Part shown: piece by piece, positions 1 to 64,000 of the stretch | Numbering within the stretch: the stretch's first letter is position 1 | Layout: every line of letters begins with the position of its first letter | Assembly (NCBI RefSeq): GCF_010725055.1 | Contig: NZ_BJKB01000002.1 | Span: 186,001 to 250,000 of the forward strand | Length of the DNA: 64,000 nucleotides | Direction of reading: 5' to 3' | DNA from: Gelidibacter japonicus | GTDB lineage: Bacteria > Bacteroidota > Bacteroidia > Flavobacteriales > Flavobacteriaceae | Position numbers and translations under genes: made by a program | Notes under the pieces: model-generated | Told to the model about the DNA's origin: nothing | The model's input: the letters and a program-made list of their open reading frames with translations, nothing else | The model's database searches: none

Positions 1-776
1 TTTTTAAAAATATTGAAATTCTCAAAGCTTTTTCAATTAGGTCAGAACAAGCTATTCAACTAGAAGCCTCTGATATTTCTGAATTTTCAGAGTTAAATAT
101 TGAAATTGAGGCGTTAACATCAAAATTGTCCACAGACTACCATAACTTAAAGCAGTTTACAGAAAACCTCTCGCATGAAGTCCAAACACCCTTGGCTATC
201 ATTCAAGCAAAAATTGAAAATTTGATTGATGGATCGAAAGACCTGGAACAAGACCATTTAAAAACACTTTATGATATTCAAGACAATACAAAACGACTTT
301 CCAAATTAAATAAAAGCCTTATCCTATTGACACGAATTGACAATCAACAATTTCATGATGTTGAAGCAATTTCAGTAAATACTATAATCGAAGAACTTTT
401 AGAAAATCTAAAGGACATTTGGAACCATAAGAAGCTTGAAATTAATTTCTCTTCCCGTTCTGAAACTCGTATTTTAATGGACAGGAGTTTAGCAGATATT
501 TTGTTCTCCAACCTTATAGGAAATGCCATAAAATACACTAATGCGAATGGGAACATAACTATTGCGATCACTTCTGACAGTTTCAAAATTTCCAACAACG
601 GCGACAACAAGATAGCTGGCTCGGACCAATTGTTTCATCGATTTTATAAAGAAAACAAACAGTCCAAGTCATTAGGCCTCGGATTGGCCATAGTTAAAAA
701 AATATGTGACTATTATAATTTTGAGCTTACTTATACCTATTCAAATAACATCCATGAGTTTGAAATTCAGTTCTGA
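1..776 (+). CDS. Sensor histidine kinase, C-terminal part (cut by window edge)
   Basis: The reading frame is open from base 3, so the true start lies left of the window; the first in-frame start-like codon (TTG at 126) is internal. The visible part holds a short linker, then a HisKA H-box with phospho-accepting His at codon 174-176 in the context LSHEVQTPL, then a HATPase domain with N-box NLIGNAIKY, an F-box-like LFHRFYK and a G2 box GLGLAIV. The G1 box is reduced to SNNGD. It is presumably the kinase of a two-component system whose response regulator lies upstream, outside the window. It is followed at 65 bp by a COG4705 membrane protein. The family is certain; the signal sensed is unknown. 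Confidence 0.9.
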   Translation, partial: FKNIEILKAFSIRSEQAIQLEASDISEFSELNIEIEALTSKLSTDYHNLKQFTENLSHEVQTPLAIIQAKIENLIDGSKDLEQDHLKTLYDIQDNTKRLSKLNKSLILLTRIDNQQFHDVEAISVNTIIEELLENLKDIWNHKKLEINFSSRSETRILMDRSLADILFSNLIGNAIKYTNANGNITIAITSDSFKISNNGDNKIAGSDQLFHRFYKENKQSKSLGLGLAIVKKICDYYNFELTYTYSNNIHEFEIQF

Positions 777-794
777 TCCTTTCTCTCTTTAAAA

Positions 795-821
795 TCTCTT
801 TAGAATTCCATTGTAATTTTA
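795..821 (+). promoter_or_regulatory. 27-bp putative operator, copy 1
   Basis: The element starts TCTCTTTAGAATT and ends GTAATTTTA. It matches a second copy at 1609-1635 at 23 of 27 positions, and differs only in the middle. Within it, AATT recurs 11 bp apart (804-807 and 815-818), the spacing used by OmpR/PhoB-type response regulators. It lies 19 bp before the start of the COG4705 gene and just after the kinase gene. That it binds the neighbouring response regulator is inference. Confidence 0.5.
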
Positions 822-840
822 AGCCTTACTTAAAATAAAA

Positions 841-1605
841 ATGGAACATTTAAACAAAGTCGCCAAGATAACATTCTTGTTTTGGTGCATGAAAATCGTT
901 GCGACCACACTTGGGGAAACTTTAGGAGATTTTATAGCCCAAACGTTGGGCTTGGGTTATACTGTGGGTATTTCCATAACACTCGTTTTTTTCTTGATTG
1001 TCTTGAGCATACAGCTCTATTCAAAAAAATATATCCCACTTTTCTTTTGGCTGGTTATCATTGCAACGACCACCCTCGGCACAGAAATTTCTGATTTTAT
1101 GGACCGAAGTTTAGGACTTGGTTACACTTATGGTAGTATCATCTTATGCGCAGGACTCTTATTGACCCTGTTGATTTGGTATTTGAGTTTCAAAAATCTT
1201 GAGGTCCATCCTATTTATCAAAGGAAGAAAGAATTGCTCTTTTGGACTGCCGTACTGTTCTCTAACAGTCTGGGCACGGCTTTTGGCGACTATCTAAGTG
1301 ACAATATCGGGTTGAGTTATCTCATGGGAGCTTTAGTTACGGCATCTATAATTGCATTGGTTATTGGGTTGCATTATTTTACCAAGGCCAACCAAATCCT
1401 GTTGTTTTGGATTGCCTTTGTTTTTACCCGCCCATTTGGCGCCACCTTTGGTGACTTTCTTACCAAGCCTATAGCCAAAGGCGGATTGGATTTAGGCACA
1501 TTAACAGCATCCATTATAGCAATGGTACTCATGGCGATCTTTATTTTCGTTTCTCACTCAAAGTTAAGAACCAGTAACACAGGTTTAGTAAAGCCAACCA
1601 CTTAA
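841..1605 (+). CDS. COG4705-type membrane protein with four internal repeats
   Basis: This is a 254-residue polytopic membrane protein built from four related units of roughly 60 residues. Each begins with (L/F)xFW, continues with a TxLGxxxGDF-like segment and ends in GLGY or GLSY followed by xxG. The units start near residues 12, 68, 132 and 188; the fourth is the most diverged. This matches the uncharacterised membrane-anchored family COG4705, whose biochemical role I do not know. The conserved acidic residue in each GDF/SDF motif would sit in or beside a membrane helix and could be functional. The gene lies between a sensor kinase and an LTA-synthase-like enzyme and shares an upstream element with the latter, so it is probably part of the same regulon. 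Confidence 0.75.
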   Translation: MEHLNKVAKITFLFWCMKIVATTLGETLGDFIAQTLGLGYTVGISITLVFFLIVLSIQLYSKKYIPLFFWLVIIATTTLGTEISDFMDRSLGLGYTYGSIILCAGLLLTLLIWYLSFKNLEVHPIYQRKKELLFWTAVLFSNSLGTAFGDYLSDNIGLSYLMGALVTASIIALVIGLHYFTKANQILLFWIAFVFTRPFGATFGDFLTKPIAKGGLDLGTLTASIIAMVLMAIFIFVSHSKLRTSNTGLVKPTT

Positions 1606-1608
1606 AAG

Positions 1609-1635
1609 TCTCTTTAGAATTGGAACGTAATTTTA
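1609..1635 (+). promoter_or_regulatory. 27-bp putative operator, copy 2
   Basis: Second copy of the element at 795-821, matching at 23 of 27 positions. It again carries AATT twice, 11 bp apart, and again lies directly upstream of a start (ATG at 1650). Its presence before two consecutive genes argues for coordinated control, perhaps by the two-component system whose kinase ends at 776. Confidence 0.5.
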
Positions 1636-1649
1636 TTCGAAAATTAACA

Positions 1650-3623
1650 ATGACAACATTTAGATTACCGCAAAGGTTTACATTATTAAAATCTTTCATT
1701 TTTATTTTTATCCTATCTTCAACAGCAATTAGAGTGCTTTTATTTATTTGGAGTTTTAATGAAGTAGATGTGAACTTATTTCATATTGTCAATACTTTTT
1801 TAATCGGCTTTCTATTTGACCTTGGAACCATCTCGCTGTTTTTGACGCCATATGTACTGTATCTTTTGTTACTCCCTAAAAAATTACATGGCAGTTTATT
1901 TGATAGAATTACCACCTATAGTGCCTATCTTTTAGGCTTGATCATTATAATCTTTTCGTTTATAGCTGAAATCACTTTTTGGGAAGAGTTCAAAAGTCGT
2001 TTTAATTTTATAGCAGTAGATTATTTGATTTACACCAATGAAGTCTTAAAAAACATCAATGAAAGCTATCCCATAAAAATAATCATATTGATAATTTCTG
2101 TCATTTTATACGGTTTGCTATTTCTTACATGGAAGATCGGTGCCTTTAAAAAAACTTTTAATAATGACAACGGCTTTCAGCAGAAACTTATTCCCTCCGC
2201 TTTCATTCTCTCGATTGCATTATTTTTCGGGTTATTAATTACCAATAAAAATGCTGAACAATTTGAAAATCGCTACAATAATGAACTGGCAAAATCGGGT
2301 ATTTACTCATTCGTTGCGGCATTCAGAACCAACGAACTCCCATATACCGATTTTTATAAAACCATCCCTATTGACCAGGCATTTACGATCGTCAAAAATA
2401 GTTTCAAATCCCCAAAAGAACATTTGGTATCTCCTAATAAAAACGAAATCTATAGAAGTATTCACAACAATGACAGCCTGACCAAGCCCCTACGCCCTAA
2501 TGTTATTTTCATCTGTATTGAAAGCTTCAGTGGAAATTACTTAACGTCATTTGGCAATAAAGACCATATCACGCCTCATCTCGATTCCATAAGCTCAGAA
2601 AGTCTGTTTTTTACCAATCTTTTTGCTACGGGAACACGTACAGTTAGAGGTATGGAAGCCATAACTTTATCCATTCCCCCAACTCCTGGCAGAAGTATCG
2701 TAAAGCGAAAGAACAATCAAAACTTATTTACTATAGGCGAAGTGTTCAAATCAGAAGGATATGAACGTAACTTTTTTTACGGTGGTGATGGCTATTTTGA
2801 CAATATGAATACCTTTTTTGGCGGGAATGGGTTCAATATTATTGACAGAGGCCGTGGTTTTTTAATTGATAAGAGTATCCCAACCACCCGCACAAACATT
2901 GAAGACAAAGAAGTCACTTTTGAAAATGCATGGGGAGTTTGTGACGAGGACATTTATAATAAGGTCATTGCTGAAGCAGACAAGGCCTTTTCAAATAAAA
3001 AGTTGTTTTTTGATTTTGTAATGACGACATCCAACCACCGACCTTACACCTATCCTGAAGGTAAAATTGACATTCCTTCCGGGACAGGTAGACATGGTGC
3101 AGTTAAATACACCGACTTTGCCATTGGTCAATTTTTAAAACAAGCCCAATCAAAACCTTGGTATTCTAATACCATTTTTGTAATCATGTCAGACCATTGT
3201 GCCTCCGTTGCTGGACGTTGGGATTTGGATGTGAAAAACTATCATATTCCAGCCTTTATCTATAATTTGTCCAACACAAAACCAATCAAAATTGATAAAC
3301 TTTGCTCACAGATTGATATTTTCCCAACACTGTTTGGCCTTTTAAATTGGGACTATAACTCGAATCTATTCGGTAAGGATATTTTGGAGATGGCTCCTGG
3401 TGAGGAACGTGCCTTTTTAGGTAATTACCGAAAACTGGGCTATATAAAGAACAATCAGATTATGATTTTAAGTGAACAGGAAAAAAGCAATTATTACAAA
3501 TGGAATCCAAACCAAAACAGTTTAGAAACTTTGCCCATGAATGAGAATTTCCTGAATGAAACTGTAGCTTTCTATCAAGTAGCAGATTATCTCTATAGAA
3601 ATGAAGGTTTAAAACTTAAATAA
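1650..3623 (+). CDS. LTA synthase family sulfatase-fold phosphoglycerol/phosphoethanolamine transferase
   Basis: The protein has 657 residues from ATG 1650. An in-frame TTG at 1620 exists but lies inside the shared 27-bp element, so it is less likely. About five N-terminal membrane segments (to about residue 200) precede a periplasmic alkaline-phosphatase-superfamily domain. Visible motifs are IESFSG (metal ligand Glu), ATGTRTVRGMEA (candidate catalytic Thr) and MSDHCAS (metal-binding Asp-His). Relatives transfer phosphoglycerol or phosphoethanolamine head groups to envelope glycans or lipid A and release diacylglycerol. The substrate here cannot be told from sequence. The neighbouring DAG kinase and PAP2 phosphatase fit recycling of that diacylglycerol. 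Confidence 0.88.
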   Translation: MTTFRLPQRFTLLKSFIFIFILSSTAIRVLLFIWSFNEVDVNLFHIVNTFLIGFLFDLGTISLFLTPYVLYLLLLPKKLHGSLFDRITTYSAYLLGLIIIIFSFIAEITFWEEFKSRFNFIAVDYLIYTNEVLKNINESYPIKIIILIISVILYGLLFLTWKIGAFKKTFNNDNGFQQKLIPSAFILSIALFFGLLITNKNAEQFENRYNNELAKSGIYSFVAAFRTNELPYTDFYKTIPIDQAFTIVKNSFKSPKEHLVSPNKNEIYRSIHNNDSLTKPLRPNVIFICIESFSGNYLTSFGNKDHITPHLDSISSESLFFTNLFATGTRTVRGMEAITLSIPPTPGRSIVKRKNNQNLFTIGEVFKSEGYERNFFYGGDGYFDNMNTFFGGNGFNIIDRGRGFLIDKSIPTTRTNIEDKEVTFENAWGVCDEDIYNKVIAEADKAFSNKKLFFDFVMTTSNHRPYTYPEGKIDIPSGTGRHGAVKYTDFAIGQFLKQAQSKPWYSNTIFVIMSDHCASVAGRWDLDVKNYHIPAFIYNLSNTKPIKIDKLCSQIDIFPTLFGLLNWDYNSNLFGKDILEMAPGEERAFLGNYRKLGYIKNNQIMILSEQEKSNYYKWNPNQNSLETLPMNENFLNETVAFYQVADYLYRNEGLKLK

Positions 3624-3828
3624 TAAGATCTAATGAATACTTAAATTTTTGATAATTTATGTCGGTAAATTAATATCTTTCAAACCCATTTCAGACTTTT
3701 GTAGGAGACAACACAAGTCTAAATTTTTGAATGAAGATTGGTCTTGTCAGTAATTTAAGAAATTGTCCTTTCGATCGATATAAGCCTAGGGTGTTATAAC
3801 CCGGTAGTGGAAATAAAAGAAAACCTAT

Positions 3829-4710
3829 TTGAAACATATCCATTTTATAGTGAATCCTGTATCTGGTTCCGGGAACCAGCCAATCAATCAGAAATTTTTA
3901 AAGAAATTTTTTGATGAGAGGGAGTATGTGGTCACTATAAAAAAATCTACATATAAAAAGCACGCCAAAGTTTTGACCGAATCATCCATCGACGAAGGGG
4001 CACATATTATTGTAGCCTGTGGTGGTGACGGTACAATTAACGAAGTAGCCTCCTGTTTGGTCAATACCAATATCGTTTTGGGCATCATCCCACTGGGCTC
4101 AGGAAACGGCTTGGCATCCAATTTAAAGATTCCAAAAGATATTGAACGTGCCACCGCTCTAATCAAAACAGCATCCGTCAACAAAATTGATGTAGGCTGT
4201 GTCAATGAGCATTATTTTTTTAGTAATACGGGCATCGGTATTGACGCACAAGTCATTAGACACTATGAAAACTCGAATGAACGAAAATTAATTAGCTATT
4301 TAAAATCTTCTCTGAAAGCCTTGAGGTGTTTTAAATATAAAAATAAAATCACGGTTGAAGTTAACGGACATACTATCCAAACCCATCCGTTTTTGGTATT
4401 TGTTTCCAACTCCAATGAAATGGGCTATAAGATCAGCTTGACACCAATGGCATCTTTACAGGATGGCTTGCTGGATATTTTAATTGTTTCGAAAATGTCT
4501 AGATTGAAATCACTATACTTCGGATTGTTGATCTTGCTTAAAAAACCTCATTTAATAAAGGAGGCTAAGTGTTATCAATCAAAAAAAGTCATAATTCGTC
4601 AAACCAATCAGAGTGCTTATGAAACTCAAATTGATGGTGAGTTCTTCAATATCGATGGTGAGGCCATCAACATTTCACTATTGGAAAAGTCACTTCAAGT
4701 TATTTTTTGA
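3829..4710 (+). CDS. Diacylglycerol/lipid kinase family protein (DAGK catalytic domain)
   Basis: A 293-residue soluble lipid kinase of the YegS/DgkB type. Motifs are VNPVSG (residues 8-13), the nucleotide-binding GGDGTINEV (from 65), PLGSGNGLA (from 88) and a C-terminal DGE. The start is a TTG at 3829, preceded in frame by a stop at 3814; no ATG gives the conserved N-terminus. It would convert diacylglycerol to phosphatidic acid, or phosphorylate another lipid. It follows the LTA-synthase-like gene by 205 bp, a pairing that makes sense because that enzyme family releases diacylglycerol. Its 3' end overlaps the opposing PAP2 gene by 16 bp. Confidence 0.88.
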   Translation: MKHIHFIVNPVSGSGNQPINQKFLKKFFDEREYVVTIKKSTYKKHAKVLTESSIDEGAHIIVACGGDGTINEVASCLVNTNIVLGIIPLGSGNGLASNLKIPKDIERATALIKTASVNKIDVGCVNEHYFFSNTGIGIDAQVIRHYENSNERKLISYLKSSLKALRCFKYKNKITVEVNGHTIQTHPFLVFVSNSNEMGYKISLTPMASLQDGLLDILIVSKMSRLKSLYFGLLILLKKPHLIKEAKCYQSKKVIIRQTNQSAYETQIDGEFFNIDGEAINISLLEKSLQVIF

Positions 4711-5288
4711 TCGTTTTTGTCAGCCTTAAATTTGTTTATTGCATAGATGTTGAGCTTATAAAATAAGGCTCCAGTCAAAACGCCAAACAACATTCCCAAT
4801 AACACATCCAAAGGATAATGAACTCCAATGTAGATACGACTATACCCCATTAAAATGGCCCACACGATCAAAAGATAAATAAGATATTTAAATCGTTTTT
4901 TCAATGTCAGGCCAATAAATATTGCTGCCGCCATCGTATTGGAAGCATGACCCGAAAAGAATCCATATTGTCCTCCGCAACTCGATTTCACCAATCGCAT
5001 CCCGTCAATCAGTTCAGCCAAATGACACGGTCTCAATCTTTGGAATCCACTTTTGAAAAGATTGGTCACTTGGTCAGTTACCAAGATCATTAATGCAACA
5101 GCCAAAAGAGTTATCAATACCGCTTTTAACCGCATTTGTCTAAACATCAGATAGAGCAACAAAGCATAAAACGGAATCCAATTGAATTTGGACGTGTAAG
5201 CCATCCAGAACGGATCCCAGGTTGTTGTCCCAAGACTGTTCAAATAAATAAAAACATCAGTATCTAACTGTAGAATTTGATCAATCAT
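4695..5288 (-). CDS. PAP2 superfamily membrane phosphatase
   Basis: A 197-residue, roughly five-helix membrane protein with all three PAP2 motifs: KSGFQRLRP (79-87), FSGH (111-114) and SRIYIGVHYPLD (150-161), including the catalytic His and Asp. Relatives dephosphorylate undecaprenyl diphosphate, phosphatidate, phosphatidylglycerol phosphate or lipid A. The substrate is not decidable here. Its start codon overlaps the stop of the upstream 75-residue gene (TAATG at 5286-5290 on the minus strand). Its 3' end converges on and overlaps the DAG kinase, its functional counterpart. Confidence 0.9.
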   Translation of the reverse strand: MIDQILQLDTDVFIYLNSLGTTTWDPFWMAYTSKFNWIPFYALLLYLMFRQMRLKAVLITLLAVALMILVTDQVTNLFKSGFQRLRPCHLAELIDGMRLVKSSCGGQYGFFSGHASNTMAAAIFIGLTLKKRFKYLIYLLIVWAILMGYSRIYIGVHYPLDVLLGMLFGVLTGALFYKLNIYAINKFKADKNDQKIT

Positions 5289-5515
5289 TAGGCATTGTAT
5301 CTTTCAATTTCACGATCGTAGAAGTCGGTAGCCAGCTGAATTAAATTCTCAGTTTCAGAAGCAATTTCCTTTTCGTCATGTTCATCAAACTCTTCCATCC
5401 ATTCCACTTCATCATCTTCCAGATTTAAAATAAATCGTGGAAATTCTGTATGAATAATATAGATGGCATCAGGATAATCTGTATTGTCGCCGAGTATGAA
5501 TTTTGGTAGTTCCAT
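5288..5515 (-). CDS. Small acidic conserved hypothetical protein
   Basis: A 75-residue soluble, strongly acidic protein (ELPKFILGD near the start, then an EDDEVEWMEEFDEHDEKE-rich middle). I recognise it only as the kind of short conserved protein seen in Flavobacteriaceae; no domain is named. It is translationally coupled to the PAP2 phosphatase through a TAATG overlap, so the two are co-expressed. Coding is supported by that overlap and by normal codon use. Confidence 0.7.
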   Translation of the reverse strand: MELPKFILGDNTDYPDAIYIIHTEFPRFILNLEDDEVEWMEEFDEHDEKEIASETENLIQLATDFYDREIERYNA

Positions 5516-5707
5516 TTTTTTGTTGTGAGTTATGAATACTTAAAGTTCAATTAAGTTATTTTAAGAAATAAGTTATAAGAGTGTCTAAGGTTACGAGTAT
5601 TTGAAGTGCAAAAAATTACAAGCAATTGACGTCCTTAAAGTTAAAAACTTTTTAAATGCTTTAGGTGAAATTTAATTAGAGCGTAAAAGTATCAAATTTT
5701 ATTTAGT
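5516..5707. other. AT-rich intergenic stretch
   Basis: An AT-rich stretch between the acidic small gene and the four-helix-bundle remnant. It presumably holds the promoter of the 75-residue gene and PAP2 operon. I see no convincing TAnnTTTG box, ORF or hairpin. Confidence 0.4.
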
Positions 5708-5965
5708 TTATGGCTTATAACTTACTAGCAATTGAAGTAAAAATAGCCAAACTCATTCTAATTTCATTTTATAAAATCTCTTGGCCTTCTTGATCTACAC
5801 GCTTCCCTATAATAAGCCCCCAATACTTGTCCCTGATTTAGTCAGTTCATTTCTTACCACTAAACCTTCCGTTGATGATGGCAAGACAGAAACCAAGTTT
5901 ATTATAGCAATGGCACATTGAACTGCCCGTTTTTATAAAATAGTTGCAAATTCCTTATGAGTCAT
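5708..5965 (-). pseudogene. Decayed four-helix-bundle (S23/IVS-type) protein gene
   Basis: On the minus strand, an ATG at 5965 opens a frame reading MTHKEFATIL, then a TAA, then KRAVQCAIAIINLVSVLP and STEGLVVRNELTKSGTSIG. At a run of five G (5817-5821 as C on plus) the frame must shift by one base to continue as AYYREACRSRRPRDFI. The end, VWLFLLQLLVSYKP, is readable in the original frame, with a further stop before it. The order RSGTSxGANYREACRAxS...FI...FWLxLL is the signature of the S23/four-helix-bundle family (TIGR02436), normally about 115-120 residues. Two stops, a frameshift and a shortened middle mark it as dead. Confidence 0.72.
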
Positions 5966-6062
5966 ATCCAATAGAATTTACTTTAGAATTTCATTACTTC
6001 AAACATAAGAGACTTTTACGGGTCATTTTTCATAAACTCTAAACCTTAGACACTTTCCGACT

Positions 6063-7442
6063 TTAGACATTTCCTAGCCTTATTAATTTCTTCGTCAAAT
6101 AATTAAATCTAATAAATAACATGATAGCAGCACAGGTCAATCCAGCTATAAGTCCGAGCCATATGCCAGCACTTCCAAAAGCCTCCTCTTTTCCTAAAAA
6201 GAAGCTAATCGGAAACCCGATTGCCCAATAGGATATAAACGTAATTATGGTCGGAATTTTAACATCCTGTAAGCCTCTCAGCGCACCAAGGGCAACCACT
6301 TGTAAACTATCGCTAATTTGAAATATTGCCGATAGTAAAAGTAAAGTGGACGCAATAGCAACAACTTCTCTGGTATCAATAGCATTTAATGGATCGTCCA
6401 AATCCACATAAATAGTTGGTAACACCTTATGTAAAAGCACAAATGCCAATGCAAAGACAACGGCCAAAATAACACCCAATAAAAAAATGGATATGGCTAT
6501 TCGACGTAATTCCGTGAAATTCCGAAGTCCTTTTTGATTGCCTACCCTAATCATAGCGGCAACACTTAAACCTGTGGCCACCATAAAGGTCATTGAAGAC
6601 AGGTTCAACGCAATTTGATTTGCGGCCTGTGGATTCTGTCCCAAGGTACCACTGAGCCAAATGGCAGAGGTAAAAATACCCACCTCAAAAAACATTTGCA
6701 TGGCACTTGGAAACCCGATATTAACGACCTTCTTAATCATAGGCGCTTCCAAAACAAAAATTTTGATATTGGTGACATAGGCCTTCGATTTATCTCGAGC
6801 TTTCAAAACCCACCAGATAAAAAACACCATCACAACTCTTGAAATTAAGGTTCCAATAGCAGCCCCGACAATACCCATCTCAGGAAAACCAAACTTCCCA
6901 AAAATCAACAGGTAATTGAGCACTACATTGATAATGTTGGCTATAATGGTTGCATACATAGGATATTTGGTAAGCGAAAGACCATCACTAAACTGTTTAA
7001 AAGCTTGAAACACAATCAATGGAATCAACGAAAATGCTACCAAATCCAAATACGGAATAGCCAATTTCACGACCTCTTCCGGTTGATCCATAATATACAT
7101 TAAAGGTTTGGCCAGTAAAAGGAGTAAAAACAGAACAATTCCCAAAGCAGTGCACAAGAACAAACCATGCTTTAGCGCCGATTTCCCTTTTTTGAAATTG
7201 TTTTCAGTATCAGCCTCTGCCACCAAAGGCGTAATAGCGGTTGAAAAACCAATCCCAATAGACATGGCAATGAATACAAAACTATTGCCCAAAGACACAG
7301 CAGCAAGCTCTGCCGCACCCAATTGTCCCACCATGATATTGTCCACAAGACTCACAAAGGTATGACCCAACATGCCTAACATGACTGGTGCCGCTAGGTT
7401 TAAGTTATACCTAAATTCTTTTGTATATTGAGATAAAATCAC
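6063..7442 (-). CDS. MATE family multidrug/Na+ efflux transporter
   Basis: A 459-residue, twelve-helix inner-membrane exporter of the NorM/MATE type. The N-terminal half has the family pattern PVMLGMLGHTFVSLVDNIMVGQLG and the second repeat starts near residue 235. It is expected to expel cationic drugs or metabolites using a Na+ or H+ gradient. The start is GTG at 7442; a TAnnTTTG promoter box lies just upstream (7461-7468). It stands alone, with a dead gene downstream and a 431-bp gap upstream. Confidence 0.92.
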   Translation of the reverse strand: MILSQYTKEFRYNLNLAAPVMLGMLGHTFVSLVDNIMVGQLGAAELAAVSLGNSFVFIAMSIGIGFSTAITPLVAEADTENNFKKGKSALKHGLFLCTALGIVLFLLLLLAKPLMYIMDQPEEVVKLAIPYLDLVAFSLIPLIVFQAFKQFSDGLSLTKYPMYATIIANIINVVLNYLLIFGKFGFPEMGIVGAAIGTLISRVVMVFFIWWVLKARDKSKAYVTNIKIFVLEAPMIKKVVNIGFPSAMQMFFEVGIFTSAIWLSGTLGQNPQAANQIALNLSSMTFMVATGLSVAAMIRVGNQKGLRNFTELRRIAISIFLLGVILAVVFALAFVLLHKVLPTIYVDLDDPLNAIDTREVVAIASTLLLLSAIFQISDSLQVVALGALRGLQDVKIPTIITFISYWAIGFPISFFLGKEEAFGSAGIWLGLIAGLTCAAIMLFIRFNYLTKKLIRLGNV

Positions 7443-7460
7443 CCTTAAATTTTAAAGATG

Positions 7461-7493
7461 CAAAGGTAGTAGATTGCTCATCCATACCTCCAA
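7461..7493 (-). promoter_or_regulatory. Promoter of the MATE gene (-33 TTG, -7 TACCTTTG)
   Basis: On the minus strand, TACCTTTG (7468-7461) fits the Bacteroidota -7 consensus TAnnTTTG. A TTG at 7493-7491 lies 22 bp further upstream, within the usual -33 spacing. The predicted leader before the GTG start is about a dozen bases. Confidence 0.55.
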
Positions 7494-7735
7494 TTTTCCA
7501 ATTTAATTTCCAAAAAAAACCACCAACCAATTGATAGTTATCAACTTACAAGACAAATTTGTTAATAAGTTACTTCCATTTAATTGCTCAAAATCATGAT
7601 AACGGTTATTTTTACATAAATTATATGATGGTTTGTCCTATTCATATTTTTGGATGACAGTCAACGTATAATATCGAAAGTTTTAGCTATTATTTTAGAG
7701 GGATTTAAAAATTTTATTGTTAAAACGTTTCAAAT
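7494..7735. other. Intergenic region with no recognised gene
   Basis: An AT-rich stretch between the MATE promoter and the hairpin at 7736-7763. It has no ORF of convincing composition and no repeat. It probably holds only upstream regulatory sequence. Confidence 0.4.
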
Positions 7736-7763
7736 CGAAAAAGGGGAATTTTTCCCCTTTTCG
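7736..7763 (-). terminator. Hairpin terminator downstream of the nitronate monooxygenase gene
   Basis: A run of CGAAAAAGGGGAA is followed by its near-perfect complement TTCCCCTTTTCG, giving a 12-13 bp stem with one bulged A and a short loop. It lies 110 bp beyond the stop of the minus-strand gene ending at 7874. The T-rich tract falls inside the stem rather than after it, so termination efficiency is uncertain. Confidence 0.5.
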
Positions 7764-7873
7764 TTTATAATAAAGTTTGGATACATTGGCTATGAATTAT
7801 GGATACTATTTTCGTGAAGCCCGTGATGAGTTTATTAGGAACGATAAGTATTCCGAAATACCAATTGAACTAT

Positions 7874-8818
7874 TTAAAATAACAGGTTCACGTTTTGTTT
7901 TGCCATTTCATATTCTGCAACCATATCTTCAACAATTTTCGCAACTGGTTTAATATCGTGGATCAACCCTGATATTTGCCCAATTTCCAATTCGCCTTCT
8001 TCCAAATCGCCTTCAAACATGCCGCGCTTCGCTCTTGCCCTACCGAGTAAATTCTTGAGTTCATCAACCGTTGGAGAAGTTTTGTACAGTTCGACAATGT
8101 CATTATAGAACTTATTTTTGATCAATCGAACAGGTGCCAACTCCTTTAAGGTCAAGTGTGTGTCACCTTCTTGGGAGTTAATCACCACCTCCTTAAATGC
8201 CTGATGGGCAGAACTTTCTTCACTGGCTACAAACCGGCTGCCTACCTGAACCCCATCAGCACCTAAGACCATAACAGCCAACATGCCCTGTCCCGTGGCG
8301 ATACCTCCTGCCGCGATAAGCGGAATGTCCAAGGCTTCCCTAACCATTGGGATTAAGGTTAAGGTGGTCGTTTCTTCTCTTCCATTATGACCTCCGGCTT
8401 CAAAACCTTCGGCAACAACGGCATCAACACCAGCTTCTTGAGCTTTCAATGCAAATTTCACACTACTGACCACATGAACCACAGTGACACCATGATCCTT
8501 TAACCATGTGGTCCAAGTTTTAGGGTTGCCTGCAGATGTAAATACAATTTTTACCTCTTCTTCCACAATAATGTTCATGATCTCTTCAATATTCGGATAA
8601 AGCATGGGCACATTGACTCCAAAAGGCTGATCCGTAGCCTTTTTACATTTTTGAATATGTTCCCGCAATACATCCGGATACATGGAACCCGCACCAATCA
8701 GACCAAGAATTCCTGAATTACTCGAAGCCGAAGCCAGGCGCCATCCGCTGTTCCAAATCATTCCAGCCTGAATGATTGGGTATTTAATTTTGAAAAGTTC
8801 TGTAATTTTATTTGACAT
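7874..8818 (-). CDS. Nitronate monooxygenase / FabK-like enoyl-ACP reductase II family flavoprotein
   Basis: A 314-residue TIM-barrel FMN enzyme. It shows the N-terminal KYPIIQAGM, FGVNVP (66-71), the AEGFEAGGHNG loop with the presumed catalytic His 144, the FMN phosphate motifs AAGGI (169-173) and GADGVQVGSRF (187-197). The family covers 2-nitropropane dioxygenases/nitronate monooxygenases and the enoyl-ACP reductase FabK, and sequence reading alone cannot separate them. A detoxifying nitronate monooxygenase or a fatty-acid reductase is equally possible. Its ATG overlaps the stop of the upstream protease gene (TAATG at 8816-8820), so the two are co-translated despite unrelated roles. Confidence 0.85.
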   Translation of the reverse strand: MSNKITELFKIKYPIIQAGMIWNSGWRLASASSNSGILGLIGAGSMYPDVLREHIQKCKKATDQPFGVNVPMLYPNIEEIMNIIVEEEVKIVFTSAGNPKTWTTWLKDHGVTVVHVVSSVKFALKAQEAGVDAVVAEGFEAGGHNGREETTTLTLIPMVREALDIPLIAAGGIATGQGMLAVMVLGADGVQVGSRFVASEESSAHQAFKEVVINSQEGDTHLTLKELAPVRLIKNKFYNDIVELYKTSPTVDELKNLLGRARAKRGMFEGDLEEGELEIGQISGLIHDIKPVAKIVEDMVAEYEMAKQNVNLLF

Positions 8819-10431
8819 TAAGATTTTATGAATTTAAAATTGAGTGATTCACCATTTGAAATGACATGAAGTATGTATAATCCTGAAGCTAAGTGCGATA
8901 CCTCCAAATTGGAATGGGTATTGGAATAAACCTGTTCATCGATAAGTTTACCTCGAGCATCATAAATTCTTAAGATTCTTTCTTCATGACTTGTAGGCAA
9001 TTGAATATAAAGCCGTTGCATAACAGGATTTGGATATACCCTATATGCTTGGACATCGCTTTCCACTATTGAAAGTCCGAGAGAAAGTGCCAATTGCAAG
9101 TTCGGGATTCCATAGCCTAAAAAATAATCAGGTGTGGTATATTGGGAGGCTGACAATCTGATATATTGCTTGATCTGCTCAGCATTAGCCTTGGGTAGGG
9201 CTTGCCACAAACAGGCAATGCCTCCGGCCAAAATGGGCGAACTAAAAGACGTGCCATTATTACTGACAACAACATCTGTTTCATCAATAACTACAGATCC
9301 TAAGCCTTGTGCCACCACATCTGGTTTTTGGGTGTTTTGAAAACTATTTCCTCTTGAACTGAATGCCGCATAAAGTCCGCTTGCATTTACCGCACCAACG
9401 GTTAAAACGCCTGAAGCATCTGCTGGAGCCGTGACAATGCCCCATGAATTATTTCCTGAATTTCCGGCCGAATTTACTACCAAGATGCCCTTTTCGGAAG
9501 CAATATTGGCGCCTCTACTAATGAATGTGGTCGTACCATTCATATCTGATGGCTGATAGTTATAATTGGCATTATCAAATGTGTTGTAACCTAAGGAGGA
9601 ATTGATAATATGAACGCCCAAACTATCGGCACGCTCTGCTGCTTCTACCCAATAACTTTCCTCAACAGGATTTTCGAAGCTTGCCTCCTCGGTTCGAAAT
9701 AAATAATAGGAAGCATCAGGAGCAGTACCAACAAATTCATTTTCAATATATCCAGCCATGGTGCTCAACACTTTGGTGCCGTGCGAACTGCCAGTGTAGT
9801 CATAAATGGCTGATGTTCTGTTCACAAAATCATAACCACCCAACAATCGGTTGTTAGCTCTTAATCTATTGAACGATGTCATGGTATTGACATTGGGAAA
9901 ACCAGCATCAATCACGGCTATCACAACGCCCTCTCCAGTATAGTTCTCCAAATGAAGCGCATCCACATGAATCATGTCCACTTGGTTTTCAGCACTTCCA
10001 TAATTAAAGTCTTCCAAACCCATCTCAATTGCAAACTTGTCATGCTGAATGGTTGGTCGAGATAAACTGGCCACGTTTTTATCCGCAAACTGAATTTTAC
10101 TCACAAATTCCAAATCAAAAAGAGCAGTAATATCCGAAACTTCACCTCTGACGTGAACAGCATTCATCCATTTTGATTTTGCCAAAACACTGATGCCATT
10201 AGCTGATTTTAGAAGAGAAATATAAGATTCATTGACAGGCACATCTCTGGCATCAATAGGAATTTGATGAGCGTTTTTTCTTGCGATGGCTTGTTGTGAA
10301 AGAATAGTGATGGGATTTTGAATGGAAGCTTCCACATTTTCCTTATCTGTAAAAAACACCCATGCATCCTGTTGTGCAAAGACCACATTAGAGAAGCACA
10401 CAAAGAAAAACAGGAAAATGTTAACTTTCAT
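8818..10431 (-). CDS. Secreted S8 subtilisin-like serine protease with T9SS sorting domain
   Basis: ATG 10431 gives 537 residues (a TTG two codons earlier is less likely) and a signal peptide ending near VVFAQ. The S8 catalytic triad is visible: Asp 175 in VIDAGFP, His 217 in SSHGTKV and Ser 395 in NGTSFSSP, with the oxyanion Asn in NSAGNSG. The last 80 residues form a type A type-IX-secretion C-terminal domain (YPNPV, then LASGLYIL, ending FKFIKS), so the protein is exported across the outer membrane and probably anchored or released at the surface. It lies 32 bp after mnmA and overlaps the next gene, suggesting an mnmA-protease-NMO operon. Confidence 0.92.
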   Translation of the reverse strand: MKVNIFLFFFVCFSNVVFAQQDAWVFFTDKENVEASIQNPITILSQQAIARKNAHQIPIDARDVPVNESYISLLKSANGISVLAKSKWMNAVHVRGEVSDITALFDLEFVSKIQFADKNVASLSRPTIQHDKFAIEMGLEDFNYGSAENQVDMIHVDALHLENYTGEGVVIAVIDAGFPNVNTMTSFNRLRANNRLLGGYDFVNRTSAIYDYTGSSHGTKVLSTMAGYIENEFVGTAPDASYYLFRTEEASFENPVEESYWVEAAERADSLGVHIINSSLGYNTFDNANYNYQPSDMNGTTTFISRGANIASEKGILVVNSAGNSGNNSWGIVTAPADASGVLTVGAVNASGLYAAFSSRGNSFQNTQKPDVVAQGLGSVVIDETDVVVSNNGTSFSSPILAGGIACLWQALPKANAEQIKQYIRLSASQYTTPDYFLGYGIPNLQLALSLGLSIVESDVQAYRVYPNPVMQRLYIQLPTSHEERILRIYDARGKLIDEQVYSNTHSNLEVSHLASGLYILHVISNGESLNFKFIKS

Positions 10432-10463
10432 CAGCAATAATTCAACACAATTATTACTGCAAT

Positions 10464-11651
10464 TTAAGAAATTACTCCCGAACCTACTAATTCATCATTG
10501 AGGTACCATGCCACAAATTGGCCTTCCGTAATAGCCGACTGAAATTCTTCAAAAACCACGTAGAGTCCACTATCCACCTGATGCAATGTCGCATTTTGAA
10601 GTGGTTGACGATATCTGATCCGCGCTTTGACTTCCATAGTTTGATCCAACGTCAACTTTAAGTCTTCACGAATCCAATGCACCTCATCATTAGAGACAAA
10701 CAAGGCTTTTTTAAGCAATCCTGGATGTCCTTTTCCCTGACCCGTATAAATGACATTTTCTTCAACGTCAGTCTCAATCACAAAAAGAGGTTCAACAGTG
10801 CCGCCCACGGCAAGCCCTTTGCGCTGACCTTTTGTAAAGTAATGCGCCCCCTGATGTTTGCCAACCACTTTACCATCTGTGATATGGTATTCTATTTTTC
10901 GGGACATATAGGCGAGTTGATCTTCTTCGGAAGAGAACTCAGGTTCTGTTTGAAGATAGATATCCTGTTGTGAAGGAATTTCGACGATCACACCTTCTTT
11001 AGGCTGTAGTTTTTGCTGTAAAAACTCTGGAAGTCTAACTTTTCCAATAAAACAAAGGCCTTGGGAGTCTTTTTTATCTGCGGTAATCAAATTTTGTTGT
11101 GCCGCAATTTTGCGTACTTCAGGCTTGGTCAATTCGCCAATTGGGAATAATGCCTTAGCTAATTGATCTTGTGATAATTGACACAAAAAATAAGACTGAT
11201 CTTTATTTGGATCGACCCCGGCAAGCAATTGATAAACATCCTTTCCATCTTTTTGAAGAATGCCTTTACGGCAATAATGGCCGGTAGCTACATAATCAGC
11301 ACCCAAATCGAGGGCAATTTTCATAAACACGTCAAACTTGATTTCCCGATTGCAGAGCACATCCGGATTTGGTGTCCTACCTTTTTGGTATTCGTCAAAC
11401 ATATAATCGACGATTCGTTCTTTATACTGCTCGCTCAAATCGACCGTTTGAAACGGAATTCCCAGCTTATCGGCCACTAACATGGCATCATTACTATCAT
11501 CCAACCACGGACATTCATCAGAAATAGTCACAGAATCATCATGCCAGTTTTTCATAAACAAGCCAATGACCTCATAGCCTTGCTCTTTTAATAAATAAGC
11601 AGCAACACTTGAATCAACACCTCCTGATAGTCCTACGATTACTCTTTTCAT
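10464..11651 (-). CDS. mnmA: tRNA-specific 2-thiouridylase MnmA
   Basis: A 395-residue enzyme that puts the 2-thio group on the wobble uridine of Lys, Glu and Gln tRNAs. It has the PP-loop [10 protein letters not shown] (7-16), the catalytic Cys 100 in [11 protein letters not shown], the second redox Cys 200 in [10 protein letters not shown], and a C-terminal beta-barrel region ([10 protein letters not shown]). Length and motif order are those of bacterial MnmA. A TAATTTTG promoter box ends four bases before the ATG, so the transcript is probably leaderless or nearly so. Confidence 0.95.
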
Positions 11652-11655
11652 TTTG

Positions 11656-11663
11656 CAAAATTA
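11656..11663 (-). promoter_or_regulatory. mnmA -7 promoter box TAATTTTG
   Basis: The box matches TAnnTTTG and ends four bases before the mnmA ATG (11651). No TTG lies at the standard -33 distance. If used, transcription would start at or inside the start codon. Confidence 0.4.
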
Positions 11664-11965
11664 CGAAGTTTCTCGCACATAACGTAATGCCAAGGTGAAA
11701 TTGAAGCTGAAGATGAAGTTGAAATTTTGATGGGTGACTGATGACGGGTGACCAGGGTTCATGGGTTATTTCACAGAGATTCAATGAGAAAAATTGAGTT
11801 TCAAGGAGACACTGAAAACTAAATACTTAAGCTCCCGAATGTACTAAATCGATACCGGCATCCTGAACACTGCACTCTGAATACTGAATACTGCCAACCC
11901 GCCCCGAAAGTGGCCTTTCGGTACGGCAAGCCGCCAACTGATAACTGCCGACTGCCAACTGAACC
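11664..11965. repeat. Intergenic low-complexity region with ACTG heptamers and a hairpin
   Basis: This 302-bp gap has no gene. Near 11694-11717 it carries TGAAGN hexamers. Around 11862-11897 it has CTGAAT/ACTGCC-type heptamers, then a hairpin CCGAAAG-TGGC-CTTTCGG (11904-11921). From 11934 four perfect-phase NNNACTG heptamers (CCAACTG, ATAACTG, CCGACTG, CCAACTG) run into the stop codon of the minus-strand gene at 11966. The same unit type recurs at 31566, 37037 and 57483. Confidence 0.7.
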
Positions 11966-12676
11966 TTATTCTTTCCCTGGATTCTTGCTATAAACCGTAA
12001 AGTCCTTTTCTTCGGTTAGGACACCTTTCTCATAAAACTTCCAAATCCCATGCTTTTGGTCATTTCTATAAGCGCCTTCGGCTAACATCTTTCCGTCTGC
12101 ATCATAATATTTGGACAAACCGTTGAGGACGTCATTTTCATAAGTAAACTCCTTGATGAGCACCCCTCTTTCTGAAAACACTTTAGAAATCCCATCCAAC
12201 TTGCCATTGACATAATGAGATTGTTCCGCTATTTGACCATTTGGATAATAGACTACCTTTTCACCCTCGAGCTGACCTTTATCATTATAATGTTCCACGG
12301 TCATGATACCATTCGTTTTATTGTGGTAGTACACCCATTTTCCAACAAAGAGTTTGTTGGTCATATGTCCTTCACTTATTAGCTTGCCCTTTGAAGAATA
12401 GAATTTTACAAGAATATTATCGCTGTTAGGGTCAAATTCACGAGTGGCGCTCAAGACACTTTTATTGTTGACCAACTTATAAAATTTAAACATTCCTATT
12501 TCCTTACCATGTTCAAAGCTGCCTTCATACCTAGGTTGATCCGTCTGATCAAAATTTACTTTCCAAAACCCATGGCGTTCACCGTCCTTATCCAATTGGT
12601 TTATAGCATTCTGCGCATTAGACTTTGTTAAAAATACTGTTAAAAACAACACAAAAAAGATATTTTGTTTAATCAT
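11966..12676 (-). CDS. Secreted MORN-repeat (YwqK-type) protein
   Basis: A 236-residue protein with signal peptide (cleavage near KSNAQ). It then carries a chain of MORN-like units, seen as DGERHGFWKV, YEGSFEHGK, GHMTNKLFVGKWVYYH, YPNGQIAEQSHYVNGKLDG and GAYRNDQKHGIWKFY. Such proteins are common in Bacteroidota and usually annotated as YwqK-like toxin-antitoxin components by similarity only; no toxin partner is present here. A periplasmic or surface role is likely, and its function is unknown. It is divergent from the fasciclin gene across a 66-bp region with two overlapping palindromes. Its stop abuts a heptamer array. Confidence 0.8.
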   Translation of the reverse strand: MIKQNIFFVLFLTVFLTKSNAQNAINQLDKDGERHGFWKVNFDQTDQPRYEGSFEHGKEIGMFKFYKLVNNKSVLSATREFDPNSDNILVKFYSSKGKLISEGHMTNKLFVGKWVYYHNKTNGIMTVEHYNDKGQLEGEKVVYYPNGQIAEQSHYVNGKLDGISKVFSERGVLIKEFTYENDVLNGLSKYYDADGKMLAEGAYRNDQKHGIWKFYEKGVLTEEKDFTVYSKNPGKE

Positions 12677-12684
12677 TTTATATT

Positions 12685-12715
12685 TTTGTTAAACAAACTA
12701 ACATGAGGTTAGTTT
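12685..12715. promoter_or_regulatory. Overlapping palindromes in the divergent MORN/fasciclin promoter region
   Basis: AAACTAAC (12695-12702) and GTTAGTTT (12708-12715) form a perfect 8-bp inverted repeat with a 5-base spacer. Overlapping its left arm is TTTGTT-A-AACAAA (12685-12697). The region sits 9 bp from one start and 28 bp from the other. This is the architecture of a dimeric repressor site (TetR-like), though the protein that would bind is unknown. Confidence 0.5.
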
Positions 12716-12742
12716 CCATTTCGAACAAATAAACTCAAAAAA

Positions 12743-13735
12743 ATGAAGATTATTTCAAAAACTCTCAAAATTCTACCATTGTTTTTACTGGTTGTTGGTC
12801 TCCAATCCTGTAGTAATGATGATGACAACAACACTGAACCTCAACCCATGAACATTGTAGAAACTGCGGTGGCCACATCAGATCTCAGCAATTTAGTCGC
12901 TGCGCTCAAAGCTGCCGATGGAAATCTGGTAAGTGTTTTGAATGGACAAGGTCCCTTCACTGTATTGGCACCAACCAATGCAGCATTCCAAAAGTTTCTA
13001 ACGGATAATGGATTTGCAAAATTAAGCGATGTCCCAACGGATGTGCTTTCAGAAATTTTATTAAACCATGTTATTGCAGGAAATGTGAAATCTACAGATT
13101 TAGTTAATGCCGGATCAGGTTATGCAAATACAAATGCAACTGGTCCAGGAGATAAGAATCTAAGTTTGTACTTCAACACCTCAGATGGTGTGAAATTTAA
13201 CGGCGTATCAAAAGTGGCCGCTGCCGATATTTCTGCCACTAACGGAACAATTCATGTGGTGGACGCTGTTATTGGATTACCAACAGTTGTAGATTTTGCC
13301 TTGGCAAACCCAGCTTTATCAAGTTTAGTGGCCGCATTGCAATCTGCCGATTCCCAAGACCCTTCCCCAAACTTGATTCCTACCCTATCTGCAAATGGGC
13401 CATTTACCGTGTTTGCGCCAACCAACGATGCTTTTGCCTCATTGTTAAACGAACTTGATCCAACAGGAGGTACAACTTTAGATGATGTAGATCCTGCGAC
13501 GGTTGAAGCCATTTTAAAATTTCACGTCGTGAGTGGAAATGTCACTTCAGATGCGATTCCTACTGGTACTGTAACAACTTTAGGTGGAGACGTGACCATA
13601 AACGCTTCAAACCTCACAATCACTGATCCAAACGGAAGAGTAAGCAACATCATTCCAGCATTGGTAGACATCCAAGCTGTAAACGGTATAGTTCACGCCA
13701 TTGACAAAGTGGTATTACCAGAAATGGGACAGTAG
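12743..13735 (+). CDS. Fasciclin (FAS1) domain lipoprotein
   Basis: A 330-residue lipoprotein with lipobox LQSC (near residue 23), followed by SNDDDNN, the acidic run that directs Bacteroidota lipoproteins to the outer surface. Two FAS1 domains follow (about 38-180 and 185-328). Each has the GPFTVLAPTNAAF / GPFTVFAPTNDAF H1 motif and a late VHAID/IHVVDAVIG H2 motif. FAS1 proteins mediate adhesion or polymer contact. It is monocistronic, with palindromes upstream and a good terminator downstream. Confidence 0.93.
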   Translation: MKIISKTLKILPLFLLVVGLQSCSNDDDNNTEPQPMNIVETAVATSDLSNLVAALKAADGNLVSVLNGQGPFTVLAPTNAAFQKFLTDNGFAKLSDVPTDVLSEILLNHVIAGNVKSTDLVNAGSGYANTNATGPGDKNLSLYFNTSDGVKFNGVSKVAAADISATNGTIHVVDAVIGLPTVVDFALANPALSSLVAALQSADSQDPSPNLIPTLSANGPFTVFAPTNDAFASLLNELDPTGGTTLDDVDPATVEAILKFHVVSGNVTSDAIPTGTVTTLGGDVTINASNLTITDPNGRVSNIIPALVDIQAVNGIVHAIDKVVLPEMGQ

Positions 13736-13778
13736 TTTCAACTTTAATTAATCCACAATAATTTTGTCGATTAATAGC

Positions 13779-13812
13779 AAAAATGCCTCTAAAAATTTCA
13801 GAGGCATTTTTT
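13779..13812. terminator. Bidirectional terminator between fasciclin gene and yidC
   Basis: GCCTCT and AGAGGC form the core stem, flanked by A and T runs (AAAAAT ... ATTTTTT). It lies 44 bp after the fasciclin stop and 21 bp beyond the yidC stop on the other strand, so it can serve both convergent genes. Confidence 0.85.
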
Positions 13813-13832
13813 ATTTGAAATGGAAAAACTTT

Positions 13833-15728
13833 TTAACGCTTTCCTTGTCTTTTCTGTTCTTCAGCCTGTTCCATCATTTCTTTCATCTTCTTCTGGAACT
13901 TACTTTCTTTTTTAGGTTTTGCTTTATTCACCTGAATTTGTGCATGGATTTTTTCTTCATCCAAAATAAAGTTCTTGATAACCAACATGATTCCAATACT
14001 AATTAAATTCGATATGAAATAATACAAACTCAATCCGGACGCATAGTTATTAAAGAAGAACAACATCATAATTGGCGAGAAGTAAATCATATACTTCATC
14101 ATTTTAGCCATATCTGGCATCCCTTCCTGGGTTGGTTGTGATGACATTTGTTGTCCTGTAGTCATTTTCATATAAAAGAAAATAGCAATGGACGCCAAAA
14201 TCGGGAACAAACTCACGTGATCTCCATAAAACGGAATCTTGAAAGGTAAATCTGCAATAGTATCGTAAGATGATAAATCATCTGCCCAAAGGAAGCTCTT
14301 CTGACGGATATCGAAGGCTGATGGGAAAAACTGGAACAAGGCATAAAACACAGGCAATTGAATCAATGCCGGCAAACAACCACTCAACGGACTTGCGCCT
14401 GCCTTAGACTGTAAGGCCATGGTTTCTTGTTGGATTTTAAGCTTATTATCTTTATACTTTTCACGGATAGCATCCAATTCCGGCTTGATTATCTTAAGCT
14501 TGGCCTGAGACAGGAATTGCTTGTATTGTACAAATGACAAACACAATTTGATTAATATGGTCATCACAACAATGGCAATTCCATAAGGCATATGAGAGCC
14601 TAAAAAGGCGAATAACGGAATGAACAGGTAACGGTTGATCCATCCAAAAATACCCCAACCCAATGGCAGAACTTCATCTAAATTCCTTTTATAAGAATTC
14701 AGTATTTTATAATCACTTGGACCATAATACAGATCCATGCTCTTATTGATTTCACCACCTTCAAGTACCAGTGGCAATTTAGAACTGAACGCTTTTGTAA
14801 AAACGGTATCAATATCTTCATCCTTCACCAAATTTCTTGAAGTAAAATATCCTGTTTTAAACGGCTGATCGGCCAAAAGAATGGAAGTGAAAAAATGCTG
14901 TTTGTTGGCAATCCAAGTCACGTCTTTGGCAGTATCATCTGTTGATTCGCCCTGACCTAAATAATCATCCTTACCTCCTTCATATTCAAAAATAAGCTCA
15001 GTATATCTGTTTTCATAAGAGATGCTTTTGGCATATCTGTAGGTCTTAATGTTCCAATCGAGATTAACTTCCTGTGAACTATCGATGACATCGTTTAAAC
15101 CTTGAGATCGTACATTGAAAGCAAACATATAATCATCAGGTTTAAGCTCATAGCGATATTCCAAGAACTTGCTTTCCGAAACTTTAAGCTTCATGGATAC
15201 CACAGTGTTTTCACCACTCTTAGTAACAGTCGGCTCAAAGTAAAGATCTTTGGTATTTAGATTTCTATTATCTGTTGTAGAGAAAGAAATATTGAAAAGC
15301 GCATTGTTATCTTTAATAAGATAAATCGGCATTGAATCATGTGACACAAACTCTTTAAGTCTTACTTCCGACAAATAACCTCCCTTATTACTGAATTTCA
15401 ATTCCAACAAGTCAGTTTCCACCAAAGTTTCTTGGTCCGTAGCCGATGGCAAGGTAGAAGCATAGGCAAAAGCACCCAACCTATTCTTTAAAGCTTCAAG
15501 TTTTGTAGAGTCTAATGCTGATGGGTTGGTATAATCTTCAGCCGTGGAAACAAAGGTGTCTTTTTTAACTGTTGCTTTTTTCTCCGCCTCAATTTTGGCT
15601 TGCTTAGCTCGTTCTTGTGCTGCAACTTCTTCAGGAGTTGGCTGGTTCTGCCAAAGCATGAACAATAATATTCCGAAAATAAGAACGAATCCTATAATAG
15701 AATTGAGATCAAATTTTTTTTCTTCCAT
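13833..15728 (-). CDS. yidC: Membrane protein insertase YidC
   Basis: A 631-residue inner-membrane insertase. It has an N-terminal anchor (IIGFVLIFGILLFMLW), a large periplasmic beta-domain (about 90-340), then the conserved five-helix core from about 365 with the cytoplasmic hairpin (KIIKPELDAIREKYKD) and ASPLSGCLPALIQLPVFYAL. A basic C-terminal tail (KAKPKKESKFQKKMKE) fits ribosome contact. It inserts membrane proteins alone or with SecYEG. It follows pyrG by 120 bp on the same strand, a common flavobacterial pairing. Confidence 0.96.
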   Translation of the reverse strand: MEEKKFDLNSIIGFVLIFGILLFMLWQNQPTPEEVAAQERAKQAKIEAEKKATVKKDTFVSTAEDYTNPSALDSTKLEALKNRLGAFAYASTLPSATDQETLVETDLLELKFSNKGGYLSEVRLKEFVSHDSMPIYLIKDNNALFNISFSTTDNRNLNTKDLYFEPTVTKSGENTVVSMKLKVSESKFLEYRYELKPDDYMFAFNVRSQGLNDVIDSSQEVNLDWNIKTYRYAKSISYENRYTELIFEYEGGKDDYLGQGESTDDTAKDVTWIANKQHFFTSILLADQPFKTGYFTSRNLVKDEDIDTVFTKAFSSKLPLVLEGGEINKSMDLYYGPSDYKILNSYKRNLDEVLPLGWGIFGWINRYLFIPLFAFLGSHMPYGIAIVVMTILIKLCLSFVQYKQFLSQAKLKIIKPELDAIREKYKDNKLKIQQETMALQSKAGASPLSGCLPALIQLPVFYALFQFFPSAFDIRQKSFLWADDLSSYDTIADLPFKIPFYGDHVSLFPILASIAIFFYMKMTTGQQMSSQPTQEGMPDMAKMMKYMIYFSPIMMLFFFNNYASGLSLYYFISNLISIGIMLVIKNFILDEEKIHAQIQVNKAKPKKESKFQKKMKEMMEQAEEQKRQGKR

Positions 15729-15848
15729 TTACGTGATTTTCAGACCGAAAACGTATTTATAACTTTCAAGGTCCTTTTTAAGTTGGTAATTAATTCTGTT
15801 TTTGATAAGATTGGATAACACAAAAATGCGTCCAAATCTAATTTAATG

Positions 15849-17486
<1,638 letters not shown>

Positions 17487-17497
17487 TTAAACGCAGG

Positions 17498-17505
17498 CAA
17501 ATTTA
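17498..17505 (-). promoter_or_regulatory. pyrG -7 promoter box TAAATTTG
   Basis: Matches TAnnTTTG on the minus strand, 20 bp upstream of the pyrG ATG. No good -33 TTG is visible. Confidence 0.4.
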
Positions 17506-17810
17506 CAAAATTTAAATAGTTATTAGAGCATCTAATTTTAGTTATTTATATGAACCGACTTGTGTTTATTCTACTTCACAAAACACTCATAAGCAAGCAT
17601 TTGTAGGAGCTTAGGCTCTAAAGAATAGTAATAAATATGTTCAAGACTGTCTCTCAAGCTACTGAATGATAATTTTTTTTCCGTTCCAATGTAGGTACCG
17701 AGATAAGAGGCTATCACGTTAAAGCTCACATTTCTCTAATCCTGAAACCTGAAAGAGGATCGCCACATTGATACAATCAGCTAAAGCCAATGCACTGTGC
17801 TTTTGGGTTT

Positions 17811-17909
17811 TGTCTGCCTGACGGCAGACAGGGGTTTCGGATCCCGCCCAAATGCGGGATTAGTTCAACCAGCAAAACCCAATGCGCTCCGCTTTTGAGT
17901 TTTGGGTTT
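17811..17909. repeat. Cluster of three REP-like palindromes
   Basis: Within the 498-bp gap between pyrG and the split M16 gene are three inverted repeats in a row. They are TGTCTGCC-TGAC-GGCAGACA (17811-17830), ATCCCGC-CCAAAT-GCGGGAT (17841-17860), and AAACCCAA paired with TTGGGTTT (17875-17909). The first has relatives at 27300-27318 and, as fragments, near 39603 and 40117. The rest of the gap (17506-17800) shows nothing I can name. Confidence 0.6.
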
Positions 17910-17932
17910 CACTAAAAAAACCTGCTCCAAAC

Positions 17933-17967
17933 ACAAAATGGTTGAAGCAGGTGATTCTTTTTATTAC
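17933..17967 (-). terminator. Terminator of the M16 peptidase gene
   Basis: On the minus strand CCTGCT...AGCAGG forms the stem, with imperfect extension by the next four bases, and is followed by a run of seven T. It starts 9 bp after the stop at 17976, a typical intrinsic terminator position. Confidence 0.8.
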
Positions 17968-17975
17968 AATTTTTA

Positions 17976-18995
17976 TTAATCTACTTTTTTATCGGCTTGG
18001 TTAATTTCAAAATTATCAAAATCGCCACCATTCACGACCGTCCAGTTTTCATAATCCTTAAAGTACTTCTTAATGACCTTATTGACATCTTGAACGGTTA
18101 ACTTTTTGACTCGGTCTTCAACATTTTTTTGAAACGTCATATCTCTGTCCAAATATAAATTGGTGTTGATGACTCCTGCTAATTCATTATCCTTGGCTCG
18201 GGATACATTTTGTTCCTGCACCCAACCGCTCACTGCGTTTTTAAGCTCTTCTTCGGTAATGCCTTCGGCAATATAGCGTGCAATTTCCTCTTTAAAACCT
18301 TGCTGTACTTTTGCGGCATTTTCAGGAGCATAAATGGCATAAATATACATGGACGAATTTTTGTCATCTTTATTACTGTCCACACCAACATTCCCACCTG
18401 CGCCATAACTCACACCATCTTTTTGACGTAGACGACCTGCAATACGAGAATTCAGGAAACCACCACCAAATATTTCGCCTGCTACTTGCAGTGCCGCATA
18501 ATCATCGTCATATTCACTCCCTTCAAAAGATAAAATGCCCAATGTAAACGCGTTTTTCTTGTCTGGAGTAAGGATCTTTTCATTGGCAGGTCTGTTGTTT
18601 TGAAACTTGTCACTGATTTCTGTATAAGGTTTATCCGATTTGAAATCGGCGTAAGCTTTGTCAAAATACGTCTTCAGCGCTTCTTCGTCCATATTGCCAA
18701 TAGCCACTAAAGATGTGCTATTGTTGACCCCGTAAAAATCATTGTAATACGACTTTAAATCGGCCACATTCACTGCATTTATAGCGGCTATTTCTTCATC
18801 CAAGGTCATCCTATATAAAGGATGCCCCTTTTCATAACGGTTATTCAACAAACCTATTCGTCTGGACACTACCGATTGTGGCTCCGATTTGCTTTCTTCA
18901 AGACTGGCCAAATCCTGGGTTTTCAGCTTCTCCAGCTCCGTAGCATCAAATATGGGATTCTTCAACATATCGGTCATCAAAGCCAAGGTTTCCAT
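17976..18995 (-). CDS. M16 peptidase, C-terminal part, downstream of an in-frame TAG
   Basis: This is the C-terminal 339 residues (from ATG 18995) of an M16 peptidase whose first 574 residues are encoded at 19020-20744. The two parts are in the same frame. After the TAG at 19020-19022, the codons before this ATG read VNSTEENL and continue without a break into METLALMTDMLKNPIFD. It contains the fourth M16 subdomain (GILSFEGSEYDDDYAALQVAGEIFGGGFLNSRIAGRLRQ region). This half has no HxxEH motif and cannot be a peptidase by itself. It has no obvious promoter or signal peptide and is probably untranslated unless the amber codon is read through. Confidence 0.85.
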   Translation of the reverse strand: METLALMTDMLKNPIFDATELEKLKTQDLASLEESKSEPQSVVSRRIGLLNNRYEKGHPLYRMTLDEEIAAINAVNVADLKSYYNDFYGVNNSTSLVAIGNMDEEALKTYFDKAYADFKSDKPYTEISDKFQNNRPANEKILTPDKKNAFTLGILSFEGSEYDDDYAALQVAGEIFGGGFLNSRIAGRLRQKDGVSYGAGGNVGVDSNKDDKNSSMYIYAIYAPENAAKVQQGFKEEIARYIAEGITEEELKNAVSGWVQEQNVSRAKDNELAGVINTNLYLDRDMTFQKNVEDRVKKLTVQDVNKVIKKYFKDYENWTVVNGGDFDNFEINQADKKVD

Positions 18996-19019
18996 GAGGT
19001 TTTCTTCCGTACTATTGAC

Positions 19020-20744
19020 CTATGCAGTAACACGGCCGTTGGAACCATTAAAATATACGGAAGATTTTAAAGCACTCAACTTATCCTCAATATCTTGTCT
19101 GGATTTTGTCTTGGTGCCCTTGTTCAACATTCTCGCTGTATATCTTGCAGCAAGTCCCTTGTTCATCAACTGATCCACATTCCCAGTGCGTAAAGTGAAG
19201 GTGAGATTGACTGTTTTGCCACGATTATCTTTCTTAATGAGACCATATTCAATGTTGGTATTTGGCAGGGTACCTAATTGCAACGTGTTTTGAATATTTT
19301 CATAGGAAACGTCAAAGGCTTCGCCCGCATCCAATGCTTCTCTACCTTTATAATTGGCAACTAAGGCTTCCACATTTTCGGTGTGTGGAATACCTACCCG
19401 TATTGGGTCTTTTGTTGGGATAAAGTTGCCAACCGTTCTATTGGTCGGAATAAAGTATTTTTTAATGGCTTCGTTGACTTTATCGACCGTCATTTCATCA
19501 ATACGATCTCTAAAAATGAATGCCAATCTCCAATCGCCTGCACCAATGAACTCACTCATATAAGTACCCAAATAAGAGGAGTTTCTAAAAATTTGATCCA
19601 TCCGCTTTAACATATTCGCCTTCGCACGATTCAGTTCGGCCTCCGTAATCGGATTATTGGCCAAATTATCCAAGGTCGTCAAGAAGATTGTTTCAGCTTC
19701 AGCCAAAGACTTATCTGAAGGCACATCAACATTCATATATAAAAAGGATGGCTCTTTTGTAAATGGCGTAAAAGACCAGATCCCAGATGATTTTTGAGTA
19801 TCAACTAAGGCTTTATACAATCGGCCAGAAGGCTCATCAGTCAAAACCTGCTCCGCGATAGCCAATGCTGCGGCATCTTCATGGGACCCAGCAGGCACAT
19901 GGTAAAGTGCCGACACTATTTGTAAGTCCCCCACACGATTTAAGGTCACCCGTTTTTCGCCGTCTTGAGCTGGCTCAATGGTTGGAATATCTTTCAATTC
20001 AACTTCTGGGTTTTTAATTGGTCCAAATTTCTTTTCAACTAATGCCAAGGTTTTCTCGGTATCAAATTTTCCGGTAATCATTAAGATAGCATTATCAGGT
20101 CGGTAGTATTTTTTGTAAAAAGCCTGTAAGTTCTCAATGGGCACACGCTCAATATCCGACTTGTTGCCAATGGTAGATTGTCCGTAGTTGTGCCATAAGT
20201 AAGCTGCACTGGCAACGCCTTGCATCAACACTCTTGACGGCGAGTTTTCACCGCTTTCAAACTCATTCCGAACCACTGAAAACTCCGACTCCAAATCTTC
20301 TTTTGCGATATAGGAATTCACCATTCGGTCAGATTCCAAATCTAAGGCCCAATCTAAATTCTCATCGGTGGCATTAAACGTTTCAAAATAATTGGTTCGG
20401 TCATACCAAGTTGTGCCGTTTGGTCTAGCACCGCGAGCGGATAACTCTTCTGGAATATTGGGATGGTTAGGTGTACCTTTAAACACCATATGTTCCAACA
20501 AATGGGCCATGCCTTTTTCTCCATATCCTTCGTGACGGGAGCCCACCATATAGGTAATGTTGACGGTAATAGTTTGTGCGGAATTGTCAGGAAACATTAG
20601 GACTTTTAGACCATTGTCCAATCTGTATTCCGTAATTCCTTCAACACTCGCCACTTTTTTAATTTGTGCTTCCGAAGTGAGGGATAATGAAAGGCACAGG
20701 AGCATTGCAAATGCAATTCTGAATAATTGGGTGTGATTTCTCAT
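19020..20744 (-). CDS. M16 zinc peptidase, N-terminal part, ended by premature TAG
   Basis: The protein has 574 residues with a signal peptide (SLTSEAQ). The inverted zinc motif HLLEH (near residue 82) and a downstream Glu (NEFESGE) mark an active first M16 domain. Its second domain (PDNAILMITG onward) is complete. The third domain breaks at GSNGRVTA-stop. The frame remains open past the TAG to 17976, giving 922 codons in all, close to the 951-residue paralogue at 21886-24741. A single base change of a Tyr, Gln or Trp codon would create this stop. It may be a recent nonsense mutation, a sequencing error or a readthrough site. Confidence 0.88.
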   Translation of the reverse strand: MRNHTQLFRIAFAMLLCLSLSLTSEAQIKKVASVEGITEYRLDNGLKVLMFPDNSAQTITVNITYMVGSRHEGYGEKGMAHLLEHMVFKGTPNHPNIPEELSARGARPNGTTWYDRTNYFETFNATDENLDWALDLESDRMVNSYIAKEDLESEFSVVRNEFESGENSPSRVLMQGVASAAYLWHNYGQSTIGNKSDIERVPIENLQAFYKKYYRPDNAILMITGKFDTEKTLALVEKKFGPIKNPEVELKDIPTIEPAQDGEKRVTLNRVGDLQIVSALYHVPAGSHEDAAALAIAEQVLTDEPSGRLYKALVDTQKSSGIWSFTPFTKEPSFLYMNVDVPSDKSLAEAETIFLTTLDNLANNPITEAELNRAKANMLKRMDQIFRNSSYLGTYMSEFIGAGDWRLAFIFRDRIDEMTVDKVNEAIKKYFIPTNRTVGNFIPTKDPIRVGIPHTENVEALVANYKGREALDAGEAFDVSYENIQNTLQLGTLPNTNIEYGLIKKDNRGKTVNLTFTLRTGNVDQLMNKGLAARYTARMLNKGTKTKSRQDIEDKLSALKSSVYFNGSNGRVTA

Positions 20745-20910
20745 AGTTAATGGATAATTGATTCACTTTAAAGGTATAAAAAAATTCCTATAAAACTTTC
20801 CAATCGTCATATCAGTAGCATCTACGCTTTAAGAATAATTTGACTTTTTAGAAGGGAATTCATAATATATTATCCGTATTTTTAAATTCACGAAATAAAA
20901 AAAAAAGAAA

Positions 20911-21795
20911 ATGATCTATACACAAAAAATGCTCAGAGATGATGCTTTAAAAGGAAAAACAATAGTTGTTACCGGTGGTGGTAGCGGATTGGGCAAAGCC
21001 ATGTCCAAATATTTTTTAGAATTGGGCGCCAATGTTGCGATTACCTCGCGCAATCTTGATAAATTAAAAAATACTGCTGAGGAACTTGAAAAAGAAACCA
21101 ACGGTACCTGTCTGCCCTTGCAATGCGACGTCCGCAATTATGACGAGGTAGAAGCCATGCTGAAAGACGCAGTCAAAAAATTTGGAAAAGTGGATGTATT
21201 GTTAAATAATGCAGCAGGAAACTTTATCTCTCCTACTGAGCGTCTGTCCGCCAATGCATTTGATACCATTATAGATATTGTATTGAAAGGCACCAAAAAT
21301 TGCACCTTGGCATTTGGAAAACATTGGATTGACACGAAGCAAACCAATACTTCCGTCCTCAATATTGTCACTACTTACGCCTGGACAGGCTCCGCTTATG
21401 TGGTACCAAGTGCTACAGCCAAAGCTGGCGTGTTGGCCATGACCCGCAGTCTTGCTGTGGAATGGGCCAAATACGGGATGCGCTTTAACGCGATTGCTCC
21501 TGGGCCATTTCCTACAAAAGGGGCTTGGGACCGACTCTTGCCAGGCGATTTAAAAGACAAGTTTGACATGGCTAAAAAAGTGCCCCTAAATCGGGTGGGT
21601 GAGCATCAGGAATTGGCGAATCTCGCTGCCTACTTAGTCTCTGATTTTTCTGCCTATGTCAACGGAGAAGTGATTACTATTGATGGCGGCGAATGGCTAA
21701 AAGGAGCGGGACAATTTAACCTATTGGAAGCAATACCGGAAGAAATGTGGGAACAGTTGGAAGCGATGATTAGAGCTAAAAAATCAAATAATTAA
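20911..21795 (+). CDS. SDR oxidoreductase of the 2,4-dienoyl-CoA reductase type
   Basis: A 294-residue NADP(H)-dependent short-chain reductase with TGGGSGLG (21-28) and NNAAGNFISP. Instead of the classical YxxxK it has VVPSATAKAG, followed by GMRFNAIAPGPFPTKGAW. That combination (missing Tyr in the YxxxK position, retained Lys, NAAGNF and PGP-TKGA) is the signature of mitochondrial/peroxisomal-type 2,4-dienoyl-CoA reductases. A role in beta-oxidation of unsaturated fatty acids is therefore likely. It is flanked on both sides by M16 peptidases, with no functional link apparent. Confidence 0.88.
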   Translation: MIYTQKMLRDDALKGKTIVVTGGGSGLGKAMSKYFLELGANVAITSRNLDKLKNTAEELEKETNGTCLPLQCDVRNYDEVEAMLKDAVKKFGKVDVLLNNAAGNFISPTERLSANAFDTIIDIVLKGTKNCTLAFGKHWIDTKQTNTSVLNIVTTYAWTGSAYVVPSATAKAGVLAMTRSLAVEWAKYGMRFNAIAPGPFPTKGAWDRLLPGDLKDKFDMAKKVPLNRVGEHQELANLAAYLVSDFSAYVNGEVITIDGGEWLKGAGQFNLLEAIPEEMWEQLEAMIRAKKSNN

Positions 21796-21885
21796 GAATT
21801 TTATTACAAACTCAGGTTCTATGAACTAAATATTTAGTTATATTTAACTCAGAAAAGTACAAATTAATCTAATCCATTCAATGTT

Positions 21886-24741
21886 ATGCTAAAATCCCTC
21901 AAACTTGCAAGCCTTGTGATGTCAGTCTCTTTAATGACTATCGCCACGAGTTTTGCCCAACAAATCAACGCGGTCAAGCAAAAGACAACTGCTACCAAAA
22001 CCACGGCTACCGAAAAAATTCCTTTCAACCCAGAGGTCAAAATGGGTAAACTGGACAACGGTCTTACCTATTATATTAAAAACAATGGGAAACCCGAAAA
22101 CAAAGTAGAATTACGCCTAGTAGTCAACGCTGGTTCAATTTTAGAAGATGAAGATCAGCTGGGGTTAGCACATTTCATGGAACACATGAATTTTAACGGC
22201 ACCAAAAATTTTGAAAAAAATGAATTGGTCAACTATCTGCAAAGTATAGGTGTGAAATTTGGCGCACATTTAAACGCTTACACAAGTTTTGATGAAACCG
22301 TTTACATTCTTCCTATCCCAAGTGATGATCCTGAAAAACTGGAAAAAGGATTTCAGATTATTGAAGACTGGGCGCACAATGCACTCTTGACGCATGAGGA
22401 AATTGACAATGAACGCGGAGTCGTATTGGAAGAATATCGCCTAGGAAAAGGTGCGGATGAGCGGATGCGACAAAATTATTTACCAAAATTACTTTACGGA
22501 TCTAAATATGCGGATAGATTGCCCATTGGTACTAAAGAAAATCTTGAAACTTTTAATTATGAAAGTCTAAAACGGTTTTACAAAGATTGGTACAGACCTG
22601 ATTTAATGGCCGTTATTGCCGTTGGCGATTTGGACGTCAAAACTTTAGAGGAAAAAATAAAATCCCATTTCGGAAAAATCCCTGCTGCAAAAAACCCGAG
22701 AGAGCGTGCCATTTATGACATGCCAAACCACAAGGAAACCTTTATCGCCGTCGAAACCGATAAAGAAGCCTCCTTTTCGCAAGTCCAAGTGCTGTTCAAG
22801 GATTATGACAGTGCAACCCCTGATCTTACCATTGCTGATTATAAGCACTCTATGGTGGAATCCCTGTTCGGACAGATGCTGAACAACCGATTGGACGAAT
22901 TGAGAAACAGTCCAAATCCGCCTTTTGTTTTTGGATTTAGCTATCATGGTGGCACTTATGCCAGAACAAAGGAAGCCTATCAATCGTTTGCCATGACCAG
23001 TGAAACAGGACAACTTAACGCGCTCAAGACATTGTTGGAAGAAAATGAGCGTGTCAAACAGTTCGGATTTTTTGAAGGCGAATTGGAACGCGCTAAAAAG
23101 GATATTCTCGCCCGATTGGAAAAGGGATACAAAGACAGAGACAAAACGGAATCTGCACAAATTGTCGGTCAGCTGGTAAACAATTTCTTGGAACAGAAGC
23201 CTGTTCCCGGTATTGCATGGGAATACAACTTCCAAAAAGAACACATGCCAAATATTACTTTGGACGATGTCAATTCGTTAATTGCCAATTATATTAAAGA
23301 AGATAACCGAGTGATCATTCTGACAGGTCCGGAAAAAGAAGGTATTGCCAAAGTAACGGAAGCTGAAGTGCAATCCGTTTTGGACAACATCAAAAATATT
23401 AAATTGACGCCTTACGAGGACAAGGAAGTGGCCGCTGCATTAATGACCAATATACCTCCGGCTGGTCAAATTACAGATTATAAAAAAGATGAAGCTTTAG
23501 GAACCACCACTTTGGTTTTGAGCAATGGCGCAACGGTGACCTACAAAATCACCGATTTTAAAAACGATGAAATATTGTTTGATGCTTTCAGCTATGGCGG
23601 CACCTCTCTATATTCTGATGAAGACTACAAAGCTACAAGTTTTGCCAATGGTGGCTTGGGCGAGGCTGGGGTAAATAACTTTGACAAAAATGAAATGTCC
23701 AAAATCCTTTCGGGTAAGATGGTCAATGTAAGACCAAGTATTGGTGCTTATAATGAAGGTTTGTCAGGAAATGCATCACCTAAAGATTTGGAAGAATTGT
23801 TTCAGTTGACCCATTTATATTTTACGGCATTGAACAAGGATAACGATGCTTACAATTCATATAAGGAAAAACAAAAGGCATTTATGTCCAACATGATGTC
23901 AAGTCCGCAATTTTTTTTCCAAGTAGAAATGGGCAAATTCATGTATGGAGACAATCCAAGATATATAGGCTTTCCTACTCCTGAAGATATGGATAACGCA
24001 GATTACGACTTGGCCTACAAAAAATATCAGGAACGTTTTGCCGACGCGGGCAATTTTCACTTCTACTTTGTCGGTAACATCGATGAAAAGAAGCTTATGG
24101 AATACAGTGAGAAATATTTAGCGAGTCTACCCGCTACACAATCGAAAACAATGTATAAAGTAGATGATTTTAGACCATTGACTGGGCAGCACGAAAAGAT
24201 TGTAGAAATTGGTAAAGATCCCAAAAGTATGGTACGCATGACCTATCATGGCCCAACAGAATATAATGAAAAAGAGGACCATGCCCTAAAAAGCTTAGGC
24301 GAAGTACTATCCATCAAGCTCATTGAGAAACTCAGGGAGGAAGAAGGTGGCGTTTATGGTGTTGGCGCACGTGGCAATATCAACAAAATACCTTATGGGT
24401 GGTACAGTTTTAACGTCAGTTTCCCTTGTGGACCAGAAAATGTTGAGAAACTTACTGCTGCAACCTTAGCTGAAGTTGACAAATTGGTTAAAGAAGGACC
24501 AACGGATGAGGACATGGCAAAAATAAAGGAAGCGCAACTTTTAGAATACAAAGAAGATTTAAAAGACAATCGTTTTTGGTTGAGAACACTAAGAAATGCG
24601 GACTTTCAGGGTATGGACGCAAAGAAAATGCTAGCGTTTGAAACTACCGTAGCCAATTTAACCAAGGAAGACCTCCATAATGTTGCAAAAAAATATCTAA
24701 CACAAGGATATATTATTGGAATCCAAAATCCCGAAAAATAA
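21886..24741 (+). CDS. M16 family zinc peptidase (pitrilysin/insulinase type), full length
   Basis: A 951-residue periplasmic peptidase with signal peptide (ATSFAQ). The first M16 domain carries HFMEH (near residue 98) and the distal Glu in ERGVVLEEYRLGKG. A second M16 domain starts near residue 220, and an inactive pair fills the C-terminal half (EKLREEEGGVYGVGARG). All four subdomains are present, unlike the neighbouring split paralogue. It likely degrades peptides in the periplasm. Confidence 0.92.
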   Translation: MLKSLKLASLVMSVSLMTIATSFAQQINAVKQKTTATKTTATEKIPFNPEVKMGKLDNGLTYYIKNNGKPENKVELRLVVNAGSILEDEDQLGLAHFMEHMNFNGTKNFEKNELVNYLQSIGVKFGAHLNAYTSFDETVYILPIPSDDPEKLEKGFQIIEDWAHNALLTHEEIDNERGVVLEEYRLGKGADERMRQNYLPKLLYGSKYADRLPIGTKENLETFNYESLKRFYKDWYRPDLMAVIAVGDLDVKTLEEKIKSHFGKIPAAKNPRERAIYDMPNHKETFIAVETDKEASFSQVQVLFKDYDSATPDLTIADYKHSMVESLFGQMLNNRLDELRNSPNPPFVFGFSYHGGTYARTKEAYQSFAMTSETGQLNALKTLLEENERVKQFGFFEGELERAKKDILARLEKGYKDRDKTESAQIVGQLVNNFLEQKPVPGIAWEYNFQKEHMPNITLDDVNSLIANYIKEDNRVIILTGPEKEGIAKVTEAEVQSVLDNIKNIKLTPYEDKEVAAALMTNIPPAGQITDYKKDEALGTTTLVLSNGATVTYKITDFKNDEILFDAFSYGGTSLYSDEDYKATSFANGGLGEAGVNNFDKNEMSKILSGKMVNVRPSIGAYNEGLSGNASPKDLEELFQLTHLYFTALNKDNDAYNSYKEKQKAFMSNMMSSPQFFFQVEMGKFMYGDNPRYIGFPTPEDMDNADYDLAYKKYQERFADAGNFHFYFVGNIDEKKLMEYSEKYLASLPATQSKTMYKVDDFRPLTGQHEKIVEIGKDPKSMVRMTYHGPTEYNEKEDHALKSLGEVLSIKLIEKLREEEGGVYGVGARGNINKIPYGWYSFNVSFPCGPENVEKLTAATLAEVDKLVKEGPTDEDMAKIKEAQLLEYKEDLKDNRFWLRTLRNADFQGMDAKKMLAFETTVANLTKEDLHNVAKKYLTQGYIIGIQNPEK

Positions 24742-24762
24742 ACCTAAAAAAATCAGTCTTAG

Positions 24763-24792
24763 CAAAAGCAGTTTCAATCGGAGCTGCTTTTG
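24763..24792 (+). terminator. Hairpin downstream of the M16 gene
   Basis: CAAAAGCAG and CTGCTTTTG form a 9-bp stem with an 11-12 base loop, 21 bp after the stop. The T-tract is mostly within the stem. It is a plausible but modest terminator. Confidence 0.6.
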
Positions 24793-24982
24793 TTCGTTCA
24801 AGGGTGATTGAATTTTGTAAAAGGCTTACTGAAATTTCATATAATGACCTCATCTAACGTCTGTTTTCATTCAATAATCCCTTTACTTGCCATCCTATCA
24901 GCCCAAACCATTTGTTAACAAGTAACATTTTTTAAACTCACAAATAATTGTATTTTTACACACACAAAAATCAGATCATTTA

Positions 24983-25747
24983 ATGGGTAAAATCATTGCA
25001 ATAGCCAATCAAAAAGGAGGCGTTGGTAAAACAACCACATCAGTAAATTTAGCTGCTTCCTTGGGCGCTTTAGAGAAAAAAGTATTATTGATAGATGCCG
25101 ATCCGCAGGCCAATGCGTCATCTGGCTTGGGCATTGATGTTGACAGTGTAGAAGTTGGTTCCTATCAACTCATTGAACACTCCACTAAGGCAGAAGACTG
25201 CATCATCCCAACAAATGCACCACATGTGGATATCATTCCGGCCCACATCGATTTGGTGGCCATTGAAATTGAACTGGTTGACAAAGAGGAACGTGAGTAT
25301 ATGTTAAAAAAAGCAATTCAGCATCTGAAAGACCAGTACGATTATATTTTGATTGACTGCGCTCCATCCTTGGGACTTTTGACTTTGAACGCACTTACAG
25401 CTGCCGATTCGGTCATCATCCCTATTCAATGTGAGTATTTTGCGCTGGAAGGACTGGGCAAATTGTTGAATACCATTAAAAGTGTACAGCGCATCCACAA
25501 TCAGGATTTAGATATCGAAGGCATGTTGTTGACCATGTATGATGCGCGACTTCGTTTGTCAAACCAGGTTGTTGAAGAGGTGCAGAAGCATTTTAGTGAT
25601 ATGGTTTTTGATACGATCATTCAGCGTAACGTACGTTTGGGAGAAGCCCCAAGCTTCGGGGAAAGCATCATCAATTATGATGTGAGCAGTAAAGGTGCTA
25701 CTAATTATTTAAGTTTAGCAAAAGAAATTATTAAAAAGAACGATTAA
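24983..25747 (+). CDS. parA: Chromosome partitioning ATPase ParA
   Basis: A 254-residue chromosomal ParA/Soj. It has the deviant Walker A KGGVGKTT (10-17), Walker A' LLIDADPQANAS and Walker B ILIDCAPSLGLLTLNAL. The short N-terminus without a helix-turn-helix marks the chromosomal type. It works with ParB to segregate the origin region. Its stop overlaps the parB start (TAATG, 25745-25749). I saw no clear parS palindrome in the window, but did not search exhaustively. Confidence 0.96.
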   Translation: MGKIIAIANQKGGVGKTTTSVNLAASLGALEKKVLLIDADPQANASSGLGIDVDSVEVGSYQLIEHSTKAEDCIIPTNAPHVDIIPAHIDLVAIEIELVDKEEREYMLKKAIQHLKDQYDYILIDCAPSLGLLTLNALTAADSVIIPIQCEYFALEGLGKLLNTIKSVQRIHNQDLDIEGMLLTMYDARLRLSNQVVEEVQKHFSDMVFDTIIQRNVRLGEAPSFGESIINYDVSSKGATNYLSLAKEIIKKND

Positions 25748-26646
25748 TGGCGAAGGCAACACAGAAACAAGCTTTAGGAAGAGGATTATCAGCACTTTTA
25801 AAAGATCCGGCAAACGATATCAAATCGGTTCAGGATAAAAATGCCGATAAAGTCATTGGCAATATTGTTGAGTTGGAATTGGAGGTCATTGAAATCAATC
25901 CATTTCAACCACGAACCAATTTTAACGAGGAAACGCTTAGAGAATTAGCCTCCTCCATCAAGGAATTGGGTGTCATCCAACCTATTACTGTTAGAAAGCT
26001 TGATTTCAACAAATACCAATTGGTCTCAGGGGAGCGTCGTTTTAGGGCTTCCAAACTTATTGGATTGCCAACCATTCCCGCATATATAAGAATTGCCAAT
26101 GACCAAGAGTCCTTGGAAATGGCTTTGGTTGAAAATATTCAGCGTCAAGATTTAGATCCAATTGAAATTGCCTTGTCCTACCAACGTTTGATTGATGAAA
26201 TCCAATTGACCCAAGAACAAATGAGTGAGCGTGTGGGCAAAAAACGTTCTACAATCGCAAATTATCTTCGTCTATTAAAACTGGACCCTATCATTCAAAC
26301 GGGAATGCGTGATGGATTTATTTCCATGGGACATGGGCGCGCCATCATCAATATTGAAGACCAATCCAAACAACTCGATATTTACGAAAAAATCCTGTCC
26401 GATAAATTATCAGTTAGAGACACAGAAGCACTGGTAAAGAACTATCATAGCAAAAGCGAAACAAAAGTTTCTGAAAAACCAGAGCTACCTGCCTTTGTCA
26501 AAAACGGAGTAAAAGAATTTTCAGAATACTTTGGCCACAAAATTGACGTTAAAGTGAGTAAGAACGGAAAAGGGACCATAAGTATTCCTTTTCATTCTGA
26601 AGAAGATTTTAACCGTATCAAAAAACTTGTACAAAGTGCCAAATAA
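25747..26646 (+). CDS. parB: Chromosome partitioning protein ParB
   Basis: A 299-residue centromere-binding CTPase. It has an N-terminal LGRGLSALL segment, the ParB/Srx fold with INPFQPR, the CTP-binding GERRFRASKLIG and ALVENIQRQDL-type boxes, and a helix-turn-helix region (LTQEQMSERVGKKRSTIANYLRLL). A C-terminal dimerisation domain ends the protein. It is co-translated with parA, and its 3' end overlaps the following DUF5683 gene by about 20 bp. Confidence 0.96.
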   Translation: MAKATQKQALGRGLSALLKDPANDIKSVQDKNADKVIGNIVELELEVIEINPFQPRTNFNEETLRELASSIKELGVIQPITVRKLDFNKYQLVSGERRFRASKLIGLPTIPAYIRIANDQESLEMALVENIQRQDLDPIEIALSYQRLIDEIQLTQEQMSERVGKKRSTIANYLRLLKLDPIIQTGMRDGFISMGHGRAIINIEDQSKQLDIYEKILSDKLSVRDTEALVKNYHSKSETKVSEKPELPAFVKNGVKEFSEYFGHKIDVKVSKNGKGTISIPFHSEEDFNRIKKLVQSAK

Positions 26647-27250
26647 TCGGATTTACACATCTCTTTTCATATTATTTTTTGCCTCTTTCTCCGGATTTTC
26701 GCAAACTCCTACTACTGATAGTATTCCGAAAGACATCTCCAAAGACATTCCTAAAGAAGTTGTGGTCGACAGTAGTGTCCAGAAACCCATGAATATTTTA
26801 GCACCATCCCGGGCGGCATTTTACTCGGCCGTACTACCAGGATTGGGACAAGCCTACAACAAAAAGTATTGGAAAATACCCATTGTTTATGCAGCACTTG
26901 GCACAGGCATCTATTTCTATTTGGACAACGACAAAACCTACGATCGCTATCGGGATGCCTACAAACGACGGTTGGCGGGATTTACGGATGACGAATTTTA
27001 TGGAGATGGCACAACGCCACGAGTATCCAATGAGGGACTTATTAGAGCACAAAATACCCTGCGCCGTAATAAAGAGCTGTCGTTGCTGATCACCTTCGGG
27101 CTTTACGCACTCAACATTATTGACGCCAATGTGGATGCGCATTTATTACAGTATAACTTAGATGAAAATTTGGCATTAAAGCCGCATTTTAAATATAACG
27201 AACAGGAAAATTCCACCAATTTGGGAGTCACCTTGAATTTTAAATTTTAA
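26627..27250 (+). CDS. DUF5683 family envelope protein
   Basis: The protein has about 207 residues. The start is TTG 26627 or GTG 26636, both inside the 3' end of parB; no ATG serves. A signal peptide (ASFSGFSQ) leads to the conserved PSRAAFYSAVLPGLGQAYNKKYWKIP segment with a membrane-spanning YAALGTGIYFYL, then a YDRYRDAYKRR region. This is the DUF5683 signature, found next to parB and dapB across Flavobacteriaceae. Its function is unknown; a small membrane-associated envelope role is likely. Confidence 0.85.
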   Translation: MYKVPNNRIYTSLFILFFASFSGFSQTPTTDSIPKDISKDIPKEVVVDSSVQKPMNILAPSRAAFYSAVLPGLGQAYNKKYWKIPIVYAALGTGIYFYLDNDKTYDRYRDAYKRRLAGFTDDEFYGDGTTPRVSNEGLIRAQNTLRRNKELSLLITFGLYALNIIDANVDAHLLQYNLDENLALKPHFKYNEQENSTNLGVTLNFKF

Positions 27251-27299
27251 ACATGAAACGAACATGCTAAAGAATTTAACGCCCAAGGAAATGATTAAC

Positions 27300-27318
27300 C
27301 TGCCTGTCCGACAGGCAG
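27300..27318. repeat. REP-like palindrome between DUF5683 and dapB
   Basis: CTGCCTGTC and GACAGGCAG form a perfect 9-bp inverted repeat around a single C. It belongs to the same family as the palindrome at 17811-17830 and the fragments near 39603 and 40117. Confidence 0.7.
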
Positions 27319-27363
27319 ATAGCGAACAGCATGTGTCCGCTAAAAAAAAACAAATATAAACAC

Positions 27364-28068
27364 ATGAAAATAGGTCTTTTAGGTTACGGCAAGATGGGAA
27401 AAACCATCGAACAGATAGCCCTCGAACGGCATCATGACATCACCTTAAAAGTTGATAAAGACACCGAAAACTATGTTCTCGAAAACATAGATGTCGCCAT
27501 AGATTTTAGCACGCCTGATGCTGCTGTAGATAATATTACCAATTGTTTCAACCACAATGTTCCTGTCATTTCAGGAACAACAGGATGGTTGGAACGTTAT
27601 GATGAAGTGGTCGCTTTATGCCATGAAAAGAACGGCACCTTTCTTTATGCTTCCAATTTTAGTTTAGGTGTGAATATCTTTTTTGAATTGAACAAAACGC
27701 TATCTAAACTCATGGCAAATCTTCCGCAATATAACATCAGCATGGAAGAAATTCATCATACCCAAAAACTGGACGCCCCAAGTGGAACGGCGATTACTTT
27801 GGCAGAAGAAATTCTAAAGAACTCAAAATACGGCACTTGGACGCTTGATGCCGCAAGATCAGGGCGGGATTTACATATCAATTCCAAACGCATTGACAAT
27901 GTTCCAGGAACCCATGAAGTGACCTATAGCTCATCAGTAGATACTATAGAAATTAAACATACTGCCCATAACCGCGAAGGTTTTGCGCTTGGCGCCGTAA
28001 TTGCCGCAGAATGGATTGCAGGAAAAAAAGGTGTGTTCTCAATGAAAGATGTGTTAAACATTGGTTAA
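27364..28068 (+). CDS. dapB: 4-hydroxy-tetrahydrodipicolinate reductase
   Basis: A 234-residue enzyme of the diaminopimelate/lysine pathway. The start at ATG 27364 gives the conserved MKIGLLGYGKMGKTIE; an in-frame ATG at 27331 adds an unconserved Lys-rich tail. It has the Rossmann NAD(P) motif GYGKMG, the substrate-loop EEIHHTQKLDAPSGTA and the C-terminal HTAHNREGFALGAV. It supplies meso-diaminopimelate for peptidoglycan. Confidence 0.96.
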   Translation: MKIGLLGYGKMGKTIEQIALERHHDITLKVDKDTENYVLENIDVAIDFSTPDAAVDNITNCFNHNVPVISGTTGWLERYDEVVALCHEKNGTFLYASNFSLGVNIFFELNKTLSKLMANLPQYNISMEEIHHTQKLDAPSGTAITLAEEILKNSKYGTWTLDAARSGRDLHINSKRIDNVPGTHEVTYSSSVDTIEIKHTAHNREGFALGAVIAAEWIAGKKGVFSMKDVLNIG

Positions 28069-28107
28069 CTTATTAACGATTTTTTAATTACGATTTATCA
28101 TTTACAA

Positions 28108-28115
28108 TATATTTG
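28108..28115 (+). promoter_or_regulatory. Putative lepB -7 box TATATTTG
   Basis: Matches TAnnTTTG, about 60 bp upstream of the lepB ATG at 28178 and after dapB. No -33 TTG is evident. It suggests lepB has its own promoter. Confidence 0.4.
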
Positions 28116-28177
28116 TTAAACGGGCTTTAAAACCTAAGCATTAAAGCCTTAATTATCAAATTAATAACTACGATCAG

Positions 28178-29725
28178 ATGACATTTACAGAATGGTTTAT
28201 TTTCTTTTTCGTGATACAGGTCATACACGGACTTGGTACATGGAAATTATACATTAAAGCTGGCCGACAGGCTTGGGAAGCTTTCGTACCGGTATATAAT
28301 GCTGTGGTTTTAATGAAAATTATCAACCGACCTTGGTGGTGGACCATCTTGCTTTTTGTACCCATTGTCAATTTGATCATGTTTCCTGTGGTTTGGGTGG
28401 AAACCGCTAGGAGTTTCGGAAGAAATTCCACGACAGATACGGTTTTAGCGTTGGTTACTTTAGGCTTTTACAATTATTACCTGAATTATATCGCAGATGT
28501 TGAACATGTCAAAGACCGTAGTTTACATCCAAAGTCGGCCGCAGGAGATTGGATCAGCTCTATTTTATTCGCCATTGTGGCGGCAACGATTGTCCATACC
28601 TATTTTATCCAGCCATTTACCATTCCGACTTCCTCCTTGGAAAAAACATTGTTGGTGGGCGACTTTCTATTTGTGAGCAAATTCCATTATGGGGCGAGAC
28701 TTCCAATGACTACTGTAGCCGCACCAATGGTACACGATACCATCCCCGTGCTGAATATCAAATCTTATCTTTCAAAACCTGAACTGCCTTACCTAAGGCT
28801 TCCTGGTTTTCAAAAGATCAAACGCAATGATATTGTTGTTTTCAACTGGCCGGTTGATACCATGTTAGACATGCGACACACCGATAAGTTCTACTATAAA
28901 CCCATCGATAAAAAGACCAATTATGTGAAGCGTAGCGTCGGAATCCCTGGCGACACACTCTCCATAAGAGATGGCTATGTGTACATTAATGGCAAGCAAA
29001 ATATACTGAACGATCGTGCTCGCATTCAATTTTCATACAATGTCACCTTTAAAGGTCAAATCACTTCAAATGCACAGGTCTATGACATCCTGAAGCGTTT
29101 TGACATGACCGATGGTTTAGGCTATGACCAAGAAAATGAGACTTGGATCATTCCCGCAGCGACAGAAGAAGCGGTAGCGAGGGCAAAAAACCATCCCAAT
29201 ATTGCATCCATAGAAATCCGTAAGGATTCTTTGGGGCATCGTGACTCTGGAATATTTCCAATGCATCCCGCTTACGATTGGAATAATGATTATTTCGGTC
29301 CTTTATATATCCCAGAGAAAGGAAAAACCATCACTTTAACTGCTGAAAACCTTCCTTTGTACAAACGTGTTATCGATGTGTATGAAGGCCGTGAACTCTC
29401 TGTAAACGGCAACCAGATCAGTATTGACGGCCAAGTCACCAACCAGTACACCTTTAAACAGGATTACTATTGGATGATGGGGGATAACCGTCACAACTCT
29501 CAAGATTCTAGGGTCTGGGGCTTTGTGCCTTTTGATCACGTCGTAGGAAAACCTGTACTCGTATGGATGAGCTGGGATGGGATTAAAAATCCGCGTTGGG
29601 AACGATTTTTCACCACCGTTGGTGGCAATGGAAAATTGGTATCTTACTTTATTCCATTCCTTATATTATTAGGTGTTTGGTTTGGATTTAATGCTTGGCG
29701 CAAAAGGAGAGCTAATAAACAATAA
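28178..29725 (+). CDS. lepB: Signal peptidase I
   Basis: A 515-residue, enlarged Bacteroidota-type leader peptidase. About 120 N-terminal residues form a hydrophobic DUF5684-like region (WFIFFFVIQVIHGLGTWKLY, then WWTILLFVPIVNLIMFPVVW). The S26 core follows with its catalytic Ser in TIPTSSLEKTLLVGD, the Lys in NYVKRSVGIPGD and the C-terminal MGDNRHNSQDSRVWG. A roughly 150-residue insertion lies between the Lys box and the GDNR box. A final membrane helix precedes a basic tail. It cleaves Sec signal peptides. Confidence 0.95.
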   Translation: MTFTEWFIFFFVIQVIHGLGTWKLYIKAGRQAWEAFVPVYNAVVLMKIINRPWWWTILLFVPIVNLIMFPVVWVETARSFGRNSTTDTVLALVTLGFYNYYLNYIADVEHVKDRSLHPKSAAGDWISSILFAIVAATIVHTYFIQPFTIPTSSLEKTLLVGDFLFVSKFHYGARLPMTTVAAPMVHDTIPVLNIKSYLSKPELPYLRLPGFQKIKRNDIVVFNWPVDTMLDMRHTDKFYYKPIDKKTNYVKRSVGIPGDTLSIRDGYVYINGKQNILNDRARIQFSYNVTFKGQITSNAQVYDILKRFDMTDGLGYDQENETWIIPAATEEAVARAKNHPNIASIEIRKDSLGHRDSGIFPMHPAYDWNNDYFGPLYIPEKGKTITLTAENLPLYKRVIDVYEGRELSVNGNQISIDGQVTNQYTFKQDYYWMMGDNRHNSQDSRVWGFVPFDHVVGKPVLVWMSWDGIKNPRWERFFTTVGGNGKLVSYFIPFLILLGVWFGFNAWRKRRANKQ

Positions 29726-29738
29726 ACGAAGTTAACGG

Positions 29739-30317
29739 TTGAAATTCCCACGGAAATATCTAAAAGGGAAATCAGTCTTCATCATTTCTCTATGTGTTAT
29801 AGGCATTACAAGTTTGACGGTTTACCTCACAGGAATAAATTATAACAGGAGTATCACTTCAAACTTTTACTTGTCCTTGTCGATCATTGGTGCGGTTCTA
29901 TTCCTATTTATGTCCTACGGGCTTTATAAAGGCATAGGTCTATCGGATGATTTTCCAAAATTTAAAACCTTCAAAAAGGGAGAGATCATCGCGCAATCAG
30001 GTACCATACCAGAATTACCAACTATTCAGGCTGGAGATGGAATCGGAGGTTTGATAATGTCTGTTTTGTTATGGATAATAATGACCATTGTGATATTTAT
30101 ACTTTTGATTTTATTGGAAGCCGTTTTTTGGATCTCAATTTTCATCATTTTGGCAATGCTCTATTGGGTATTCTTTAGAGCTCTAAAATTTGTTTTTAAT
30201 AAATCGGCAACTACAAAAGGATATATATGGGCATCAGCAGCCTATTCGTTTTCCTATACTGTTCTATACTTAGGTTGGATTGTTGGAATTGTATATCTTA
30301 CAGAAATATGGCCTTAA
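29739..30317 (+). CDS. Four-helix membrane protein, function unknown
   Basis: A 192-residue integral membrane protein from a TTG start at 29739, only 13 bp after lepB. Helices are near residues 13-31, 45-60, 100-140 (a double segment LIMSVLLWIIMTIVIFILLILL) and 165-190. It carries a soluble loop with FKTFKKGEIIAQSG. I do not recognise a family. It is probably in the lepB operon. Confidence 0.7.
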   Translation: MKFPRKYLKGKSVFIISLCVIGITSLTVYLTGINYNRSITSNFYLSLSIIGAVLFLFMSYGLYKGIGLSDDFPKFKTFKKGEIIAQSGTIPELPTIQAGDGIGGLIMSVLLWIIMTIVIFILLILLEAVFWISIFIILAMLYWVFFRALKFVFNKSATTKGYIWASAAYSFSYTVLYLGWIVGIVYLTEIWP

Positions 30318-30358
30318 GAATTCGCATTCCCAAGTCATCTTAAATTAAACGTTTGATT

Positions 30359-30979
30359 ATGGACATTCTACTTCACCCTACCTATTTCCCGAGTATTGCA
30401 CAATGTGTTGCCATGATTCAGGCAGAAAAGGTGATTTTTGAAGTCTGCGATAATTATCAGAAACAAACCTACAGAAACCGAATGACCATCTATGGTGCAC
30501 AAGGTAAAATCCCCTTGACGGTTCCAGTGACTTATTCTCAAAAAAATAGACAGCTCTACAAGGATATTATCATATCAAATGATGAAAAATGGCAAGATCT
30601 GCATTGGAAATCGATTCAATCTGCCTACAGTAGTTCTCCGTTTTTCGAGTTTTACGAACACGATCTGGCACATCTTTTCACTGAAGAAGCAACCAACTTG
30701 ATGGATTTTAACTTTAGATGCTTAGATGCCATTATGGAATGCCTGCAACACGAACTGAAGTTTGAAAGGACAACTGAATTTGAACTGAATCCCACACAAC
30801 AAAAAGATTACCGATATTTAGCCAATCATAGAAAAGAAACCGAACATCCATTGAAACCGTATGTGCAGGTGTTTGATGACAAACACGGATTTATTTCAAA
30901 TCTGAGCGTTCTCGATTTGATTTTCAACGAAGGTCCGAACGCCTTATTATATCTTGAAAAACAACAATTACCCGTATAA
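30359..30979 (+). CDS. WbqC family protein
   Basis: A 206-residue protein from ATG 30359 (a TTG two codons upstream is less likely). The N-terminus LLHPTYFPSIAQCVAMIQA and the following NYQKQTYRNRMTI and SPFFEFYEHDL are WbqC signatures. Members occur in polysaccharide clusters of proteobacteria but are conserved next to lepB in Flavobacteriaceae; the reaction is unknown. It is coupled to the next gene by TAATG (30977-30981). Confidence 0.88.
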   Translation: MDILLHPTYFPSIAQCVAMIQAEKVIFEVCDNYQKQTYRNRMTIYGAQGKIPLTVPVTYSQKNRQLYKDIIISNDEKWQDLHWKSIQSAYSSSPFFEFYEHDLAHLFTEEATNLMDFNFRCLDAIMECLQHELKFERTTEFELNPTQQKDYRYLANHRKETEHPLKPYVQVFDDKHGFISNLSVLDLIFNEGPNALLYLEKQQLPV

Positions 30980-31293
30980 TGCTGCAATCCTTTATACATT
31001 ACGGAATTCATTTTGGGCTGCCCTTGGTAATAGCCTTTCTCTTTTTTAGATCCAACTGGAAATCCGCTTATTTGATCATGATTGCGACGATGCTCATCGA
31101 CTTGGATCATCTTTTGGCAACCCCCCTATTCGACCCTGGACGCTGTAGTATCAATTTCCATCCTCTCCACACTTATTATGCGATGGTTGTTTATGTTGGA
31201 TTTCTATTTATTAAAAAAACAAGGATTTTGGGCATCGGATTGGTCATTCATATGATAGCAGACGCAACGGATTGTTGGATGATGACGCTTTGA
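30979..31293 (+). CDS. DUF6122 family small membrane protein
   Basis: A 104-residue protein with two or three helices and several His/Asp residues in conserved positions (FIHYGIHFGLP, MLIDLDHLLATPLFDPGRCS, FHPLHTYY, HMIADATDCW). The histidine-aspartate pattern resembles membrane metal-dependent hydrolases of the DUF457/YdjM kind, which is an inference. It ends the parA-to-DUF6122 run. A 7-bp repeat array begins 4 bp after its stop. Confidence 0.82.
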   Translation: MLQSFIHYGIHFGLPLVIAFLFFRSNWKSAYLIMIATMLIDLDHLLATPLFDPGRCSINFHPLHTYYAMVVYVGFLFIKKTRILGIGLVIHMIADATDCWMMTL

Positions 31294-31296
31294 GGT

Positions 31297-31324
31297 TCAA
31301 GATTCAAGATTCAAGATTCAAGAT
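31297..31324 (+). repeat. Heptamer array (TCAAGAT)x4 next to a stop codon
   Basis: Four perfect tandem copies of the 7-mer TCAAGAT start 3 bases after the DUF6122 stop (31291-31293). They are followed by a T run. Confidence 0.9.
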
Positions 31325-31565
31325 TTTTTAAGGGTAAAAAAATAGTTGAAAAATATATTGTTTTAGCTAAATAATTTCTGCGATACTCTGCGACCCGAGC
31401 GATAGCGAACTGGCGAAGCAAATCTTCGGGAGAAATCTAACAATACGATTTGCGATTTGCGATTTGCGAAAATAAAAAAAAAGCCATATCACAAGGATGT
31501 ACAAAGAAATATCTACACATTTGAACATAGTCATAACTCTGAACTCATAATTCGAAACCCAATTA
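31325..31565. other. Gene-free stretch with short repeats
   Basis: Contains an imperfect long inverted repeat bracketed by CCCGA and TCGGG (about 31394-31430) and three perfect copies of the 7-mer CGATTTG (31446-31466) followed by an A run. No ORF of convincing composition is present. Confidence 0.6.
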
Positions 31566-31642
31566 TCAACTGAAGACTGCTAACTGAAGACTGCCAACTG
31601 AGGACTGCCAACTGAAGACTGCCAAATGAAGACTGCCAACTA
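31566..31642 (+). repeat. Heptamer array of eleven NNNACTG-type units ending in a stop codon
   Basis: Exactly 77 bp, eleven units of 7. Most are AAGACTG alternating with CCAACTG, a 14-bp higher-order period; variants are CTAACTG, AGGACTG and CCAAATG. The last unit, CCAACTA, contains the stop codon (TAG on the minus strand, 31642-31640) of the EEP phosphatase gene. Confidence 0.92.
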
Positions 31643-32662
31643 CCTCACCTTCACCCGACTCATAATCGGAAAATGGTCTGAAAGCTTGACGTCAAAAGTT
31701 CGAAATCCGTTGATTTCAAAATGATCATCTACAAGAATAAAATCGATCCTCACCGGAAAGAACCTAAAATCGAAGGACCGTCCAAATCCATTTCCTGCTT
31801 CTACAAAGGCATCTTTAAGATTGTTGCCTTTAATTTTCTTATAGACATAGGAATAGGCCGTATTATTGAAATCGCCACAAACAATCGTCTTATAGGGACT
31901 AGTGGCCTTATGCTCCAAAAACAAATCAGCTTGTGCCTGTTGCAATCTAAATGTATTGCCAACACGTCTAAATAGATTTTCAGCGGCTTCATTTTTCAGT
32001 GGATCCGTACTCGCATCAATTTTTAAAGATTGCAGATGCACATTATATATCCTAATCGTATCCTTGCCTCTCACAACATCGGCAAAAATGGCATTATTAT
32101 AAGTGTTTGGGAATTCTATAGAACCTGTATTGATGATTGGAAACTTAGAAAATATGGCCTGTCCATTTCTAATTTTGTTTCCTCCAACTGCTTCAAACCT
32201 AAAGTATTCCTTCATCACCAACCCATCATCAGGTCTATATTCCTGCATGCTGATGATATCAGGTTTTTTATCATCAATAAACCGACTTATCTCTTGGGCT
32301 GCATCAATGCCCGGAATCCACTTAAAAACATTGAACAAGCGTACATTGTAGTTCATCACGGCAATATTGTCAACATCATCTATTTGTTTTGATGAAGAAA
32401 TCTTATATAATGATGCCACATGGTTAAAACCAATCAAAAGAACAATTAGAGATAATAGAAGTTGTTTTTTGACTTTTAAAAGCCAGTAGATAACAAACAG
32501 AAGATTGACAATAATCAAAAAAGGAACCGTTAGACTTAATACGGACAAAAAAGCGAAACGTTTTGGCTCAATGTACGGCAAGATATAGGCCAGTAAAAGA
32601 GTGGTCGCTGCAATTGAATTTAAGAAAAACAAAAGCTTATCAATAAGATTTAGTTTTTTCAT
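31640..32662 (-). CDS. Endonuclease/exonuclease/phosphatase family membrane protein
   Basis: A 340-residue protein with three N-terminal membrane helices (to about residue 95) and a C-terminal EEP domain. Motifs are MNYNVRLFN, SMQEYRPD (metal Glu), the catalytic CGDFNNTAY and SDHFPIM. Membrane-tethered EEP enzymes of this layout are common in Flavobacteriaceae; substrate may be a phospholipid, sugar phosphate or nucleic acid. It lies 5 bp after the second rhomboid in the mutL operon. Confidence 0.9.
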   Translation of the reverse strand: MKKLNLIDKLLFFLNSIAATTLLLAYILPYIEPKRFAFLSVLSLTVPFLIIVNLLFVIYWLLKVKKQLLLSLIVLLIGFNHVASLYKISSSKQIDDVDNIAVMNYNVRLFNVFKWIPGIDAAQEISRFIDDKKPDIISMQEYRPDDGLVMKEYFRFEAVGGNKIRNGQAIFSKFPIINTGSIEFPNTYNNAIFADVVRGKDTIRIYNVHLQSLKIDASTDPLKNEAAENLFRRVGNTFRLQQAQADLFLEHKATSPYKTIVCGDFNNTAYSYVYKKIKGNNLKDAFVEAGNGFGRSFDFRFFPVRIDFILVDDHFEINGFRTFDVKLSDHFPIMSRVKVR

Positions 32663-32667
32663 GATTT

Positions 32668-33540
32668 TTAATCTTTAGCCTTGAATAAAAAAGCTTTTTC
32701 TTCCTCTGTCAGGCTTTCGTAACCACTTTTACTTATCTTATCTAGGATGAGATCAATTTGCTTTTGCTTACTAAACTCCTTAAACTCCGATTTATTATGA
32801 CCCGCAACTGTATTCGACTTCCGTTTGTGTACAGTTTTTAAAGGCGATTTTTTTCCCCCTTTAAAAAAATTGGCAACACGATCCATAAGCTTTTCAAAGC
32901 CCTTCCCTATGTCATTACCTTTGATCAATTGGGTTGCGTAAAAATACCCCAAAGCTACACCACCCAAATGGGCAATATTGCCACCTTGGTTCGATCCAAA
33001 AAGACCAATAACATCAAAAGCCACAAGGGCAACTCCAAGATGCCACAGTTTTATATTGAAAACAATCAATCTTACCTGAGTGTTCGGCATATAGGCACAT
33101 AAAAAAATCAATAATGCCCTAACTCCTGCAGATGCCCCAACCAAGGCACCAGCAGGTTTCAAATAATTTTGAGGCAGGACATTATAGGCAAAAAGAAAAA
33201 AGAGTCCGCCCAGAATGATTCCTAAGAAATATACGTTCAACGTAAGTTTAGGGCTGAATAGATTGAGCATCATTTGCGAAACAAAGTAAAGCACCATCAT
33301 ATTAAACAGAATATGCAAAAACCCGTAATGGGTAAAGCCATAGGTTATGATGCTCCAAGGTTTAAAGAGAAAATCGCCAGCATCTTTAGGCAATTCCAGC
33401 CAGTACAAACTTCCACCCGAATTAACAATGAGTGAAAGCAGTAACCCAACCAAAAAAACAACCACATTGATAGCAATTATCTTTTCGAGCACATTGAGGT
33501 TTCTCAACTTCTCCTGAAGATCGTAATTTAATGATTTCAT
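32668..33540 (-). CDS. Rhomboid family intramembrane serine protease (second of tandem pair)
   Basis: A 290-residue protein with six helices. The catalytic Ser 137 lies in GASAG, His 191 in NIAHLGG, and the HYGFLHILFN motif is in helix 2. A soluble C-terminal tail of about 85 residues ends ESLTEEEKAFLFKAKD. It overlaps the first rhomboid by 4 bp (ATGA), so both are co-translated. Substrates are unknown. Confidence 0.92.
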   Translation of the reverse strand: MKSLNYDLQEKLRNLNVLEKIIAINVVVFLVGLLLSLIVNSGGSLYWLELPKDAGDFLFKPWSIITYGFTHYGFLHILFNMMVLYFVSQMMLNLFSPKLTLNVYFLGIILGGLFFLFAYNVLPQNYLKPAGALVGASAGVRALLIFLCAYMPNTQVRLIVFNIKLWHLGVALVAFDVIGLFGSNQGGNIAHLGGVALGYFYATQLIKGNDIGKGFEKLMDRVANFFKGGKKSPLKTVHKRKSNTVAGHNKSEFKEFSKQKQIDLILDKISKSGYESLTEEEKAFLFKAKD

Positions 33541-34358
33541 CTATCCCAACGGTTTTTATTGAATTGCGTTCGTTTCCAATACCACATGATCAAAAAGCCT
33601 GTAAGCGCTCCACCAACGTGAGCCATATAAGCCGTATTGCTCGGACTGAAAAATGACTGTCCAGAAATAGCAGAAATTACATCCAACAGAATAATGCCTG
33701 GAATAAAATATTTAGCCTTGATAGGGATAGGTAAAAATATCAACATCAATTTAGCCTCAGGATTCATCATCCCAAACGCAGCCAGAACACCCATTATACA
33801 GCCCGATGCACCAACCATTCTTGAGCTGGCGGCAATATTCATTTCAAAAAGTGCACTGAATGTTTGAGTATTGAGCACATTAGGATTGACATTATATTCA
33901 GCAAGTAAAGGAAGTAATTGATTCTGAAATAACTGCCCCTTGATATACCCACCTTCAGTGGCATTTATATTGGCGATTTTATGGATGAGTTCGGAGCTTA
34001 AATTAAGATCTGCAATATATTGATAGGCACTATAATATTCAAAGTAGTTATATCCCAATTGAAATAATACAGCGCCCAATCCCGCCGAAATATAGATAAA
34101 GAGGAATTTGCTAGAGCCTAATTGATGCTCAACGGCAACACCAAACATCCAAAGAGCAAACATATTAAACAAGATGTGCATCCCACTGCCGTGCATAAAC
34201 ATGTGGGTAATGATCTGCCAAATTTTGAAGGAATCATTTACAGGAAAATGTAGTGAAAACCAATTGTAAAATATACCGTTTTGTATGGTAAGGGTCCCAA
34301 TAAACATCAACACATTGATGATGAGCAAATGCTTAACCGTATCTGTAATTCCTCTCAT
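33537..34358 (-). CDS. Rhomboid family intramembrane serine protease (first of tandem pair)
   Basis: A 273-residue protein with catalytic Ser 185 in GASGC, His 247 in YMAHVGG and HMFMHGSGMHILFN in helix 2. An unusual soluble insertion of about 65 residues (about 105-175) separates helix 3 from the active-site Ser, and is absent in the second copy. It is 28 bp downstream of mutL on the same strand. Confidence 0.93.
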   Translation of the reverse strand: MRGITDTVKHLLIINVLMFIGTLTIQNGIFYNWFSLHFPVNDSFKIWQIITHMFMHGSGMHILFNMFALWMFGVAVEHQLGSSKFLFIYISAGLGAVLFQLGYNYFEYYSAYQYIADLNLSSELIHKIANINATEGGYIKGQLFQNQLLPLLAEYNVNPNVLNTQTFSALFEMNIAASSRMVGASGCIMGVLAAFGMMNPEAKLMLIFLPIPIKAKYFIPGIILLDVISAISGQSFFSPSNTAYMAHVGGALTGFLIMWYWKRTQFNKNRWDR

Positions 34359-34386
34359 TCTTTTTTGATCTTTTCTTTAATTAAAA

Positions 34387-36237
34387 TTACATAAATTTTC
34401 TGTCAACTTCATCAATCGTCATTGTAATAAATGTGGCTCTATTGGAGGGAGAAACAGAAGGCTCTTTACATGCAAATAAGCTATTCACTAAATGTTCTTG
34501 CTCTAAATTTGAGAGAGATTGTCCCGTTTTAATAGCTAAACTCTTCGCCATGGACTTTGCCAATAAATCGGTCGCACTGAAATGACTGTCGGGCACCTCC
34601 TGCTCCACATCGCTAATAAGTTGTTCCAAAATCATCGAAACTTCACTATCTGGTACATTGATTGGAAGTCCTGTAATTTCAACCAAGTTTTCATCAATTG
34701 CAGAAAACACAAAACCCGTAGCTTCCAAATCGTCCTTCAGTTGCTTTAAAATAGTCAATTCCGATCCTGTAAAATGCAATTGCAAGGGGAATAACAATTG
34801 TTGACTTACCGCTTCCTTGACCGTCATACTCTTTAATAAGCCTTCATATAAAATCCGTTGATGCGCTCTATGTTGATCAATCATCAACATACCTGATTTT
34901 ATCGTGCTGATAATGTATTTATTTTGAAATTGATAGGTGCTTTGCGTAGTTTCTATGTGCAATTCACCATCAAACAACGATGATTTTTCTGGTTCACTTT
35001 CAAATTCTACCTGGCTAAAATCCTGTGTATCACGGGTGCCTTTTGACTCCAAACCAACATACAAACTATCCCAATTATTTGGTGTTTGCTTTCGAAATGC
35101 CGTGATCTGCTTGCCAGAAACACGTTCTTGCCGAAACGGATTGAAATTCCTGTCCACCTCAACAGTCGGTGTTGTCGCTCCTTTATCCTTATAATTATAG
35201 GGTGTATCCAGATTCGTGTCATAGTCAAAATCCAAGACCGGCGCAATATTGAATTGGCCCAAACTATGTTTTACTGAAGATCTCAAAATCGCATATAACG
35301 TATGTTCATCATCAAATTTGATTTCAGTTTTGGTGGGATGGATATTGATATCAATTGATTTTGGATCGACGGTCAGATTTAAAAAATATATGGGGTGATT
35401 CCCATCCTTGATCAAACCTTCAAACGCCGCATTGATGGCATGATTGAGATAAGGACTTTTGATAAAGCGGTTATTGACAAAAAAAAATTGTTCAGATCGA
35501 CTCTTTTTTGCGAACTGTGGTTTACCCACAAATCCAGAGATTGTCAAGACTTCAGTCGCTTCCTCAACTGGAACAAGCTTCTCATTGGTTTTGGCCCCGA
35601 AGATATTGACAACGCGTTGGCGGTAATTGCTTTCGTGCAAATTGAATAGCTGGCTGCCATTATGGTACATGGAAAATGCAACTTGTGGATGAGCCAAAGC
35701 GACACGATGGAATTCATCAATAATATGACGCAATTCGACCGTGTTTGATTTTAAAAAATTACGACGTGCTGGAATATTAAAAAACAAATGTTTTACGGCA
35801 ATTGAAGTACCTGTTGGTGTCACGGTGACTTCTTGTGCTTTAATTTCACTGCCTTCGATGTTTATGTATGTTCCAAGTTCATCCTCGGCCTGTTTTGATT
35901 TTAGCTCCACATGGGCAATCGCCGCAATACTTGCCAAAGCTTCTCCCCTAAACCCTTTGGTATTTAAACTAAACAAATCATCGGCAGAACGGATTTTTGA
36001 AGTGGCGTGACGTTCAAAACTCAAGCGTGCATCCGTAGCGCTCATGCCTTTTCCATTATCTATCACCTGAACCAAAGTCTTGCCCGCATCCTTAATGATC
36101 AACTTGATTGAGGTAGAATCAGCGTCAATGGCATTTTCCATCAATTCCTTGACCACAGAAGCTGGACGTTGCACGACCTCTCCTGCTGCAATTTGATTGG
36201 CAACATGATCTGGTAAAAGTTGAATGATATCTGACAT
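34387..36237 (-). CDS. mutL: DNA mismatch repair protein MutL
   Basis: A 616-residue protein. The N-terminal GHKL ATPase has VVKELMENAIDA, DNGKGM, RHATSKI and GFRGEALASIA. A linker and C-terminal dimerisation domain follow. The endonuclease motif DQHA(x2)E(x4)E is altered here to DQHRAHQRILYE, and the late Cys motif reads ACKEPSVSPSNR rather than CPHGRP, so nicking activity is doubtful. It couples MutS mismatch recognition to repair. It is translationally coupled to the small membrane gene upstream (TAATG 36235-36239). Confidence 0.95.
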   Translation of the reverse strand: MSDIIQLLPDHVANQIAAGEVVQRPASVVKELMENAIDADSTSIKLIIKDAGKTLVQVIDNGKGMSATDARLSFERHATSKIRSADDLFSLNTKGFRGEALASIAAIAHVELKSKQAEDELGTYINIEGSEIKAQEVTVTPTGTSIAVKHLFFNIPARRNFLKSNTVELRHIIDEFHRVALAHPQVAFSMYHNGSQLFNLHESNYRQRVVNIFGAKTNEKLVPVEEATEVLTISGFVGKPQFAKKSRSEQFFFVNNRFIKSPYLNHAINAAFEGLIKDGNHPIYFLNLTVDPKSIDINIHPTKTEIKFDDEHTLYAILRSSVKHSLGQFNIAPVLDFDYDTNLDTPYNYKDKGATTPTVEVDRNFNPFRQERVSGKQITAFRKQTPNNWDSLYVGLESKGTRDTQDFSQVEFESEPEKSSLFDGELHIETTQSTYQFQNKYIISTIKSGMLMIDQHRAHQRILYEGLLKSMTVKEAVSQQLLFPLQLHFTGSELTILKQLKDDLEATGFVFSAIDENLVEITGLPINVPDSEVSMILEQLISDVEQEVPDSHFSATDLLAKSMAKSLAIKTGQSLSNLEQEHLVNSLFACKEPSVSPSNRATFITMTIDEVDRKFM

Positions 36238-36518
36238 TAGCCTTTTGAAAAGAATATTGACAAATCGAAGCCTATGATCAACAGAAAAATAAATATTAAA
36301 ATTCCAACGATAATAAGAGTTCGTCTGTTGGCTCCGGAGTCTGGTGTGTTTTTATAATCGTCCCAAGCGTTTTCAAATTTCCCTTTTAAACCAACTTTTC
36401 CAACCGTTTTTCTGTGTTCATCAAATTTGTGCTTGATCTCAAAGGGATTCTCCTCACCTTTATAGTATCGTGGTGTGTAGCTAAATTTTTTGTTTTGACG
36501 TGTTTTAAAGATGCTCAT
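36237..36518 (-). CDS. Small membrane protein with N-terminal FSYTPR motif (paralogue A)
   Basis: A 93-residue protein. The basic N-terminus (FKTRQNKKFSYTPRYYKG) is followed by a charged linker and one C-terminal helix (LIIVGILIFIFLLIIGF). It is a clear paralogue of the next gene upstream. Related short proteins near ribH/mutL in flavobacteria are sometimes mislabelled as riboflavin synthase subunits because of position; nothing here supports an enzyme. The function is unknown. Confidence 0.8.
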   Translation of the reverse strand: MSIFKTRQNKKFSYTPRYYKGEENPFEIKHKFDEHRKTVGKVGLKGKFENAWDDYKNTPDSGANRRTLIIVGILIFIFLLIIGFDLSIFFSKG

Positions 36519-36523
36519 AATTT

Positions 36524-36733
36524 CTAAATTTCGTAGTTACTTAAAACATACCAAATAACAATTACCATACCTAAAAAAATTAGGAGTATAGGTAATGTCC
36601 GCGCTTTTTGCTTGCGCTGTGTTTTTTGACGCCACTTGGATTCAAATTCCATGGAATTCTCCTTCTGATGCTCTCTGAGATGTCTTGGCGTGTAACTGAA
36701 ACGTTTAGGTCGACGCTGTTTAAATAAATTCAC
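36524..36733 (-). CDS. Small membrane protein with N-terminal FSYTPR motif (paralogue B)
   Basis: A 69-residue protein when started at GTG 36733. The open frame extends to TTG 36763, but only the GTG start aligns it residue for residue with paralogue A: LFKQRRPKRFSYTPRHLRE against IFKTRQNKKFSYTPRYYKG. One C-terminal helix (LPILLIFLGMVIVIWYVL) follows. It lies 5 bp before paralogue A and probably opens the operon that includes mutL and the rhomboids. Confidence 0.75.
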   Translation of the reverse strand: MNLFKQRRPKRFSYTPRHLREHQKENSMEFESKWRQKTQRKQKARTLPILLIFLGMVIVIWYVLSNYEI

Positions 36734-36763
36734 TATTGAACGCTTTGCCTTTGTGAACTTCAA

Positions 36764-37036
36764 ATGTACTCAAAATACGAGGAAAAACGATGCTATTACT
36801 GCTAAAAATTGTTAATAATGGAGCGGAAGCACGAAGCTTGATGTTGGAAGGATATGTGTTCAATGACGGATGACGGATGACGGTGATGGATGACGGTGAT
36901 GGATGACGGCTGAGTTAGGGTCTGATGATCGTCGATTGCTGAAAGTTCTTTAAACGGGATTTCATTAAGTGCCGCTGAATAGAACAAAAAACATTCGTGA
37001 ATTCGTGGCTAAAAAACACACGACTGATTGCCACCC
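36764..37036. repeat. Gene-free stretch with ATGACGG heptamers
   Basis: The 273-bp region carries five ATGACGG copies between 36863 and 36909. The first three are in perfect tandem, and the rest are spaced by TGATGG hexamers. Before them lies a GGAAGC/CGAAGC-like degenerate heptamer run (about 36823-36850). A minus-strand frame through this region is a by-product of the repeats. Confidence 0.7.
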
Positions 37037-37099
37037 CCAACTGAGGACTGCATCGCCTATTGATGACTGCCTACTGAAGACTGCCTACTGAAGACTAAA
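37037..37099 (+). repeat. Heptamer array of nine units (ACTG type) beside ribH
   Basis: Sixty-three bp in strict 7-bp phase. CCAACTG and AGGACTG are followed by two drifted units, then GACTGCC and TACTGAA twice, ending GACTAAA. The ribH stop (37106) begins 6 bp later. The same AAAAC tail ends the array at 57483-57538. Confidence 0.85.
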
Positions 37100-37105
37100 A
37101 ACCAA

Positions 37106-37588
37106 TCATCCCTGACGCAACACCGCCATTTTGATCGCCGCCACAGCAGCTTCAACGCCTTTATTGCCGTGTTTTCCTCCAGATCTTTCAATAGACTGTT
37201 GCATATTATCGTCGGTAAGCACACAAAAAATCACAGGAGTGTCGTTCAACACATTTAAATCCTTGATCCCTTGTGACACTGCTTCGCATACAAAATCAAA
37301 ATGTTTGGTTTCGCCTTGAATCACACTCCCTATAGCGATAACGGCATCCACCTTGTGCTCTTGCATTTTCTTGCAGCCATAGATCAATTCATAACTTCCT
37401 GGCACATGCCAACTAATGATATTGTCAGGTAAGGTACCGTGTTCAATCAAGGTGTCGAGGGCACCTTTGTGCAGATTATCCGTGATATTACTGTTCCATT
37501 CTGAAACAACAATCCCAAATCGAAAGTTCTTCGCATTTGGGATTGTGTTTTTATCGTAGTCGGATAAGTTTTTATTTTTTGTTGCCAT
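37106..37588 (-). CDS. ribH: 6,7-dimethyl-8-ribityllumazine synthase
   Basis: A 160-residue penultimate enzyme of riboflavin synthesis. Motifs are GIVVSEWNSNIT (substrate loop), VPGSYEL, AIGSVIQGETKHFDFVCEAVSQGI with the catalytic His, and PVIFCVLTDDNMQQ. Length fits the icosahedral-capsid-forming family. It lies 3 bp after the TPR gene in a two-gene operon. Confidence 0.96.
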   Translation of the reverse strand: MATKNKNLSDYDKNTIPNAKNFRFGIVVSEWNSNITDNLHKGALDTLIEHGTLPDNIISWHVPGSYELIYGCKKMQEHKVDAVIAIGSVIQGETKHFDFVCEAVSQGIKDLNVLNDTPVIFCVLTDDNMQQSIERSGGKHGNKGVEAAVAAIKMAVLRQG

Positions 37589-37591
37589 TTT

Positions 37592-38359
37592 CTACAAACT
37601 TGCTTGCGCTTTTCCTATAAAGACATCAATATTGCCAGCCTCAGTGGAATTTGGATAGTTTTCTTTTATAGCTGTAAAATGATCAAGTGCTTTTTTGGTT
37701 TTACCTAAATTCAGCGCCACATTCCCAGCTTTAAATAAAAACATTGGGGTGGTGTAAGTGTTTTTGTTCATGTTGGCTGCCTTTTCATAGTAGCTCAGAG
37801 CATCTTCAGGCTGATTTAACTGAACAAATGCATCGCCAATTCTTCCACTGGCTATTGGTCCCAACAGTTCATCCTTACTTGAAAAATTACCCAAGTACTT
37901 GACCGTGTTTGCGTAATCATTCAAATTGTAATAAGCCATTCCTGCATAATAATTAGCTAAATTAGCAGCAGGTGTGCCTTTATATTCTTCAATAATATCC
38001 AACATTCCATACTTGCCTTCTCCACCATTTAAAGATAAAGTGTATAATGAATCTTTAGCTGCAACGCCATTAAGGGCTTGTTCAAAATATTGTTGGGCTT
38101 TGTACATTTCGTTCATTGCCTCACTCGCTTTAGGTTCTGCAACAAATTTGTTGTAAGCCAAATATCCTAAAACAACAACTACAATCGTTGCAACCGCACC
38201 AATAATATAATTTTGGTTCTTTACTGCCCATTCTTCAGTTTTCGAAGCAGTCTCATCCAAAGTATTAAATACCTCAGCCGTTGTTGAGTTTTCTTCTAAA
38301 GCTTCTGTCTTTTCAGCCTTTGTTTTCGGTTTGTAACCTCTTTTCTTATAAGTTGCCAT
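37592..38359 (-). CDS. Membrane-anchored TPR protein (YfgM/ancillary SecYEG translocon-like)
   Basis: A 255-residue protein from ATG 38359. The frame runs to 38383, but that start would lie inside the promoter box at 38381-38388. A Lys-rich cytoplasmic N-terminus (MATYKKRGYKPKTK) and one helix (IIGAVATIVVVVLGYLAY) precede about four TPR units (ANYYAGMAYYNLNDYANTVKYL, GRIGDAFVQLNQPEDALSYY). The layout matches YfgM-like periplasmic TPR proteins. It precedes ribH, a conserved flavobacterial order. Confidence 0.85.
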   Translation of the reverse strand: MATYKKRGYKPKTKAEKTEALEENSTTAEVFNTLDETASKTEEWAVKNQNYIIGAVATIVVVVLGYLAYNKFVAEPKASEAMNEMYKAQQYFEQALNGVAAKDSLYTLSLNGGEGKYGMLDIIEEYKGTPAANLANYYAGMAYYNLNDYANTVKYLGNFSSKDELLGPIASGRIGDAFVQLNQPEDALSYYEKAANMNKNTYTTPMFLFKAGNVALNLGKTKKALDHFTAIKENYPNSTEAGNIDVFIGKAQASL

Positions 38360-38380
38360 ATCGTCATAATTAATGCGCCG

Positions 38381-38388
38381 CAAAATTA
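38381..38388 (-). promoter_or_regulatory. -7 box TAATTTTG of the TPR-ribH operon
   Basis: Matches TAnnTTTG on the minus strand, 21 bp upstream of ATG 38359. No -33 TTG is visible. It supports the shorter start for the TPR gene. The region also serves the divergent recF gene. Confidence 0.4.
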
Positions 38389-38493
38389 AAATTTTTATTG
38401 GTATATAAAAGGTATATTATTTGTTATTTTTCAATAATTTGCACTTCCTTTCGCAATGTTGACAAACAATTCTTTTTTAAAGCGAATTTTTAA

Positions 38494-39576
38494 ATGATTT
38501 TAAACTCACTTTCCTTACTGAATTACAAAAATTTCGACAGTCAAAACTTCACTTTTGACCATAAGATCAATTGTTTTGTGGGGGCCAATGGCATTGGAAA
38601 GACCAACGTTTTGGACGCCATATACCATCTGTCTTTTGGAAAAAGTTATTTTAATCCGATAGCATCCCAAAATATAAAACACGGGGAGGATTTTTTTGTG
38701 GTGGAAGGGATTTTTGAGAAAGATAATCGTGAAGAAAAAATTCTTGTCTCGTTAAAAAAGTCACAAAAAAAGATAATTAAGCGAAATTCTAAGGCATACG
38801 AGCGATTTAGCGACCATATTGGCTTCATTCCTTTGGTCATTATCTCTCCAGCAGATAGGGATTTGATTATTGAAGGCAGTGAAACCAGACGAAAATTTAT
38901 TGACAGCGTCATTTCACAAGGCGATAAAAATTACCTCAATCAACTCATCAATTACAATAAAATTTTACAACAGCGAAATGCCCTATTGAAGTATTTTGCA
39001 CTTAACAATACGTTTAACGCACAAACGTTGGAAGTTTATAATGATCAGCTGCATACTTATGGTTCAGAAATCTTTGCTATCAGAAAGGCGTTTTTGGAAA
39101 CCTTTATCCCTATTTTCAAAACACGCTACAATGCCATAAGCAATCACCAAGAACCTGTTCATCTAACCTATAAAAGTGATTTGTTTGAAAACGATTTGAA
39201 ATCACTTTTAAAAATCAATCTCAACAAGGACAAGGCGCTCCAATACACTTCTGTTGGAATTCATAAAGACGATTTGAGTTTTGAGATTGACGATTTTCCG
39301 ATTAAAAGATTCGGAAGCCAAGGACAGCAAAAATCGTTCTTGATTGCGTTAAAATTGGCACAATTTGATTTTATCAAGCAGAAAAGCGGAGTTTCTCCTA
39401 TTTTGCTTTTGGATGATATTTTCGATAAATTAGATGAAAACCGTGTGGCTCAAATCATTGGATTGGTCAATAATGAAAATTTCGGGCAGCTCTTTATTAG
39501 TGACACACACGCCGATCGGACCGAAGCTATAATAAAACAGGTGCATCAATCTTATAAGATATTTAAGCTAAAATGA
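38494..39576 (+). CDS. recF: DNA replication and repair protein RecF
   Basis: A 360-residue SMC-like ATPase. It has Walker [10 protein letters not shown] (30-38), the signature region [18 protein letters not shown], and Walker [17 protein letters not shown]. It loads RecA at gaps with RecOR. It is divergent from the TPR-ribH operon; this order (ribH-TPR / recF-lipoprotein-DUF721) is common in Flavobacteriaceae. Confidence 0.96.
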
Positions 39577-39688
39577 AAACGTCCACCTTTAAAATTCATC
39601 GTCTGCGGACAGATAGGCAAATTCCATCAGCCTTCAATATTTTTGGAAATTTATACTTGATTTTGGAAATTGAATACACCACATCCTT

Positions 39689-40132
39689 ATGAAAAAATAT
39701 ACTATTTTAATTTTTAGCCTTATTTTATTAAGTTGTTCCAACGATCCTAATGGGTTGATTACCCATTTAAACGGCTATTGGGAAATCGATGAAGTCATCA
39801 TGCCCGATGGTTCCAAACGCGAATACACCTATAACGATACCGTAGATTATTTCAGCATTTCCGATAGCCTAACTGGGTTTCGCAAAAAATTGAAGCCAAG
39901 TTTTGACGGCACCTATACCACCTCTGACGATTCTGAAGACCTAAAATTGAAAATTGAAAACGACAGTCTCCACATTTATTACACGACCCCTTTTGCCAAC
40001 TGGAAAGAAACCGTTTTAGATGCCACCGAGGAAAGACTATTTATTATAAATGATCAAAAAATAAAGTATCTATATAAGCGCTTTGAGCCAATAATTGTTG
40101 AAAAATCAAATTCCACTTCTGCCGACAGGTAG
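39689..40132 (+). CDS. Small lipoprotein, lipocalin-like
   Basis: A 147-residue protein with lipobox LLSCSN (Cys near 16). A beta-rich domain containing NGYWEIDEVIMPDGSKREY and FDGTYTTSDD resembles the lipocalin-like/META type fold that assesses small ligands, but no family is certain. It lies between recF and DUF721, 19 bp before the latter. The function is unknown. Confidence 0.75.
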   Translation: MKKYTILIFSLILLSCSNDPNGLITHLNGYWEIDEVIMPDGSKREYTYNDTVDYFSISDSLTGFRKKLKPSFDGTYTTSDDSEDLKLKIENDSLHIYYTTPFANWKETVLDATEERLFIINDQKIKYLYKRFEPIIVEKSNSTSADR

Positions 40133-40151
40133 ACAAAAAACAAATTTCATA

Positions 40152-40448
40152 ATGGCAAAACGTACCAAAGACCAGCTTTCTATCAGTGACCTCCTCAAAG
40201 AATTTGTGGAAACCAACAGACTCCAATCAGGTTTGGACAAAGTGAATGTCAAGGATGCTTGGGCACAAATGATGGGTAATGGCGTCAACAATTACACCAC
40301 GGCCATACATTTGGAGCGCGACACGCTTTATGTACAACTCAGTTCCAGCGTTTTAAGGGAAGAGCTCAGTTATGGCAATCAAAAAATCATAAAAATGTTG
40401 AACGAGGCCCTCGGTAAAGAGGTAGTAAAGAAATTGGTACTTTGCTAA
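40152..40448 (+). CDS. DUF721 family protein
   Basis: A 98-residue protein from ATG 40152 (an upstream in-frame start overlaps the lipoprotein and a repeat fragment). It matches the DUF721/DciA-related pattern: DLLKEFVETNRLQSGLDKVNVKDAWAQMMG, then LYVQLSSSVLREELSYGNQKIIKMLNEALG. Family members act with DNA or the replicative helicase; its place beside recF is conserved. It is likely cytoplasmic. Confidence 0.88.
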   Translation: MAKRTKDQLSISDLLKEFVETNRLQSGLDKVNVKDAWAQMMGNGVNNYTTAIHLERDTLYVQLSSSVLREELSYGNQKIIKMLNEALGKEVVKKLVLC

Positions 40449-40545
40449 AATCACGTATCCCCTTCATTAAAAGATAAGTAATTTCTTCTTTGGACTTATA
40501 TTTCGGCAATATTTCTTATTTTCAAAGCCCTAACCAAGTTATTTT

Positions 40546-42966
40546 ATGAAATATTTTAAGTCCCTGCTGACTTTAGCACTTACACTAGCGGTATTTATTG
40601 GTCTTAACGGTAAATTTGGCAGCACTCCACCCATGGGCAAATTTTTAAGTCCCAATCAAGGATTTTGGCAAAATGAACAGGATGAAAACCTCAGTTCCAC
40701 CGTGCAAATCGATGGTTTAGAGGATGAAGTCACCGTTCATTACGACGAACATTTAATTCCGCATGTATTTGCCCAAAACAACGCCGATCTCTATCGTGCA
40801 CAAGGGTTTTTGACCGCCAAACATCGCTTGTGGCAACTGGAATTTCAAACTTTTGCCGCTGGAGGACGCTTAGCTGAAATATTTGGGGAGCAAGCCTTGG
40901 ACTATGACCGACAAGAACGTCGACGCGGTATGGATTTTGGAGCAGAAAATGCCCTCCAAAAAATGAAGGAAGATCCGGAAACATTGAGCTATATTGAAGC
41001 GTATCGAGATGGAGTAAATAGTTATATCAATCAGTTAAAGCCCAAAGACTATCCAGTGGAGTATAAATTATTGGATTATGCACCAGAACCTTGGAGCATA
41101 AAAAAAACAGCACTCTTGCTGATGTATATGACCAAGATGTTAGCAGGCAGAGAATCCGATCTGGAACAAACCAATGCTTTGGCAAAATTCGGAAAAGAGC
41201 GCTACGATCTTTTATATCCAGATTTTTATGATGTTAACGACCCGGTCATCCCTAAAAAAACCGATTGGAGCTTTATAGACATAGAAATGCCGGAAGCACC
41301 TGAGAACGAATCTTCCATAGACTCCATATCCCTTACAGAAACCATAGATAAACCACATGCGCAAAATGGCAGTAATAACTGGGCCGTTTCTGGAGAAAAA
41401 TCCTATTCAGGACATCCTATTTTGGCCAATGACCCACATCTGGGCCTCAACCTCCCTGCCATTTGGTTTGTGATGCAATTGGCAACGCCAGAGCACAACA
41501 GCTACGGCGCCACTTTACCTGGGGCTCTGGGCATCATTTCAGGCTACAACAATCATATTTCTTGGGGAGAGACCAATGCCACCCGTGATGTTATTGATTG
41601 GTATAAGATTGAATTTAAGGATGATACCAGAAAAGAATACAAACACGATGGCCAATGGAAGAAAACCACACAGCGCATTGAGGAAATCAAAATAAGAAAC
41701 AAAGAAACCCTTTACGACACCATCATTTACACCCACCATGGACCTGTCACATATGACCACAATTTCAAAGGCGACAATGCAAAGTCAGGTTACGCCATGC
41801 AATGGGTTGGCCATATTGGTGGAAACAACCAGCGTACATTTTTAAAACTTAATGAAGGAAAAAATTATGACGATTACCTCGACGCACTAAAAAGCTATAC
41901 GGCTCCCGCCCAAAACTTTGTATTTGCCTCTACCGAAGGTGATATTGCCTTATGGATCCAAGGTAAATTCCCTAACAAATGGGAAGGGCAAGGCAAATTT
42001 TTATTGGACGGAAGCAATCCAAAACACGATTGGCAGAGTTTTATTCCTCAAGAATTCAATGCCCATACTAAAAACCCCGAGCGTGGGTTTGTAAGTTCGG
42101 CAAACCAGCACCCCGTAGATGCTTCCTACCCTTTTTACGTTTACAACGATGGATACGAAACCTATAGAAACCGAGTGATCAATGATTTTTTCAGGGCAAA
42201 GGATCAATTCGACATCCAAGATTTCAAGAACTTACAGAACAACAACTACAATCTAAAGGCCTCCGAATTGTTACCCTATATTTTTGATAATATGGAAACA
42301 TCCACCTTGACCAACGACGAAACAGAAATCCTTAACACTATTAAAACGTGGGATTTTTATAGTGAAATCGATCAACTCGCACCGAGTATTTGGGAAACTT
42401 GGTGGACAAAACTATACAAGACCGTGTGGGATGAATTTGATGCCGATACTATGGCGTTGGAAATACCATACACCTATCAAACCATTTATATGCTTAAAAA
42501 TCATCCGAAGGACGAGTTAATGGATATTCTGAGCACACCTGAAAAAGAGACAGCAAAAGATCTGTTCTTGATCACTTTTAAAGAAACGGCAAAAGAACTT
42601 ACAGAATGGAGAGCCGAGCATGGCAACTATAATTGGGGTGCCTACAAGGCCACATTTGTTGGCCATTTGCTACAAGCACTGCCTGCCTTTTCACGATTTG
42701 ATCTGCACATTGGTGGCGATTACAACACGGTCAATGCAGCCGCAAAAAACCACGGTCCATCATGGCGGATGATCGTAGAAATGACGTCGCCTCCAACTGG
42801 TTATGGGATCTATCCAGGTGGGCAGTCCGGGAATCCGGGCAGTAAATATTATGACAATTTCATCGACCGATGGGCCGTTGGAGAATATATGGACTTGTTG
42901 TTTATGCAAAGCGAAAAAGACACTGAACAAATCATCGCAAGTCAAACCCTAACTCCAAAACAATGA
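40546..42966 (+). CDS. Penicillin acylase family (S45) amidohydrolase
   Basis: An 806-residue Ntn-hydrolase with a signal anchor (residues 5-24). The alpha part includes VHYDEHLIPHVFAQNNADLYRAQGFL. The maturation site has the nucleophile Ser 276 in QNGSNNWAVSG, followed by SGHPILANDPHLGL. The beta part carries the usual ISGYNNHISWGETN. The proenzyme would self-cleave before Ser 276. Relatives cleave acyl amides, including N-acyl-homoserine lactones and penicillins; the natural substrate is unknown. It overlaps the next gene by 4 bp. Confidence 0.93.
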   Translation: MKYFKSLLTLALTLAVFIGLNGKFGSTPPMGKFLSPNQGFWQNEQDENLSSTVQIDGLEDEVTVHYDEHLIPHVFAQNNADLYRAQGFLTAKHRLWQLEFQTFAAGGRLAEIFGEQALDYDRQERRRGMDFGAENALQKMKEDPETLSYIEAYRDGVNSYINQLKPKDYPVEYKLLDYAPEPWSIKKTALLLMYMTKMLAGRESDLEQTNALAKFGKERYDLLYPDFYDVNDPVIPKKTDWSFIDIEMPEAPENESSIDSISLTETIDKPHAQNGSNNWAVSGEKSYSGHPILANDPHLGLNLPAIWFVMQLATPEHNSYGATLPGALGIISGYNNHISWGETNATRDVIDWYKIEFKDDTRKEYKHDGQWKKTTQRIEEIKIRNKETLYDTIIYTHHGPVTYDHNFKGDNAKSGYAMQWVGHIGGNNQRTFLKLNEGKNYDDYLDALKSYTAPAQNFVFASTEGDIALWIQGKFPNKWEGQGKFLLDGSNPKHDWQSFIPQEFNAHTKNPERGFVSSANQHPVDASYPFYVYNDGYETYRNRVINDFFRAKDQFDIQDFKNLQNNNYNLKASELLPYIFDNMETSTLTNDETEILNTIKTWDFYSEIDQLAPSIWETWWTKLYKTVWDEFDADTMALEIPYTYQTIYMLKNHPKDELMDILSTPEKETAKDLFLITFKETAKELTEWRAEHGNYNWGAYKATFVGHLLQALPAFSRFDLHIGGDYNTVNAAAKNHGPSWRMIVEMTSPPTGYGIYPGGQSGNPGSKYYDNFIDRWAVGEYMDLLFMQSEKDTEQIIASQTLTPKQ

Positions 42967-43316
42967 AAAAGAACCTTATCAATTTTATAGTCACCTTGAT
43001 CATTGCCGTTATCCTATCACAATTTTTGCCTTGGTGGCACGTGATGGCGGCTGGTTTTATTTCTGCTGTATTTTTCAGTCTGAATCGCGCGGCAGTATTT
43101 TATATTCCTTTTTTGGCTATCTTTATATATTGGACAATCTATGCGTTCTGGTTGAGTCAAGCGAATGATTTTATTCTAGCCAAAAAAATCGCAGTCCTAT
43201 TGCCTCTGGGAGGCAGTTGGTTTGTGTTGCTTTTAGTTACAGGATGTATTGGTGGCATTGCTGCAGGAGTTGCAGCCCTATTGGGGAAACAATGCCGTAA
43301 CCTGGTTAAACGTTAG
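42963..43316 (+). CDS. Small membrane protein, function unknown
   Basis: A 117-residue protein with about four helices (LINFIVTLIIAVILSQFLPWW, FYIPFLAIFIYWTIYAFWL, WFVLLLVTGCIGGIAAGVAALLG). It is coupled to the penicillin acylase gene through an ATGA overlap. I recognise no family. Confidence 0.75.
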   Translation: MKKNLINFIVTLIIAVILSQFLPWWHVMAAGFISAVFFSLNRAAVFYIPFLAIFIYWTIYAFWLSQANDFILAKKIAVLLPLGGSWFVLLLVTGCIGGIAAGVAALLGKQCRNLVKR

Positions 43317-43350
43317 ACAGTATTCACTCACAAATAAAAATCATACGCTT

Positions 43351-43764
43351 ATGAAAAGGCTCATTTTAATAATTGTCCTGATTCCATTTTTCGCATTTAA
43401 TATTCAGAATAATCCTGAAGACTTCGTTGGTAAATGGGTTGGAAGTGATAACAACGATGTTGGCGCGGTTATTTTTGAGAAGGATGGCTACGCTGCCTTT
43501 GAAATTGGCGGACAAATAATGGGTGGAAAGGAATTTGTGATTAATGGTAAAAGAGGTCAGATGACCTACAGCATTAACAAAGAAACCAAACCCATTCAAA
43601 TTGATTTCACACTTACAAAGCTCGAGTCTGGAGAGCAAAAAACCTTATTGGCAATTGCCGAATTTATTGAAGAAGACGTCATTAATTTTGCCCTTTCCTT
43701 TGAGGACATTAGACCATCATCTTTTGATGAAAAGTCCGTAATCCTGACTCGTGTTAAACCCTAG
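43351..43764 (+). CDS. Small secreted protein, function unknown
   Basis: A 137-residue protein from ATG 43351; a longer frame from 43249 overlaps the previous gene and lacks a signal. The N-terminus MKRLILIIVLIPFFAFNIQ is a signal peptide. The mature part (DFVGKWVGSDNNDVGAVIFEKDGYAAFEIGG) looks like a small lipocalin-like beta-barrel. No family is assigned. Confidence 0.7.
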   Translation: MKRLILIIVLIPFFAFNIQNNPEDFVGKWVGSDNNDVGAVIFEKDGYAAFEIGGQIMGGKEFVINGKRGQMTYSINKETKPIQIDFTLTKLESGEQKTLLAIAEFIEEDVINFALSFEDIRPSSFDEKSVILTRVKP

Positions 43765-43984
43765 TTGTCGAGAAAATATAACGATAAGAAACACTTCAAA
43801 TAACCCATACCATATTTATTGACAATATCTTAGACTATAGCCAATATATCTGCAAAAGTATCTGGACTATTGTTTTACGAGACTTTGGATGGTTCCAACT
43901 TCAAATTTCAGCAATCGTCAATTACATTCTTAACAGGGATAAAAAAAAGATGGCCTAAAAAGCATTTTGTATGGTTTTTGGCAC

Positions 43985-43992
43985 TATCTTTG
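43985..43992 (+). promoter_or_regulatory. -7 box TATCTTTG of the cold-shock gene
   Basis: Perfect TAnnTTTG match, with a TTG at 43967-43969 fifteen bases upstream (a little close for a -33 element). It predicts a leader of roughly 30 bases before ATG 44029. Confidence 0.5.
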
Positions 43993-44028
43993 GGCTATTA
44001 TATACAATTAATTTAATATTTTATTACA

Positions 44029-44220
44029 ATGAGTAAAGGAACAGTAAAATTTTTCAACGATGCTAAAGGCTTCGGTTTTATCGTGGAAGAAGGAAACAAC
44101 AAAGAACATTTTGTTCACATTTCAGGATTAATCGACGAGATTCGTGAAGGCGATGAAGTTGAATTCGATCTTACAGAAGGAAAAAAAGGATTAAACGCAG
44201 TTAACGTAAAAGTTATCTAA
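44029..44220 (+). CDS. Cold-shock domain protein
   Basis: A 63-residue CspA-type RNA/DNA chaperone. It starts SKGTVKFFND, has RNP1 KGFGFI, RNP2-like HFVHIS and a C-terminal GLNAVNVKVI. Its own promoter box lies upstream and a strong terminator downstream, so it is monocistronic. Confidence 0.95.
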   Translation: MSKGTVKFFNDAKGFGFIVEEGNNKEHFVHISGLIDEIREGDEVEFDLTEGKKGLNAVNVKVI

Positions 44221-44242
44221 TATATAAGCTTTTTTAAATGAT

Positions 44243-44274
44243 AAAGCCCTGCAACTGATGTTGTGGGGCTTTTT
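44243..44274 (+). terminator. Terminator of the cold-shock gene
   Basis: AAAGCCC-TG-CAAC pairs with GTTG-TG-GGGCTTT around a TGAT loop and runs into a T tract. It lies 23 bp after the stop. Confidence 0.88.
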
Positions 44275-44320
44275 GCTTATAGAGCTTATAGAATTCAGGG
44301 TATTTGAAAACTCAACAAAA

Positions 44321-44352
44321 AAAGGCTCGGAACCAATCGCTCCGAGCCTTTT
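44321..44352 (-). terminator. Terminator of ndk
   Basis: AAAGGCTCGGA pairs with TCCGAGCCTTT (11-bp stem). On the minus strand it is followed by a run of T, making it an intrinsic terminator 32 bp past the ndk stop. Confidence 0.88.
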
Positions 44353-44383
44353 ATATGTAACAGGAATGTAACAGGTTAAACCC

Positions 44384-44803
44384 TTAAAACATCTCTCTTC
44401 CTGCAAAATGGAATGCGCTTTCAATCGCGGCATTCTCATCGCTATCACTTCCATGCACTGCATTTTCACCAATAGAAGCAGCGTAGAGTTTACGGATAGT
44501 ACCTTCAGCTGCATCAGCCGGGTTGGTTGCACCAATCAAGGTTCTGAAATCTTCAACGGCATTGTCTTTTTCTAAAACCGCAGCTACAATCGGTCCGCGT
44601 GTCATATATTCTACCAACTCGCCATAAAAAGGTCTTTCGCTGTGTATAGCATAAAACTCCTTGGCATCAGCAGTAGTCATTTGAGTTAATTTTAATGCTA
44701 CAATTTTAAAGCCCGAAGCACTAATTTTATCCAAAATTGCGCCAATATGTCCTTTCTCGACGGCATCTGGCTTAAGCATTGTAAACGTTCTGTTAGTTGT
44801 CAT
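44384..44803 (-). CDS. ndk: Nucleoside diphosphate kinase
   Basis: A 139-residue enzyme interconverting NTPs and NDPs. It has the N-terminal [25 protein letters not shown] and the active-site His 117 in ENAVHGSDS. Upstream lies an unusually long heptamer-repeat region with a G-quadruplex-capable part. Confidence 0.96.
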
Positions 44804-44833
44804 ATTTATAATTTAATTAATTCTGATTACTAT

Positions 44834-45172
44834 TAGGGATGAGGGATTAGGTATTAGGGATTAGGGATTAGGGATTAGGGATTAGGGATTAGGTATTAGG
44901 TATTTGATATTCTTTATTCTTTATTCTTTATTCTTTATTCTTTATTCTTTATTCTTTATTCTTTATTCTTGGCCCCTCCTCCTGGATCTTGATTCTTGAT
45001 TCTTAATTCTTGATACTTAGTACTTAATTCTTTGTTCTTTATTCTATATTCTATATTCTTGGCCCCTCCTCCTGGATCTTGATTCTTGATTCTTAATTCT
45101 TAATACTTAATACTTAGTACTTAGTACTTAATACTTAATAATCAGTACTTAATTCTTTATTCTCAATACCCG
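44834..45172. repeat. Large heptamer-repeat locus between ndk and nrnA
   Basis: Almost the whole 463-bp divergent gap is low-complexity DNA of 7-bp period. First come GGGATTA/GGTATTA units (about 44834-44903), next about nine TTTATTC units (about 44912-44969), then mixed units of the form NRTNCTT (GATTCTT, AATTCTT, ATACTTA, GTACTTA types). A roughly 48-bp segment containing GGCCCCTCCTCCTG is present twice, at 44964 and 45054, 90 bp apart. The nrnA promoter box lies beyond it. Confidence 0.9.
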
Positions 45173-45252
45173 ATTCTTACAAGCCACTCATAAATTTCGT
45201 GCAAAAGTAAGGCATTTATAACTAAAACCATAATATGAAACTTAAAAAATTG

Positions 45253-45260
45253 TATCTTCG
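45253..45260 (+). promoter_or_regulatory. nrnA -7 box TATCTTCG
   Basis: One mismatch to TAnnTTTG, ending six bases before ATG 45267. The predicted start of transcription falls at the start codon. Confidence 0.35.
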
Positions 45261-45266
45261 CACGCT

Positions 45267-46283
45267 ATGACAGAACACCATATTAAAGAGATCAAGGCCA
45301 TATTAATGGCTCCAAAACAGATTGTCATTGTGCCACACAAAAACCCCGATGGTGACGCCATGGGTTCCACCTTGGGCCTTTATCATTACCTCATAAAGAA
45401 CAATCATAAAGTGACCGTCATTGCGCCAAATGATTATCCTGATTTTTTGAAATGGCTTCCGGGCCAAGACAATGTGGTCATTTATGAATCTGATCGAACC
45501 CATGCAGAAAACCTAATGGAAACTGCTGATCTTATATTTACCTTAGATTTTAATGCTTTGCATCGTGCTGGCGAAATGGAAACTCCTTTGAGCAATTCTA
45601 AAGCCGTGAAAATTATGATTGACCATCACCAACAACCGGACACTTATGCCGAATATATGTTTAGCGATGTGTCCATGAGTTCTACGTGCGAGATGGTGTA
45701 TCGTTTTATAGATATGCTTGGCGATTTGCAGACCATTGATGATCAGATTGCAACATGTCTTTACGCTGGAATTCTAACAGATACAGGATCGTTTAGGTTT
45801 CCGTCCACAACCAGTACAACACATTTGGTAGTAGCTGATTTAATAGAAAAAGGCGCAAACCATTCGGATATATATAATTCTATTTACGACACCAATAGTT
45901 ATGAGCGCCTTCAGCTTTTAGGCGTTGCCCTCAAGAACTTAAAGGTTCTGCCTGAATACAGGACAGCATATATAACGCTTTCACAAGAAGAGCTCAATGC
46001 CGCCAATTTCAGGAAAGGAGACACCGAAGGCTTTGTAAACTACGGACTTTCTATCAAGAATATTATTTTTGCAGCCATCTTTATTGAGCACAAACAGGAA
46101 GGTATTGTAAAAATAAGCCTGCGCAGTGAAGGTGATTTTTCAGTTAACGAATTCTCTAGAGAAAATTTCAGTGGTGGAGGCCACACCAATGCTGCGGGAG
46201 GCAAAAGCGACCTCAGTTTAAATGATACAGTTGAAAAATTTATTAGTATATTGCCACGCTATAAAAACATCCTAAATTCATGA
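45267..46283 (+). CDS. DHH/DHHA1 phosphoesterase, NrnA-like oligoribonuclease/PAP phosphatase
   Basis: A 338-residue protein. The DHH domain has HKNPDGDAMGS (24-34), FTLDFNALHR and the signature IDHHQQPD. The DHHA1 domain ends with SGGGHTNAAGG. It degrades very short RNAs (nanoRNAs) and dephosphorylates 3'-phosphoadenosine 5'-phosphate. It overlaps gldI by 4 bp (ATGA), a conserved arrangement in gliding Bacteroidota. Confidence 0.93.
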   Translation: MTEHHIKEIKAILMAPKQIVIVPHKNPDGDAMGSTLGLYHYLIKNNHKVTVIAPNDYPDFLKWLPGQDNVVIYESDRTHAENLMETADLIFTLDFNALHRAGEMETPLSNSKAVKIMIDHHQQPDTYAEYMFSDVSMSSTCEMVYRFIDMLGDLQTIDDQIATCLYAGILTDTGSFRFPSTTSTTHLVVADLIEKGANHSDIYNSIYDTNSYERLQLLGVALKNLKVLPEYRTAYITLSQEELNAANFRKGDTEGFVNYGLSIKNIIFAAIFIEHKQEGIVKISLRSEGDFSVNEFSRENFSGGGHTNAAGGKSDLSLNDTVEKFISILPRYKNILNS

Positions 46284-46828
46284 CAAGAGCCATTTTTTTC
46301 ATTCTCGTCTTATCCATTAGCATCAGTGGTTGCAAGTCTCCTGAAGCTAGAAGACCAATCTCGCAAAAATCGGGTTCCTTCATAAAAATATCAGCAGAGC
46401 GCAACAAAAAACTCAATGCAATTGAGTCTGAACAGATTCAAAATATCATAAAAAAAGATACTTCAAAAACCTATTTCGCATCTGAAAGTGGTTTCTGGTA
46501 CTATTATAACACCAAAATCGAAAAAGACACCATCACGCCTTCCTTTGGTGATATTGTCAACTTTGATTATGACGTCAAAGACATCAATGGCAATGCCATA
46601 TATTCTGATGACGACATCCATCCGCGTAATTATGCCATGGATCAAGAAGAAATTTTTACAGGATTGAGAGAAGGTTTAAAACTGATGAAACCGGGTGAAA
46701 CCGTTACTTTTTTATTTCCATCCCAAAAAGCTTATGGTTACTATGGTGACAAAAACAAAATTGGCACCAATACTCCAGTTATCTGCGAAGTGACCGTAAA
46801 TTCAATAATTCAAAACCAAAACGATTAA
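46280..46828 (+). CDS. gldI: Gliding motility-associated FKBP-type lipoprotein GldI
   Basis: A 182-residue lipoprotein (lipobox SGCKS) with a single FKBP-type prolyl isomerase domain. Motifs are GDIVNFDYDVKDINGNAIY, then FTGLREGLKLMKPGETVTFLFPSQKAYGYYGD. Position between nrnA and another PPIase lipoprotein matches GldI, needed for gliding and type IX secretion in Flavobacterium. The T9SS protease at 8818-10431 fits the presence of that system. Confidence 0.88.
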   Translation: MTRAIFFILVLSISISGCKSPEARRPISQKSGSFIKISAERNKKLNAIESEQIQNIIKKDTSKTYFASESGFWYYYNTKIEKDTITPSFGDIVNFDYDVKDINGNAIYSDDDIHPRNYAMDQEEIFTGLREGLKLMKPGETVTFLFPSQKAYGYYGDKNKIGTNTPVICEVTVNSIIQNQND

Positions 46829-46832
46829 AACT

Positions 46833-47996
46833 ATGCGATTGATTAAAAAGGCCTTTGGCCTCGTATTACTAATGCTTCTTGTATCGGCAACGGCCTGCAA
46901 GGACAAATATCCCGATTTAGAAGACGGATTGTACACTGAAATCATCACAAACAAAGGTACTATGGTCCTTCGTTTGGAATACCAAAAAGCACCTATTACA
47001 GTGGCAAACTTTGTTTCTTTGGCCGAAGGCACCAATACGCTTGTGGATAGTGCCTATATTGGTAAAAAATATTACAACGGCTTGACCTTTCACAGAATCA
47101 TGGACGAATTTATGATTCAAGGTGGTGATCCGTTAGGTACAGGCACAGGAGATCCTGGCTATAAATTTATGGATGAATTTGATGAGACTCTAAAACACGA
47201 CAAGCTGGGTGTTTTATCGATGGCAAATTCTGGCCCAAATTCTAATGGAAGCCAGTTCTTTATTACCGAAGTTCCTTATCCTTCTTTAGATGGAAGACAT
47301 AGTGTTTTTGGTCAGTTGGTAATTGGTGAAGATGTCCTTCATACACTTGCTAGTGTGGAAGTTTCCCCACAAGGAAACAAACCGGTTACTCCAGTCGTAA
47401 TGGAAGAAGTCAATATTATCAGAAAAGGCAAAGAGGCCAAAAACTTTAATGCTCCTAGCATATTTAAAAACCATTTTGCTGAAGCCGAGAAAGCAGAGAA
47501 AGAACGTATAGCTAAAGAGGAAGAAGCACAGCGAATCAGAGATGAAAAAAGCGCCGCTGCCGCTGCCGATATGAAACCTGCACTGGAAACTTACGAAGGC
47601 AAATCGAAGACCTTGGCTTCTGGACTAAAAATGTACAATATTACCAAAGGAACTGGTCCTAAACCAAAAACAGGGCAAACCGTAATGTTGAATTATGAAG
47701 GGTATTTTACTGACGGACGTCTTTTTGATAGTAATGTAAAAACTGTTGAAGAGCATTACGGAATGTACAATGAACAAAAAGACCAAGCCCAAATGTACAA
47801 TCCAATGCCAATGCAAATCAGTCCAGATGCTCAAATGATCCCTGGATTTAAGGAAGCAGTCAATCAGATGCAGGTTGGAGATAAATCGTTCTTTTATTTA
47901 CCATCACATTTGGCTTATGGAGAACGCGGGAACAGGGTAATTCCTCCTAATACCGATTTGATTTTCATCATTGACATGGTGGAAATAGCAGAATAA
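46833..47996 (+). CDS. Cyclophilin-FKBP fusion peptidyl-prolyl isomerase lipoprotein
   Basis: A 387-residue lipoprotein (lipobox TACKD) with two isomerase folds. A cyclophilin domain (about 35-190) has FHRIMDEFMIQGGDP and GSQFFITEVPYPSLDGRHSVFG. A charged Glu/Lys/Ala linker predicted as helix (about 210-245) follows, and then an FKBP domain (about 255-385) with GQTVMLNYEGYFTDGRLFDSN and PGFKEAVNQMQVGDKSFFYLPSHLAYGERG. It assists folding of exported proteins. It follows gldI by 4 bp. Confidence 0.93.
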   Translation: MRLIKKAFGLVLLMLLVSATACKDKYPDLEDGLYTEIITNKGTMVLRLEYQKAPITVANFVSLAEGTNTLVDSAYIGKKYYNGLTFHRIMDEFMIQGGDPLGTGTGDPGYKFMDEFDETLKHDKLGVLSMANSGPNSNGSQFFITEVPYPSLDGRHSVFGQLVIGEDVLHTLASVEVSPQGNKPVTPVVMEEVNIIRKGKEAKNFNAPSIFKNHFAEAEKAEKERIAKEEEAQRIRDEKSAAAAADMKPALETYEGKSKTLASGLKMYNITKGTGPKPKTGQTVMLNYEGYFTDGRLFDSNVKTVEEHYGMYNEQKDQAQMYNPMPMQISPDAQMIPGFKEAVNQMQVGDKSFFYLPSHLAYGERGNRVIPPNTDLIFIIDMVEIAE

Positions 47997-48031
47997 ATTT
48001 TAAAATTCCAATCAATACCATTGGAAAACAA

Positions 48032-48067
48032 AAAAGCAGCGTTGAAAATTTTCAACGCTGCTTTTTT
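48032..48067 (+). terminator. Terminator of the nrnA-gldI-PPIase operon
   Basis: A perfect, loop-less palindrome: AAAAGCAGCGTTGAAAA meets TTTTCAACGCTGCTTTT, then more T. It is 36 bp after the stop, and is very strong. It also lies 74 bp beyond the opposing pepD stop. Confidence 0.92.
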
Positions 48068-48140
48068 TATAATTGTTATTGCTGTTTATTGTTATTGGGT
48101 TTCCTAAATCGTTCGATCTGGATTTGATATTTGAAGAATT

Positions 48141-49601
48141 TTACTTTTTCGGAATGTTCTTCAAAATCTCCAAAACGAATTTCCAATATTTCTGTGTTGA
48201 TGAAATCTGGGCACGTTCATCGGGAGAATGCGCTCCCTTAATATTAGGACCAAAGCTGATCATGTCCATCTCCGGATAATTCTGCCCTAAAATCCCGCAT
48301 TCCAATCCAGCATGACAAGCAGCAACATGGGCTTCCTTACCATTCAAATCCTTATACAATTTTGATAACACCTTTAGGATCGCCGAATCCATATTAGGTT
48401 TCCATCCAGGGTAATCACCATCAAATTCCACCTCACATCCGGTCAATTCAAAGGTGGCACGTAGCATATTGGCCAAATCCCATTTTGAAGATTCTACGGA
48501 AGAACGTGTCAAACACATAATTTTGATCTCGCCATCCTTTACAATTACTCTTGCAATATTATTGGAGGTTTCCACCAAGTCAGGAATATCAGGACTCATT
48601 CTGTAAACCCCATTACAAGCTGCATAAAGCGCTCGGGTCAAACCTTCTTGAACTCCCAAGTCCATCATCGTTTTGGGAGTTTCTATCTTTTTGATCTCAA
48701 TCGTGAGGTTGGGCTCCAATGTTTTAAACTCGGTTTTGATATCGTCTATGACCTCCTCCATTTCGGCTTCAAATGCAGCAATATTCATCGTGTCCACTGC
48801 TACAATGGCATTGCTTTCTCGCGGAATGGCGTTGCGAAGACTTCCGCCGTCAATTTCAGAAATACGCAAACCGAAGTTTTCAAATCCATCAAAAAGTAAA
48901 CGGTTCATCAACTTATTGGCATTCCCGAAACCTTTATGGATATCCATCCCTGAGTGTCCACCTTGCAACCCTTTTACAGTGATCTTATAACCTGTTTTAA
49001 ACTCAGGTGTTTCTTCTACCTTATAGGTTCTTGTTGCCGTAACATCAACCCCTCCTGCACATCCAACACCAATTTCATCATCCTCTTCGGTATCGAGGTT
49101 CAAAAGGATATCGCCTTTCAACAATCCGCCTTCCAAGCCTTTGGCACCAGTCATTCCGGTTTCTTCATCAATCGTAAATAAAGCTTCAAGAGCAGGGTGT
49201 GGAATGTCCGTACTTTCTAAAATGGCCATAATGGTGGCAACGCCCAACCCATTGTCCGCACCAAGCGTTGTACCCTTTGCCCTAACCCAATCGCCATCAA
49301 TATACATCTCGATGCCTTGGGTATCAAAATCAAATTTGGTGTCATTATTCTTTTGGTGCACCATATCCAAATGCGATTGCATCACCACCGTCTGACGGTC
49401 TTCCATCCCGGCAGTGGCCGGTTTTTTAATGATGACATTGCCTACCTTGTCCTCAAAAGTTTCCAATCCTAATTTCTGTCCGAAATCTTTCATAAAAGCA
49501 ATCACTCGTTCTTCCTTTTTTGAAGGTCGTGGCACGGCATTTAAATCGGCGAATTTATTCCATAGCACTTTCGGCTCTAACTGTCTTATTTCTTTATTCA
49601 T
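48141..49601 (-). CDS. pepD: Aminoacyl-histidine dipeptidase PepD (M20C)
   Basis: The protein has 486 residues from ATG 49601 (MNKEIRQLEP); the frame runs to 49646 but the extension is unconserved. Zinc-peptidase motifs are VMQSHLDMVHQ, KGTTLGADNGLG, FTIDEETGMTGA and LNLDTEEDDEIGVGCAGG. It cleaves carnosine-type and other Xaa-His dipeptides. Confidence 0.93.
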   Translation of the reverse strand: MNKEIRQLEPKVLWNKFADLNAVPRPSKKEERVIAFMKDFGQKLGLETFEDKVGNVIIKKPATAGMEDRQTVVMQSHLDMVHQKNNDTKFDFDTQGIEMYIDGDWVRAKGTTLGADNGLGVATIMAILESTDIPHPALEALFTIDEETGMTGAKGLEGGLLKGDILLNLDTEEDDEIGVGCAGGVDVTATRTYKVEETPEFKTGYKITVKGLQGGHSGMDIHKGFGNANKLMNRLLFDGFENFGLRISEIDGGSLRNAIPRESNAIVAVDTMNIAAFEAEMEEVIDDIKTEFKTLEPNLTIEIKKIETPKTMMDLGVQEGLTRALYAACNGVYRMSPDIPDLVETSNNIARVIVKDGEIKIMCLTRSSVESSKWDLANMLRATFELTGCEVEFDGDYPGWKPNMDSAILKVLSKLYKDLNGKEAHVAACHAGLECGILGQNYPEMDMISFGPNIKGAHSPDERAQISSTQKYWKFVLEILKNIPKK

Positions 49602-49754
49602 ATATAGAGGTTTATTGTTTTTTTTATGGACATATGTCATTCGCAACTTTTCATTCGTGCTTGTGGCCGAATTTTGGTCATGCTCATTTCATACATCCAT
49701 TTTATGTTGTTCTACAAAGGTAGCGATTCATGTATGTTATATAAAACTATTTTC

Positions 49755-49762
49755 TATTTTTG
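49755..49762 (+). promoter_or_regulatory. -7 box TATTTTTG before the DUF3810 gene
   Basis: Perfect TAnnTTTG match ending four bases before ATG 49767, implying a leaderless transcript. No -33 TTG at normal distance. Confidence 0.4.
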
Positions 49763-49766
49763 AGCC

Positions 49767-50834
49767 ATGCGCAAACACACCAAACTTATTATTGCCCTAT
49801 CCCTGATTGTACAGATTTTGCTCATAAAAGTATTGGCAAATTTCCCGGATTTTGTTGAAAACTATTACAGCAACGGCATTTACAAATGGATTTCAAAACT
49901 CATGCATTTTGTATTTGGATGGATACCATTCTCTGTTGGAGACATACTTTATACTATCGCTGGGATTTATATCATTAGATGGTTTGTAAAGAATAGAAAA
50001 CGCCTAAGAACGGACACCAAAAATTATGTCTTGGATATTCTATCGGCGGTTTCCGTAGGCTACTTTGCTTTTCATATCCTTTGGGCCTTCAATTATTATC
50101 GGCTACCATTACATCAATCACTGAAAATCGATAATGATTATTCTACAGCTGAACTCGTAAAATTTACCGAAGAGCTCATTTTAAAAACCAATGTCATCCA
50201 CAGCCTTATTGAAAAAAACGATACCTCTATGGTGGTGATGCCGTATACCAAACGCGAACTTATTAAATTGGCACCCAAGGGTTACGACGAGCTCGCCAAA
50301 GAATATCCCAATCTGGCTTATTGGCCAAGTAGTTTGAAGCGTTCTATTTACAGCCTTCCACTGACCTATATGGGGTTTAGTGGCTATTTGAATCCGTTTA
50401 CCAACGAAGCACAAATTGACGGTCTCATCCCAGCCTATAAATACCCGACCACCACAAGCCACGAAATTGCGCATCAACTGGGCTACGCCGCTGAGAATGA
50501 AGCCAATTTTATCGGAGCCATGGCCGCAATGAAACATGAGAACATTTATTTTAATTACTCCGGATATTCCTTCGCACTAAGACATTGTCTGAATGAAGTT
50601 TTTTTGAGAGATCCCTTAAAATATGAAGAGCTCATTGTCAAAGTCCATATTGGCGTTTTGAAAAATTTTGAGGAAATGCGCTTGTTTTGGCGATCGTACG
50701 AAAACATTTCAGAAACCTTCTTCAAAAACACCTACAGCGGTTTTTTGATGGCCAACAATCAAAAGGGCGGCATTGAAAGCTATAGTTATGTGGTAGCACT
50801 TTTAGTCAACTACTTTGAAGAGAATCCGCTGTAA
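49767..50834 (+). CDS. DUF3810 family membrane metallopeptidase-like protein
   Basis: A 355-residue protein with three N-terminal helices (to about 110) and an extracytoplasmic domain. That domain has a zinc-peptidase motif HEIAH near residue 232, extended by QLGYAAENEANFIG, the glutamate downstream being a likely third ligand. DUF3810 is typical of Bacteroidota and its substrate is unknown. It is monocistronic. Confidence 0.88.
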   Translation: MRKHTKLIIALSLIVQILLIKVLANFPDFVENYYSNGIYKWISKLMHFVFGWIPFSVGDILYTIAGIYIIRWFVKNRKRLRTDTKNYVLDILSAVSVGYFAFHILWAFNYYRLPLHQSLKIDNDYSTAELVKFTEELILKTNVIHSLIEKNDTSMVVMPYTKRELIKLAPKGYDELAKEYPNLAYWPSSLKRSIYSLPLTYMGFSGYLNPFTNEAQIDGLIPAYKYPTTTSHEIAHQLGYAAENEANFIGAMAAMKHENIYFNYSGYSFALRHCLNEVFLRDPLKYEELIVKVHIGVLKNFEEMRLFWRSYENISETFFKNTYSGFLMANNQKGGIESYSYVVALLVNYFEENPL

Positions 50835-50916
50835 ATTGTTAAAACTATCTTAATAACCCTCTTAAATCTCGATATTCTTTATCTTTAGAACTCAATTTTT
50901 AACTAATCCCAACCCT

Positions 50917-53883
50917 ATGATCAAAACAGTTTTGACCCTCATGACGTTTGTGTGCAGTTTTTCCATACTCGCACAGGACTATTTTCCAAAAAACGACGGT
51001 GTAACGACCAAAAACACCAATTACACTGCAATTACAAATGCCAAAATTTACGTAACTCCCACTCAAATCATTGAAAAAGGCACATTGCTTATTAAAGATG
51101 GCAAAGTGGTGGCATCAGGAACTTCAGTAACCATCCCTAAGAATGCGGTACAAATAGACGCATCCGGAAAAAGTATCTACCCATCATTTATTGATATGTA
51201 TTCTGATTTTGGGATTGAAAAGCCAAAACGCCCGGCTGGCGGCAGAAGCTCGCAATATGATGCATCACGATCTGGCTATTATTGGAATGACCATATCATG
51301 CCAGAAAACAATGCCATTGATCAATTTAAATACGATTCCAAAAAAGCTGAAGATTTGATCAAAGCTGGTTTTGGTGTCGTTAACACCCATATTCAGGACG
51401 GGATCGTTCGTGGAACTGGGACATTGGTCGCCTTAAATTCCAATGACGATAATGCGATGCGGATCCTTGATGCCAAATCGGCGCAATACCTTTCTTTTAG
51501 CAAAAGTGTCAAATCCAACCAAGCCTATCCTTCATCAATCATGGGGAGCATGGCTTTATTACGACAATTATATTATGATGCCGATTGGTACGCCAAGGGC
51601 AATATCACCACCAAAGACCTCTCAATTGAAGCTTTGAACAACAACAAATCCTTGGTTCAAATCTTTGAAGCCGGAAGCAGGGCCAAAAATCTACGTGCCG
51701 ATAAAGTAGGCGACATGTTCAATATCCAATACGTTATTTTGGGTGGTGGCGATGAATATGAGCGTATCGACGAAATCAAGGCCATGAACGCGCCCCTGAT
51801 CATTCCAATCAATTTCCCTGATGCCTATGATGTTGAGAATGCGTTTTTAGCGTCTACACTTTCAATCCATGATATGAGAGCTTGGAACCAAAAACCGACC
51901 AATCCAAAATTATTGGCTGACAACAATATCACATTTGCATTGACCACGCACGATTTAAAATCGCCGAAAGAATTCAAATCCAACTTACTGAAAGCTATCG
52001 AAGCAGGACTTTCCAAACAAAAAGCTTTAGAGGCATTAACCACTGTTCCGGCACAATTATTAGGAAAATCAGATAAGATAGGCTCGTTAAGAAATGGTAC
52101 TTACGCCAATTTCCTGATTACTTCTGGCGATATTTTCGACAAGAAAACGACGCTTTACGAGAACTGGGTTCAAGGTCAAAAAAACACCATTGAAAACAGA
52201 GACATTGTGGATATTACTGGTAAATATGAATTCAACCTAGCTGGCGAAACTTATGAGATGACCCTTTCGGGGGAATTGAGCAAGCTGAAATCAGAAATCA
52301 TTGCCAATAACAAAAAGCGCGGCTCAAAAATAGCTTATACTGATGATTGGGTGAATCTTGCTTTCACTACCCAGGACAGTACAAAACAAGAGTTTGTTAG
52401 AGTTATTGCCAATGTAGATGCCAATAAAAACCTGAACGGAAAAGCCATCATGCCAAATGGCTCAGAAATGGGCTTCTTTGCAAAACAAACGGAAACCAAG
52501 AAAGATACTACTTCGAAAAAAGAAGATTCAGAGGAGGACAAAAAAGATTCTGTGGCCACTGTCTCCCCTATCACTTTCCCAAACAACGGATACGGTTTTG
52601 AAACGCTTCCTAAGGCTGAAACCCTATTGTTTACCAACGCCACCGTTTGGACCAACGAAAAGGATGGCATTTTGGAAAATACCGACGTCCTTATCAAAAA
52701 CGGTAAAATTGCCAAAATAGGAAAGAATTTATCTGAACGCGGTGCAACGGTAATTGATGCCACGGGAAAACATTTGACCACTGGAATTATTGACGAGCAT
52801 TCGCATATTGCTGCGGCTTCCATCAATGAAGGTGGACAAAATTCATCTGCAGAAGTATCAATTGAAGACGTTATTGACGACACGGATATCAACCTCTACA
52901 GAAATTTAGCAGGTGGTGTCACCTCCATCCAAATCTTACACGGTTCGGCAAACCCAATTGGAGGTCGTTCGGCCATCATCAAACCAAAATGGGGACATGC
53001 TGCCAAAGATTTGATCATTTCCAACAGTCCGAAGTACATAAAATTTGCATTAGGTGAAAACGTTAAACAATCCAATTGGAGCGGAGGTCGATTCCCGCAG
53101 ACCAGAATGGGCGTTGAGCAAGTGTATGTCGATTATTTTACACGTGCAAAAGAATATGAAGCGCTTAAGAAAAGCGGTAAACCATACCGAAAGGACATTG
53201 AAATGGAAACCCTTGTTGAAATCTTGAACGGTGAACGTTTTATCAGTTGCCACTCTTATGTTCAGAGTGAAATCAATATGTTCATGAAAGTTGCCGAACG
53301 ATTCAACTTCAAGATCAATACCTTCACACATATTTTAGAGGGTTATAAAGTAGCCGATAAAATGCTTGAACACGGTGTTGGTGGATCTACATTCGCCGAT
53401 TGGTGGTCTTATAAATATGAGGTTAATGACGCCATTCCGTACAATGCAGCCATTATGCATGACGTAGGTATCACGGTGGCCATTAATAGTGATGATGCCG
53501 AAATGAGCCGTCGATTAAACCAAGAAGCTGCCAAAACTGTCAAGTACGGCGGTGTTAGCGAAGAAGAAGCTTGGAAATTTGTCACTTTAAACCCAGCAAA
53601 ATTGTTACATATCGATGATCGCGTAGGCAGTATCAAAGTTGGTAAAGATGCTGATGTGGTGCTTTGGTCAGACCATCCTCTTTCGATTTACGCCAAAGCC
53701 GAAAAAACAATTATTGAAGGCGTCACTTATTTCGATTTGAAACGTGATGAAATGATGAGAGATCAAATCAAAAAAGAAAGAAGTGAACTGATCAATGATA
53801 TGTTACAGGCAAAAAACAAAGGCCTGAAGACACAGCCGATAAAGAAAAAAGAAAAAGAATTGTTTCATTGTGACTCGGAATAG
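50917..53883 (+). CDS. Tandem amidohydrolase-domain secreted protein
   Basis: A 988-residue protein with signal peptide (SFSILAQ). The first amidohydrolase-like half (about 35-430) lacks the HxH metal motif: the usual site reads SFIDMYSDFG. An acidic-lysine linker (TETKKDTTSKKEDSEEDKK) connects to a second half (about 555-965). That half has IIDEHSHIAA (His 628 and 630), a conserved metal-site HILEG and NSDDAEMSRR, so it should be catalytic. It is probably a periplasmic imidazolonepropionase-like or peptidase-like amidohydrolase. The next gene encodes a similar HxH-less protein. Confidence 0.88.
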   Translation: MIKTVLTLMTFVCSFSILAQDYFPKNDGVTTKNTNYTAITNAKIYVTPTQIIEKGTLLIKDGKVVASGTSVTIPKNAVQIDASGKSIYPSFIDMYSDFGIEKPKRPAGGRSSQYDASRSGYYWNDHIMPENNAIDQFKYDSKKAEDLIKAGFGVVNTHIQDGIVRGTGTLVALNSNDDNAMRILDAKSAQYLSFSKSVKSNQAYPSSIMGSMALLRQLYYDADWYAKGNITTKDLSIEALNNNKSLVQIFEAGSRAKNLRADKVGDMFNIQYVILGGGDEYERIDEIKAMNAPLIIPINFPDAYDVENAFLASTLSIHDMRAWNQKPTNPKLLADNNITFALTTHDLKSPKEFKSNLLKAIEAGLSKQKALEALTTVPAQLLGKSDKIGSLRNGTYANFLITSGDIFDKKTTLYENWVQGQKNTIENRDIVDITGKYEFNLAGETYEMTLSGELSKLKSEIIANNKKRGSKIAYTDDWVNLAFTTQDSTKQEFVRVIANVDANKNLNGKAIMPNGSEMGFFAKQTETKKDTTSKKEDSEEDKKDSVATVSPITFPNNGYGFETLPKAETLLFTNATVWTNEKDGILENTDVLIKNGKIAKIGKNLSERGATVIDATGKHLTTGIIDEHSHIAAASINEGGQNSSAEVSIEDVIDDTDINLYRNLAGGVTSIQILHGSANPIGGRSAIIKPKWGHAAKDLIISNSPKYIKFALGENVKQSNWSGGRFPQTRMGVEQVYVDYFTRAKEYEALKKSGKPYRKDIEMETLVEILNGERFISCHSYVQSEINMFMKVAERFNFKINTFTHILEGYKVADKMLEHGVGGSTFADWWSYKYEVNDAIPYNAAIMHDVGITVAINSDDAEMSRRLNQEAAKTVKYGGVSEEEAWKFVTLNPAKLLHIDDRVGSIKVGKDADVVLWSDHPLSIYAKAEKTIIEGVTYFDLKRDEMMRDQIKKERSELINDMLQAKNKGLKTQPIKKKEKELFHCDSE

Positions 53884-53897
53884 TTCAGAGTTCAGAG
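53884..53897 (+). repeat. Two heptamers (TTCAGAG) directly after a stop codon
   Basis: TTCAGAG twice in perfect tandem beginning the base after the TAG of the amidohydrolase gene (53881-53883). A short example of the stop-abutting 7-bp arrays. Confidence 0.7.
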
Positions 53898-53990
53898 TTT
53901 TAAGATGAAAATTAAAAATTTGTGCATTCGTGCAAAAACAAAAATCATAAGTAAGATTTCCTCCTTCGAGGGAATGTAAATAAGTTTCAT

Positions 53991-55292
53991 ATGAAAAAAA
54001 TAACATACATACTCATAGCAATTTTGTGCACTTCCTTCGGATTTGCACAACAAACACCAGCGCCAAAGCAGTCCCAACCGATTGCTATTACCGGTGCAAC
54101 CGCACATTTGGGCAATGGCCAAGTCATTGAAAACAGTCTCATCATTTTTAAAGATGGAAAATTAACCACGGTGTCGAATGCTTCACAAACGGATCTTTCT
54201 GGAATGGAAGTCATCAAAGCCGATGGAAAACACGTTTATCCTGGTTTTATCGTACCATCTTCTACCTTAGGTCTGACAGAGATTGATGCGGTAAAGGCCA
54301 CAGTTGACGAAAGTGAGATTGGAGAAATGAATCCACACATCAGAAGTATCATTGCTTATAACGCCGAATCCAAAGTGGTCGAATCCATGCGCCCAAATGG
54401 GGTATTGATGGGTCAGATTGCGCCTCAGGGCGGTCGAATTTCAGGAACTTCATCAGTCGTACAATTTGACGCTTGGAACTGGGAAGATGCTACCGTTAAA
54501 GTGAATGATGGCATCTATCTGAACTGGCCAAGTAGCTTTACTCGTGGCAGATGGTGGCTTGGAGAAGATCGAGGCTTAAAGAGCAACGATAAATACAAGG
54601 AACAAGTAGACGAGCTTGTCGCATTTTTTAACGAAACCAAAGCTTATGCAGCTGGGGACAAGACAACGACCAACTTACCTTATGGTGCTACAGAAGGTTT
54701 ATTTGATGGCTCAAAAAAATTGTATATCAATGTCGATGACGAAAAAGGCATCACGGACGCCATTCATTTTGCCAAAAACAATAATGTAAAGCACGTGGTT
54801 ATTGTGGGCGGCAGTGAATCCTATAAAGTAGCCGATTTGCTAAAACAACACAACATCCCGGTCATTGTGCAACGTATCCACTCACTTCCATCCAAGGAAG
54901 ATGAAGATTATGATATGCCTTATAAATTAGCCACTCTTTTGGTTAATAAAGGGATAACGGTGGCTTTAAATGCCAATGGATCCATGGAACGAATGAGCTC
55001 AAGAAACTTGCCATTTTACGCAGGAACGACCGTTGCTTATGGCTTGGACAAAGAAGAAGCTTTAAAACTCATTACTTCAAATACTGCCAAAATATTGGGC
55101 ATTGATAAAGATTACGGCACTTTGGAAGAAGGTAAAAGCGCCACATTATTTATCAGTGAAGGAGATGCTTTGGATATGCGTACCAATCAATTGACCCATG
55201 CTTTTATTGATGGTCGATTGATCAGTTTGGAAACACACCAAACGGAATTGTACCATCGTTATGATGATAAGTATAAGGCTGAGAAGAAGTAG
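53991..55292 (+). CDS. Amidohydrolase-family protein without the HxH motif
   Basis: A 433-residue protein with signal peptide (SFGFAQ). The fold is recognisable (ITGATAHLGNGQVIENSLIIFKDGK, and C-terminal TSNTAKILGIDKDYGTLEEGKSATLFIS). However, the metal-binding strand reads YPGFIVPSSTLG with no HxH, and the late Asp motif is NANGSMERMSS. It resembles the N-terminal half of the preceding 988-residue protein and is likely its non-catalytic partner. Confidence 0.88.
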   Translation: MKKITYILIAILCTSFGFAQQTPAPKQSQPIAITGATAHLGNGQVIENSLIIFKDGKLTTVSNASQTDLSGMEVIKADGKHVYPGFIVPSSTLGLTEIDAVKATVDESEIGEMNPHIRSIIAYNAESKVVESMRPNGVLMGQIAPQGGRISGTSSVVQFDAWNWEDATVKVNDGIYLNWPSSFTRGRWWLGEDRGLKSNDKYKEQVDELVAFFNETKAYAAGDKTTTNLPYGATEGLFDGSKKLYINVDDEKGITDAIHFAKNNNVKHVVIVGGSESYKVADLLKQHNIPVIVQRIHSLPSKEDEDYDMPYKLATLLVNKGITVALNANGSMERMSSRNLPFYAGTTVAYGLDKEEALKLITSNTAKILGIDKDYGTLEEGKSATLFISEGDALDMRTNQLTHAFIDGRLISLETHQTELYHRYDDKYKAEKK

Positions 55293-55327
55293 TGAAGTGT
55301 GAAGCTTGAAGAACGAAGCACGAAGTT
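55293..55327 (+). repeat. Five YGAAGNN heptamers directly after a stop codon
   Basis: TGAAGTG, TGAAGCT, TGAAGAA, CGAAGCA and CGAAGTT follow in perfect 7-bp phase from the base after the TAG stop at 55290-55292. Confidence 0.75.
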
Positions 55328-55348
55328 AGCGGTTTCGTTTAAAAAAAA

Positions 55349-55395
55349 TAAAATCTGTCATTCTCGAGGTAAAGAGAGTGACAGATTTTTTTTTG
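55349..55395 (+). terminator. Terminator of the amidohydrolase genes
   Basis: AATCTGTCATTCTC pairs with GAGAGTGACAGATT (14 bp with one G-T wobble), then a run of T. It lies about 60 bp after the stop. Confidence 0.88.
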
Positions 55396-55519
55396 TAGTA
55401 CAATTAAAAGGATGACCTCAGTGTCTAAATAATTTTATCTCAATGTGTAAAGCTTAAACAAATCAAATCTTTGTTCTTTATTCTAACAGCGAAACGATCT
55501 TTGTTCTATTTAGCTCTAT

Positions 55520-56323
55520 TTATTGAATCATCTCCGCGCCCTCCGGTCTGCCATAGACTCTTGAGTCCATTTTTACCGTTGTTAGCATCGGACTTACAAA
55601 TTTGGTTTCACTCTTTACAGTAGTGGGTTGGTTGTTCTCCACGTTATACCAAACCATGGTTTCTGGCAGCAACAAACCTTCCACCTCTTGCCAATTGCTG
55701 TATTTTATAAAATGGAAGTCTTTACTTTTTTCGTCTTTACCAAAAGTCACGGTATACGCTAACCAAGCCATTTTATTGGTGTCTGGATCATAATACATGA
55801 TATATTCATCATCTGGAGATGCTCCCACCCCACTTTCGTACGAAATTTGAATACCAGGATAGGTCTTTCCTTCAAAAACCAAAGGTTCAGCTTCAGCATA
55901 CATAATCCCGTCATCGGCCAAGACAAATGGCATGGCATAAAAATAGAACATCAGGTTGTAGTAAAATTTCGGATCACCTTCATATTTGCTATTGTCCACA
56001 TTCTTCATCCAAAGCACTTCGCCATCAAAACCAATCGTGTGTTTTGGCATTTCTATCAAAGTATAACGATCTTTTAAATCGGTGGTGGTAATTTCATAAC
56101 CGCCCGGCTTTTCAACGGAGAATTCTAAAGTAGCCATCTCGTTCCAAGTATCAAGTCCGCCATGGGCATCAAAAACCTTGGTAATATTTTCAGGGTAAGC
56201 GCTTGTGGTCACATCAAGCTCTTCTTCGAGATACGGTTCGCTCTCAATTTTTGTTTCCTGAGTTTTGTCTTTACAAGAAACCATGACGGTAATCAGCATC
56301 AATAAATAAAAGGTATTTTTCAT
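55520..56323 (-). CDS. DUF6503 family lipoprotein
   Basis: A 267-residue lipoprotein (lipobox VMVSCKD) with a LolA-like beta-sheet domain. Motifs are VFDAHGGLDTWNEMATLEFSVEKPGGYE, LWMKNVDNSKYEGDPKFYYNLMFYFYAMPFVLAD and IMYYDPDTNKMAWLAYTVTFG. This is the DUF6503 pattern of Flavobacteriaceae. The role is unknown, possibly lipid or lipoprotein handling by fold analogy. It is monocistronic. Confidence 0.85.
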   Translation of the reverse strand: MKNTFYLLMLITVMVSCKDKTQETKIESEPYLEEELDVTTSAYPENITKVFDAHGGLDTWNEMATLEFSVEKPGGYEITTTDLKDRYTLIEMPKHTIGFDGEVLWMKNVDNSKYEGDPKFYYNLMFYFYAMPFVLADDGIMYAEAEPLVFEGKTYPGIQISYESGVGASPDDEYIMYYDPDTNKMAWLAYTVTFGKDEKSKDFHFIKYSNWQEVEGLLLPETMVWYNVENNQPTTVKSETKFVSPMLTTVKMDSRVYGRPEGAEMIQ

Positions 56324-56549
56324 ATAAATTTCATTTTTTATTCCCTCGCCAATCTAATGGCAGATTGGAAAGAGGAAATATGATTAGTGTTTAGAAATTT
56401 CCATAAAACGGAAATCAGATTAGTTAAATCGTCGACAAATTAAGAATTTTAAACACGAATTTCACGGAATGTCATAAATTTCTATAAGGGTCTCAATATC
56501 ACAAATCGGATAAACCATTTGAATACGACTTTTGTTCTCTCATATTCAG

Positions 56550-56557
56550 TAAATTTG
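56550..56557 (+). promoter_or_regulatory. -7 box TAAATTTG of the TrmH-family gene
   Basis: Perfect TAnnTTTG match, 23 bp upstream of the GTG start at 56581. A TTG lies 15 bp further upstream, slightly closer than normal. Confidence 0.45.
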
Positions 56558-56580
56558 CAAAAGCAAAACACCACTCATCT

Positions 56581-57378
56581 GTGAATAAAGAAATAACCAG
56601 CGTTCAAAACCCTTATATCAAAGAGCTCTATCAGCTCAAAGAAAAGTCCAGGGACCGTAAAAAATCGGGATTGTTTTTAATTGAAGGGGCACGCGAAATT
56701 GGCTTGGCCATCAAAGGCGATTATCAGCTTGAAACTATCTTGTATTATCCTGAGTTATGCTCTGAAACACAGCTCAACAGTCTAACCACCCAGCAACAAA
56801 CGACAATAGAAATATCCAAGGAGGTCTATCAAAAACTGGCACACAGGGACACGACGGAGGGTGTGATTGCCGTGGCCCAAACCAAATCACACGATTTAAA
56901 AAACATTGTATTCAAGTCAGAAAGCCCCTTAATTCTGGTTGCGGAAGCCCCTGAAAAGCCTGGGAATATCGGCGCAATTTTAAGAACCGCAGATGCGGCC
57001 AATGTGGATGCAGTGATCATTGCCAATCCGAAAACCGATTTGTACAATCCCAATATCATCCGCAGTAGCGTGGGCTGTATTTTCACCAATCAGATTGCCA
57101 TGGGTTCTACTTCTGAAATTATTGCATTCTTAAAAGAAAAGCAGATCTCCATTTATTGCGCTGCCTTACAAGCATCAGAAGTGTACACCACACAGGATTT
57201 CACAAAAGCAACCGCCATTGTGATGGGCACTGAGGCGACAGGTTTGAGTGACGAATGGCTGCAACAATCCACTCAAAACATCATTATTCCCATGCAGGGC
57301 GAAATTGATAGTATGAACGTGTCCGTTGCCGCAGGAATCCTTATTTTTGAAGCCAAAAGACAACGAAATTTTCTATAA
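56581..57378 (+). CDS. TrmH/SpoU family RNA 2'-O-methyltransferase
   Basis: A 265-residue protein from a GTG start. The N-terminal substrate-binding domain (VQNPYIKELYQLKEKSRDRKKSGLFLIEGAREI) precedes the SPOUT knot with PEKPGNIGAILRTADAANVDAVI, IVMGTEATGLSDEWL and IIPMQGEIDSMNVSVAAGIL. It methylates ribose in rRNA or tRNA; the exact site is unknown. Confidence 0.93.
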   Translation: MNKEITSVQNPYIKELYQLKEKSRDRKKSGLFLIEGAREIGLAIKGDYQLETILYYPELCSETQLNSLTTQQQTTIEISKEVYQKLAHRDTTEGVIAVAQTKSHDLKNIVFKSESPLILVAEAPEKPGNIGAILRTADAANVDAVIIANPKTDLYNPNIIRSSVGCIFTNQIAMGSTSEIIAFLKEKQISIYCAALQASEVYTTQDFTKATAIVMGTEATGLSDEWLQQSTQNIIIPMQGEIDSMNVSVAAGILIFEAKRQRNFL

Positions 57379-57380
57379 AG

Positions 57381-57420
57381 AGTCATTGCGAGTGAGGCAC
57401 GAACGAAGCAATCTCATGAT
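57381..57420. repeat. Interspersed repeat of the TCATTGCGAG...GAAGCAATCTCAT type
   Basis: The sequence GTCATTGCGAG, a short spacer and ACGAAGCAATCTCAT has complementary ends (ATTGC with GCAAT). It resembles an imperfect palindromic repeat I recall as widespread in bacterial genomes. It begins 3 bp after the TrmH-family stop. Confidence 0.6.
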
Positions 57421-57482
57421 ATAAAGAGAAATCACAATTAAACACAAATTCCAAAGGAAAAATCCAACTTGGAGTTTTCCTG

Positions 57483-57538
57483 ATAACTGCCGACTGAAGA
57501 CTGCCGACTGAAAACTGCTTACTGAAAACTAAAAACAT
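57483..57538 (+). repeat. Heptamer array of eight units running into a start codon
   Basis: ATAACTG, CCGACTG, AAGACTG, CCGACTG, AAAACTG, CTTACTG, AAAACTA and AAAACAT fill 56 bp in exact phase. The last unit carries the first two bases of the M48 gene's ATG (57537). The first 14 bases are identical to those at 11941-11954. Confidence 0.9.
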
Positions 57539-58772
57539 GACACCCACTTCCCTATTCTACATCATCATCGCCATCATTATTATCGATTTTATAGTCGATA
57601 AAATTTTGGATGCCTTAAACGCCAAACACTATAACGATCCGATTCCTGAGGAGTTGACTGATGTTTATGATCAGGCAGAATATCAGAAATCGCAGGACTA
57701 TAAAACCACCAACTATAAATTCGGATTGATCACCTCAACTTTTTCGTTGATAGTCACCCTGGCTTTTTTAGGTTTGGATGGATTTGAGTTTGTCGATACG
57801 ATTGCACGAAGTTATAGTGACCATAACATCATCATTGCCTTGATCTTTTTTGGCATTATCATGTTGGGTAGCGATCTTCTTAACACGCCTTTCTCCTATT
57901 ATAAAACTTTTGTTATTGAGGAACGGTTCGGTTTCAATAAGACAACTAAAGCCACCTTTATTTTGGACAAGCTTAAAGGTTTATTGATGATGGCCATTAT
58001 TGGCGGCGGACTTTTAGCCTTGATTATTTGGTTTTACGAGGTGACCGGAACGTACTTTTGGCTCTATGCTTGGGCATTGGTCGCCCTATTCAGCATTTTT
58101 ACCAATATGTTTTATGCGCGCCTCATTGTCCCGATATTCAACAAACAGACACCTTTGGAAGCCGGTGAATTAAGGGATAAGATCTCAGAATACGCCAATT
58201 CTGTAGGCTTTAATCTCAATAAGATATTTGTCATTGACGGTTCCAAACGCAGCACCAAAGCCAATGCCTATTTTTCAGGATTCGGCAGTGAAAAGCGCGT
58301 CACGCTTTACGACACCTTGGTCAACGATTTGGAAGACGAAGAAATTGTGGCCGTTCTGGCACATGAGGTTGGGCATTATAAAAAGAAGCATATTATATTT
58401 AATTTGATTGCATCCTTACTACTTACTGGATTGACGCTATTTATCCTCTCCATTTTCATCTCAAATCCTTTATTGTCCCAAGCGCTTGGCGTGGAAACCC
58501 CAAGTTTCCATGTCGGATTGATTGCTTTCGGACTGCTCTACTCGCCCATTTCTGAATTGACCGGATTTGTAATGAACCACTTCTCCCGCAAATTCGAGTA
58601 TCAAGCAGATGATTATGCCAAAAACACGTATAAGAGCGAACCATTAGTGAGTTCCTTAAAAAAGCTTTCTAAAAACAGCCTGAGCAATTTAACGCCGCAC
58701 CCTGCTTATGTCTGGGTGCATTATTCGCATCCGACGCTATTGGAGCGGGTTAGGAATTTGAGGAGAGAATAG
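57537..58772 (+). CDS. M48 family metallopeptidase (Ste24/CAAX protease-like)
   Basis: A 411-residue multi-pass membrane protease. Helices cover about 5-20, 62-80, 98-118, 145-190 and two more in the C-terminal half. The zinc site HEVGH (276-280) and the later Glu in KFEYQADDYA (third ligand) are intact, as is the N-terminal PFSYYKTFVIEERFGFNKTT. It is a Ste24-type protease for membrane protein quality control. Its start codon is fused to a heptamer array, leaving no normal leader. Confidence 0.94.
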   Translation: MTPTSLFYIIIAIIIIDFIVDKILDALNAKHYNDPIPEELTDVYDQAEYQKSQDYKTTNYKFGLITSTFSLIVTLAFLGLDGFEFVDTIARSYSDHNIIIALIFFGIIMLGSDLLNTPFSYYKTFVIEERFGFNKTTKATFILDKLKGLLMMAIIGGGLLALIIWFYEVTGTYFWLYAWALVALFSIFTNMFYARLIVPIFNKQTPLEAGELRDKISEYANSVGFNLNKIFVIDGSKRSTKANAYFSGFGSEKRVTLYDTLVNDLEDEEIVAVLAHEVGHYKKKHIIFNLIASLLLTGLTLFILSIFISNPLLSQALGVETPSFHVGLIAFGLLYSPISELTGFVMNHFSRKFEYQADDYAKNTYKSEPLVSSLKKLSKNSLSNLTPHPAYVWVHYSHPTLLERVRNLRRE

Positions 58773-58904
58773 ACCACCCAACATTTATGCTAATTTGAAA
58801 ATTATAAACTATATTGAAGAAGTAAAACACAAAAAGTTTTCATGTCTTTTTTTCAAAATAATTAACTCAGCCTTTGAAAGACTTATAAGCTAATTGTAAT
58901 CTTC

Positions 58905-59515
58905 ATGAAAAACATTTTACCGACCTTTCTTTTCGGCATTTTCCTTTACTCTTGTTCATCCGCAAAGATTGGAGGTTATAAGACCAAATACTTTAATGAA
59001 AACAATGTGGAAATTAGTAAGTCAGAGTTTAAACGAAGTCGTTTGAAAAATAAGTTTTTGGAGATTGAAGGAGATTCAGTTAATCATAAGAAGCTCACTA
59101 TAAGAGAAAAGCGAGATAAAATAAATAACAGAAAAGCATTGGAAAAATTACTTGAAAAGGAACTCAATCATGAGCTGGAATCCAACAAACCGATTGTTAT
59201 TATTTATCGTCCTGGAAAAGACCCGTGCAACAGTAGCGGAACAACCGACCAAGGATGGATTCAAAATTGGTTTGGACAACTTGAAGAAGGCTTAAAACAA
59301 ATTGCGAAAGTTAAACCCATTTATATTTATAAAAATATGAGGGCATTGTTGATTGGAAGAAAGATCCTGAAGGAATTGTTGAAAGTTTATTTTTCGAACA
59401 TCATTATCCTTGCTCTAGTTTTGTCGTTATTTCCAAAAATGGAGAATGTTTAAGTTATTTTGGAGAGTTTCCAAAAGAATATGTTTGGAAAGCTACTGAA
59501 ATTATGAATAAATAG
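58905..59515 (+). pseudogene. Lipoprotein gene with a one-base frameshift
   Basis: As it stands, the frame from ATG 58905 encodes 182 residues ending at 59453. The last 38 after VKPIYIYKNM look unlike protein. From 59339 the other frame reads EGIVDWKKDPEGIVESLFFE, then HHYPCSSFVVISKNGECLSY and on to KATEIMNK, ending at 59515. Adding one A to the A-run at 59331-59335 joins them as IYIYKKYEGIVDW. The restored protein has a lipobox (YSCSS), a charged region and a soluble domain with KPIVIIYRPGKDPCNSSG. The family is unknown. It is a sequencing slip, slipped-strand mutation or programmed shift. Confidence 0.78.
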
Positions 59516-59571
59516 ATTTATTTAAAATCCGTTAAGATAGGCATCGGCATTAGCTTATTTTTTGAATAGAT

Positions 59572-60060
59572 ATGAAAGAAATATTAATAATATTAGGCAG
59601 TCCAAATTCACCTTCTGGAAAACTAAGCGATATTTCGCTGAGCCGACTGAATTACTGTGTCAATCATTATCAAACAGGAAACCTCATACTTTGTACGGGA
59701 GGCTGGGGCGCACATTTTAACACTTCAGAACATGCACATGCCGCATTGGCAAAACAGTATTTGATTGAAAACGGAATTCCAAGAGAAGTTTTTTTAGATT
59801 TTGCCTTGTCAGGAAATACCGTTGAAGATGCCGTAAAAGTCAAAGAAATCCTATCCAAATTAGATAATATTAAGTTGACAATCATTACTTCCGATTACCA
59901 TGTCAATAGAGTAAAGCTGATTTTTAATGAAATATTGAAAAATTATACGATGGATTTCATTGGTGTGCAAAGTCATTTGGACAAGGATGTATATGATGCA
60001 TTAGAACGGCATGAAAAAAGCGCCATAGACGCTATTGTAAAAAACGGGCTTTATTATTGA
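59572..60060 (+). CDS. YdcF/DUF218 family protein
   Basis: A 162-residue soluble protein. It has ILIILGSPNSPSGKLSDISLSRL at the start, LCTGGWGAH, EHAHAALAKQYLIENGIPREVFLDFALSGNTVEDAV and TIITSDYHVNRVKLIF, the order of DUF218/YdcF/SanA proteins. The family includes proteins tied to envelope carrier-lipid metabolism (ElyC), but this one lacks membrane helices. The activity is unknown. Confidence 0.88.
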   Translation: MKEILIILGSPNSPSGKLSDISLSRLNYCVNHYQTGNLILCTGGWGAHFNTSEHAHAALAKQYLIENGIPREVFLDFALSGNTVEDAVKVKEILSKLDNIKLTIITSDYHVNRVKLIFNEILKNYTMDFIGVQSHLDKDVYDALERHEKSAIDAIVKNGLYY

Positions 60061-60113
60061 TGATGATTCGGATTGAGTAATAGCTCAAAATGAGTTGTAA
60101 TATCTACGTCGCC

Positions 60114-60138
60114 ACTGTTGGTGTTTCCCACCAACAGT
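60114..60138. repeat. Perfect 10-bp stem hairpin between convergent genes
   Basis: ACTGTTGGTG and CACCAACAGT are perfect complements around TTTCC. It sits between the convergent ydcF-like and GH20 genes without a T-run on either strand. It is an interspersed palindrome or a weak bidirectional terminator. Confidence 0.6.
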
Positions 60139-60208
60139 TTCCAAATGCTCCTTACAAACCCCATTACTGATAAAAAAACCCTAAAAACCTTATAAATCTC
60201 AGGAGGCT

Positions 60209-62494
60209 TTATTTTATTGAAACCTCATCCACAAACAGCCAAGCGTCGCCGTTCCGAACATGCCATTCCGGTAATTGACCTCTATTTTTCGCAGTGATCT
60301 TTATAAATGAAAGGTTTTGCTTTTCGAAATCAGTTTCGATTCTTTTAATTATGGGGTCTCTGTCCTTTATGGTTTCCAAGCTTTGGTTGTAAACGGTTTG
60401 ATAGTCTTTCCCATCTTTTGAAATAGCAATAGTGACTTCTGTAGGCAGCATCACCGATGTTGAAGCCAGGTGCTGGAAAAAGTTCAACCCTATATACGAC
60501 AAGGTAGTTGGTGCGCCTAAATCAATTACCACCTCAAAATCCTTTTGTGGAAGTCCCTGCCAATTGGAATCGTCGCCACGTGGTGTTGCATATTTATTGT
60601 CGAACAGTGCCTGGTCACCACCGCCACTGTAACTGGCATCATAAAGGTTAGTGTAGCTTACCTTGGTGTTTTCGGTAAAATCTGTAGAAAACAGCTTTTT
60701 TAACGGAAACCCAATTGGTTTTCCATGTCTGAATGTTTGTGCATATACATCAATTGGATCGGAATAACGGATGGGTTCTGAATATATTTCCGAGGTCATT
60801 GAAGGCGTCGAGCCATCTAAGGTATATCTGATGTCATAGATGCCGAGCTCATTATTTAATTCAAGTGCATATTCTTTGTTCGCTTTATCATAAGTGACCT
60901 CATAATGGGGTGCAACTGCGCTCCACGCAAAATTATAACCCAAGGCGTTTAACCTATCAAAATGAGCATCCATCTTTTTAATGAATTCCTGTTCATTTTT
61001 CTGCTCTGGATTGGTCCAAAGCGCCTCAGAAAGCGCAGACAGTCTTGGCAACATCATATATTCAATATGACTCAAGGATTTAATCTGTTCGGTCCAAAGA
61101 TTGGCCTGTCCACCAAGGATATGATGTCTTTTATCTGCTGCGATATCGTCAGGAATCGGATTAAAATTATACACTGCAAGTAAACTGTTATACCCACCCC
61201 AAGATGGTGGTTCAAACTCACTTGTACCTTGATTGTAGTCAAAGTACAGAGGTGAAGCGGGCGACATGACCACATCATGCCCAGCGTTGGCGGCTTCAAT
61301 TCCGCCTTCAAAGCCTCTCCAAGACATCACGGCAGCTCGTTCTGGCAATCCACCTTCCAATATCTCATCCCAGCCAATCAGTTTTCTGCTTTTAGAATGT
61401 ACAAACTTCTCCATACGTTTTACAAAATAGCTTTGCAGTTCTTCGCCATTTTGTAAATTCTCGTCTTGCATTCGTTTTTGACATCTCTTGCAATTCAGCC
61501 AGGCCTCCTTCCCTACTTCATCCCCACCAATATGCAGATATGCGTAAGGAAACAATTCAACCACTTCGTCAATAATATTCTGTAAAAACTCAAAGGAACC
61601 GTCATTCCCTGCACAATAAACGCCTGTGTTTTCGACATCTTCGCAAATAAACTCAGGATAACATTGTAAGGCTGCTTCCGAATGTCCGGGCATTTCAATT
61701 TCCGGAATCACATCAATATAACGCTCGGCAGCATAGGCCACAATTTCTTTGATATCGTCTTTGGTATAGTAACCACCATAGACTTCACCTTCACTATCCT
61801 TATAAGTGGCCTCAAAGTCTTCCCAAGGTTTTTTATATTCTTTGACTTTTCGCCAAGCTCCTTTTTTAGTCAATTCCGGATATTGATCAATTTGAATTCG
61901 CCAACCAATCCCATCCACCAAATGCCAATGCAGCTTGTTCATTTTATGCATGGCCAAAATGTCGATGACTTTTTTAACCGAGTCCTTTTCCAAAAAATGA
62001 CGCGACACATCCAACATCATGCCTCTCCAACCAAACTCAGGGCCATCTTTAATGTTGACAAAATTAAGTTCAGGCTTATTTATAATCGTTTTTGGGGTCA
62101 ATAACTGCTTTAAGGTCTGTATCCCATAAAACACGCCTTGATAGGTGTTGGCAGTGATTGAAACACCGGTTTTAGAAACCCCCAATTGATAAGCTTCCTT
62201 ATCAGTTTCTTTATCGTTTACTACCAATCTAATGGCATTCGATTGGGGTTCTGATGAGATGTCTAAATTCAAATCAAAATTTTCATCCAAAAACGACTTC
62301 AATTCAGTAGCCACCCAATTCGCTTCCTTTGAATCCTCGACTACAATAATGGTGTTATCTGTTATTAGAAATGTCCCTTCTTGGTAGTTTATAGAATTAG
62401 GTTGGGGAATAATTCCGGTTATTTCAACGGTTTCCTTTTTACAGGAAAACGCCATAAATATAATACAGAACAATAGTGGCTTGAAAAATCTCAT
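60209..62494 (-). CDS. GH20 beta-N-acetylhexosaminidase lipoprotein
   Basis: A 761-residue lipoprotein (lipobox FSCKK). An N-terminal GH20b domain (about 28-145) precedes the catalytic barrel: GWRGMMLDVSRHF, KMNKLHWHLVDGIGWRI, and the Asp-Glu pair in LHIGGDEVGKEAW near residue 325. The end of the barrel (GGQANLWTEQIKSL) is followed by a chitobiase-type domain (YTLDGSTPSMTSEIYSEPI) and an F5/8-type C-terminal module. It removes terminal GlcNAc/GalNAc from chitin oligosaccharides, glycans or peptidoglycan fragments at the cell surface. Confidence 0.94.
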   Translation of the reverse strand: MRFFKPLLFCIIFMAFSCKKETVEITGIIPQPNSINYQEGTFLITDNTIIVVEDSKEANWVATELKSFLDENFDLNLDISSEPQSNAIRLVVNDKETDKEAYQLGVSKTGVSITANTYQGVFYGIQTLKQLLTPKTIINKPELNFVNIKDGPEFGWRGMMLDVSRHFLEKDSVKKVIDILAMHKMNKLHWHLVDGIGWRIQIDQYPELTKKGAWRKVKEYKKPWEDFEATYKDSEGEVYGGYYTKDDIKEIVAYAAERYIDVIPEIEMPGHSEAALQCYPEFICEDVENTGVYCAGNDGSFEFLQNIIDEVVELFPYAYLHIGGDEVGKEAWLNCKRCQKRMQDENLQNGEELQSYFVKRMEKFVHSKSRKLIGWDEILEGGLPERAAVMSWRGFEGGIEAANAGHDVVMSPASPLYFDYNQGTSEFEPPSWGGYNSLLAVYNFNPIPDDIAADKRHHILGGQANLWTEQIKSLSHIEYMMLPRLSALSEALWTNPEQKNEQEFIKKMDAHFDRLNALGYNFAWSAVAPHYEVTYDKANKEYALELNNELGIYDIRYTLDGSTPSMTSEIYSEPIRYSDPIDVYAQTFRHGKPIGFPLKKLFSTDFTENTKVSYTNLYDASYSGGGDQALFDNKYATPRGDDSNWQGLPQKDFEVVIDLGAPTTLSYIGLNFFQHLASTSVMLPTEVTIAISKDGKDYQTVYNQSLETIKDRDPIIKRIETDFEKQNLSFIKITAKNRGQLPEWHVRNGDAWLFVDEVSIK

Positions 62495-62682
62495 CGTTTT
62501 AAAATTGAAAATGGAGTGGTTATCTTAAGAGGGTCAAGATAATTAAATTTCACAACAGATCTGTCGTTTAGCGATCTTTCAATCCTACGGATTCTTTGTT
62601 ACAAGAATATTCTACCGCCTGTTTTATTAAGTAGTTTCCAATAAGTTTCGTATCTTAAGCAGTCCAATAACAACATTCAATT

Positions 62683-63282
62683 ATGAAAAACTTATTTCTT
62701 TTATCAACGCTTATTTGTTTCGCGTCGGCCTTTGGTCAGACCAAGATACCAACTGTAGAAAGTCAAATTAAAACAGCGCTCTATGCCTGTCCTGAAATGT
62801 ATCAAGAGGGTGCGAAAGTTTTGGGCTACAACCAAGAAGGCCAACTTATTACCATACGCGAGGGCAATAATGGGATGGTTTGTCTAGCGGACGATCCCAA
62901 TAAAGAGCGCATTAGTGTGTCTTGCTACAGTGATAAATTGGAAGCCTATATGGCCAGAGGTCGCGAATTTATCGCTGAAGGAAAAACCGAAGCAGAAAAA
63001 CGGGAACTCCGTAAAAAAGAAATCGATTCAGAAGCTCTGTTGATGCCCAAAGAACCCGCTGCTGTTTATGTGGTGACCGCCAAACAGGAAGATCACGATT
63101 TTGAAAGTGGTGAATTGAAAAACAGTAGAATTCGCTATGTCTTATACAGACCGTATATGACCGCTGAAGAAACCGGATTGCCAACCCAACCGGGGTTGCC
63201 AGGCATGCCATGGTTGATGGACGCCAATACCCACCGATCGCATATTATGATTACGCCTGCGGCGGAAAATAAAAACAATTAA
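62683..63282 (+). CDS. Secreted protein, function unknown
   Basis: A 199-residue protein with signal peptide (ASAFGQ). It has two Cys in the first half (YACPEMYQEG, GMVCLADDPNKERISVSCYSDKLEAYMARG) and a C-terminal segment RIRYVLYRPYMTAEETGLPTQPGLPGMPWLM. I do not recognise a family; codon use and signal peptide support a real gene. Confidence 0.75.
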   Translation: MKNLFLLSTLICFASAFGQTKIPTVESQIKTALYACPEMYQEGAKVLGYNQEGQLITIREGNNGMVCLADDPNKERISVSCYSDKLEAYMARGREFIAEGKTEAEKRELRKKEIDSEALLMPKEPAAVYVVTAKQEDHDFESGELKNSRIRYVLYRPYMTAEETGLPTQPGLPGMPWLMDANTHRSHIMITPAAENKNN

Positions 63283-63330
63283 TTGCTGATGATACCCATT
63301 GAGGATAGTGGCAAAATTTGACGTGTGCAA

Positions 63331-64000
63331 TTATGAGAATTTGTAATACCCACATTTTAAATACGCGCCTTCCTTAAAGGTAACGGGATGATCGGTATCA
63401 TGATAGGTTTTGTCTTGGATTACAAATTGTCGTCCAGTGGAGCGAAGTACCGTTTCGTTGATCTCAAAAAAGTCATCTGCCACTACGCGTGATGAACACG
63501 AGGCCAATACCAAAATTCCTTTAGTGGATACCAACTTGGCACCCAATCGCGCCAATTGGGCGTACTTATGTTTTGCAGTAGCTACTTCTTTTTGACTCTT
63601 TGCAAACGATGGCGGATCGATAACGACCACATCGTAGGTATTTCCCTCTTCAATTAATTGTTCAAGGATTAAAAATGCATCGCCGTCCAAGGTCAGATGA
63701 TTGTCCACATACCCATTTAAAGCCGCATTTGAAGTTGCCAGTTCCAAGGCTTGCTTGCTTATATCAACGCTGGTCACTTCTTTGGCTCCACCCGCTAATG
63801 CATGTACCGAAAATCCGCCAGCATAAGAAAAAACATCCAGAACGGTTTTGTTTTTGGCCAGAACACCGACTCTCTTTCGGTTTTCGCGATGGTCCAAAAA
63901 ATAGCCGGTTTTATGACCTTTAATGACATTGGCAGTGAACAAAACACCGTGTTCTACGAATTCTACTTCTTCGTTTTCCAATGTCCCGTATAAAATCATG
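63331..64000 (-). CDS. RlmI/RlmK-type class I SAM methyltransferase, C-terminal part (cut by window edge)
   Basis: The visible 222 residues start within the window at an ATG (63999). However, the family is about 390 residues with an N-terminal PUA domain, so the true start lies outside. SAM-binding VLDVFSYAGGFSVHALAGGAKEVTSVDIS, the NPPY-like catalytic VVIDPPSFAKS and the late VLASCSSRV mark the RlmI family, which methylates cytosine 1962-type positions in 23S rRNA. Confidence 0.9.
   Translation of the reverse strand, partial: MILYGTLENEEVEFVEHGVLFTANVIKGHKTGYFLDHRENRKRVGVLAKNKTVLDVFSYAGGFSVHALAGGAKEVTSVDISKQALELATSNAALNGYVDNHLTLDGDAFLILEQLIEEGNTYDVVVIDPPSFAKSQKEVATAKHKYAQLARLGAKLVSTKGILVLASCSSRVVADDFFEINETVLRSTGRQFVIQDKTYHDTDHPVTFKEGAYLKCGYYKFS

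Follow-up and report, generated by a model that had tools for sequence, protein, structure and literature searches.

Tandem arrays of heptameric units have been described from several bacterial lineages. The available sections of Rehm 2015 (PMC4692102) describe G-rich GGGNATC and GGGGAYT repeats in Xanthomonas and Nostoc, which form G-quadruplexes in vitro and lie mostly between genes, nearer to the 5' neighboring ORF (mean 28 vs 160 nt) whatever its direction and at most 50 bp from a stop codon (sense) or a start codon (antisense), with some overlapping stop codons. According to the same sections, unit positions 1–4 and 6 are conserved, locations are conserved while array length changes, four units are preferred, each genome uses one unit family, and no role was found. 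A second type, as presented in the available part of MacGregor 2015 (PMC4679880), is the TAACTGA direct repeat of marine Beggiatoaceae, cyanobacteria, and five Bacteroidetes, a single exact heptamer that lies chiefly just ahead of starts, with some arrays overlapping stops. That part further states that related heptamers are rare as direct repeats in that genome, that TAACTGA arrays are missing from the same gap in close relatives, and that the arrays of Gramella and Aequorivita lie among "other heptamer direct repeats". An excess of heptanucleotide units over units of other lengths among prokaryotic long simple sequence repeats, together with the idea of slippage linked to polymerase contacts, goes back to Mrazek 2007, as cited in the parts of PMC4692102 and PMC4679880 available.

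Here we analyzed a 64,000-nt stretch (hereafter the window; C2:186001-250000) of the Gelidibacter japonicus genome (G000; 4.67 Mb in 61 contigs), in which two opposing genes enclose three such arrays. Genes were called from ORFs with a hexamer scorer, by which stops are firm and starts are not (the DUF6122 start is set too short). On one side lies the DUF6122 gene (30979-31293, + strand, 104 aa, stop TGA at 31291-31293; Pfam PF19617, E 9.8e-50), and on the other the EEP (Exo_endo_phos) gene (31640-32662, − strand, 340 aa, stop TAG; Pfam PF03372, E 3.9e-20), whose protein is 88-90% identical to the counterparts in Gelidibacter gilvus, G. maritimus, and G. pelagius. The gap between them (31294-31639) is bounded by both stops. 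A preliminary description of this DNA had placed four copies of TCAAGAT 3 bases past the DUF6122 stop, and the ORF end at 31293 and the TTCAAGA (TCAAGAT) array at 31296-31325 (+ strand, 4.3 perfect copies, beginning 2-3 nt past the stop) bear this out. Also as described, a CGATTTG array (31446-31469, + strand, 3.4 perfect copies) sits between the other two, and both G. pelagius (L008) and G. gilvus (L002) have degenerate counterparts of it at a like position. The same gap contains, at 31377-31432, a dispersed intergenic element of 55-56 bp, CTCTGCGACCCGAGCGATAGCGAACTGGCGAAGCAAATCTTCGGGAG, which is REP-like by eye and has copies elsewhere in the genome (L171:4362-4416 and L239:3451-3506; 94.5% and 87.5% alike).

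The third array (31566-31642, − strand) comprises 11 heptads of the form CAGTNNN on the EEP strand, which from 31642 down to 31566 read TAGTTGG, CAGTCTT, CATTTGG, CAGTCTT, CAGTTGG, CAGTCCT, CAGTTGG, CAGTCTT, CAGTTAG, CAGTCTT, and CAGTTGA. TRF reports the same AAGACTG/CCAACTG array at 31567-31641 as a 14-bp unit repeated 5.4 times with 90% matches. The first unit opens with the EEP stop TAG (complement of 31640-31642), which therefore stands in register with the array. The earlier statement that the array forms the stop did not hold up, as among congeners that lack an array in this gap the nearest, G. maritimus (L003), has an EEP gene with the same TAG and the same length of 340 aa, and the EEP stop therefore need not come from the array; TAG also agrees with the usual unit at only two of three bases (T for C).

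The units TTCAAGA, CGATTTG, and CAGTNNN contain no G-tracts able to form a quadruplex. A reading of these arrays as GGGANTN-type G-quadruplex elements is almost certainly wrong: their geometry is that given in the available sections of Rehm 2015 (PMC4692102), and one G-run array is present in the window (ATTAGGG, 44831 on), but GGG tracts are lacking in the units of the three arrays and in the CAGTNNN family. Rfam models gave no match at the gathering threshold against 30900-32000, and both the G-quadruplex and the Rfam explanations were rejected.

The three arrays are part of a class of 7-nt tandem arrays that occurs between genes throughout the genome. The window holds 18 exact period-7 runs, where 0.43 were expected from 30 order-3 Markov randomizations, and 0-2 runs at each of the other periods from 2 to 30 except period 14 (4 runs). 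A first genome sample (20 stretches of 20 kb at set places, 400 kb) yielded 20 exact period-7 arrays vs 2.2 expected; periods 14, 21, and 28 were raised as well, periods 6 (6 vs 1.2), 9 (4 vs 0.6), and 12 (3 vs 0.2) were mildly raised, and mono- and dinucleotide runs were depleted. A replicate on a disjoint 396 kb of the same genome yielded 12 arrays vs 0.6 expected. Tandem 7-nt units are thus in excess over chance, as in heptanucleotide repeats. With mismatches allowed (window plus 400 kb), there were 20 arrays at period 7, 17 at 14, 9 at 21, and 7 at 28, with 0-3 at each other period, and the degenerate period-7 arrays were intergenic in 19 of 20 cases. The earlier observation that different units share one period of seven is therefore seen in both the window and the 400-kb sample, and the genome scan proposed with it found period 7 strongly preferred in two disjoint samples. 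Units can change even within one array, as in the long run at 44831-45168, in a gap called divergent, where ATTAGGG, TATTCTT, TCTTGAT, CTTAATA, and TACTTAG follow one another.

Beyond this genome, 72 loci of other Flavobacteriaceae (1.39 Mb) contained 15 arrays at period 7, 15 at 14, 10 at 21, and 9 at 28, with at most 6 at each remaining period; among the arrays listed, they came from 10 of the 72 loci. Small samples of G249 and G229 (picked for high CAGT counts), G129 (picked for high counts of the reversed pattern), and G198 gave 2, 0, 1, and 0 period-7 arrays, respectively. In G121, from another family, periods 8, 24, and 7 gave 3, 5, and 4 arrays; those nearest stops were rich in G in the same direction, and a facing pair occupied one gap, all on few arrays. 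A 100-kb stretch of Escherichia coli K-12 contained no arrays at any period from 2 to 30.

We evaluated the position of arrays relative to genes by placing each array at random within its own gap (2000 randomizations). At stop edges, 9 of 25 arrays lay within 5 nt vs 1.5 expected, a count that none of the 2000 randomizations reached, while at start edges only 1 of 25 did (1.4 expected), indicating no start preference. Two of the 32 gap-assigned arrays are at least half coding; the stop-edge count was 7 of 23 vs 1.4 (P 0.0002) without them and 5 of 20 vs 1.3 (P 0.007) when the three arrays of the DUF6122/EEP gap were also removed. In the replicate, 6 of 10 arrays lay within 20 nt of a stop edge vs 2.7 (P 0.006) and 3 of 10 within 5 nt vs 1.5 (P 0.08). 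The gene-end preference suggested in the preliminary description thus holds for stop codons specifically. Gap type had little effect in the first sample (0.51, 0.44, and 0.58 arrays per kb in tandem, divergent, and convergent gaps), and the few replicate arrays were distributed 9, 1, and 1 over the same types. An example of a start-side array, of ACTGNNN units, lies at 57486-57530 (+ strand), directly ahead of a start codon on that strand.

We hypothesize that slipped-strand or template-switch events would lengthen or shorten arrays in steps of 7 nt, by which arrays would arise, grow, and turn over, and that selection would set where they stay, removing them inside genes or across promoters and sparing those that adjoin a coding edge, most of all directly past a stop codon. 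This combination of 7-nt slippage and subsequent selection at gene edges is, in our judgment, the most likely cause, with about an even chance of being right. Slippage in 7-nt steps explains the period, the diversity of units, the turnover, and the insertion-like growth, and selection accounts for why genes lack arrays. In its favor, period 7 with 14, 21, and 28 dominates whatever the unit, and the units change along the single array at 44831-45168. We infer slippage as the mutation, with the number seven probably dictated by the machinery of replication or repair and gene edges probably acting as tolerated places.

The array at the EEP stop belongs to a family, new in this analysis, in which a fixed tetramer is followed by three free bases (CAGTNNN), and these three bases vary within a single array. 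The pattern CAGTNNNCAGTNNNCAGT occurs 106 times in the genome vs 15 times for the reversed pattern, and it is present at least once in 222 of 395 genomes of the phylum; because the reversed control pattern is high in some of these genomes, CAGT itself is not universal. Distances between successive CAGTs peak at 7 in the own genome (45 vs 13.2 expected), in congeners (59 vs 2.9), and in Winogradskyella (75 vs 3.5), with a smaller peak at 6 (24, 2, and 25, respectively). The fixed core was also recovered without assuming a motif: over 65 arrays, the three most variable neighboring columns held 0.78 of the variation vs 0.707 when permuted, a modest effect in which 45 of 65 arrays exceeded the permuted mean. 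In a mask test on five data sets, which counted four copies sharing four positions while the rest varied, and in which one array can count under several arrangements, four neighboring fixed positions were found 104 times vs 72, 62, 74, and 36 times (mean 61) for four non-neighbor arrangements, and the contiguous arrangement was commonest in all five sets. The same test gave 0 on shuffled own sequence and 0-2 at periods 6, 8, 9, and 10 in both the own genome and a relative from the same class, G300. Other members of the family in the window lie at 37055-37096 (− strand), 9 nt past the stop of ribH (37106-37588), and at 11933-11961 (− strand), just downstream of the gene at 11966-12676 (− strand).

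The CAGT arrays are polar. Contexts were taken for the 100 of 106 CAGTNNNCAGTNNNCAGT matches that were listed, and among these there were 46 CAGT arrays in the own genome, 45 of them intergenic. Reading CAGT 5' to 3', the closer coding edge was the left one for 35 of 45 arrays and the right one for 10 of 45 among the matches listed (P 2.5e-4). Merging arrays within ~100-200 bp of each other, which drops an opposite-strand partner, gave 34 vs 8 among the same matches, and this merged count was polar regardless of gene direction, with the left edge nearer in 22 of 27 cases where it was a stop and 12 of 15 where it was a start. Also among the matches listed, stops at most 20 nt from a sense CAGT array were TAG in 12 of 19 cases, against a background of 135 of 646 genes from the same stretches (Fisher P 6e-5), the stop lay exactly 4 nt before the first counted CAGT, and so formed the first unit, in 8 of 27 (7 TAG, 1 TAA), and sense stops at most 60 nt away were in first-unit phase in 9 of 22. 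Orthologues can carry TAG without an array (EEP in L003 and others), which means that the stop is not necessarily a product of the array; in a set of 37 orthologous loci, minus five own copies and L285 (a split gene that was read wrongly), TAG ended 13 of 16 genes that adjoin an array vs 7 of 15 that do not (Fisher P 0.07). One and the same ABC-transporter locus, array included, occurs at G000:C18:45824 and G000:C20:50463 (L173, L174), on two contigs, which reflects either a duplication or an assembly artefact, and it was counted once in the stricter tests.

For other families in the own genome, G exceeded C at 12 stop edges vs 5 (P 0.14) and at 8 start edges vs 1 (P 0.04), and T exceeded A at 9 of 9 start edges; the corresponding G300 counts were 21 vs 4 at stop edges and 14 vs 0 at start edges. 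These counts do not establish a base-skew polarity common to all families, the skew being only partly significant in the own genome. Arrays of the AAGA type seem to be oriented by the strand of the gene and not by the edge of the gap.

From slippage alone one would not expect four neighboring bases to be held constant while three are free, nor the same vocabulary to be in use at more than 40 loci, nor any polarity or TAG register. Since slippage by itself leaves the constant tetramer, the array polarity, and the TAG register unexplained, a second factor favoring the tetramer is likely, and a recognizing factor would account for all three. The arrays might then be functional sites for a putative factor that recognizes a tetramer specific to each genome and repeated with 3-nt spacing: CAGT in the own genome, and GATG, GTGA, and GCTA in G300, where 43 period-7 arrays were found in 400 kb and pairs of these cores at distance 7 numbered 159 vs 22, 165 vs 10.5, and 44 vs 2.9 expected. 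We hold this possibility tentatively and consider it rather unlikely. The constant tetramer with its variable trinucleotide, the CAGT spacing peak at 7, the 5'-edge polarity, TAG excess, and register among the matches listed, and the persistence of arrays in the same gaps over the genus all argue for such sites, but the genes next to the arrays (ribH, ruvC, ffh, and others) are housekeeping genes with no relation to one another, the array is lost at orthologous genes while the gene stays, and at 43 other Flavobacteriaceae loci the CAGT distance peaks at 6 (32) rather than at 7 (15, 9.5 expected). We know of no binding protein for a spaced tetramer.

Turnover was followed in eight further Gelidibacter genomes together with the own genome. 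Across these nine, the EEP/DUF6122 gap ranges from ~65 to 366 bp and its heptads differ, with CAGTNNN-like units past the EEP stop and GATTNNN-like units (GATTGAC, GATTGTT, TTCAAGA) past the DUF6122 stop. Arrays recur in this gap (7 of 9 genomes) and in the ribH gap (7 of 8), and in the remaining seven of nine orthologous gaps they were present in 1 of 59 cells. Two orthologous gaps thus keep arrays across the genus while the units turn over; next to the RuvC, FeS_assembly_P, Ffh, and ABC-transporter orthologues, arrays were gained, lost, or replaced between congeners. Within gaps, length grew with array length at about 1 bp per bp, as for insertions (slope 0.94, 76 cells), and the low correlation that comes with this slope (r 0.38) counts against slippage with selection.

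Heptad arrays are present in the ribH gap of most Gelidibacter genomes and of some Winogradskyella. In 7 of the 15 Winogradskyella loci shown, a homogeneous ACTGCNN array lies just ahead of the promoter-like sequence of the next gene; its NN differs by species, and it faces CAGT units near the ribH stop where these are present. Past ribH in Winogradskyella tangerina (L027:5541-5900), CAGTCG and CAGTATT-like units alternate in a degenerate run of period 13 (6+7), and CAGT is kept. The ribH-gap arrays (window 36863-36883 and 37055-37096; L002-L038 near 5700) lie two genes upstream of mutL, and it is conceivable that they affect mutL expression.

Phase variation, with the arrays as switches of neighboring genes, is a reading that we consider very improbable. 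A 7-nt change at a stop overlap or in a 5' leader can alter a C-terminus or a spacing, and C-terminal length does differ between congeners (EEP 340, 344, and 346 aa; RuvC 184-211 aa); on the other hand, the neighbors are housekeeping genes, the EEP array lies past the stop, and the start edges showed no preference (1 of 25 within 5 nt).

Arrays could also serve as hairpin arms within the gaps, by which transcription would be terminated or insulated in both directions, and in G300 they do face each other within one gap and fold into long stems. Its array gaps were more stable than shuffles (median z -7.1, 68% below -3, n=28) vs -1.1 for 60 other gaps, and in 23 of 31 gaps an arm matched its own partner better than it matched the arms of other gaps on average (in 5, better than any other), which leaves 8 of 31 without a better match; three array-less convergent gaps fold well too (median z -9.2). 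Inverted pairs are also given for two xanthomonads (70 and 75) in the available sections of Rehm 2015 (PMC4692102), and the own genome has one facing CAGT pair among the matches listed (C7:99816/99871). Against this, the array gaps of the own genome show no folding advantage over shuffles (median z 0.04, n=18, vs -1.23 in 60 other gaps), those of G234 reach a median z of -1.5 (n=5), and the DUF6122/EEP gap folds worse than all 100 shuffles (z +2.96). Hairpin arms are thus improbable as the nature of the arrays, and they were rejected as a general explanation for the own genome and for the DUF6122/EEP gap. The loops of three heptad-armed hairpins in G300 contain a ~170-nt palindromic element, GTGCGAGACCTCTGGTCTCGCAC with GTCGCC...GGCGAC (L220:6106-6467, L229:15634-16083, and L236:10015-10401).

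Returning to slippage with selection, the CAGTNNN arrays of this marine, non-pathogenic flavobacterium offer many loci per genome and sequenced congeners, which makes slippage testable against recognition: slippage predicts free change at all seven positions, and recognition predicts that only the tetramer matters. More broadly, the polar heptads of Bacteroidota, Xanthomonas, and cyanobacteria might be one phenomenon, in which a recognized tetramer (CAGT, GATG, GTGA, GCTA, or GGGA by lineage) with a free 3-nt spacer would run from the coding edge into the gap, built or maintained by a putative tetramer-reading machine, and the same family at both edges would give giant hairpin arms; we regard this unifying scheme as doubtful. 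One detailed study of heptad placement tied the place to G-quadruplexes, and units of the present kind show that quadruplexes are not needed, since a geometry common to units with and without G-tracts does not have quadruplexes as its cause.

Our literature search found no account of polar heptads in Bacteroidota beyond the TAACTGA cases, nor of a stop-codon register. What is attributed to Mrazek 2007, as cited in the available parts of PMC4692102 and PMC4679880, is a count of unit lengths, with no polarity, tetramer core, or stop register. The arrays resemble the TAACTGA repeats, as portrayed in the available part of MacGregor 2015 (PMC4679880), in being intergenic heptamers, and TAACTGA contains ACTG, which fits the start-side ACTGNNN; unlike those repeats, the units here vary and stop edges are preferred, and an exact TAACTGA pair was sought in the three arrays of the gap without a match. 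With the Rehm type, as given in the available sections of PMC4692102, they share the period of seven, the intergenic place, the polar placement (35 of 45 CAGT arrays among the matches listed), the overlap with stops, and locations that persist while array length varies; they differ in having several families in one genome, the main one, CAGTNNN, without a G-tract, and in a stop that lies in array register with TAG over-represented, which is not among the features reported in those sections. The arrays described here are thus a non-G4 variant of the known heptad arrays, and the same layout built on quite different repeats suggests a shared, testable cause.
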